DNA from: Sulfurimonas sp.
Lineage (GTDB): Bacteria > Campylobacterota > Campylobacteria > Campylobacterales > Sulfurimonadaceae
Reading direction: 5' to 3'
Assembly: GCA_027013295.1 (NCBI GenBank)
Contig: JALUXP010000114.1
Location: 1 to 34,846 of the forward strand
DNA length: 34,846 nucleotides
This document shows, piece after piece, positions 1 to 34,846 of this stretch (position 1 is its first letter; the number at the start of each line of letters is the position of its first letter). The translations under genes were made by a program, and so were the position numbers. Under the pieces are notes generated by a model. That model saw nothing but the letters and a program-made list of their open reading frames with translations. It was not told the origin of the DNA and ran no database searches.

Positions 1-1
1 T

Positions 2-739
2 TGTGCTTATGCTCAGAAGCATTATTTTGATGAGATAGAGACTATTGATATTTTAGATTGCAATGATGGTGACCATGGGTATCCATTTGCAACAAATTTT
101 AATCCAGAGATAAACCTTCGTGAGGTCTCAGCAAATGGTAGATACTGGGAAGATGGAGATTGGTTTACAACTAAACCGATGGAAGTGAAGATGGTTTGGG
201 ACTATCCAGAGGTAGGGGAGCGAGACTCTTACCTGCTCTATCATGAAGAGATGGAATCTTTAGTGAAGCATATAAAAGGATTAAAGAGAATCCGCTTTTT
301 TATGACCTTTGGGCAAAGTTATTTAACACACATGAATTGTTTACAAAATGTGGGAATGCTTGGTATAGAAGAGGTAGAGCATCAAGGGCAAAAGATAGTC
401 CCTCTTGAGTTTTTGAAGACCCTGCTTCCAGACCCTGCTTCTTTAGGCAGTAGAACAAAAGGTAAAACAAATATAGGTGTAGTTTGCAAGGGCTTAAAGG
501 ATGGTAAACAAAAGCAAATATACATTTATCAAGTGAGTGACCATGAAAAATGTTATGAAGAGGTAAAATCCCAAGCAGTCTCTTATACAACAGGTGTACC
601 TGCGATGATAGGGGCAAAGCTTATGCTTGAAGGAAAATGGCAAAAAGAAGGGGTATTTAACATAGAGGAGTTCAATCCAGACCTCTTTATGGATGAGTTG
701 AACGAACAGGGTCTTCCGTGGCAAATCAAAGAGTTCTAA
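2..739 (+). CDS. Carboxynorspermidine/carboxyspermidine dehydrogenase, 3' part (5' end outside window)
   Basis: The frame is open from the left edge and ends with TAA, giving about 245 C-terminal residues of a family that is usually near 400. The N-terminal NAD(P)-binding half is therefore missing. Visible segments such as GRYWEDGDWFTTKPMEV and LPDPASLGSRTKGKTNIG, and a C-terminal region ending in GLPWQIKEF, are typical of the saccharopine-dehydrogenase-like enzymes that condense aspartate semialdehyde with a diamine. In Campylobacterota this enzyme, with the following decarboxylase, makes spermidine through carboxyspermidine. One nucleotide separates it from nspC, so the two are surely co-transcribed. 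Family assignment is from recognition of the sequence and from the nspC neighbour. Substrate choice (putrescine or diaminopropane) cannot be told from sequence. Confidence 0.88.
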   Translation, partial: CAYAQKHYFDEIETIDILDCNDGDHGYPFATNFNPEINLREVSANGRYWEDGDWFTTKPMEVKMVWDYPEVGERDSYLLYHEEMESLVKHIKGLKRIRFFMTFGQSYLTHMNCLQNVGMLGIEEVEHQGQKIVPLEFLKTLLPDPASLGSRTKGKTNIGVVCKGLKDGKQKQIYIYQVSDHEKCYEEVKSQAVSYTTGVPAMIGAKLMLEGKWQKEGVFNIEEFNPDLFMDELNEQGLPWQIKEF

Positions 740-740
740 G

Positions 741-1871
741 ATGAAAACACCCTACTATCTTTGCGAAGAAAAACTTTTAGAGAACAATCTAAAAATCCTT
801 GCTTCCGTAAAAGAGAAGAGTGGAGCAAAAATCATCTTGGCACTCAAAGGTTTTGCTATGTGGGGTACATTTCCTTTAGTGGCAAAATACCTTGATGGGT
901 GTACAACGAGTGGACTTTATGAAGCCTATCTTGCTCAAGAAGAGTTTGTCAAATACAATAATAAAGCAGAAATTCATACCTATTCCCCTGCTTTTAGTGA
1001 TGATGAGATAGAAAAGATAGCACAGGTATCAGACCATATAGTATTTAATTCATCCACCCAACTAAAGCGTCACATAACGAAAGTAAAAGAGATCAATCCA
1101 ACTATAGATGTATCCCTTCGCATCAATCCTGAAATCTCATCTGCTCCAAAAGATATTTATAATCCTTGTGGTATCTACTCTCGACTTGGTACTACACTCC
1201 TAAATTTTGATGAAAATATCTTAAAATATTTAGATGGACTAAATTTTCATGCCTTATGTGAACAAAATGTAGATGCACTTGAAGAGGTTCTCCTCGTATT
1301 TGAGGCAAACTTTTCAAAATATTTTAAAAATCTAAAATATATCAATTTTGGAGGTGGACATCATATAACTAAAAAAGATTATGATGTAGAAAAGTTGATT
1401 AGGATCATAAAAAATTTTAGAGAAAAATACAATCTTGAAGTTTACCTAGAACCAGGAGAAGCAGTTGGTTGGGAGTCTGGCTATCTTGTGAGTAGTGTGC
1501 TTGATCTTATGCACAATGGGATTGATATAGCGATACTAGATACATCAGCAGAAGCTCATATGCCCGATACCTTGGCTATGCCATATCGGGCTGAGGTAAG
1601 AGGAGCAGGGCTTGCCAATGAGAAAAAATATACCTATAGATTAGGGGGAAATACTTGCTTGGCTGGAGATATCATGGGGGACTACTCTTTTGATAAGCCA
1701 TTGAAGATAGGTGATAAAGTGATATTTGAAGACCAGATTCACTACACTTTTGTGAAAAATACTACTTTCAATGGGATAAAACTTCCCTCATTAGTAATAT
1801 TGCGTAAAAATGGTAAAATGGAAATTGTAAAAGAGTTTGGCTATGAAGAGTACAAACAAAGATTGTCATAA
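741..1871 (+). CDS. nspC: Carboxynorspermidine/carboxyspermidine decarboxylase
   Basis: This 376-residue protein is a PLP-dependent fold-III (alanine racemase-like) decarboxylase that removes CO2 from carboxynorspermidine or carboxyspermidine to give norspermidine or spermidine. The PLP lysine is Lys36 in ILALKGFAMW. A glycine-rich phosphate-binding segment (FGGGHH) and the EPGEAVGW motif follow. The C-terminal GGNTCLAGD carries the cysteine expected in the active site of this decarboxylase family. Length is normal. The ATG sits one base after the stop of the partner dehydrogenase, and the product starts right at the fold with no targeting signal, so it is cytoplasmic. The gene pair is the standard spermidine pathway of Campylobacterota, which generally lack SpeD/SpeE. 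Confidence 0.93.
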   Translation: MKTPYYLCEEKLLENNLKILASVKEKSGAKIILALKGFAMWGTFPLVAKYLDGCTTSGLYEAYLAQEEFVKYNNKAEIHTYSPAFSDDEIEKIAQVSDHIVFNSSTQLKRHITKVKEINPTIDVSLRINPEISSAPKDIYNPCGIYSRLGTTLLNFDENILKYLDGLNFHALCEQNVDALEEVLLVFEANFSKYFKNLKYINFGGGHHITKKDYDVEKLIRIIKNFREKYNLEVYLEPGEAVGWESGYLVSSVLDLMHNGIDIAILDTSAEAHMPDTLAMPYRAEVRGAGLANEKKYTYRLGGNTCLAGDIMGDYSFDKPLKIGDKVIFEDQIHYTFVKNTTFNGIKLPSLVILRKNGKMEIVKEFGYEEYKQRLS

Positions 1872-1889
1872 AATTAAGGAGTAATTGTC

Positions 1890-2444
1890 ATGATAGAAGA
1901 TAAAGAGCGTTGGAATGAGAGACATGTCATAAGACCAATGTCAATGGATGCAAATAAAACTTTAGTAAAATATATAGAACATGCCAATGTTGGACAAGCT
2001 TTAGATGTAGCATGTGGTACAGGGCGTAATACCCATTTCTTGTGTGAGAAAGGTTTTGATGTAGATGCAGTAGATATCTCAGACTTCGCTTTAGGCAAAG
2101 TCAAAAATCATGCCCATGTCACAAAAGTAGAAGCTGATTTAGATACCTATAATATCACTCCAAATAAATATGACCTCATAGTAAATATGAACTACCTAAA
2201 TCGTCGTTTAACTTCACAAATGAAAGATGCTTTAAAAAAAGATGGCCTGCTCATCTTTGAAACATTTATAGTTGCACATGGAGAGTTTCAGATGCCAACG
2301 ACAAATCTAAACTATCTTTTACGCAAAAATGAGTTGCTGCATATGTTTATAGGTTTAGATATAATTTACTATGAAGAGAAGATAGAGGTTAATAGGCTAG
2401 GTGAAAGAGTCAAAATCGCTTCTCTTGTTGCAAAAAAGTCATAA
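1890..2444 (+). CDS. Class I SAM-dependent methyltransferase, small
   Basis: This 184-residue protein has a Rossmann methyltransferase core. Motif I is DVACGTGRN at residues 39-47, the ribose-binding acidic residue after strand beta-2 is probably Asp62 (VDISDFA), and the strand-4 region is KYDLIVNMNYLNR. It resembles the TehB/UbiE-like class-I enzymes but carries no feature that fixes the substrate. A clear Shine-Dalgarno (AAGGAG) precedes the ATG, which begins 18 nt after nspC, so it is probably the third gene of the polyamine operon. A role in polyamine metabolism is not implied. It is the last ordinary gene before the AT-rich restriction-modification pair. Confidence 0.75.
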   Translation: MIEDKERWNERHVIRPMSMDANKTLVKYIEHANVGQALDVACGTGRNTHFLCEKGFDVDAVDISDFALGKVKNHAHVTKVEADLDTYNITPNKYDLIVNMNYLNRRLTSQMKDALKKDGLLIFETFIVAHGEFQMPTTNLNYLLRKNELLHMFIGLDIIYYEEKIEVNRLGERVKIASLVAKKS

Positions 2445-2565
2445 AAAAGAGATAGATACTAGGTCTTTTATGAAAAAACTAGAAAAATATTGCAATTTGT
2501 CATATTTTAGTAAAATACTGCACCCCTTTGGATAGAATATAGATAGAAAGATTTTAGGATAGATA
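2445..2565 (+). promoter_or_regulatory. Intergenic region upstream of the restriction-modification genes
   Basis: This 121-nt gap separates the methyltransferase from the restriction-modification operon and must hold any promoter for it. A TAGAAT hexamer at 2533-2538 is the best -10-like match. No convincing -35 box lies at the right distance, which is common in Campylobacterota. AGGAT about 9 nt before the ATG acts as a weak ribosome-binding site. I see no C-box-like dyad of the kind that binds controller proteins, and no small regulator gene fits in the gap. Confidence 0.3.
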
Positions 2566-4479
2566 ATGGCAAAGAAAGAAGTGAAAACAGATTTGTGGGT
2601 ATATGAGCTTTTAAAAAAAGCTACTATTGATTTAGAACCTCAAGGTAGTACAATCTTAGAAATTGACAATGCTTTAAAAACTGCTTCAAAAAGCAAAACT
2701 AAAAATGTTGGTTTTCCCGAATATGTAGGAGTTGTAAAAGATTTTATATTAGTAATTGAAAATAAAGCAGATATCGCAAAACATATCAAATTAGATGATA
2801 AAGGTCTTGTGAGTACAACCGTAAAAGATACAAAAAATTATGCAATAAATGGTGCTTTATTTTATGCTAAACATTTAGCAAAAAACACAAGCTATAAAAA
2901 GATTATAGCTTTTGGCATAAGTGGTGATGAAAAAAAACATCGCATAAGCCCTCTTTATATTGATGAAACAGAATATTATAGAGAGTTGCCAGATGTAGAA
3001 TCTTTTATATCTTTTAATGAACAAAATATACAAGAATATTATATAAGAGAAATTTTAAAAGAAGAGACAGACAAAGACAAAGAATTATCTATAATTTTAA
3101 AAGATGCCTCTGACCTTCATGAAGATTTACGAAATTATGGAAATCTAAAAGATATAGATAAGCCTTTAATAGTATCTGGTATATTGTTAGCACTCCGTGA
3201 AGCAGAGTATAAAAATTTTTCTTTAGATGATTTAACAGCAGATGAGATTAATACTGATGGAGAAAAAATATTTAAAGCCATAGAATCAAATCTAAAAAGA
3301 TCAAAAGTTGCTCCAGAAGTTAAAAGAGATAAAATTATCTCTCAATTTTCTATTATTAAAGATACTCAAATTTTAAATGAGATGAACCAAACTCTTAAAA
3401 AAACACCACTTAAGCACTTTACCCAATTCTTATATGATAAGATTTACAAGAGTATAAAATATTCAAATTCATCCGAAGATTATCTAGGACGCTTTTACGG
3501 AGAGTTTATGTCTTATAGTGGTGGAGATGGACAAACCTTAGGTATAGTTTTAACCCCAAGACATATTACAGATCTATTTTGTGATTTAGTAGATATACAA
3601 GCTAATGATATAGTTTTAGACCCATGTGCTGGAACAGCAGGATTTTTGATAGCTTCTATGCATCATATGTTAAAACAAACCAATGATAACAACAGACAAA
3701 AAAATATAAAACAGAAACAACTTCATGGGTTGGAGTTGCAGCCTTATATGTTTACTATTGCTACAACCAATATGATTTTAAGAGGTGATGGCAAAAGCAA
3801 TCTCATTAATGAAGATTTTTTAAAGCAAGATCCTTTTAAATTGCAGTTAAAAGAAGCCAATATTGGCATGATGAATCCACCTTATTCACAAGGTTCTAAA
3901 AACAATGTAGATCTATATGAGATATCTTTTATAGAACATCTGTTAAATTCTATAACTGAGGGTGGCAAAGTTATTGTGATAGTCCCCCAATCAACAATGA
4001 CAGGTAAAACAAAAGAAGAACAATCTACCAAAGCCAATATTCTTAAGCATCACACATTAGAAGGTGTTGTCACATTAAACAAAGACACATTTTATGGTGT
4101 GGGTGTTATGCCTTGTATCGCTGTATTTACTGCAGGAGAAGCACATCCAAAAGAGAAGAAAAGTAAATTTATTGACTTTAGAGATGATGGATATAAAGTT
4201 GCTCCACATATTGGATTGATAGAAACAGAACAAGCAAAAGATAAAAAAGCTCATTTACTAGATGTTTGGTTTGATAGAATCGAGAGTGAAACTAAATTTT
4301 GCATAAAAACCACTATTGGTGCAGATGATGAGTGGTTGCATAGTTTTTACTACTTTAATGATGAAATTCCAATGGATGAAGAGTTTGAAAAAACGATAGC
4401 AGATTATTTAACTTTTGAATTTGCCATGATTATGCAAGATAGAGAGTATCTATTTGAGGATAATGAAGATGAAGCTTAA
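2566..4479 (+). CDS. BcgI-like restriction-modification subunit A: fused PD-(D/E)xK nuclease and N6-adenine methylase
   Basis: The 637-residue protein begins with a nuclease-like domain: Asp59 and the Glu65-Asn-Lys67 pair in DFILVIENK form a PD-(D/E)xK core, as in HsdR N-termini and BcgI A. A helical linker at about residues 150-320 follows. The methylase domain resembles HsdM: a motif X-like segment LGIVLTPRHITDLF starts near 325, motif I is DPCAGTAGF at 352-360, HGLEL lies near 387, and motif IV NPPY is at 437-440, the adenine-N6 class. A plain HsdM lacks the nuclease motif, so a Type IIB/IIG enzyme cleaving and modifying with one polypeptide is the better reading. Known BcgI A is about 72 kDa, close to this protein. 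The partner specificity gene overlaps its stop. Nuclease assignment by motif is inference. Confidence 0.8.
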   Translation: MAKKEVKTDLWVYELLKKATIDLEPQGSTILEIDNALKTASKSKTKNVGFPEYVGVVKDFILVIENKADIAKHIKLDDKGLVSTTVKDTKNYAINGALFYAKHLAKNTSYKKIIAFGISGDEKKHRISPLYIDETEYYRELPDVESFISFNEQNIQEYYIREILKEETDKDKELSIILKDASDLHEDLRNYGNLKDIDKPLIVSGILLALREAEYKNFSLDDLTADEINTDGEKIFKAIESNLKRSKVAPEVKRDKIISQFSIIKDTQILNEMNQTLKKTPLKHFTQFLYDKIYKSIKYSNSSEDYLGRFYGEFMSYSGGDGQTLGIVLTPRHITDLFCDLVDIQANDIVLDPCAGTAGFLIASMHHMLKQTNDNNRQKNIKQKQLHGLELQPYMFTIATTNMILRGDGKSNLINEDFLKQDPFKLQLKEANIGMMNPPYSQGSKNNVDLYEISFIEHLLNSITEGGKVIVIVPQSTMTGKTKEEQSTKANILKHHTLEGVVTLNKDTFYGVGVMPCIAVFTAGEAHPKEKKSKFIDFRDDGYKVAPHIGLIETEQAKDKKAHLLDVWFDRIESETKFCIKTTIGADDEWLHSFYYFNDEIPMDEEFEKTIADYLTFEFAMIMQDREYLFEDNEDEA

Positions 4480-5494
4480 TGATAGGGAGTGGAAAGAATT
4501 TTTTTTAGCCAAACTTGATTTTCAAAATTATCATGGAAAACGATTGATTAAAAATCATAGAATATACGGTAAAACTCCATTATTGACAGCAAAAGAGAAC
4601 AACAACGGTATTGCAGATTTTGTTAATAATAAAGAGATGAAAAAATTTAAAAATATTATTTCTGTTGATATGTTTGGTAATAGTTTTTATCATGATTATC
4701 TATGTTGTGGTGATGATAATATCTATTTTTTTGAAAACAATAATCTAACTAAATATCATAAATTGTTTATAACAACTATGATCAACCAAAATAAAAGAAA
4801 ATTTTCTTATGCAAAACAATTTAGACAGTCTAATGCAAATAGAACAATATTGATGTTACCAATTAAAAAGAATCAACCAGACTATCTATCTATGGAAAAT
4901 TATATAAAATCTATTGTTGAAAAAAAAGAGAAAAAGTATAAAGACTATATTGTTAAAATTCTAAAAAAACTTGAGTATAAAACAATAAAATCTTTAAAAG
5001 ATAAAAATTGGAAAGAGTTTTTTGTATCTGATATTTTTGATACTGTTCAAAGGGGGAAACGACTTACAAAAACAAAACAAATTAAGGGAGATATACCTTA
5101 TGTGTCTTCAACTGCTTTAAATAATGGAGTAGATAATTTTATAGGAAATGCCACTAATGTCAGAGTGTTTAATGGTTGTGTAACTATTGCAAATAGTGGA
5201 AGTGTTGGGGCTAGTTTTTATCATCCATATAGTTTTGTGGCAAGTGATCATGTAACACATTTACAACAAGAACATATGAGTGAGTATGTATATCTGTTTA
5301 TAACAACTTTAACAAATAGATTTAAACAAAAATATAATTTTAATAGAGAGATAAATGACAAAAGAGTATCAAAAGAAAAGATTATATTACCAGTAGATGA
5401 AAAAAGTAAGCCAGATTATGAGTATATGGAACAATATATGAAGAATATAAAGTATAAAAAAATTTCTCAATACATGAAGAAAAATCGAACCTAA
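4469..5494 (+). CDS. Specificity subunit (HsdS/BcgI B-like) with two target-recognition repeats
   Basis: I place the start at ATG 4469: GAGGA lies 8 nt upstream, whereas the longer frame opens with TTG at 4454 without a usable site. This gives 341 residues and an 11-nt overlap with subunit A, implying translational coupling. The protein is an internal duplication of about 173 residues. Each half opens with WKEFF (Trp8 and Trp181), has a GKRL or RGKRL segment, a central variable recognition domain with SFYHDY or SFYHPY, then LFITT and LP(I/V)..PDY..ME.Y. Lysine-rich helices near 150-175 and at the C-terminus are the spacer helices. Two half-domains predict a bipartite target. Base composition is very AT-rich (for example 11 G/C in the 60 bases from 4741). 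No separate hsdR is seen. Confidence 0.82.
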   Translation: MKLNDREWKEFFLAKLDFQNYHGKRLIKNHRIYGKTPLLTAKENNNGIADFVNNKEMKKFKNIISVDMFGNSFYHDYLCCGDDNIYFFENNNLTKYHKLFITTMINQNKRKFSYAKQFRQSNANRTILMLPIKKNQPDYLSMENYIKSIVEKKEKKYKDYIVKILKKLEYKTIKSLKDKNWKEFFVSDIFDTVQRGKRLTKTKQIKGDIPYVSSTALNNGVDNFIGNATNVRVFNGCVTIANSGSVGASFYHPYSFVASDHVTHLQQEHMSEYVYLFITTLTNRFKQKYNFNREINDKRVSKEKIILPVDEKSKPDYEYMEQYMKNIKYKKISQYMKKNRT

Positions 5495-5496
5495 AG

Positions 5497-6141
5497 TTAT
5501 AACCCCTCAAGTAAAATATACCAGATTCTCTCCACCTCTTTGTCAGACAAAAAAAGAGTTGATTTTGTTTCAAAAAGCTCTAAAAGGGCTTTTTGGTTGA
5601 TTCCATAAGTATGCGTGCAATGTTTGTGGGTTGGCAAAAATGCTCGAATGAGCGAGATATCTTCATCTGTTTTAAATGTTTCATGACATAAAAAACATTC
5701 CATCTGCGTATGAAGCCTCCCCTCATGCTCAAGAAGTTTCACATAAGACTCAATAGCAACTCTTTTAGGATTTTGTTGTGCCCAAATTTTTGAAGCATTG
5801 TCAATAAGTTCAAAATAAAAACTATCTACCTCATAAGCATCTTTGAGATGTTTATAAAAAAGGGAAACAAAATCTTGCCATAAACGAAGTAATTTATAAT
5901 CATTTATCCACTTGAAACCAATGTGTACTACATCTTTAAGTCTTGCTATTGTGCTTTTGGAAGAGCTCTCTTTTTCATAGTCAATTTTAAATGCAAGGTT
6001 GATGACACCATGTCTAGCCCCATAAAATCTATAAAGGGTATCTAAGTTATCTTTTGATAGAATTGTTACTATTAAGTCTTCATCTCTGACTTTATTGAGA
6101 TTAAGTATATATCCTTGCATATTTTGTTTCTTTTTCCCCAT
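5497..6141 (-). CDS. recO: Recombination protein RecO
   Basis: This 214-residue protein acts in RecFOR-type recombinational repair, where RecO binds DNA and SSB and helps load RecA. The N-terminal OB-fold start is MQGYILNLNKVRDEDLIV. A zinc-finger-like cluster appears as Cys149-x2-Cys152 with a His/Cys group around 172-175 (THKHC). The length matches Campylobacterota RecO proteins, shorter than the E. coli form. The ATG at 6141 is the first available, but the family normally begins at MQGYI, which would be ATG 6120; neither has a strong Shine-Dalgarno. A GATAAT box at 6164-6169 (minus strand) could be the -10. The stop lies 2 nt from the stop of the converging specificity-subunit gene. Confidence 0.85.
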   Translation of the reverse strand: MGKKKQNMQGYILNLNKVRDEDLIVTILSKDNLDTLYRFYGARHGVINLAFKIDYEKESSSKSTIARLKDVVHIGFKWINDYKLLRLWQDFVSLFYKHLKDAYEVDSFYFELIDNASKIWAQQNPKRVAIESYVKLLEHEGRLHTQMECFLCHETFKTDEDISLIRAFLPTHKHCTHTYGINQKALLELFETKSTLFLSDKEVERIWYILLEGL

Positions 6142-6171
6142 TTGATTAATTTATTTGAAAAATATTATCTA

Positions 6172-6205
6172 TATAATACCTCTTTAAACCTTTAGCGTGT
6201 ATAAT
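6172..6205 (+). promoter_or_regulatory. Candidate promoter(s) for gltBD
   Basis: Two perfect TATAAT hexamers lie on the plus strand at 6172-6177 and 6200-6205. The second is preceded by TG directly, giving TGTATAAT. They are 119 and 91 nt from the gltB ATG, leaving a long AT-rich leader. No clear -35 boxes are present, as usual in this phylum. I see no riboswitch fold or obvious regulator dyad in the leader. Confidence 0.45.
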
Positions 6206-6296
6206 ATAACACTTTGTCTCTAAATAGACTAAGTTTCTTTAAAAAGAGATTAAATATATAAAATATTTAGACAAATTTAAAAATTTAGGAGTTGTT

Positions 6297-9200
6297 ATGA
6301 CTAATAATTATGATTTATTGAGATCATTTAAAGATAACTGTGGTTTTGGGCTTGTTGCCAATATCAAAAATAAAGCATCTAAGAAGGTTTTAGACGATGC
6401 AGTTACAGCCTTAGAACGCATGATGCACCGTGGTGCGGTTGCTGCTGATGGTAAAACTGGTGATGGTAGTGGACTGTTGCTTTCTATGCCAGATGAGTTT
6501 TTAAGAAAGATAGCTTCGCAGAATGGTATTGAACTGCCAAAACAATATGCTGTTGCTTCTGTTTTTTCAAGAGACACAGCAGAAACCCAAGTGATAGAAG
6601 ATGTATGTGCGAGTAATGATCTTAAAGTGGTTCTTGTTCGAGATGTTCCTGTAGATACGAAAGCTCTTGGCGAACAAGCCCTAGTGTCTTTGCCAAATAT
6701 AGTTCAGGTATTTATAATACCAAACTCTATTATATCTACAGATAGATTTGATGCTCTGCTTTATCTCTCGCGTAAAGAGGTGGAGCATAAGTTAGTTTCT
6801 CATCGTGATTTTTATATCTCATCAATGAGCTCATCGGTTCTTTCATATAAGGGACTTGTTATGCCTACGCATATCAAAGAGTTCTATGTAGATTTGCAAG
6901 ATGAAGCATTTAAAATTTCATTTTCACTTTTTCATCAAAGATTTTCAACCAATACACTTCCAGAGTGGCGTTTGGCACAACCTTTTCGTTCGGTTGCACA
7001 TAATGGTGAGATAAATTCTGTCGAAGGAAATCGTTTTAATGTAGAGATCAAATCTGAATCTATAAAATCTGATATATTTACAGATGAAGAGATAGAAAAA
7101 ATTCTTCCTATCCTACAGCTTAACTCATCAGATAGTGCATCTGCAGATAACTTTTTTGAATTTCTTATTGTCAATGGTATGGACTTTTTCAAAGCTGTTC
7201 GTGCAGTTATACCATCTGCTTGGCAAAATTCTCCACATATGGATCCAGAGCTTCGTGCTTTTTATGAGTACCATTCAACAGTATTTGAAGCATGGGACGG
7301 ACCTGCAGCATTTTCAGTGACTGATGGTCGCTATATTGGTTGTGTCCTAGATAGAAATGGTCTTCGCCCTTCAAAATATATTATTACAAAAGACAACAAT
7401 CTCCTTATTGCTTCAGAGTATGGCGTAGTAGATATTGCAGAAGACAATATCAAAGAGCGTGGAAGACTTCAATCTGGAGAGATGCTAGGGCTTGACCTAA
7501 AATATGGAAAAATCCTTAAAAATAACGATATCAATGATTATTTAAAAAGTTCAAATCCATATATGAAATGGCTCAATGAGCATATGATATACCTACAAGA
7601 ACATGTTGAAGAGCAGTATATGTCTCAGTGTGATTTTGAAGGCAAAGATATAGTATCTCGTCAAAGGTATTTTAACATCACTCAAGAGATTATTGAGCAA
7701 GTGATAGAACCAATGATGAAAGATTCTAAAGAAGCAGTTGGCTCTATGGGTGATGATACACCACTTGCCGCTTTTTCAAACAAGCAAAGAAATTTTACTG
7801 ACTATTTTAAACAAAAATTTGCTCAAGTAACAAATCCACCGATTGATCCTATTCGTGAATCTGTTGTGATGAGTTTAAATACTGGTTTTGGTGAGGTTCA
7901 CAATATCCTCAACGAGATTCCAACTCATGCACATCGTCTCAAAGCGATAAGTCCTATTATTACCCGTGAAAAGTTAGATGTGCTAAAATCTTTCGGAGAT
8001 AAAAAATCACCTCGTTACCAAAGTTTTTATCACAACAAAACTTTCTCAACTGCGTATACAACAAACTTAGAGGAAGCCTTGCGACAATTAGTTGACTCTG
8101 TTGTTGAAGCTGTGCAAAATGATGGTGTCCGCATAGTGATTCTTGATGATATTGGTTTGAGTGAAGAAAATGTAGTTATTCCCATGGCAATGGCTATAGG
8201 TCGTTTAAATATCGCTCTCTCAAAAGAAAAAATTCGCCATTTAGTTTCTATGATAGCAGTAACTGGTGAGGTTGTGGATTCTCATTCTGCCGCGGTTCTC
8301 TTAGGTTATGGGGCAAGTGCTGTTTATCCAAATCTATTATTCGCAACCGTAATAGAGATATTGGAAAAATCAAAAATTATGCATTATGATTGTCATGAAG
8401 CACTAAAGTCTGTGCATACTGCACTCAACAGTGGACTTCTCAAAATCATGTCAAAAATGGGAATTGCAACGATAGCATCCTATAGAAATTCTGGTCTTTT
8501 TGATGTGATGGGTCTTAATGAAAGAATTGTCAAAGATTGTTTTGAATCATCTCACTGTGTTTTGAGTGGACTGACTTATGATGATATTGACCAAAGACTT
8601 AAAAAGTACAATAAACTAGCACACTCAAATACAGGGTTTAATAAGATTTTCCCACTCAACATTGGTGGATTTTATAAGTTTTACAATGGAGCAGAGCATC
8701 ATGACTTTGGACCATCAGTTATCCATGCGATTCATACTTGTGTTGAGAGTGGCAAGGTTGAAGACTATGTAAAACTTAGAGATATTGTCAATAAACGCGG
8801 ATTAAAATATATTCGTGATTTTTTTGAGATAAAATCTTCTCGAAAATCTATAGATATCTCTGAAGTAGAACCAAAAGAGGAGATATTTAAAAGATTTGCC
8901 TCAGCCGCTATGAGCCTTGGCTCAATCTCTCCCGAAGCACATGAAACTATTGCTATGGCAATGAACTCCATGGGTGCACAGTCAAACTCAGGTGAGGGTG
9001 GAGAAGATCCTGCTAGGTTTGATACGAACCGTGTCTCAAAAATAAAGCAAGTTGCATCGGGTAGATTTGGTGTGACTCCAGCGTATCTTAGAAGTGCTGA
9101 GGAGATTCAGATAAAAGTAGCACAAGGTGCAAAACCAGGTGAGGGAGGACAGCTTCCAGGTCATAAAGTAAGTGTTCTCATCGGTAAACTTCGCCATACC

Positions 9201-10736
9201 GTGCCAGGTGTTACACTTATCTCACCACCACCACACCATGATATCTATTCTATCGAAGATTTAGCTCAACTTATTTTTGATATGAAACAGGTCAATCCTA
9301 AAGCTCGTGTAGCTGTTAAGCTTGTATCAACTGTTGGTGTTGGAACTATTGCCGCAGGTGTTGCAAAAGCGTATGCAGACAAAATTATCATCTCTGGCGG
9401 TGATGGTGGTACTGGTGCTGCTCCTCTTACCTCTATAAAATTTGCTGGAAATCCATTTGAACTGGGACTCAGTGAAGCACACAATGCTTTAAAAGCAAAT
9501 AACCTTAGAGGTTTAGTAGAAGTTCAAACTGATGGTGGATTAAAAACTGGACTCGATGTTGTCAAAGCAGCACTCCTTGGTGCAGAATCTTATGCTTTTG
9601 GTACTGGGGTTTTAACTATGGTTGGTTGTAAGATGCTTCGTATCTGTCATGTCAATAAATGTTCAGTAGGGATTGCTACACAAAATGAAAAACTTCGTGA
9701 TGAGTATTTTAAAGGAGATGCAGATAAAGTTGTAAATTATTTTACATTTTTGGCAGAAGATATCCGTAGCATCATGGCTACACTTGGATACAAAACGATG
9801 GAGGAGATGATAGGTCAATCTCATATGTTAAAAGTAGTTGATGATGAATTTGCACAAAAATTTGATTTTTCATCTGTCTTGCATCAGGAAGAAGGTGTCA
9901 ATACTCATCAGCAAAAATTTAATCCTCCATTTGATGATAATGCTTATGAAATAGATGTTCTAAAAGAGGCACGAGTTGCCATAGAACAGCCTGAACACCC
10001 TATTAAAATAGAGCGTAAAATAACGAATCTCAATAGAAGTTTTGGTGCGAGAATATCTGGTGAAATCGCTCAATACTATGGAGATAAAGGTCTTAAATCT
10101 GAGACGATTAGAATAAATCTTTCTGGTATAGCTGGACAAGCTCTTGGTGCGTTTTTGATTCCAGGGGTTAGCATCTATCTTAAAGGTGTTGCAAATGATT
10201 ACCTTTGTAAAGGGATGCATGGTGGCAAGGTTATCATCACATCTAAAAATGAAGGTGAAGCGTTTGCTGCTGGTGGTAATACTTGTCTTTATGGGGCTAC
10301 TGGTGGTAAACTCTATGTTTCTGGTTCTGTAGGTGAAAGATTTGCAGTTCGTAATTCAGGTGCTTTTGCTATAGTCGAGGGTACTGGAGATAATGCTTGT
10401 GAATATATGACGGGTGGTGTTGTCATAATCCTTGGAAAAACTGGTATCAACTTTGGTGCAGGTATGACTGGTGGGGTAAGTTTTGTGTATGATGAAGATC
10501 ATTCATTTGTCGAAAATGTAAACCGTGAACTTGTTGAAGCAATTCGCATCGATACTGATGAAGGGGATGAGGCAAGACATTATCTTAAAAAATTGCTCAA
10601 AGACTACTTAGTGGAAACAGGAAGTCAAAAAGCAAAAGATTTACTTGAAAACTTTAGAGTGGAGGTACGAAATTTTTGGTTAGTAAAACCAAAAAATCTT
10701 ACAAAATTACCACTTAATCTTGAGAATGGAGACTAA
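6297..10736 (+). CDS. gltB: Glutamate synthase large (alpha) subunit
   Basis: The 1479-residue GltB converts 2-oxoglutarate plus glutamine to two glutamates. It begins with a 14-residue propeptide before Cys15 (KDNCGFG), the N-terminal nucleophile of the class-II glutaminase domain (to about residue 400). A central domain follows, then the FMN-binding synthase barrel (about 800-1180, with GGDGGTGAAP), and a C-terminal beta-helix of G-x-x-G repeats (about 1240-1430). The 3Fe-4S cluster cysteines are Cys1111, Cys1117 and Cys1122 in CKMLRICHVNKCSVG; Ser replaces the more usual Pro after the last one. Length is normal for bacterial GltB. A strong TTAGGAG site precedes ATG 6297, and gltD follows after 2 nt. 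Confidence 0.97.
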   Translation: MTNNYDLLRSFKDNCGFGLVANIKNKASKKVLDDAVTALERMMHRGAVAADGKTGDGSGLLLSMPDEFLRKIASQNGIELPKQYAVASVFSRDTAETQVIEDVCASNDLKVVLVRDVPVDTKALGEQALVSLPNIVQVFIIPNSIISTDRFDALLYLSRKEVEHKLVSHRDFYISSMSSSVLSYKGLVMPTHIKEFYVDLQDEAFKISFSLFHQRFSTNTLPEWRLAQPFRSVAHNGEINSVEGNRFNVEIKSESIKSDIFTDEEIEKILPILQLNSSDSASADNFFEFLIVNGMDFFKAVRAVIPSAWQNSPHMDPELRAFYEYHSTVFEAWDGPAAFSVTDGRYIGCVLDRNGLRPSKYIITKDNNLLIASEYGVVDIAEDNIKERGRLQSGEMLGLDLKYGKILKNNDINDYLKSSNPYMKWLNEHMIYLQEHVEEQYMSQCDFEGKDIVSRQRYFNITQEIIEQVIEPMMKDSKEAVGSMGDDTPLAAFSNKQRNFTDYFKQKFAQVTNPPIDPIRESVVMSLNTGFGEVHNILNEIPTHAHRLKAISPIITREKLDVLKSFGDKKSPRYQSFYHNKTFSTAYTTNLEEALRQLVDSVVEAVQNDGVRIVILDDIGLSEENVVIPMAMAIGRLNIALSKEKIRHLVSMIAVTGEVVDSHSAAVLLGYGASAVYPNLLFATVIEILEKSKIMHYDCHEALKSVHTALNSGLLKIMSKMGIATIASYRNSGLFDVMGLNERIVKDCFESSHCVLSGLTYDDIDQRLKKYNKLAHSNTGFNKIFPLNIGGFYKFYNGAEHHDFGPSVIHAIHTCVESGKVEDYVKLRDIVNKRGLKYIRDFFEIKSSRKSIDISEVEPKEEIFKRFASAAMSLGSISPEAHETIAMAMNSMGAQSNSGEGGEDPARFDTNRVSKIKQVASGRFGVTPAYLRSAEEIQIKVAQGAKPGEGGQLPGHKVSVLIGKLRHTVPGVTLISPPPHHDIYSIEDLAQLIFDMKQVNPKARVAVKLVSTVGVGTIAAGVAKAYADKIIISGGDGGTGAAPLTSIKFAGNPFELGLSEAHNALKANNLRGLVEVQTDGGLKTGLDVVKAALLGAESYAFGTGVLTMVGCKMLRICHVNKCSVGIATQNEKLRDEYFKGDADKVVNYFTFLAEDIRSIMATLGYKTMEEMIGQSHMLKVVDDEFAQKFDFSSVLHQEEGVNTHQQKFNPPFDDNAYEIDVLKEARVAIEQPEHPIKIERKITNLNRSFGARISGEIAQYYGDKGLKSETIRINLSGIAGQALGAFLIPGVSIYLKGVANDYLCKGMHGGKVIITSKNEGEAFAAGGNTCLYGATGGKLYVSGSVGERFAVRNSGAFAIVEGTGDNACEYMTGGVVIILGKTGINFGAGMTGGVSFVYDEDHSFVENVNRELVEAIRIDTDEGDEARHYLKKLLKDYLVETGSQKAKDLLENFRVEVRNFWLVKPKNLTKLPLNLENGD

Positions 10737-10738
10737 TC

Positions 10739-12124
10739 ATGAGAGAATATTTAAACATTGAAAGAATAGAAGCAAAAAAAAGATTAGTTGTGGAGCGTAC
10801 AAAAGACTTTGGTGAGATATATGAGGTTTTTGATAAAGATGAAGCGAGTACACAAAGTGAACGATGTATCCAATGTGGTGATCCATATTGTCTCAACAAG
10901 TGTCCACTTCATAACTATGTACCACAATGGCTTAAAGCTGTTAGTGAAAAAGATTTGGAATTTGCATTTAAGCTTTCTAATGAACCATCCCCCTTTCCAG
11001 AAGTTATGGGGCGTGTCTGTCCACATGATAAGCTTTGTGAAGGTGACTGTACCTTAAATGATGGACATGGTGCTATCACTATTGGCTCTGTTGAAACACA
11101 CATTACAGAAGCTGGATTTAAAGCTGGTTTTAAACCAGAGTTTCCAGAACTAAAAAGTGGTAAAAAAGTAGCCATCATAGGGAGTGGTCCTGCTGGACTT
11201 TCCGCTGCAACATATCTACTTCGCTCAGGCATAGAAGTAACTATGTATGAAAGAGCTGACCGTGCTGGTGGACTACTAACTTATGGTATTCCAAATTTTA
11301 AACTCGATAAAAAGATTGTAGAACGCCGTGTAAACTTGTTGGTTGAAGCGGGTATGAAACTTGTACTCAACTGTAATGTTGGAAAAGATTTAAGTTTTGA
11401 AGAGATTGCTAATGCTCATGATGCTATGTTTATTGGAGTGGGAGCTACAAAGGCAAAAAAAGCTTCTATGAATGGTGAAACAGCTCCAAATGTACATGAT
11501 GCTATGGATTATTTGACAAATATTCAAAAGAAAAATTTTCATGCTGTATATGATAAAAAATTTGATTTTAAAGATCTTAATGTTGTCGTTATTGGTGGTG
11601 GAGATACGGCTATGGATTGCCTTAGAACTGCAAAGCGTGAGGGTGCGAAATCTGTAACTTGTTTGTACCGTAGAGATGAGAAAAATATGCCAGGAAGTAA
11701 AAAAGAGTATAAAAATGCGATGGAAGAGGGGGTTGACTTTGTCTTTCTTACCTCTCCAAAAGAGATAATCCTAAATGATAAAGGGGTAGCTATAGCGGTT
11801 GAGACTCTAAAGATGTCCCTTGGTGTTAAAGATGAATCTGGTCGTCAAAAAGTTGAAGAGATGAAAGGGACCAATGCGAGACTCAGTGCTGATATTATCA
11901 TCATGTCTCTAGGCTTTGATACTGAAGTTCCAGCTTTTTTAGCTGAAAATGGGATAGAAACAAACAAATGGGGTGAGATCATCATAGAGGAAGAAACACA
12001 TGAGACATCGACTTCTGGCATCTTCGCTGGTGGAGATTGTTATCGCGGAGCAGACTTAGTTGTGACAGCAGCCTTTGATGGTCGTGAAGCAGCCCGTTCT
12101 ATAACTAAATCACTTCTTAAATAA
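10739..12124 (+). CDS. gltD: Glutamate synthase small (beta) subunit
   Basis: The 461-residue beta subunit oxidises NAD(P)H and passes electrons through FAD and 4Fe-4S clusters to GltB. The N-terminal cysteine set is Cys43, 46, 51, 55 (CIQCGDPYCLNKC) and Cys94, 100, 104 (CPHDKLCEGDC). The FAD dinucleotide fold is GSGPAG at about 148-153, followed by the acidic residue of MYERADRAGG. The pyridine-nucleotide site is VVIGGGDTAMD near 283, and the C-terminal IFAGGDCYRGADLVVTA binds FAD. The start is 2 nt after the gltB stop, with GGAG just inside gltB as ribosome-binding site. The operon ends at the hairpin at 12130-12154. Confidence 0.96.
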   Translation: MREYLNIERIEAKKRLVVERTKDFGEIYEVFDKDEASTQSERCIQCGDPYCLNKCPLHNYVPQWLKAVSEKDLEFAFKLSNEPSPFPEVMGRVCPHDKLCEGDCTLNDGHGAITIGSVETHITEAGFKAGFKPEFPELKSGKKVAIIGSGPAGLSAATYLLRSGIEVTMYERADRAGGLLTYGIPNFKLDKKIVERRVNLLVEAGMKLVLNCNVGKDLSFEEIANAHDAMFIGVGATKAKKASMNGETAPNVHDAMDYLTNIQKKNFHAVYDKKFDFKDLNVVVIGGGDTAMDCLRTAKREGAKSVTCLYRRDEKNMPGSKKEYKNAMEEGVDFVFLTSPKEIILNDKGVAIAVETLKMSLGVKDESGRQKVEEMKGTNARLSADIIIMSLGFDTEVPAFLAENGIETNKWGEIIIEEETHETSTSGIFAGGDCYRGADLVVTAAFDGREAARSITKSLLK

Positions 12125-12129
12125 TTAAA

Positions 12130-12154
12130 AAACAACGCATCGTTTGCGTTGTTT
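12130..12154. terminator. Bidirectional Rho-independent terminator between gltD and the DsbD/TauE-like gene
   Basis: A 10-bp perfect stem (AAACAACGCA with TGCGTTGTTT) closes a 5-nt loop. The flank on the minus-strand side is a run of six T residues, and the plus-strand side has a shorter T run. It lies between the two convergent stop codons at 12124 and 12171, as expected for a shared terminator. Confidence 0.8.
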
Positions 12155-12170
12155 ACACTTCTGTTAAAGA

Positions 12171-12845
12171 TTAAAAATACTTTAAACCATTGTAAATAGT
12201 AAAAGCACCATAAACTAGGACACTCAAAGATGCTATGTTCATCATCATAGCTCTAAATTTTGTTGCTCGTGCAAGTGAAGCAATAAAACCTAAAGAAAAC
12301 ATTGCAGGTATGGTACTGAGTCCGAAGATAAACATAACAAATGCTCCATAAAGTGGTTGGGCTGTGCTTGCTGCTGTGATAGCAAAAAAGTAAACAAAAC
12401 CACATGGAAGTAATCCATTGAGCATCCCTAAGATAAAAAAACTACTATTGGATTTTGAATTTAGAATCTTATGAAATGTTTGTTTGTAGATCATCGAAGA
12501 GGAGAGTGAATGTTCTATAAGGGTTAAAAATTTTAACTTTCCAAGTAAAGAGAGCCCTGCTAAAAACATTAAAAGACCAGTAACTATGAGCAAGATACCA
12601 TTTGCTGTACTTGAATATGTTATCACTCCGCCGAGAAAACCAAACAAAGCTCCAAGTGAGGTATATGTAGTGACTCGTCCTAAAGAGTACAATAGATGTG
12701 CAAGACCTTGAGATATTTTACTTGTATTTGGATCTATCATCTTTGCAGAATATGCCATAACTATCCCTCCACACATCCCTATACAATGTCCAAAAGACCC
12801 TATAAAAGCAATAGATACAATAGTTACAATATTTATTTCACTCAT
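12171..12845 (-). CDS. DsbD/TauE-superfamily membrane protein with GHCIGMCGG motif
   Basis: This 224-residue protein has about six membrane helices and the two hallmark segments of the cytochrome-biogenesis-like transmembrane family usually labelled sulfite exporter TauE/SafE or DsbD_2: GHCIGMCGG (Cys21, Cys25) in helix 1 and GLLPCGFVY (Cys148) at the start of a later helix. Related proteins often accompany cbb3 oxidase assembly genes and are thought to move reducing power or metal ions across the inner membrane. No such genes lie here, so the substrate is open. Its ATG overlaps the stop of the HD-domain gene as ATGA, making it the last gene of the five-gene run that starts at 15733. Confidence 0.72.
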   Translation of the reverse strand: MSEINIVTIVSIAFIGSFGHCIGMCGGIVMAYSAKMIDPNTSKISQGLAHLLYSLGRVTTYTSLGALFGFLGGVITYSSTANGILLIVTGLLMFLAGLSLLGKLKFLTLIEHSLSSSMIYKQTFHKILNSKSNSSFFILGMLNGLLPCGFVYFFAITAASTAQPLYGAFVMFIFGLSTIPAMFSLGFIASLARATKFRAMMMNIASLSVLVYGAFTIYNGLKYF

Positions 12846-13315
12846 CTTCTTCTCTTTCCTTTTGCTAAATCATCACATACTAAAAAAAGTTCTAACTCTT
12901 TGTGCATCTTGATATCTAAACTATCCCAAATCAATTTTTTTTGCTTATACCTTGTGAAATCTTCAGTTTTTGACTTTTTAATATCTCGGATAAGGTAATG
13001 GTATCTGACTACATTTTTTGTGTATTGACTGATGAATGACCAATTTCTGACAATATTATAACCTATTTCTTCATGATCTGTAAAACTATATTCATCAAAC
13101 TCAAAATCCTCTGCATCTTTTCTATAAGCACATACAGGTTTACCAATATCATGCAAGAAGGCTGCAGGGATAAACCTAAAATACCCTTTTTTGATAACAT
13201 AATAAACAACTCGCAAGGTATGCACAAGCACTCCATGCTGATGCCACTTATTTTGCACTAAAAAAAGTGATTTTAAAAATGGTTTTGATAATATTCTATT
13301 TCTCACATGGTTCAT
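12842..13315 (-). CDS. HD-domain phosphohydrolase-like protein
   Basis: The 157-residue protein is a stand-alone HD domain. Metal-ligand candidates are His32 (HTLR), His55-Asp56 (LHDIGKP), His81 (DHEEIG), His106 (VRYHY) and Asp148 (CDDLAKG), a full set for a binuclear site. Such domains hydrolyse phosphoesters, often nucleotides or RNA 2',3'-phosphates; nothing here fixes the substrate. The frame can be extended to a TTG at 13333, but ATG 13315 has AAAGAG a few bases upstream and is preferred. It overlaps the recombinase gene by 20 nt and ends in an ATGA overlap with the next gene. The C-terminus is very basic (AKGKRRR), possibly for nucleic-acid contact. Confidence 0.72.
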   Translation of the reverse strand: MNHVRNRILSKPFLKSLFLVQNKWHQHGVLVHTLRVVYYVIKKGYFRFIPAAFLHDIGKPVCAYRKDAEDFEFDEYSFTDHEEIGYNIVRNWSFISQYTKNVVRYHYLIRDIKKSKTEDFTRYKQKKLIWDSLDIKMHKELELFLVCDDLAKGKRRR

Positions 13316-14159
13316 AGATCTCTTTCTGTGCAAGTGGATGACATACTTGCAATGTCTCTTGTAGATGTTGTTTTTGGATGTGTGTATATATCTGTGTTGT
13401 CAAAAGAGAAGCATGCCCCAATAGCTCCTGAACTACCCGTAAATCTGCTCCACCTGTTATGAGTGATGTTGCATAAGAGTGCCTTAGAACATGTGGGGAG
13501 ACTCCAAGATACTTTTGAGTGGTTTTAAAAGCACTCACTCTACTGAGTTTACCACCTTGATAATTACACCATATATAATCTTTATCAAAACTTAGTGCAT
13601 CAAGATAAAGTTCTAGTGCATCAATAGCTTTTTGTGCTATTGGCACGATGCGTTCCTTATCACCTTTAGCATGACGGATTAAAAGCCAACCATCTTCTAT
13701 ATCCCCTTTTTTAAGCTCAAGTGCTTCACTGATACGAGTTCCTGTTGCATACAAAAACAATATAAGAGCATAGTCCCTCAAACCAATCCATGAAGATCTA
13801 TCTATCAATTTAAGTGAAGTCAATATCTCATTAAATGATAAAAATTTTGGTAAAAGTTTTGGTATTTTTGCAGATCTAAGTTTGGTCTTTTCAAGTAAAA
13901 ATTTATTTTTATAACAAAAATCAAAGAAAGCATTTAAGGAGGATAGTTTACGATTGAGTGTCCGTTTATTTTTATAGCTAGATAAAACTTCTAAAATAGT
14001 TTTGGACTCTAAAGTGATAAGAGGTTTCTCCAATTGTTTTTCTATAGCACTCAAATCACTCAGATAAGCACTCACACTTTTTTTGTTTAAAGCTTTTGTA
14101 ATTGTTATATACTCAATAAAAGCTTCTAACTCATTACTCAACTGAGATATATTGGTCAC
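13296..14159 (-). CDS. Xer-type tyrosine recombinase
   Basis: The 287-residue protein has an N-terminal SAM-like core-binding domain (about 8-95) and a C-terminal catalytic domain with the complete active-site set: Arg142 (TGTRISE), Lys165 (HAKGDKER), His223 and Arg226 (HVLRHSYA), His249 (LLGHAS) and Tyr258 (IYTH). The size fits XerC/XerD; the single-recombinase XerH of Campylobacter and Helicobacter is longer, so whether this is the dif recombinase is unclear. No att sites, excisionase or phage genes flank it, which argues for a housekeeping role. The start is GTG 14159: an in-frame TAG lies directly upstream and no ATG exists near the N-terminus. It overlaps the lipoprotein gene by 26 nt, suggesting coupled translation. 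Confidence 0.82.
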   Translation of the reverse strand: MTNISQLSNELEAFIEYITITKALNKKSVSAYLSDLSAIEKQLEKPLITLESKTILEVLSSYKNKRTLNRKLSSLNAFFDFCYKNKFLLEKTKLRSAKIPKLLPKFLSFNEILTSLKLIDRSSWIGLRDYALILFLYATGTRISEALELKKGDIEDGWLLIRHAKGDKERIVPIAQKAIDALELYLDALSFDKDYIWCNYQGGKLSRVSAFKTTQKYLGVSPHVLRHSYATSLITGGADLRVVQELLGHASLLTTQIYTHIQKQHLQETLQVCHPLAQKEIYEPCEK

Positions 14160-15132
14160 CTACATAAAAAATCTTATCCGTAACATAAACAAATCCATCA
14201 TCAACATCTACTTCATACACCTTGTAAGTCAATAAGTTTTTAGACAATTCTATGAGATAACCCTCTTTTTCAAGTGCATAAATCTTATCTTTATATGATA
14301 TTAAACCCAAAAAATGTGCAAAAGGAAATTTTACCTTGGCTATCACTTGTAACTCTGGTGTTAAAGATATAAGTTCACCTTGTTTTGTTGTGATGTAGAT
14401 AATATTACTTTTCTCATAAATAGCATTTCTTATCTCATATTTCACTCGTATCTCTTTTTGTGCAAATGATAAAAGTTTTGTACCAGTGAATGCTATTAAC
14501 TTATCTTCTACAACATCAAAAGAGATGATATTGTTAAAATTGTCTTGGGATGAAACGATGATACTTCTTAACTTTTTCTTTTGTGTTACGCTCACAATAA
14601 CTATCTTACCATCAAGTGTTAAAAATAATACTAAATCATTCATAAAGTATGGTTTAACAATCTTTGCATTGACAATTTTAGGTGCAATACCCGGCTCTTT
14701 AAGTAGTAGTTTTTTCGATGCAATAGAGTATAATGCCATCTCATTGTCAGCAAACAAAACTGCTAAAACATCATCTTTTACACTTGCAGTCGCAATAGTC
14801 TTTGAGAGGTGAAATTTTTCAACCATATTTTTATCTGCAATAAACTGCAAAGTTAAATCACCATCTATCGATGCACTCAATACCCATCCATCACTATGCG
14901 AGATAAGTCTTTGGTCTGTTTCTATCCGTATACCAGTAGGCTTTCCATCAACGAGAACCTCTCTATCCCTGAGGAGTGCTGCATCTAATGTTGTATCGAT
15001 GATAACCTTATCGGAAAGATCATTATGTGCCCATTGCCCAAGCACTTGTTTTGGCGTATAAACCTCTCTGGAACTACAAGCACTAAAGAAGATCAAAAGT
15101 GCAGGGATGAAAAAAAGAGAGATAAACTTCAA
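14134..15132 (-). CDS. BamB-like beta-propeller lipoprotein
   Basis: This 332-residue protein starts with a lipoprotein signal (lipobox FSAC, lipidated Cys19), so it should sit in a membrane facing the periplasm. The rest is a series of about seven repeats of roughly 40 residues with a hydrophobic strand, a loop and DG or G turn: DGWVLSASIDGDLTL, DDVLAVLFADNEMALYSI, NDLVLFLTLDGKIVIVSV, NIIYITTKQGELISL and DKIYALEKEGYLIEL. This is a PQQ-type beta-propeller as in BamB. It follows a YfgM-like gene, the same pair order as yfgM-bamB in E. coli. Function in outer-membrane protein assembly is inferred from this. The start is TTG 15132; upstream in frame only ATC separates it from a stop. No close sequence identity to BamB can be claimed by eye. 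Confidence 0.6.
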   Translation of the reverse strand: MKFISLFFIPALLIFFSACSSREVYTPKQVLGQWAHNDLSDKVIIDTTLDAALLRDREVLVDGKPTGIRIETDQRLISHSDGWVLSASIDGDLTLQFIADKNMVEKFHLSKTIATASVKDDVLAVLFADNEMALYSIASKKLLLKEPGIAPKIVNAKIVKPYFMNDLVLFLTLDGKIVIVSVTQKKKLRSIIVSSQDNFNNIISFDVVEDKLIAFTGTKLLSFAQKEIRVKYEIRNAIYEKSNIIYITTKQGELISLTPELQVIAKVKFPFAHFLGLISYKDKIYALEKEGYLIELSKNLLTYKVYEVDVDDGFVYVTDKIFYVGDQYISVE

Positions 15133-15136
15133 GATA

Positions 15137-15733
15137 TCACTTTACTCCATAGTGTGAAAGAGCTAATACAATTTTACTTAAAGGGGAAGTTGCAGATACT
15201 TGTTTCAACTTTTGATGTGCTTTATCTAACTCATTTTTGTCTAAAAAGATAATTGCACTTTGTACTAAAGCTAAATCCTTATAGATAGCCCCCTGTCTCA
15301 TTGAATAATCATTAAGTTTATCAACATTTCCACTTTGACTTGCAACTTCATAACTTGCTAAATCACCGATTAAATTAGCCTTTGAAGATTGAAGTTTTTT
15401 TAATGTCTCAATATCTTTATGAACTATTGCTTGTGAAAAACTCCAAACATCATAAAGGTTAGGAGACAAATGACTCAGTTGAGTTTTTGCATTTTCATCC
15501 TTTGAGTTTGCTTTTAAAGTTGCTAGAAGTTGATTTGCTTCTTTTACCTCAGAATTTTTGTTTGCCTCTAACACTACATTTGCAACAACAACAACGATGA
15601 CGGCAACAACTAACCCAATCATAATATTTTTATATTTTTTTACAAATTTTTCAGTGATAACTGCTTTTTCAAAAAATTTCTCTTCTGAATTAAGTTCCTC
15701 TTTTACCATACTCATGTTTTCTTTTAAGCTCAA
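15137..15733 (-). CDS. YfgM-like single-pass membrane protein with TPR-like periplasmic domain
   Basis: The 198-residue protein has a charged cytoplasmic N-terminus (about 36 residues, rich in Glu and Lys), one membrane helix at about 37-57 (IMIGLVVAVIVVVVANVVL) and an alpha-helical periplasmic part with helical pairs such as AIVHKDIETLKKLQSSKA and LDKNELDKAHQKLKQVSA. This is the plan of YfgM, the SecYEG/PpiD-associated periplasmic chaperone-like protein. The start is TTG 15733, supported by TAAGGA 7 nt upstream; ATG 15715 is a weaker alternative. The BamB-like gene follows after 4 nt. Identification rests on topology and gene order, not on a strong sequence signature. Confidence 0.58.
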   Translation of the reverse strand: MSLKENMSMVKEELNSEEKFFEKAVITEKFVKKYKNIMIGLVVAVIVVVVANVVLEANKNSEVKEANQLLATLKANSKDENAKTQLSHLSPNLYDVWSFSQAIVHKDIETLKKLQSSKANLIGDLASYEVASQSGNVDKLNDYSMRQGAIYKDLALVQSAIIFLDKNELDKAHQKLKQVSATSPLSKIVLALSHYGVK

Positions 15734-15814
15734 AAATAATCCTTAATTTTTCTTTGAATGTAATACTACCCTATAGTTTGTTAAATTTTTATCAAAAAGA
15801 CAAGTTTTTTTCGT

Positions 15815-15820
15815 TACAAT
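15815..15820 (+). promoter_or_regulatory. Candidate -10 box for gatC-pilT
   Basis: TACAAT lies 28 nt before the gatC ATG and is preceded by a T-rich run, as usual for sigma-70 promoters of this phylum. The gap 15734-15848 also has to hold the promoter of the divergent run; TAGTAT at 15763-15768 on the minus strand is a weak candidate there. Confidence 0.4.
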
Positions 15821-15848
15821 CTTACAAAATATATTTATAAGGTAACAA

Positions 15849-16139
15849 ATGCAAGTAGATGACGCACTTTTAAGTAAGTTAGAGAAATTATCTTTTTTAA
15901 AAGTAGATGAAAATAAACGCCAAGAGATCATCTCTCAACTTTCAGAAATAGTAAGCTTTGTTGACAATCTTAGTCAACTCAGTACGGATAAAGTTGATGA
16001 TAATTTTGCTATGAATGATGATGCTACACAAGTGAGAGTTGATGAACCATTCATCGATACTTCCATCAATGAAAATATTCTCAAACATGCACCACAAAGT
16101 GCAGACAATTTTTTCATCGTTCCAAAAATCATAGAATAA
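15849..16139 (+). CDS. gatC: Asp-tRNA(Asn)/Glu-tRNA(Gln) amidotransferase subunit C
   Basis: The 96-residue GatC stabilises the GatA-GatB interface of the amidotransferase that converts misacylated Glu-tRNA(Gln) or Asp-tRNA(Asn). The pattern is typical: MQVDDALLSKLEKLSFLKV at the N-terminus, then a helix with EIVSFVDNLSQL, a loop with RVDEP and the C-terminal ending FFIVPKIIE. Length is normal. AAGG lies 8 nt before the ATG. gatA and gatB are not in the window, so the complex is encoded at separate loci, as often in this phylum. pilT follows 10 nt downstream. Confidence 0.9.
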   Translation: MQVDDALLSKLEKLSFLKVDENKRQEIISQLSEIVSFVDNLSQLSTDKVDDNFAMNDDATQVRVDEPFIDTSINENILKHAPQSADNFFIVPKIIE

Positions 16140-16149
16140 AGGTAAACAT

Positions 16150-17247
16150 ATGAGTGATGAACTACCTCAAGAGCAGATACATAAAACAATTGATATAAGA
16201 AAATTACTCAAAAGTACACTTAAACTTGGTTCTTCTGATCTACATCTTGTAGTTGGTAGTGAACCTCAAATTCGTATCGATAAAGAACTCAAAGCCCTCA
16301 AACTTGACAAGTTAAGTGCTAAAGATATTGAGAGTATGGTCAAATCTCTTTTAAAAGAAAAACAAATTCAAGAGTTTGAAGAGAATAAAGAGCTTGATGA
16401 TGATTTTACCCTAGAGGGAGTTGGAAGATTTCGTGCGAACTACTATATGACAAGAGAGGGTATGGCTTGTGCTTTTCGTATGATTCCCATAGAGATTCCT
16501 ACTCTTGATGAGTACAATAACAATCCCATCTTTAAAGAGCTTGTCAAGCAAGAAAAAGGTCTTATCCTTGTCACTGGACCAACAGGAAGTGGAAAGTCAA
16601 CCACCTTAGCTTCTATGCTTCACGAGATAAACTTAACAGAAAGAAAACATATTATCACTATTGAAAGTCCCATTGAGTTTGTGCATCAAAATAGAAAATC
16701 TCTCTTTTCACAAAGGGCTGTAGGATCAAATACTAAGTCTTTTGCATCAGCTATCAAGTATGCACTTAGACAAGACCCAGATATCATACTCATCGGAGAG
16801 ATGCGTGATGCAGAAGAGATAGGTGCTGCACTTACCGCGGCTGAAACTGGACACTTAGTATTTGGAACACTCCATACTAACTCAGCACCCGGGACAATCA
16901 ACCGAATCTTAGATGTTTTCTCACCAGAAAAACAACCACAAATCCGAGCACAACTCGCTTCTTCTCTTATTTCTGTCATCTCTCAAACGCTCATACCAAG
17001 AGTGGGTTCTGGGAAAGTGGCAGCACAAGAGGTTCTCATCACAAACCCAGCCATCTCAAATCTAATTCGTGAAAATAAAGTGCATCAACTCTACTCTCAA
17101 ATGCAACTCAATCAAAATGAAACAGGTATGCGAACACAAACACAAGAGATTATGGAGCTTTTAACTAAAAACATCATCACCAAAGAAAATGCAATAAAAA
17201 GTTCAAATAGACTTGATGAACTAAAAAAAGCAATGAAAAATTTCTAG
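16150..17247 (+). CDS. pilT: PilT-family pilus retraction ATPase
   Basis: The 365-residue hexameric ATPase is of the PilT type. It has an N-terminal PAS-like domain with SSDLHL (about 28-33), Walker A GPTGSGKS at 143-150, an Asp-box-like ESPIEF near 172-177, Walker B-like ILIGEMRD at 213-220 and the His box TGHLVFGTLHTNSA at about 233-246. The PilT-specific C-terminal segment appears as NPAISNLIREN, close to the AIRNLIRE hallmark. PilT depolymerises type IV pili and powers twitching. No other pilus gene is present in the window. The start has AGGT upstream and lies 10 nt after gatC. The TAG stop interlocks with the stop of the convergent methyltransferase gene in a CTAG. Confidence 0.92.
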   Translation: MSDELPQEQIHKTIDIRKLLKSTLKLGSSDLHLVVGSEPQIRIDKELKALKLDKLSAKDIESMVKSLLKEKQIQEFEENKELDDDFTLEGVGRFRANYYMTREGMACAFRMIPIEIPTLDEYNNNPIFKELVKQEKGLILVTGPTGSGKSTTLASMLHEINLTERKHIITIESPIEFVHQNRKSLFSQRAVGSNTKSFASAIKYALRQDPDIILIGEMRDAEEIGAALTAAETGHLVFGTLHTNSAPGTINRILDVFSPEKQPQIRAQLASSLISVISQTLIPRVGSGKVAAQEVLITNPAISNLIRENKVHQLYSQMQLNQNETGMRTQTQEIMELLTKNIITKENAIKSSNRLDELKKAMKNF

Positions 17248-18236
17248 TCTTTTCTAAATTTTATCATTTTAAATCTCTCACCTAAAAAGTTAGGCATGAT
17301 AAGCATCTTTGCTTTCTCCAACTCTTGGGTGTATATCTTTTCATCCACATTCTTTTTAAGTAACTCTAACAAATCAAGTATCCCCATATCCACAAGAGCT
17401 ACCATCTGAGCTTTTAGTTCTATAAACTTTACCCCTGCCTCTTCATAAGCATCTTTGACATGCTCAAAAGTCACATCATAGGTTATGTCTGCATTTTTAA
17501 AAAGTTTTTCTCTTTGGATATCTTCATCGAAAAAAGGGATAACCTCATGTTTATCATAAACCCTTAGAGAAAAATCAGGTCGTGCAACCATCTCACCATA
17601 ATCAAAACTCATAAATTCAAATTTGTCAGATGCCTTTGCCATACTCAAAGCAAACTCTTCATATCCTACAGCTATCTCACCTCTATCTTTATGATACTTT
17701 TTAGCCTTAGACTCTACCCATGCATCTTTCGTGTCAAACACAATTTGATGTTCATCGACTCTCGCAGTATCACCCTTATAGTAAAGTTCGCAAGGGAAAG
17801 CATCAAAGATCTCATTGGCTATAAAAAAGGCATTTTTACATCTGAGCTCATCAAGAGACTTGTAATGTCTTAGATGCACAGCATCGCCAAAACTCTCACT
17901 AAAATAATCTCTTTGTTGCTTTTGCAAAGCATCGAAACGCTCTATGATGACAAACTCTAAACTCTCTAGCAATGTTGGTCTGAGTGTATAGATAAACTGC
18001 ACAACATCAGCTAAAAAATACCCATGATGGGCACCTATCTCGCAGATAAGAGCATCTTCATTTAAAAAGCCCTCATCCACCAAAGAGATGATATGATTTG
18101 CAATGCATCCACCAAAAAACTGACTTGTACTCACAGCAGTATAAAAGTCACCCTCTTTTCCTATCTGTTTATAATCAGTATAATATCCATCTTCCCCATA
18201 GAGCCATTCAGCCATATAGTTACTAAATTTTTTCAT
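17244..18236 (-). CDS. MidA/NDUFAF7-type SAM-dependent methyltransferase (DUF185 family)
   Basis: The 330-residue protein begins with the family pattern MAEWLYGEDGYYTD and GDFYTAVSTSQFFG, followed by the SAM-binding segment LICEIGAHHGYFLADVV and IANEIFDAFPCELYY (motif NE.FDA.P). In mitochondria the homologue NDUFAF7 methylates an arginine of a complex I subunit; bacterial members are poorly characterised, and Campylobacterota have a complex I that could be the target. Its ATG overlaps the TolC-like stop by one base (TAATG), making it the last gene of the minus-strand run that begins at 23162. It meets pilT tail to tail, the two stops sharing CTAG at 17244-17247. Confidence 0.8.
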   Translation of the reverse strand: MKKFSNYMAEWLYGEDGYYTDYKQIGKEGDFYTAVSTSQFFGGCIANHIISLVDEGFLNEDALICEIGAHHGYFLADVVQFIYTLRPTLLESLEFVIIERFDALQKQQRDYFSESFGDAVHLRHYKSLDELRCKNAFFIANEIFDAFPCELYYKGDTARVDEHQIVFDTKDAWVESKAKKYHKDRGEIAVGYEEFALSMAKASDKFEFMSFDYGEMVARPDFSLRVYDKHEVIPFFDEDIQREKLFKNADITYDVTFEHVKDAYEEAGVKFIELKAQMVALVDMGILDLLELLKKNVDEKIYTQELEKAKMLIMPNFLGERFKMIKFRKD

Positions 18237-19450
18237 TATTTTTTATACATCTCATAAAGTGTCAACAGCTCTAACTGCTCATCTATCTCAAAAATCTCAT
18301 AATTGATTGAAGATATTGCTACCGAGTTTTCTAGTAAGCTTACATCATAATCCGTTTTATAACCTGCCTTAAACAACTTTCTAGTTTCTTTCAATATTTT
18401 AGTATATATACCTTTGTTTTCTAGTGAAAGATTTTTCTTCTTTTTAAAGTTGTTGATATTTTGCATCACTTGTTTAAAAAGAGCTTTAAATTCTCGTTGT
18501 TTATCTTTTATTATTACTTGTGATTTTAGGAAGTCAATCTTTGCTGATTCTATATCTCTAAAAGTATTCAAATCAATTGGCATATTTATACGGATACCAT
18601 AATCATAATACTTTATATTTTTTGTAAATAAAGCTGTTGTACTAAATTGTTGCTGTGACTTATTCCAGCTATATCCAGCAGTAAAACTTATTTTTGGAAG
18701 ATACTTTACTGCTGTTACATCTTTTTTATATTCACTCTTTTTTATCTCAGCATTTTTTTGCTTAAGCACGATATTGTGTGTTAAAAATTCCTCTTGATCT
18801 ATAAGTTCAAGATAAGGAATCCTTGCAGTTTTTACATCTAAATCACTAAGAGCACTAAACTGATTTAGGAGTTTTTCCTTACGAGTCTCAATATCATAAA
18901 GTGCTTGAATAACCTTATTTCTCTGAATGATTGCATTATCTAGAAATCCCGAGTCTAGTTGACCATTAAGATACTGCTCTTTTTTCTGTGTTAGATTAAT
19001 CTCAGATTTTTTTATTTGAAGTTTTTGTACTTCTATTTTCAGAGCTGTCTGTTTTATTTGCATCAAGATGGAGATAGTATCTTTTATCATTTTGCGTTTT
19101 GCAACTTCTATAGTATAGTGGCTATAAAGTCTACTTGCATTTGCAAACTTAATACCGTAGTAGATGCCACCACTCTCAAAAATCGGCTGATCAATACGAA
19201 TAGCAGCACTTTGGCTTGTTAGTTCCCTCGTAAAAGGTTTGCTTCGAGAGTAACTATAGTTAAGCTTTAATGGGGCTATCCATGAGTCACGGAGTTTAGA
19301 ACTATCTACCTCATTTTTACTATTATCATACTCAAATTGTTTTCGTTTTAGGTTTGATAAGTAGGAGTTGAGCGTAGTATTATTGTCATTTGCAAATACC
19401 AGCGAACTAAACGCGAGACATAGCAGAGTTGAGAGCTTTAAAACCTTCAT
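18236..19450 (-). CDS. TolC-family outer-membrane efflux protein
   Basis: I start the gene at ATG 19450, because GAGGA lies 6 nt upstream and the product then opens with a clean signal peptide (MKVLKLSTLLCLAFSSLVFA, cleavage after residue 20). The longer open frame to 19570 would bury it. The mature part of about 384 residues is mostly long amphipathic helices arranged in two halves, each with a beta-strand insertion (LNYSYSRSKPFT and ISFTAGYSWNKS), the TolC/OEP layout. The C-terminal half has LFKAGYKTDYDVSLLENS, a typical OEP helix turn. It overlaps the end of argD by 44 nt and midA by one base. A periplasmic adaptor gene sits two genes upstream, but no pump is adjacent. Confidence 0.82.
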   Translation of the reverse strand: MKVLKLSTLLCLAFSSLVFANDNNTTLNSYLSNLKRKQFEYDNSKNEVDSSKLRDSWIAPLKLNYSYSRSKPFTRELTSQSAAIRIDQPIFESGGIYYGIKFANASRLYSHYTIEVAKRKMIKDTISILMQIKQTALKIEVQKLQIKKSEINLTQKKEQYLNGQLDSGFLDNAIIQRNKVIQALYDIETRKEKLLNQFSALSDLDVKTARIPYLELIDQEEFLTHNIVLKQKNAEIKKSEYKKDVTAVKYLPKISFTAGYSWNKSQQQFSTTALFTKNIKYYDYGIRINMPIDLNTFRDIESAKIDFLKSQVIIKDKQREFKALFKQVMQNINNFKKKKNLSLENKGIYTKILKETRKLFKAGYKTDYDVSLLENSVAISSINYEIFEIDEQLELLTLYEMYKK

Positions 19451-20603
19451 CAATTTCCTCTTTAGTGATAGTAAGCGGTGGTAAAAAGCGTAGAGTATTT
19501 CTACCAGCCTTGAGAACCATAACCCCTGCTTCTCTTGCATTGTTAATGATATTTGTAAGTGTTTGTGCATCTAAAACGCGGAGTCCACACATGAGACCAA
19601 TCCCAACTTTAGATGTAAAAAACTTTTGATTTGACATATAAAATATCTCTAATTTTGTGTTGAAATACTCTATAGTATCTTGAAGTTTTCCCTCAGATTT
19701 TAATCCATTTAAGATCTCTAAAACTTCGCAAACTGCACTTGAACTTAGATAATTTCCACCAAAAGTTGAACCATGATCACCAGCACTAAGGACACCCTTG
19801 AGCGAAGTCATCACAATTCCCACAGGGATACCACCACCTACACCTTTTGCTAAAGTTACTATATCTGGAGAGATGTCGTAAACATTGGAGGCTAAAAACT
19901 CTCCTGTTCTATATCCACCCGTTTGTACTTCATCTACTATAAATAAAACGCCCTTGTCTTTAAGTAACTTCTCTAAAGCCTTAACTTCATCTTTATCTTG
20001 TGGCTCAACGCCACCCTCCCCTTGAACAAGTTCTATCATCACCGCACAAGTATGCTCATCAAGTAGGTCTTCAATATGAGAGATATTGTCTGCATACACA
20101 AACCCATCAGGGAAAGGTCCAAAGTAATTATGCATAGACTCTTGCCCTGTCGCTTTTACTGTCGTTATCGTTCGCCCATGAAAAGAGTGTCTTAGTGTGA
20201 TGATTTTATAGCGTTTTACCTCACCATCATTGCCATTTTCATCGAGTCCACCCCATTTTCTTGCTATCTTGATGGCACCCTCATTTGCTTCAGCACCACT
20301 ATTTCCAAAAAAACATTGCATATCATAGCCACTTGCTTCTACTATCTTTTGTGCAGCTTTAGCTTGTGGAGCTATATTGTAAAGGTTTGAGGTATGTGTA
20401 ATCTTAGAAAGTTGAGAACAGAGCACCTCATTGACACGAGCATTTGCATGTCCGACACTACATACACCTATACCAGAGGTAAAATCAATGTACTTTTTTC
20501 CATTGAGATCTTCTAAAGTAGCATTGTTTCCGCTGACAAATTCTACATTAGCTCTTGCATATGTAGGTAAGAGATATTTATCATTTAATTCTTTTGTATT
20601 CAT
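19407..20603 (-). CDS. argD: Acetylornithine aminotransferase
   Basis: The 398-residue class-III PLP aminotransferase converts N-acetylglutamate semialdehyde and glutamate to N-acetylornithine in arginine synthesis; ArgD proteins often also accept succinyldiaminopimelate for lysine. It contains FFGNSGAEANEGAIK (phosphate binding), HSFHGRT (aromatic stacking on PLP), the aspartate pair region FIVDEVQTGGYRTG with Asp224, and the Schiff-base lysine Lys253 in TLAKGVGGG. Length and order are standard. The ATG has AGG 8 nt upstream and an extended -10 box lies further upstream, so it can be transcribed apart from the molybdoenzyme gene. Its last 44 nt also encode the signal peptide start of the TolC-like protein in another frame. 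Confidence 0.94.
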   Translation of the reverse strand: MNTKELNDKYLLPTYARANVEFVSGNNATLEDLNGKKYIDFTSGIGVCSVGHANARVNEVLCSQLSKITHTSNLYNIAPQAKAAQKIVEASGYDMQCFFGNSGAEANEGAIKIARKWGGLDENGNDGEVKRYKIITLRHSFHGRTITTVKATGQESMHNYFGPFPDGFVYADNISHIEDLLDEHTCAVMIELVQGEGGVEPQDKDEVKALEKLLKDKGVLFIVDEVQTGGYRTGEFLASNVYDISPDIVTLAKGVGGGIPVGIVMTSLKGVLSAGDHGSTFGGNYLSSSAVCEVLEILNGLKSEGKLQDTIEYFNTKLEIFYMSNQKFFTSKVGIGLMCGLRVLDAQTLTNIINNAREAGVMVLKAGRNTLRFLPPLTITKEEIDEGFKALNSAMSRV

Positions 20604-20644
20604 AAATTGACCTAAGGTAAGTGCCTGAGCATAATATTTTTTAG

Positions 20645-20650
20645 ATTATA
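20645..20650 (-). promoter_or_regulatory. Extended -10 promoter element for argD
   Basis: On the minus strand TGATATAAT (TG, one base, TATAAT) lies between the molybdoenzyme stop and argD, about 41 nt before the ATG. This is a perfect extended -10 box and should allow argD, the tolC-like gene and the midA-like gene to be expressed separately from the upstream adaptor and molybdoenzyme genes. Confidence 0.5.
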
Positions 20651-20662
20651 TCAAAATTGGGT

Positions 20663-22372
20663 TTAACAACGCGATAAGGTTACCCTGTTTTCTTGATATG
20701 TAGCATTTTTTCCCTCATAACTATGGGAAGAACTTGTAAGTGCATTCACACCTTTTGTCCCGCTGTAAACAAGAACGCAGTCATCTCTTAAATCTTCATT
20801 TAGTTGTACTTCTAATTTTACATTAGCGTTATCTGAACTTATCTTTAGTATCTCACCATTGCTAAAACCATGAGACTTATTGAGATAGAGATGAGTTTGT
20901 CTATGAAACTGAGAGTTTAAACTTTTTGGACTTTTTATTGTTATGAGATAGAGAGCATCAGAGTTTACTTTAATACCATCCAACTCTTGGAGATAGATAA
21001 ACTCACCATCATCGGTATCAAATCCCTTCTTGTAAGGGGTATCTTCAATCTTTCTTGAGCTAAAACCTAAAAAATGTTCTATATACTCTTGTTCAGTTTT
21101 TATCTCTATCTCAAATTCACTACATAGATATGCACTCAAATCATACTCACTTATGCCAAACTTAGTCTCTTTTACCTTTGGCATATGCATTATTTTTGGA
21201 TGAGAATAAGAGACCCTCACATCATTTTTGGCTAAAAAGTTTTTTGCAGGGATGACAAGATGAGCCATTGCAGAACTCTCATTTTCATACAAACCAAAAT
21301 AAACTATATTTTTAACACTTGAGATCTCCATAGTCACTCGAGTTGAGTTTGGCATTTGTGAGAGAGGGTTCGCACCTTGAATGAACACACTCTCAAATTC
21401 ACTAAATTTCGTATCAACTTTTGATACTTTTTTACCTTTCGTACAAAAAGGGGAGTTTATATTCTCACGGGAGTTCCCAAGATATGCTACCCCGCACCCC
21501 TCTTTCCCAAAGAGACCAAGATGGAGTGCAAAGGCATCTATGCTACGCATAACATCAGCACCATTTTTATATTTTTGCATACCTAAACCACAAACAATAG
21601 CTACTTTTTTCTCTTTTACAAATGCTAAGAGTTCCCCTATCTGCGATAAATCAATATCTATATTATCAAGTGTTTTTTTAATCCTAAGCGTTTGTGTTAG
21701 CTCATAAAAATCTTCATACTCACTTGCGTATTCTTTTAAATACTCTTCATCTATAGAGTTTTCAATAAATAAAAATCGACTTAAAAGCATTGCAAGTTCT
21801 AAATCAGTATGCGGTTTTAGCTGTATATGCAGGTCTGCTACTTTAGCAATTTTTGTTTTTAGTGGGTCAATCACTATGATAATTTTATCTTTGAGTAATG
21901 GTAAAAGATGACTTGATGTAGTATGGGGATTTCTCCCCCAGATGATAACAACTTCACTTTTTGCTATCTCACTCAAAGGCATATTTTTATTTGAACCTCG
22001 ACCCTCTATGATGCCAGCTTCACCAGCCCCGTCACATAAACTTCCATCAGTTAAAGTTGCCCCAAAAGATGCGAAAAAGTGAGTGGTTACATCCTGCATT
22101 AGTCCAAAGTTGCCACTACTTTTATAAAAAAGTGATTTTTCTTTGGGTGTGTTTTTTAATATCTCTGCCAATTTTAACAGTGCATCTTCTATACTTATCT
22201 CAACACCATTGTACCTAGGGGTTTGTATCTGATGAAACTTCTCATAATGGTTGAGGTGTGGACACAAAAAGCCATCTGTGTGACCCTCTTTGTGTGGAGT
22301 TATTTTCCCATCTTTATAGACTATCTCACAAGCATCATAACAATCAAGTGAACATGCAGTCAGTTTACTCAT
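20663..22372 (-). CDS. Short molybdopterin-dependent oxidoreductase (DMSO reductase family)
   Basis: The 569-residue protein has an N-terminal 4Fe-4S motif with Cys7, Cys11, Cys15 and Cys37 (CSLDCYDAC and GFLCPH), then the bis-MGD-binding fold with a probable metal ligand Cys113 in DGSLCDGAGEAG, and WGRNPHTTSSH. A C-terminal molybdopterin-binding beta-barrel (MopB_CT type) includes FHRQTHLYLNKSHG. It is shorter than typical nitrate or formate enzymes (over 700 residues) and has no Tat signal, so it should be cytoplasmic. Substrate is unknown. It overlaps the adaptor gene upstream by 8 nt. No electron-transfer or membrane-anchor subunit lies nearby, so it may act alone or with a distant partner. 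Confidence 0.78.
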   Translation of the reverse strand: MSKLTACSLDCYDACEIVYKDGKITPHKEGHTDGFLCPHLNHYEKFHQIQTPRYNGVEISIEDALLKLAEILKNTPKEKSLFYKSSGNFGLMQDVTTHFFASFGATLTDGSLCDGAGEAGIIEGRGSNKNMPLSEIAKSEVVIIWGRNPHTTSSHLLPLLKDKIIIVIDPLKTKIAKVADLHIQLKPHTDLELAMLLSRFLFIENSIDEEYLKEYASEYEDFYELTQTLRIKKTLDNIDIDLSQIGELLAFVKEKKVAIVCGLGMQKYKNGADVMRSIDAFALHLGLFGKEGCGVAYLGNSRENINSPFCTKGKKVSKVDTKFSEFESVFIQGANPLSQMPNSTRVTMEISSVKNIVYFGLYENESSAMAHLVIPAKNFLAKNDVRVSYSHPKIMHMPKVKETKFGISEYDLSAYLCSEFEIEIKTEQEYIEHFLGFSSRKIEDTPYKKGFDTDDGEFIYLQELDGIKVNSDALYLITIKSPKSLNSQFHRQTHLYLNKSHGFSNGEILKISSDNANVKLEVQLNEDLRDDCVLVYSGTKGVNALTSSSHSYEGKNATYQENRVTLSRC

Positions 22373-23162
22373 TTTTAAGTTCGATTCTAACCAACTTTGA
22401 AAATATAGCTGGTGCTTTAATGATGATTTGAGCCATATACTTTGAGATATTTTTAGTATCAGCTATAGTGGAAATTCTAGTTACTTTATAAGGGGTTTTT
22501 TTACCATCAATATAAACAACTTTTTGCTTTGCATCAGCTACATCTTCTTCATTGAGGTAGATAGTGAGTTTTGCTTTTGAGGTATCGGCTATTTTAGCTA
22601 AAGGTGTAGAGGGGCTTACAACTTGCCCCGCTCTTACTAGCAATTCATAAAGTACAAAACCTTTCGCTTTTAGATTTTTATAAAATATACTTCTGTTGAG
22701 TTGTGCAGCACGAAGTTTTAAGTCTGTAATTTGAACTTTTAAAGTTTGTATCGCTTTATCTGTAGTTAAAAGCATGTTTTCGCTTGAAATCATATCGTGA
22801 TACTCTTTATCTTTTTCTATCTGAGACTTGATTTTTAAAGATGCAACTCTTTTGTAGTTGTCGCGTTTTCTTTGTGTTGAGCCTTGGAGGTTTCTAAGAA
22901 CTTCTTGATTTATCTTTACTGTTTGTCTTAAAAACTCCAATTTATCTGAGATATAATGCAACTCTTGATGATCTAATATCGAGTCTATTTTTAGATAAGC
23001 CTTATCTGAAAGTATGCGACCCAACATCCCTTCATCAATAAAAGTAACTTGACCTGACACATTTGCACTAATGTCTCTCACCTCATAGGGGTTCACCTTT
23101 GCGTAGTACTCACTCGAGAGCACTAATACAGCACTAAAAACTAAAATAATGAATACTTTCAT
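22365..23162 (-). CDS. HlyD-like periplasmic adaptor (membrane fusion protein)
   Basis: I choose ATG 23162, with AGGA 7 nt upstream; the longer frame begins with TTG at 23177. The 265-residue product opens with a signal sequence or anchor (MKVFIILVFSAVLVLSSEYY). A split biotinyl-lipoyl-like domain follows (VRDISANVSGQVTFIDEG and later FVLYELLVRAGQVVSPSTPL). Between its halves is a long alpha-helical hairpin (about 75-160), as in adaptor proteins. The C-terminal beta-barrel region includes AKLTIYLNEEDV. Such adaptors bridge an inner-membrane pump and a TolC channel. A TolC-like protein is encoded three genes down, but no ABC, RND or MFS pump is present in the window. It overlaps the molybdoenzyme gene by 8 nt. 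Confidence 0.75.
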   Translation of the reverse strand: MKVFIILVFSAVLVLSSEYYAKVNPYEVRDISANVSGQVTFIDEGMLGRILSDKAYLKIDSILDHQELHYISDKLEFLRQTVKINQEVLRNLQGSTQRKRDNYKRVASLKIKSQIEKDKEYHDMISSENMLLTTDKAIQTLKVQITDLKLRAAQLNRSIFYKNLKAKGFVLYELLVRAGQVVSPSTPLAKIADTSKAKLTIYLNEEDVADAKQKVVYIDGKKTPYKVTRISTIADTKNISKYMAQIIIKAPAIFSKLVRIELKNE

Positions 23163-23273
23163 AAATAATCCTATCAATAAATATAGAACAATTTTACCAT
23201 TACATTATTAACATTAAAGCTTATTTCATTTTATTTTAGATATTATGTGCTAGATTATATACAAAGGGTACCC

Positions 23274-24212
23274 ATGTCTGTTTTAGATAGCGTTGATGCT
23301 GCAACAAATTTAGCTAAAAACAATGAACTTCAACTTCTAGTATTTAGAGTGAGTGAAGAAGATGAATCTGCATTTTATGCCATAAATGTTTTTAAAACAA
23401 GAGAGGTTGTTGAGTCTAAAAATCATTTTCTCACTCAGATTCCCTCTGCACATCCGCTATTAGAAGGTACTATTTTACTTCGTGGGGTACAGATACCTAT
23501 CCTTAACTTACCGAAATGGCTTAATGCTCCCCTAACAAAAGAGGAACTTACCAAATCAAATATCCTAATATGTGATTTTAATGGCATTATCATAGGTTTA
23601 AGGATCATGTCTGCTTTTAGAGTTATCAAAAAAAACTGGAATGAGATGCATGCACCAGATAGCTATCGACAAAAGGATGGTGTTGTCATGAATGACACTA
23701 GACTTGAAAATGGTAGCATTTGTCTCATCCTTGATTATGAAAAACTTCTCTCAGATGTTATCCCTCAAGCGATGGTAGATGTCTTAGAATCTCCAGAAAA
23801 TATTCGAGAATTAGCTATTCCTCAAAAACTAAGAGATGGAGTTGTGTTGATAGCTGAAGACTCTAAAACAGCACAAACACATCTTAAACATATCTTTGAA
23901 AATGCAAACTTAGAGTTTAAAATATTTGATAATGGAAAAAAACTTGTTGATTATATATTTGAGATGGAAAACCCAGATATTATCCCTGCTATCATCACAG
24001 ATATAGAGATGCCAGAGATGTCAGGCTTTACCGTACTACAAAAACTCAAAGCAAACACACAAACAGCCCATATCCCAGTGATTGTCAACTCGTCAATGAC
24101 TGGACAAAACAATAAACGAGAGGCGGAAGTGTTGGGAGCTAATGGTTTCATAGACAAAACAAAAAGCCACAATGTCGTACCCCTCATCATAGATGTAATG
24201 AACGCCAACTAA
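23274..24212 (+). CDS. cheV: Chemotaxis coupling protein CheV (CheW-receiver fusion)
   Basis: The 312-residue protein couples chemoreceptors to CheA and has its own receiver. The CheW-like domain spans about 15-165 (LLVFRVSEEDESAFYAINVFKTREV is its start region, with LLRGVQIPILNLPKWL). The receiver domain spans about 188-310 with Glu195-Asp196, phosphoacceptor Asp243 (ITDIEMPEMSG), Ser273/Ser274 and Lys295 (GFIDKT). I start at ATG 23274, since AAAGGG lies 6 nt upstream; a GTG at 23247 would add nine residues without ribosome-binding site. Campylobacterota usually encode one to three CheV proteins, and this one stands apart from other chemotaxis genes. It converges with oadB across the inverted-repeat region. 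Confidence 0.92.
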   Translation: MSVLDSVDAATNLAKNNELQLLVFRVSEEDESAFYAINVFKTREVVESKNHFLTQIPSAHPLLEGTILLRGVQIPILNLPKWLNAPLTKEELTKSNILICDFNGIIIGLRIMSAFRVIKKNWNEMHAPDSYRQKDGVVMNDTRLENGSICLILDYEKLLSDVIPQAMVDVLESPENIRELAIPQKLRDGVVLIAEDSKTAQTHLKHIFENANLEFKIFDNGKKLVDYIFEMENPDIIPAIITDIEMPEMSGFTVLQKLKANTQTAHIPVIVNSSMTGQNNKREAEVLGANGFIDKTKSHNVVPLIIDVMNAN

Positions 24213-24426
24213 AAATTCAAATAGTAATGCACTTGCTGCGTTACTTCACTCTTTAAATTTTGATTGAAATTAAATTAATAATTTTTAAAGAAACATTTTT
24301 CTAAACAAAAATATGTACGAACTAAGAAAATTTAGAGAGTGGTGTAGTTGTGAGACGTCGACGAGGAAGTGTGCTTTTGCACATGACGAGGAGACAACGA
24401 AGCAAATGCTCCGCTATCTGAATTTT
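24212..24426. repeat. Degenerate palindromic (MITE-like) intergenic element
   Basis: Two arms face each other between cheV and oadB. Bases 24212-24242 match the reverse complement of 24396-24426 at 24 of 31 positions, and 24247-24261 match the reverse complement of 24327-24341 at 14 of 15. The right half carries about 50 extra bases with the GACGAGGA unit twice (near 24358 and 24385) and a small GTGC/GCAC hairpin near 24371-24382. The left half lacks these, so it looks like an originally near-perfect palindrome that has decayed or lost a piece. It has no convincing open frame. It may also act as a bidirectional transcription stop for the convergent genes. Confidence 0.6.
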
Positions 24427-24432
24427 CAAAAA

Positions 24433-25758
24433 CTATTGAAAAAGTGAAATGAGAACACCCGCTGCTACTGCGGAGCCAATTACTCCCGCAACATTTGGAC
24501 CCATAGCATGCATTAAGAGCATATTTGTACGGTCATACTCCATACCCACTTTATTTGACACACGCGCTGCCATTGGGACTGCTGAAACTCCAGCCGAACC
24601 AATAAGAGGATTGATCTTATGACCTGGGAACATATTCATAATCTTAGCCATAAATACACCCGCTGCAGTACCTACAGAAAATGCAATAATACCAAGAACC
24701 ATAATGAACATTGTCTCAGGCACTAAAAACTGATCTGCTGCTAGTTTAGAACCAACACCAAGACCTAAGAAAATAGTTGTAATATTAATAAGAGAGTTTT
24801 GCATGGTATCATTAAGACGCTCAACTACACCTGATTCTTTTAAGAAGTTACCAAACATAAATGCACCAATAAGTGGTGTTGACTCTGGTAAAACCATGAT
24901 TGCAAGAGTAAGAACCATAATAGGAAAAACAAGTTTCTCTAAGCGAGACACATGACGCAGTGTTGACATCTTGATACGACGCTCTGCATCTGTAGTCATC
25001 ATTTTCATAATCGGAGGCTGGATAATAGGTACCATAGCCATATAGCTATACGAAGCAACCGCTATTGCACCTAAAAGCTCTGGAGCAAGTTTTGTTGCGA
25101 TAAAGATAGATGTTGGACCATCCGCTCCGCCTATGATAGAGATAGCACTTGCTTGTTGCAATGTAAAGTCAACAAAACCAGCTTGACTTAAGGCTACTGC
25201 ACCAACAAGCGTTCCAAAGATACCAAACTGTGCAGCTCCACCAAGTAAAGCTGTTTTAGGATTTGATAACAATGGACCAAAATCTGTCATCGCTCCAACA
25301 CCCATAAATATAATAATAGGGAACATCTCATTTGAGAGTCCCATATCGTAAATCACACCTAAAAAGCCATGCGGACCTGCAATACCAGCAATGGGAATAT
25401 TTGCAAGTAGCCCACCAAAAGCGATTGGAAGCAGTAGTAACGGTTCAAATCCTTTTTTAATAGCTAACCAAAAAAGAAAAAAAGTAAGAAGAATCATAAT
25501 CACACGACCCCATGACTTATGGAAGTCACTCATCGGTTTACCATGTGCATCCATCTCATCTGGATTTGGATGCAATATAGCATTGATACCAGTAGAGGCA
25601 AAAAAACCACTCATCATCTCTTTAAAAGGTTTTGTTTTATATGTTTCCTCTTTATGTGTAGAAGTAGCACCTTCAAGTTCTGCTGAAGAATTTGCAAAAG
25701 CTGAACCCATACCAAGCAGGATAGAAAAAGCTAAAATTTTAATTAGAAAAGATTTCAT
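24433..25758 (-). CDS. oadB: Na+-pumping decarboxylase beta subunit (OadB)
   Basis: The 441-residue membrane protein is the sodium-translocating subunit that decarboxylates the carboxybiotin delivered by OadA and couples this to Na+ export. Family motifs are present: [35 protein letters not shown] and the C-terminal [14 protein letters not shown] and [19 protein letters not shown]. About ten membrane helices are visible. Oddly, it starts with a signal-like helix ([22 protein letters not shown]) followed by about 60 hydrophilic residues before the usual core. AGGA 9 nt upstream supports ATG 25758, 5 nt after the oadA stop. Whether the substrate is oxaloacetate or another acid cannot be read from the sequence. 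Confidence 0.92.
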
Positions 25759-25763
25759 TCATA

Positions 25764-27572
25764 TTATCCTATTACAGCTACTACTTGACCTTCAACAACT
25801 TTATCATTAGTTGCTACATTGATTGTCTTGATAACGCCACCTTTAGGTGCTACTACATCGATTTCCATCTTCATAGATTCTAAAATCATGATTACATCAC
25901 CTTCATTGACACTTTGACCTGGATTCATAACTACTTTCCAAACATTTCCTGGTAAGAGTGCTTTGATCTCTATCTGATCATCAGAAGCTGTTGGTACCTC
26001 TGTTTGAGTTGCTGGAGCTTGTGGAGCTGCACTTTCACCATTAACCGCTGTAACTTGAATATTTGCATCACCTTCAGCAACTTGAACACTAAACTTTTGA
26101 CCATCTACGACTACTGTATAATTTCCACTACCCATTGAACTTTCCTCACAATCTTGTTTCATTTCTGATATTTTTCTAACATTAAGCTCACCCTCACCCT
26201 TTAAGAATAAGATACCTTTCTCTTGGCACGCGGCTGCGATGAAAATATTTTCTTCACTGATCTCTATACCGTGCTTTTTTAGTTGATCAATAGCATGTTG
26301 CAGTGATTTTGACTCATCTGCATTTGCAAGATCTAGTGCATTTTCTGTTGTCGGTTCTAGTCCTAATTGTTCAGATGCAATTTTTACAATTTCAGGATCT
26401 GGTGCTACAGGAGTTTTACCAAAATAACCAAGAACCATTCTCCCGTAACCAGGTGCTATTGCCTTCCATGGACCCTGCATAACATTTTCAAGTGCTTGCT
26501 GGAAATAAAACTGAGAAACTGGAGTTACGGATGTACCATAACCACCTTTTTCAACTACCTCTTGCATAGCTGCTATCACATCTGGAAACTTGTCTAAGAT
26601 ATTATTGTCACGCATCATTTGGGTGTTTGCAGTAAGCGCACCACCTGGCATTGGTGAAAATGGAATAATGGGAGAAACTATCGTTGCTTCTGGTGGCATA
26701 AAATAATCACTTAAGCATGATTGTAACTCTTTTTCATAAGTAAGTATCTTGCCTATCTCTAAACCACCAAGATCAAAGTTCATCCCTTTAGTAGCATGAA
26801 GCATAGTTAAGATATCTGGTTGGCTTGTTCCACCTGAAACAGGATTAGCAGCCATATCTATACCATCAATACCAGCTTCAAGAGCTGCCATATATGCAGA
26901 CACAGACACACCTGCTGTCTCATGTGTATGAAGACGAAGGTGTGTACCCTCTGGAACTAATTTTCTAGCCATTGTGATAGTTTCAAAAACTTTTTGAGGG
27001 TTTGAAGTCCCTGAAGCATCTTTAAAACAGATGCTATCATAGGGGATACCACTCTCTAAAATATCACGAAGTTTTTTTTCATAAAAGTCTACTTCATGAG
27101 CACCATGACACCCTGGCGGTAGATCCATCATAGTTACAACTATCTCATGCTTGAGTCCATAATGGGCAATTCTCTCACCAGAGTATTTTAAGTTTTCTAT
27201 ATCATTAAGAGCATCGAAGTTACGGATGGTAGTTGTACCATGTTTTTTAAAAAGTTTTGCATGTAAGTCGATGAGTTCATTTGAACCAGTATCAAGCATT
27301 ACGGTGTTGACACCGCGTGCAAGTGTTTGAAGATTTACATCTGGTCCTACAAGCTTACGAAATTTATCCATCATCTCAAAGGCATCTTCTCTGAGATAAT
27401 AATAAAGTGATTGAAATCTTGCCCCTCCACCAAATTCAAAGTGGTTTATACCAGCAGTTTTTGCAGCTTCAACAGCTGGAAAAAAGTCGTTCATAAGGAC
27501 ACGACCACCATAAACTGACTGGAAACCATCTCTAAATGTAGTATCCATTATATCTATAAATTTTTTAGCCAT
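25764..27572 (-). CDS. oadA: Oxaloacetate decarboxylase alpha subunit / pyruvate carboxylase subunit B-type carboxyltransferase
   Basis: The 602-residue protein has a carboxyltransferase barrel beginning DTTFRDGFQS (Asp10 as metal ligand). The lysine that is carbamylated in the family is probably Lys184 (ICFKDASG), and the metal histidines His215 and His217 lie in LRLHTHETAG. A conserved helical domain follows, then a Pro/Ala-rich linker near 515-530 and a C-terminal biotinyl domain with Lys568 in ILESMKMEID. With OadG and OadB adjacent in the order G-A-B, it most likely forms the Na+-pumping decarboxylase. The same subunit type serves as PycB of two-part pyruvate carboxylases in Campylobacterota, but no pycA is seen here. 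Confidence 0.93.
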   Translation of the reverse strand: MAKKFIDIMDTTFRDGFQSVYGGRVLMNDFFPAVEAAKTAGINHFEFGGGARFQSLYYYLREDAFEMMDKFRKLVGPDVNLQTLARGVNTVMLDTGSNELIDLHAKLFKKHGTTTIRNFDALNDIENLKYSGERIAHYGLKHEIVVTMMDLPPGCHGAHEVDFYEKKLRDILESGIPYDSICFKDASGTSNPQKVFETITMARKLVPEGTHLRLHTHETAGVSVSAYMAALEAGIDGIDMAANPVSGGTSQPDILTMLHATKGMNFDLGGLEIGKILTYEKELQSCLSDYFMPPEATIVSPIIPFSPMPGGALTANTQMMRDNNILDKFPDVIAAMQEVVEKGGYGTSVTPVSQFYFQQALENVMQGPWKAIAPGYGRMVLGYFGKTPVAPDPEIVKIASEQLGLEPTTENALDLANADESKSLQHAIDQLKKHGIEISEENIFIAAACQEKGILFLKGEGELNVRKISEMKQDCEESSMGSGNYTVVVDGQKFSVQVAEGDANIQVTAVNGESAAPQAPATQTEVPTASDDQIEIKALLPGNVWKVVMNPGQSVNEGDVIMILESMKMEIDVVAPKGGVIKTINVATNDKVVEGQVVAVIG

Positions 27573-27580
27573 TTTAATCC

Positions 27581-27811
27581 TTAACCCTCTCTATGATGAG
27601 TTATTGCAGCACTAATCGCTGCGATAACTTTACTCTTGTCTTTTTTAGTATCTGTTGCTAATGTAGTATTTTCTTGTGGCTCTGGAAAAAATTTATGAAG
27701 TACAGATGCCATAGTATTTATAGCAAGTATCATAATAATTAAAAATGCAAACACAGTTCCCATCCCTAGACCCATAAACTTAAAACCCTCCAATATGAGG
27801 TTAGTTTCCAT
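27581..27811 (-). CDS. oadG: Na+-pumping decarboxylase gamma subunit (OadG)
   Basis: The 76-residue protein has one membrane helix (about 12-35, MGLGMGTVFAFLIIMILAIN) and a soluble tail with a Pro/acidic stretch (FFPEPQENT), matching the small OadG subunit that assembles alpha and beta. The tail is short and lacks an obvious histidine-rich zinc site, though the C-terminus has THHREG. The ATG is preceded by AAAGGT. oadA follows 8 nt downstream. It is the first gene of the oad operon. Confidence 0.85.
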   Translation of the reverse strand: METNLILEGFKFMGLGMGTVFAFLIIMILAINTMASVLHKFFPEPQENTTLATDTKKDKSKVIAAISAAITHHREG

Positions 27812-27843
27812 AAATTCTACCTTTTGACTCTATATTTTCGCGT

Positions 27844-27849
27844 ATTATA
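27844..27849 (-). promoter_or_regulatory. -10 box for oadGAB
   Basis: A perfect TATAAT on the minus strand lies 32 nt before the oadG ATG, within GTATATAATACG, and a T-rich tract lies upstream where a -35 would be. This is a typical Campylobacterota sigma-70 promoter and gives a leader of about 27 nt that includes the AAAGGT ribosome-binding site. Confidence 0.6.
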
Positions 27850-27954
27850 TACTAAAGATGATTAAAAAAAGTTTTTACTTCATTTTATTATTTGCTAAAA
27901 GTATCAAATTATTACTTTTTGATTATATACTTCGCAAAAATCAATAGGAAAAAG

Positions 27955-28260
27955 ATGAAAAACTCAACAATCAAAAATTTTAGAAAGATCAATACAACGG
28001 AAGGCTACTCCTATCTATTTTTACTATTTATAGCGATGCCAATGAAATATCTCCTTGATATTCCAGTAGCTGTTAAAGTTGCAGGTATGATTCATGGTAC
28101 ATTATTTATACTCTTTTTAGTACTTGGTGTTATGGCATGGAAAAAAGCAAAATGGTCATTTGGTCAAACTATAATCTTTTTTCTTGCCTCACTTATCCCA
28201 TTTGGAACCTTTTTTACTAAAAGTAAAATTTATTCTTATGAAAAACAAAGCATTAACTAG
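27955..28260 (+). CDS. DUF3817-family small membrane protein
   Basis: The 101-residue protein has three membrane helices and the pattern of DUF3817: an N-terminal RKINTTEGYSYLFLLF, then AMPMKYLLDIPVAVKV with a conserved GMIHGTLFILF, and a C-terminal KWSFGQTIIFFLASLIPFGTF. Function of this family is unknown; it is widespread in bacteria. I start at ATG 27955, with AGGAAAAAG immediately upstream, rather than at an earlier frame start at 27892, which would add a poorly conserved segment overlapping the promoter. TATATA at 27924-27929 may be the -10 box. It diverges from oadG. Confidence 0.8.
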   Translation: MKNSTIKNFRKINTTEGYSYLFLLFIAMPMKYLLDIPVAVKVAGMIHGTLFILFLVLGVMAWKKAKWSFGQTIIFFLASLIPFGTFFTKSKIYSYEKQSIN

Positions 28261-28295
28261 ATAAAATAAATGCATAATTTAATTTTGGAGTATTT

Positions 28296-28589
28296 ATGAT
28301 TGGTAATATGTTAGAACAAGATTTTGTAGCTTATCTCATCTTTGGATTAGCACTAAATTTTATGTTTTCAATCATGTTTGGAGTATATCTTTCAAAAAAC
28401 ATAGGTCTTGATGAGATGATGCACTCCAAAGGGGATAAAGAGCAATCAACTTTGGTGAGTCTTAGCCTTTTTGTGCCTTTTGCTAAGATGCTCATCACCC
28501 TTTATCGTGTCGCTATCTTACAGATCTACTTCTTAAACAAAGGCTATTCTCACAAAGAGTTTTGGGTCTATATGACACATGCTCGCTAA
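28296..28589 (+). CDS. Conserved small membrane protein, function unknown
   Basis: The 97-residue protein has two hydrophobic helices (about 9-33 and 52-78), a hydrophilic loop MHSKGDKEQS between them, and the C-terminal segment NKGYSHKEFWVYMTHAR. I do not recognise a named family. TTGGAG 8-9 nt before the ATG is a good ribosome-binding site, and codon use matches its neighbours, so it is a real gene. It sits 35 nt after the DUF3817 gene and could be co-transcribed; a TAAAAT at 28262-28267 might give a separate promoter. Confidence 0.7.
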   Translation: MIGNMLEQDFVAYLIFGLALNFMFSIMFGVYLSKNIGLDEMMHSKGDKEQSTLVSLSLFVPFAKMLITLYRVAILQIYFLNKGYSHKEFWVYMTHAR

Positions 28590-28641
28590 ACCTACTTTTA
28601 AATCTCTAAGTAACTTTTAAAACTTTGAAAATGGTATTTAG

Positions 28642-28671
28642 TTGTGTAGAAAGGTATGAACATGTTATAAT
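28642..28671 (+). promoter_or_regulatory. Promoter with -10 box 6 nt before a start codon
   Basis: TTGTGT at 28642-28647 and TATAAT at 28666-28671 are separated by 18 nt. The -10 box ends 6 nt before ATG 28678, so transcription should begin at or next to the A of the start codon. No Shine-Dalgarno is present. This is the arrangement expected of a leaderless mRNA. Confidence 0.5.
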
Positions 28672-28677
28672 TGTAGA

Positions 28678-28842
28678 ATGAAAGATTATAAATTAAAATT
28701 CATACTCAGTATGTTAGCGGGAGTTGTGTTCTCTTTTGTCTTTATTGTACTTGCATTTATATTACCAGTGCATAAAAAAGAGCAACTACATACCGTTCCA
28801 AAAGGGATGCTTGAAAAGATTTCAAGACAGTTAAATAAATAA
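28678..28842 (+). CDS. Small single-pass membrane protein (54 residues), unknown
   Basis: This short frame encodes a basic N-terminus (MKDYKLKF), one membrane helix at about 8-30 (ILSMLAGVVFSFVFIVLAFI) and a positively charged tail that ends PKGMLEKISRQLNK. I do not recognise the family. The reading frame runs from an ATG directly downstream of a good -10 box to TAA without interruption, and the protein has a plausible topology (short N-terminus inside, tail outside or the reverse). Coding is likely but rests on these two points only. The mRNA may be leaderless. Confidence 0.55.
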   Translation: MKDYKLKFILSMLAGVVFSFVFIVLAFILPVHKKEQLHTVPKGMLEKISRQLNK

Positions 28843-28868
28843 AGGAAGTTTTATGTGTAAAAAATAAT

Positions 28869-29378
28869 CTAAAAAGAGTTTTTTAGCTCCATAACTTGAA
28901 GCACATTGAATGCGTGCTTTGGGTTGAGCTTAATAGCACAGGCCTCTAAAGCATCAACACACTCTTCTAAAAGCCCAATCTCATTCTCTTGCATTAAATC
29001 ATTTAAAAATATTTTTGCATCATCAATTCTCAAGTTTTTAGCTACACCCAAATTTTTATGTGCAAGATTTTTGAGCTCTATCTTTTTAACCTCTTTATCA
29101 ATACTATCTAATTCTTTAATATTATTGATAAGATTATCAAATTGATACCTTGTATGCAGTATTTGAGAGATATAATCATCCACTAATTGTGCAACAAGCT
29201 CCTCATCAAGTCCAAGTTCACTTGCAGCTTTAGAAGGGCTGTAAGCATAGTTTTTCAAGCTATTATTATTGTATCTTTTCATAAATACTTGATGGGATAT
29301 TTTGATAGCTTGAGCAAAAAGAACTTGTATCTTTTTTTCTTTTGTGAGGTTTTGATTTATTTTTAAATTATTTATCAT
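28869..29378 (-). CDS. Uncharacterised helical protein, 169 residues
   Basis: The protein is hydrophilic and appears all-helical, with no membrane segment or signal peptide. An N-terminal region KEKKIQVLFAQAIKISHQVF is followed by YAYSPSKAASELGLDEELVAQLVDDY, which reads like a helix-turn-helix or small helical adaptor segment, and a C-terminal repeat-like helical part (LEECVDALEACAIKLNPKHAFNVLQVMELKNSF). No known family is recognised. AGAGG lies 11 nt before the ATG. It lies downstream of htpG in the same direction with a 128-nt gap, so it probably has its own promoter. Confidence 0.65.
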   Translation of the reverse strand: MINNLKINQNLTKEKKIQVLFAQAIKISHQVFMKRYNNNSLKNYAYSPSKAASELGLDEELVAQLVDDYISQILHTRYQFDNLINNIKELDSIDKEVKKIELKNLAHKNLGVAKNLRIDDAKIFLNDLMQENEIGLLEECVDALEACAIKLNPKHAFNVLQVMELKNSF

Positions 29379-29475
29379 AACGAAGAACCTCTCAAAAAAT
29401 TATTATGCTCGAAATGTAACATAAATTATTTTTTAAGCAGTTTAATAAAAGCTTTTTAGGCAATATAGCAAAACA

Positions 29476-29492
29476 AGTGCTACAAAAGCACT
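29476..29492 (-). terminator. Possible terminator after htpG
   Basis: A 6-bp stem (AGTGCT with AGCACT) with a 5-nt loop lies just after the htpG stop. On the minus strand it is followed by TTGTTTTG, a poor T tract. It could end htpG transcription but is weak. Confidence 0.35.
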
Positions 29493-29506
29493 CATTTGTC
29501 ATATTA

Positions 29507-31405
29507 CTAAATAGCTTTAGTGATAATTCTATTTAAACGAGAAATAAAATCTGCTGTATTTTCTAACTCTTGCCCATCAAAAAGTTTTGCTTGATCTAAA
29601 AGAACATGTGCAGCATCTTCTATGAGATTGAGGTCAGAAGAATCTTTTAGTTTTGTCAAAAGTTCATGATTAGGATTGATTTGTAAAATTGGTTTTGGTT
29701 CTGGAGCTTCTCCACCATTTTGACCCATCTGTTTCATCATTTGTGCCATCATGTAGGATGGGTCTTCTTTATCAATTTTTAATTTTACAGGAGAATCTAC
29801 TAAATCTGTAGTAGTCTCAACATCTTTTACACTTTCACCAAGTGCATCTTTAAATGTTTTGAGTAAACCTTCATAAGTTTTAACAACCTCTTCTTGCTCT
29901 TTCTTCTCCTCTTCACTCTCTTGAAACTTTGCATCTGAGACATGAATAAGCTTATACTCTTTATAGTCTGTTACCATAGGGAAGATGATAGTATCTACCT
30001 CTTCATTTAAGATCAGTACATCTATACCTTTAGCTTTAAATTTTTCAAGAGAGGGAGAAGCTTTGAGCATCTCAACACTTGATTTACCTGTGATGTAGTA
30101 GATCTCTTTCTTGGCTTCATCAACATTTTTAACAAAATCTTCTATCATCACAACTTCATCAGAGTTCAGAGTTTTGAACTGTAAAAGCTCTAAGATTTTT
30201 TCACGATTTGCAAAATCATTGTAAAGTCCCTCTTTGAGTACATTTCCAAACTCTGCATAAAAAGTAGCGTACTTTTCTTTATCTTTTTTAGCCATTTTTG
30301 AAAGTTCCGAAAGGACTTTTTTTACAGATGCATTTTTGATTTTATTCATCACTGCATTAGACTGTAAAATCTCACGAGATACATTCAGAGGTAGGTCTTT
30401 AGAGTCGATAACACCACGCAAAAATCTTAGGTATGTTGGCATCAACTCCTTTTCATCATCTGTAATAAATACACGGTTGATATAAAGTTTGATACCTGTT
30501 TGATAATCTACTCGAAATAGATCCATTGGAGCTTTAGATGGGATATAAAAAAGAGTTGTGTACTCTATAGCACCCTCTGCTTTATTGTGCATCCAAGACA
30601 AAGGCTCTTCACTTGAGTGTGCGATAGAGCTATAAAAATCTTTATACTCATCATCGCTAATATCTTTTTTAGCCATGGTCCAAAGAGCATTAGCACGGTT
30701 AATTTGCTCATTTTCAATCTCTGTGCGACTTGGTTCTAACTCCTCTTTTCCCTCATCATCCATCACAGCTGGGATATGTTTTTCCTTATCCATAAAGATA
30801 GGGAAGGGGATGTGATTTGAGTATTTTTTAATGATAGTCTCTATTCTATGAGTTTCTAAAAACTCCCCTTCATCTTCTTTAAGATGCATTACAATAGTAG
30901 TACCATGAGCATCTTGAGTGGTTTCTTCTATACCAAATTCACCATCTCCTGCACTTGTCCAAAGATAAGCTTTCTCTTCACCCGCTTTTTTAGTGGTAAC
31001 TTCTACTTTATCTGCTACCATAAAACAAGCATAAAAACCAACACCAAATTGACCGATAAGGTTAGAATCTTCTTTTTGATCTCCTGTTAAGTTTTCTAAA
31101 AATGCTTTTGTGCCAGACTTTGCGATAGTACCAAGATTGTTCATCAAGTCATCTTCATTCATCCCAATACCAGAATCTTTGATAGTTAAAGTTTTTGCCT
31201 CTTTATCTGCTACTATCTCGATGCGTGGAGAGAAAGCAATATCTTTGTACTTTTCATCTGTAAGAACGAGCATATTTAGTTTATCAAGTGCATCAGATGC
31301 ATTTGACACCAACTCTCTTATAAAAATCTCTTTATTTGAGTATAAAGAGTGAATCATTAAATTTAATATTTGGTTCGCTTCTGTTTGAAACTGATGTTTT
31401 GCCAT
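29507..31405 (-). CDS. htpG: Hsp90 chaperone HtpG
   Basis: The 632-residue bacterial Hsp90 has the GHKL ATPase domain with Glu31 and Asn35 (RELVSNASDALDKL), DSGIGMNEDDL and GQFGVGFYACFMV. The middle domain contains LPLNVSREILQ with the ATP-sensing arginine, and a C-terminal dimerisation domain ends in NRIITKAI. Length is normal. I start at ATG 31405 (MAKHQFQTEANQ, the usual N-terminus), with AAGGA 8 nt upstream; the frame extends further but without conserved residues. A TAAAAT at 31435-31440 on the minus strand is the likely -10. I see no CIRCE repeat (TTAGCACTC-N9-GAGTGCTAA) in the upstream region, so HrcA control is not indicated. Confidence 0.95.
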   Translation of the reverse strand: MAKHQFQTEANQILNLMIHSLYSNKEIFIRELVSNASDALDKLNMLVLTDEKYKDIAFSPRIEIVADKEAKTLTIKDSGIGMNEDDLMNNLGTIAKSGTKAFLENLTGDQKEDSNLIGQFGVGFYACFMVADKVEVTTKKAGEEKAYLWTSAGDGEFGIEETTQDAHGTTIVMHLKEDEGEFLETHRIETIIKKYSNHIPFPIFMDKEKHIPAVMDDEGKEELEPSRTEIENEQINRANALWTMAKKDISDDEYKDFYSSIAHSSEEPLSWMHNKAEGAIEYTTLFYIPSKAPMDLFRVDYQTGIKLYINRVFITDDEKELMPTYLRFLRGVIDSKDLPLNVSREILQSNAVMNKIKNASVKKVLSELSKMAKKDKEKYATFYAEFGNVLKEGLYNDFANREKILELLQFKTLNSDEVVMIEDFVKNVDEAKKEIYYITGKSSVEMLKASPSLEKFKAKGIDVLILNEEVDTIIFPMVTDYKEYKLIHVSDAKFQESEEEKKEQEEVVKTYEGLLKTFKDALGESVKDVETTTDLVDSPVKLKIDKEDPSYMMAQMMKQMGQNGGEAPEPKPILQINPNHELLTKLKDSSDLNLIEDAAHVLLDQAKLFDGQELENTADFISRLNRIITKAI

Positions 31406-31434
31406 TTGAAAATCCTTTTTTTTGTATTTATGGA

Positions 31435-31440
31435 ATTTTA
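31435..31440 (-). promoter_or_regulatory. Candidate -10 box for htpG
   Basis: On the minus strand TAAAAT lies 30 nt before the htpG ATG and follows a run of nine T residues, the usual look of promoters in this phylum. Confidence 0.4.
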
Positions 31441-31522
31441 CCAAAAAAAAGTTAATAAATGCTACACATATCAACAAACTTTAGTCTATATAACTAAACT
31501 TTATTTAGTCGTAAAATTTTGT

Positions 31523-31528
31523 TATAAT
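31523..31528 (+). promoter_or_regulatory. TATAAT 6 nt before a start codon
   Basis: A perfect TATAAT ends 6 nt before ATG 31535, the same spacing as at 28666-28678. Transcription should begin at about the start codon, giving a leaderless mRNA. No Shine-Dalgarno is visible between them. Confidence 0.5.
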
Positions 31529-31534
31529 GGTTTA

Positions 31535-31864
31535 ATGGAAAATAATTATATAGATATGATAAAGTCAACACCAAAACTAAAATCAAAAAAATGTAAGCTA
31601 ATTGCTTTAGTTATAAGTTTATCGCTTCAATACAGTGCCTATATTAGCACTATAATATTTTGGATTTGGTATGATTATTTTATAGCTTTTTTTGCGCTTA
31701 TCTTTAGTTTTTTGATTGTTGGGATTGTACGAGCGAAGATACGCAACATCGCTATCCCACCTAATCAACAAGAATATCCATATACAGATAAAGGGATTGC
31801 AGAGTGGTACACCGCACAAGAGATTTGTAACGATGCCCTCGAATCAGAGCTAGAATTGCTCTAG
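31535..31864 (+). CDS. Small two-helix membrane protein, unknown
   Basis: The 109-residue protein has a basic N-terminus (KSTPKLKSKKCK), two membrane helices at about 21-44 and 46-66 (with WIWYDYFIAFFALIFSFLIVG) and a soluble tail: AKIRNIAIPPNQQEYPYTDKG followed by a short acidic helix (DALESELELL). No named family is recognised. The longer open frame to 31370 overlaps htpG's promoter and start and is unlikely to be translated; MENNYIDM with a TATAAT just upstream is preferred. It diverges from htpG and ends 11 nt from the convergent PAP2-like gene. Confidence 0.68.
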   Translation: MENNYIDMIKSTPKLKSKKCKLIALVISLSLQYSAYISTIIFWIWYDYFIAFFALIFSFLIVGIVRAKIRNIAIPPNQQEYPYTDKGIAEWYTAQEICNDALESELELL

Positions 31865-31875
31865 TCTAAACTATA

Positions 31876-32685
31876 TTACCATCTTGAGTTTAATGATATT
31901 CCGTAAAATCCTTTCCCAACCATAGGGGAAAATGTCCATTTATTCTTTTTCTTATCAGTGTTAAACACTGCATCTACGGATTCATAAGCCATATACCAAC
32001 CAAGGATTATTTGAGAGGTATAATGTTTGTCATCATTCACTCTTGACCAAGCCGCAAGAGTAGAAGCAAGGTAAGCTCCATATTTTGCATAGGGGTTGTT
32101 ACTATACATTTTTGCGATAACCATAAAAGGAACAGAACCCATAAAGGCATGACCACTGACACCATTTACAGCCTTTGCAACATTAAGATGTTTCCAATGA
32201 GAGTTTTGAGATGGATCATTTGTTGGGCTTGATGGTCTTAAAGCACTGGTTAATCTTTGTGCTACTAAGAGTGCTGGTGAACCGACGAGGTAAGTTCTCG
32301 CTACTCTAGCACCCCAAAAACCGATAGAGGAGTCGTCATCAATAAGATTGATACTACTTGCAAGGAGGGAGATAGGTATCATATATTTTCCCTCACCAAA
32401 TAATTTTGCATACACTGCAAAATTATCAGTTTTTTGGCTTCTAATGTTGTTTTGGTACCAATTTCTAATATTTTGATCTGTAGATGTATTTGCTACCACA
32501 CTCATACTACCAAATGCTACACCAAGTCTAATCCAACGATCACCATCAGCATAAAAGTTACTATAATCTTGTCCTATTGTTGTCCAAATAGAGCTAGACT
32601 TTTCCACCTCCTGAGCATACATTAGAGTAGAACTCCATAAAAATAGACTCAAACTCAGACTTAATAAAAAATTCTTTTTCACCAT
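31876..32685 (-). CDS. PAP2-superfamily-like periplasmic/membrane protein with altered catalytic residues
   Basis: The 269-residue protein has a signal peptide (MVKKNFLLSLSLSLFLWSSTLMYA) and the three PAP2 segments: QRLTSALRP (Arg150-Pro151), VSGHAF with His179, and SRVNDDKHYTSQ with Arg215 and His221. The KX6RP lysine position is Gln143, and the aspartate that normally follows the last histidine at +4 is Gln225. The core histidines remain, so it may still be active or may act as a binding or scaffold protein. Members with signal peptides act on lipid A, undecaprenyl phosphate or phospholipids. The C-terminus ends with SLNSRW. TAAGGAG precedes the ATG. Confidence 0.72.
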   Translation of the reverse strand: MVKKNFLLSLSLSLFLWSSTLMYAQEVEKSSSIWTTIGQDYSNFYADGDRWIRLGVAFGSMSVVANTSTDQNIRNWYQNNIRSQKTDNFAVYAKLFGEGKYMIPISLLASSINLIDDDSSIGFWGARVARTYLVGSPALLVAQRLTSALRPSSPTNDPSQNSHWKHLNVAKAVNGVSGHAFMGSVPFMVIAKMYSNNPYAKYGAYLASTLAAWSRVNDDKHYTSQIILGWYMAYESVDAVFNTDKKKNKWTFSPMVGKGFYGISLNSRW

Positions 32686-32712
32686 TCTTTCTTCTCCTTA
32701 AAAATTTACGCG

Positions 32713-32718
32713 ATTGTA
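32713..32718 (-). promoter_or_regulatory. Extended -10 box for the PAP2-like gene
   Basis: On the minus strand TGTTACAAT (TG, one base, TACAAT) lies 28 nt before the PAP2-like ATG, with TAAGGAG between them. It is an extended -10 element close to consensus. Confidence 0.45.
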
Positions 32719-32749
32719 ACATAAAAAAAGCTTATTCTAACTACATAGT

Positions 32750-32758
32750 TGCTATGAT
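32750..32758 (+). promoter_or_regulatory. Extended -10 box for uup
   Basis: TGCTATGAT (TG, one base, TATGAT) lies 27 nt before ATG 32786. It is divergent to the PAP2-like promoter, from which it is separated by about 30 nt. Confidence 0.4.
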
Positions 32759-32785
32759 GTGAAAAATTTAATTGAAGTATATTTT

Positions 32786-34735
32786 ATGGCACTTATAGAT
32801 CTACAAAAAATCTCTAAACACTATTCGGCACAAAAAATTCTCGCTGAGGTAAACTTTCATATAGATGAGGGTGAACGCATAGTTATCATTGGTAAAAATG
32901 GCAGTGGTAAGTCAACCTTGATGAAGATAATCAATGGCACACTCTTGCAAGATAGCGGTGAACGCATCATAAAAAGAGACCTAGAAGTGAAGATGCTAGA
33001 TCAAAGACCAAACTTCAAAGAGGGGCATACTGTCAGAGAAGCTGTTGAAGATGGACTAGGAGAGTTAAATGAAGCTATCCAAAAGTACAATGCCCTTTCC
33101 TTAGAACTAGCAGAAGATTTTGAAAATAAAATACTCCTAGATGCTCATGAAAAGCTCTCTCGTTATATAGAGCATCATAACGCATGGAACTTAGATGATA
33201 AGATAGAGCGGATCATCCAACACTTTAATCTTAAACAATATGAAAACAAACCAATAGAACTCCTGAGTGGTGGGGAACAACGCCGTGTAGCTTTAGCCTC
33301 TCTTTTGCTACAGAAACCAGATATATTGCTTTTGGATGAGCCTACCAATCATCTTGATGTTTATATGGTTGAGTTTTTAGAAGAACTTATCTTAAGAGAA
33401 AAATATACTCTTGTCTTCATCTCTCACGATAGATACTTCATAGATAAAATAGCAACAAAGAGTATTGAGGTAGATGAGTGTGCTTTGCGTGAATACAGCG
33501 GTGGGTATTCTAACTACCTTACACAAAAAGCTGAATATATGAGAACTTTGCAAAAACAGCATGATAACTTGTTAGATATCTTAAAAAGAGAAAATGCTTG
33601 GTATGCAAGAGGTGTCCGTGCTAGGCTCAAACGAAATGAGGGACGAAAAGAAAGGCTTATGACTTTACGCGAAGATGCGAAGAATAATCCAGCCAAGATA
33701 AGAAAAATGTCAGTAGAACTCCAAAGGGAGGCTAAACATTTTAACCGTGACAAGAGCATCAACAAACAAAAGATGCTCTTTGAAGTAGAAAACCTTGGAC
33801 TCACTCTTGGAAGCAAAGAGCTTCTTAAAAACTTCACAACCCGCATCCTACAAAAAGATGTCATCGCCATCGTTGGTCCAAACGGAAGTGGTAAGTCCAC
33901 ACTGCTCAAAGCACTTCTTGGTAGGATAGAACCAACTCTCGGCAAGATTAAACGGGGTGAATTTAAGATCGGTTACTTTGACCAACATAGAGAGATGCTT
34001 GATGATGATAAAAACCTGATGGAGACCTTTTGTCCCCATGGTGGAGATAGAGTGAGTGTAAGAGGTAAAGATATGCATGTCTACGGATACCTCAAAAATT
34101 TTCTTTTTCCACGCGAATTTTTAGAAAAAAAGATAGGAGTTTTGAGTGGTGGTGAAAAAAACAGAATAGCCCTCGCTCTACTTTTTACCTTAGATGTTGA
34201 CATCCTCATCCTTGATGAACCTACAAATGACTTAGATATACCAACCATAAACATCCTTGAAGAGCAACTTACAAACTTCACAGGTGCTGTCATCATTGTA
34301 AGTCATGATAGGTATTTTGTAGATAAAATTGCAAAAAAGCTTTTTATATTTAAAGAAAACAAGGAGATTGAAGAGTCTTATCAGGAGTACTCACAATATC
34401 TGGACTTAGAAAAAGAGATCCATGAGTTAGATGCACTAGAATCCGCTGCTACAAACAAAGAAAAAACAACTCAGAAGCTAACACCACCTACAAAAGAAAA
34501 AGACATAAGACTTACATACAAGGAAAAAATAGCCCTTGAAGAACTCCCTCAAGAGATAGAACTCTTAGAGTCACAAATAGAAGAAAAAAACAACTGTCTT
34601 GCAGATCCAAAATGCTATGAAGAGATGGGACTTACAAAACTAGCTCAAGAGCTCCAAGGTTTAGAAGAACTCTATGAGAAAAAGGTTGAAAAACTTCTCG
34701 ACATAGAAGAAAAAGCAGAGTCTATTAATAACTAG
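32786..34735 (+). CDS. uup: ABC-F ATPase, Uup subfamily
   Basis: The 649-residue protein has two ABC ATPase domains without membrane helices: Walker A GKNGSGKS at about 36-43 and GPNGSGKS near 358, signatures LSGGEQRR and LSGGEKNR, Walker B ILLLDEPTNHLD and ILILDEPTNDLD. The inter-domain linker has AWYARGVRARLKRNEGR, the Uup-type signature (a related form is RGVKARRTRNEGR), and a C-terminal coiled coil of about 60 residues (EKIALEELPQEIELLESQIEEK onward) is the Uup C-terminal DNA/RNA-binding type. Uup-type ABC-F proteins act on ribosomes or recombination intermediates. I start at ATG 32786 (MALIDLQ), which begins the domain; a GTG at 32759 adds nine residues and no better site. Confidence 0.9.
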   Translation: MALIDLQKISKHYSAQKILAEVNFHIDEGERIVIIGKNGSGKSTLMKIINGTLLQDSGERIIKRDLEVKMLDQRPNFKEGHTVREAVEDGLGELNEAIQKYNALSLELAEDFENKILLDAHEKLSRYIEHHNAWNLDDKIERIIQHFNLKQYENKPIELLSGGEQRRVALASLLLQKPDILLLDEPTNHLDVYMVEFLEELILREKYTLVFISHDRYFIDKIATKSIEVDECALREYSGGYSNYLTQKAEYMRTLQKQHDNLLDILKRENAWYARGVRARLKRNEGRKERLMTLREDAKNNPAKIRKMSVELQREAKHFNRDKSINKQKMLFEVENLGLTLGSKELLKNFTTRILQKDVIAIVGPNGSGKSTLLKALLGRIEPTLGKIKRGEFKIGYFDQHREMLDDDKNLMETFCPHGGDRVSVRGKDMHVYGYLKNFLFPREFLEKKIGVLSGGEKNRIALALLFTLDVDILILDEPTNDLDIPTINILEEQLTNFTGAVIIVSHDRYFVDKIAKKLFIFKENKEIEESYQEYSQYLDLEKEIHELDALESAATNKEKTTQKLTPPTKEKDIRLTYKEKIALEELPQEIELLESQIEEKNNCLADPKCYEEMGLTKLAQELQGLEELYEKKVEKLLDIEEKAESINN

Positions 34736-34846
34736 AGATTGAAGCTACTAGTAGCTCCTTCACCCTTCTGCCTTGAACTTGAATGCAACTTATACCACTC
34801 AGATATACTCTGGGTGCGTAAGGTCAGTTAGAATGTACATATACAT
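34736..34846. other. Unassigned right edge
   Basis: The 111 nt after uup contain a perfect 14-nt palindrome (AGCTACTAGTAGCT, 34743-34756) without a T tract. A minus-strand frame of about 31 codons is open from about 34828 to a stop at 34732-34734 but lacks a start codon and a family match. I cannot assign a function. Confidence 0.3.

Follow-up and report, generated by a model that had tools for sequence, protein, structure and literature searches.

A probable BcgI-like Type IIB restriction–modification gene pair in Sulfurimonas, acquired by horizontal transfer

The window analysed here is a stretch of 34,846 nucleotides from a draft genome of Sulfurimonas sp. (contig JALUXP010000114.1 of assembly GCA_027013295.1). 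Near its start, two overlapping genes occupy a cassette of ~3 kb between a gene for a TehB-like methyltransferase and recO (the latter with a RecO_N_2 match), which are convergent. The features of the cassette are collected in Table 1. The first gene encodes a subunit, termed RM (or A), in which nuclease and methylase are combined; its reading frame in the window's ORF listing is intact (637 aa), and an AGGA ribosome-binding site precedes its ATG at 2566. The second encodes the specificity subunit, S (or B), and its first 11 nt overlap the end of the RM gene. The ORF listing runs the S frame from a TTG at 4454 (346 aa), but the best start is the ATG at 4469, which is preceded by a GAGG ribosome-binding site (4456–4459) and gives an intact protein of exactly 341 aa. 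The positions and sizes (about 637 and 341 residues) given in a first-pass annotation of the sequence thus stand, and neither frame is broken.

Table 1. Features of the cassette (positions in the window; RM, restriction and modification subunit; S, specificity subunit; TRD, target-recognition domain)
Feature	Position	Strand	Evidence
Inserted RM cassette, between TehB-like methyltransferase gene and recO	2445..5496	.	GC content, empty sites, DNA homology of relatives
Upstream leader/promoter region, common to L003 and L004	2484..2565	+	BLASTN homology begins at 2484
RM (A) subunit gene	2566..4479	+	PADLOC PDLC03602, Pfam N6_Mtase, AlphaFold model
Nuclease active-site segment	2659..2766	+	E32 2659-2661, P51-E52 2716-2721, D59 2740-2742, E65 2758-2760, K67 2764-2766
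Methylase motifs, D352-P353-C-A-G-T-A-G-F360 (AdoMet-binding) to N437-P-P-Y440 (catalytic)	3619..3885	+	Sequence
S (B) specificity subunit gene, 341 aa, two TRD + helix repeats	4469..5494	+	PADLOC, Pfam, model
TRD1 + helix, first half of S, variable	4472..4978	+	Identity to L003/L004, gap in DNA homology
TRD2 + helix, second half of S, conserved	4979..5494	+	Identity to L003/L004 and to phi-42 S

The order of domains in RM is an N-terminal nuclease of the PD-(D/E)xK kind, a helical connector and a gamma-type N6-adenine methylase, all in one chain, as in BcgI-like enzymes. Residues 3–635 match the PADLOC profile REase_MTase_IIG (PDLC03602, 637 positions) with E 7.9e-172, and S matches Specificity_II (PDLC03591, 341 positions) with E 9.5e-43, both far beyond chance; the lengths of these two profiles are those of BcgI A and B. 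Both of the methylase motifs named in the first-pass annotation, DPCAGTAGF (352–360) and NPPY (437–440), are present, and D352 and N437–Y440 are kept in all close relatives aligned. The chain ends shortly past the methylase, with a tail helix in the AlphaFold model, whose quality is low at the C-terminal end (537–637). Pfam reports the methylase as the sole domain of the protein (N6_Mtase, E 1.7e-35). Because Pfam alone fails to recognize the nuclease, the plain annotation ‘N-6 DNA methylase’, which such genes carry in plasmid records, would miss it; an early warning that a methylase-type label hides the nuclease was therefore apt.

Residues 1–140 of the RM model form an alpha/beta nuclease-type core, with pLDDT ~90 over residues 50–140. 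Helices 2–18 and 31–37 are followed by strands 53–57 and 60–67, helices at 86–107, and strands 112–120 and 125–132; the second strand bears E65 and K67. The nuclease fold anticipated for residues 1–150 is thus what the model displays, and the structure of BsaXI aligns with it from residue 1 onward. Pfam, given residues 1–155 alone, returned no significant family, its best match being a sub-threshold Hjc (E 0.08). We drew 54 relatives, mostly 55–90% identical, from the GTDB genome collection and counted conservation over the 44 aligned sequences that cover the active-site region. E32, P51, E52, E65 and K67 are identical in all 44, and position 59 is aspartate in 43. Among more distant Campylobacterales relatives, position 59 is E, N or Q in several, position 52 is D (a true P-D) in three, and E32 is less conserved than in the close set. 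The active site had at first been read as Asp59/Glu65/Lys67. Glu65 and Lys67 hold, but Asp59 as the catalytic acid is rejected: because D59 varies while P51–E52 aligns with P-D, we take the predicted nuclease motif to be P51-E52-x12-E65-x-K67 rather than D59-x5-E65-x-K67, with E32 as the putative helix acid. For BcgI, work on an E53 mutant is reported, a position that would agree with E52 here; a search of the accessible literature for E53A in BcgI brought up nothing.

S is built of two repeats, as had been proposed. Pfam finds two Methylase_S stretches (E 1.1e-28), its first and second halves share 32% identity across 160 aa (E 3e-29), a true internal repeat, and the model (pLDDT 91) consists of two globular domains with a long helix after each. 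It matches the structures of Type I HsdS subunits and the S chain of BsaXI (8w0p_C). It is again characteristic of BcgI-like systems that a separate S subunit, with two TRDs and helical connectors, is encoded beside RM.

We conclude, with a probability of roughly 0.93, that the pair is a two-gene, BcgI-like Type IIB restriction–modification system. The family is widespread, and this member of it is ordinary. The proposed resemblance to BcgI is upheld by the full-length PADLOC match of RM, by end-to-end identities of 46% (RM) and 40% (S) to the pair of phage phi-42 described below, and by the fold matches to BsaXI. The methylase half of RM has its best structure matches among Type I HsdM proteins, and this, with the N6_Mtase domain being all that Pfam sees, lends something to the view that the genes are a Type I-like HsdM and HsdS pair whose HsdR is elsewhere or lost and whose N-terminal extension is no nuclease. 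Two stronger N6_Mtase genes, possibly for Type I HsdM, on other contigs could be cited in the same sense. Against it, relatives from different phyla all keep the nuclease residues, the N-terminal domain is predicted to have a nuclease-type core, and in the draft assembly (134 contigs) the SWI2_SNF2 profile gave no hit and HSDR_N none above its cut-off. No hsdR lies beside the pair, either, the neighbors being the TehB-like methyltransferase gene and recO; an adjacent hsdR had been named beforehand as grounds for abandoning the BcgI-like reading. Because no HsdR was found on the contigs of this draft, assignment to Type I (HsdRMS) is rejected, and we consider the Type I-like pair exceedingly improbable. 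The BcgI-like assignment, by comparison, calls for no separate translocating HsdR.

Four further N6_Mtase genes occur in the assembly (loci L002/L093 on contig G000:C39, L094 on G000:C20, L096 on C23 and L097/L100 on C62). In the C62 protein (1149 aa) a weak HSDR_N match precedes the methylase, and this protein may be a single-chain RM enzyme.

Among the closest described systems is Sau42I, published as a BcgI-like system, from the Staphylococcus aureus phage phi-42 (X94423, ‘restriction modification system’). It consists of two overlapping ORFs in the same order (639 and 337 aa), its RM has the same set of active-site residues, and both of its proteins have the same best PADLOC profiles as the present pair. 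Another staphylococcal phage record names a homologous pair bcgIA and bcgIB. Unlike the pair described here, the phi-42 pair is phage-borne. TRD2 of its S is 54% identical to TRD2 here but TRD1 only 33%, which makes a difference in one half-site or both probable. BcgI itself, the Type IIB archetype, from Heyndrickxia (Bacillus) coagulans, has a like RM and S plan by its published description (PMC4081073, PMC4027205), and recognizes CGA N6 TGC. BsaXI, a Type IIB enzyme of the (RM)2S class with cryo-EM structures (8W0P, 8W2P and 8W2Q), has the same order of nuclease, connector and methylase. VIA-align superimposes the RM model (residues 1–571) on 8w2p_A over 479 residues with Z 23.5 and an rmsd of 23.7, presumably this large because the domains are placed differently. 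The nuclease residues of BsaXI, E73/D90/E105/K107, have been proven by mutation (PMC11997821), and E32/P51-E52/E65/K67 here follow the same four-residue plan. The RM chain of BsaXI contains knob and paddle insertions and is 916 aa long, whereas that described here has 637 aa; it does not belong to the BsaXI subgroup, which is marked by the paddle insertion and an RM chain of >800 aa.

The first-pass annotation drew attention to the Campylobacterota background. A suggestion that such a host is remarkable finds no support, and the phylum is not new for the class, because BcgI-like systems, including Hpy99XXII (TCAN6TRG), were documented in Helicobacter pylori in 2013 (PMC3936762); these have the same class, gene plan and phylum as the present pair. 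A search of the accessible literature found no link between Type IIB enzymes and Sulfurimonas. In the H. pylori systems S has no usable start codon, and a poly-G tract can switch it off (PMC3936762); S here, by contrast, begins at a start codon that a ribosome-binding site precedes. Phase variation in the style of H. pylori was considered and set aside: the longest homopolymers are 8 A/T and 5 G/C, and we claim none because a long G/C tract is absent.

The cassette has ~28% GC, against 35% in its flanks, and S alone 25%. The site is empty in four congeners (G012, G006, G016 and G036), in which the flanking genes lie 2–35 bp apart, and no RM gene was found at E < 1e-20 in 36 congeners sampled. 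Among 399 Campylobacterales genomes, 12 others have the RM gene at >=54% identity; in one of these a stop breaks the gene. Two relatives, L003 and L004 (89–90% identical), share DNA homology with the cassette by BLASTN from 2484 to ~4500 and again from ~4865 to ~5480. Between about 4503 and 4863 there is none, and it stops altogether at 5478–5484. These relatives sit in other contexts, with no DNA homology to the flanks of the window's cassette. Their TRD1s are 35–40% identical to TRD1 here, and their TRD2s 72% (L003) and 78% (L004). The pair thus lies in a transferred cassette in which TRD1 has been exchanged. It was horizontally acquired by this Campylobacterota genome, in the usual pattern of horizontal transfer with the half-site exchange known for S subunits; the movement of domains in S genes has been described (PMC3077401).

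The junction of the TehB-like gene and recO varies among congeners (loci L061–L073), which besides empty sites have one ordinary gene there or a short set of genes. Those named by eye are a thiol peroxidase, a DsbD-like protein, a SelO/YdiU-like protein, an endonuclease III-like protein and a chemotaxis receptor.

How the enzyme would work can be sketched from its characterized relatives, from which we take stoichiometry, methylation, double cutting and a part in defense against phages. By analogy with BcgI, two RM subunits and one S subunit would form the enzyme (an A2B protomer), each TRD reading one half-site of a bipartite sequence that is probably asymmetric. In host DNA the gamma-type methylase domain would make m6A, at one adenine per half-site. 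In unmethylated DNA the N-terminal PE-x12-ExK nuclease would cut on both sides of the site, excising a short fragment, usually after two sites had been bridged, with Mg2+ and AdoMet and with no ATP-driven translocation. The BcgI model for these steps is that of PMC4081073 and PMC4027205. Sequence does not reveal cutting geometry, and some relatives, intact-looking BcgI-like systems as in H. pylori (PMC3936762), are silent in their hosts, so that one may ask whether an RM and S enzyme of this anatomy cuts on one side only, or is an orphan m6A methylase whose nuclease is inactive. The two-chain RM and S members described in PMC4081073 and PMC11997821 cut on both sides, and here the active-site residues and both reading frames are intact; we judge either variant very unlikely, and keep to a BcgI-like enzyme that would cut twice.

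The sequence recognized is, at slightly better than even odds, different from that of every characterized Type IIB enzyme, because no TRD in the loci compared exceeds 57% identity to TRD1. If so, the system would combine a standard chassis with a new specificity. Over its whole length S comes closest to L018:2252-3283, from a Gastranaerophilales metagenome-assembled genome, with identities of 57% (TRD1) and 63% (TRD2); its source phylum differs from that of the closest RM subunits. Because it is the closest over the whole length, both may recognize the same sequence.

Relatives vary in how specificity is packaged. In four Bacteroidales relatives, three TRD repeats rather than two follow RM, as one ORF of 531 aa (L038:2439-4034) or else split over two or three ORFs (L019:7922-9530, L020:7850-9521 and L022:7922-9526); three TRDs for an enzyme with two half-sites could allow specificity switching. 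Fusions of RM and S in one chain belong to the same RM family (59–73% identity). Some carry two TRDs in ~1000 aa (L025:5992-9084, L027:5977-8982, L029:6001-9003 and L050:6001-9072), and others one TRD in ~815–830 aa (L015:6001-8490, L030:6001-8445 and L041:2794-5274). For the one-TRD fusions, the expected target is a symmetric site.

The case puts right the bare label of ‘N-6 DNA methylase’ that is usual for such genes. Because TRD2 is retained and TRD1 exchanged among its close relatives, half-sites are easily compared, and in practical terms the pair may provide a new tag-cutting enzyme. For the family, which spans Campylobacterota, Clostridia, Bacteroidota and staphylococcal phages, it adds one intact and horizontally acquired Type IIB system.
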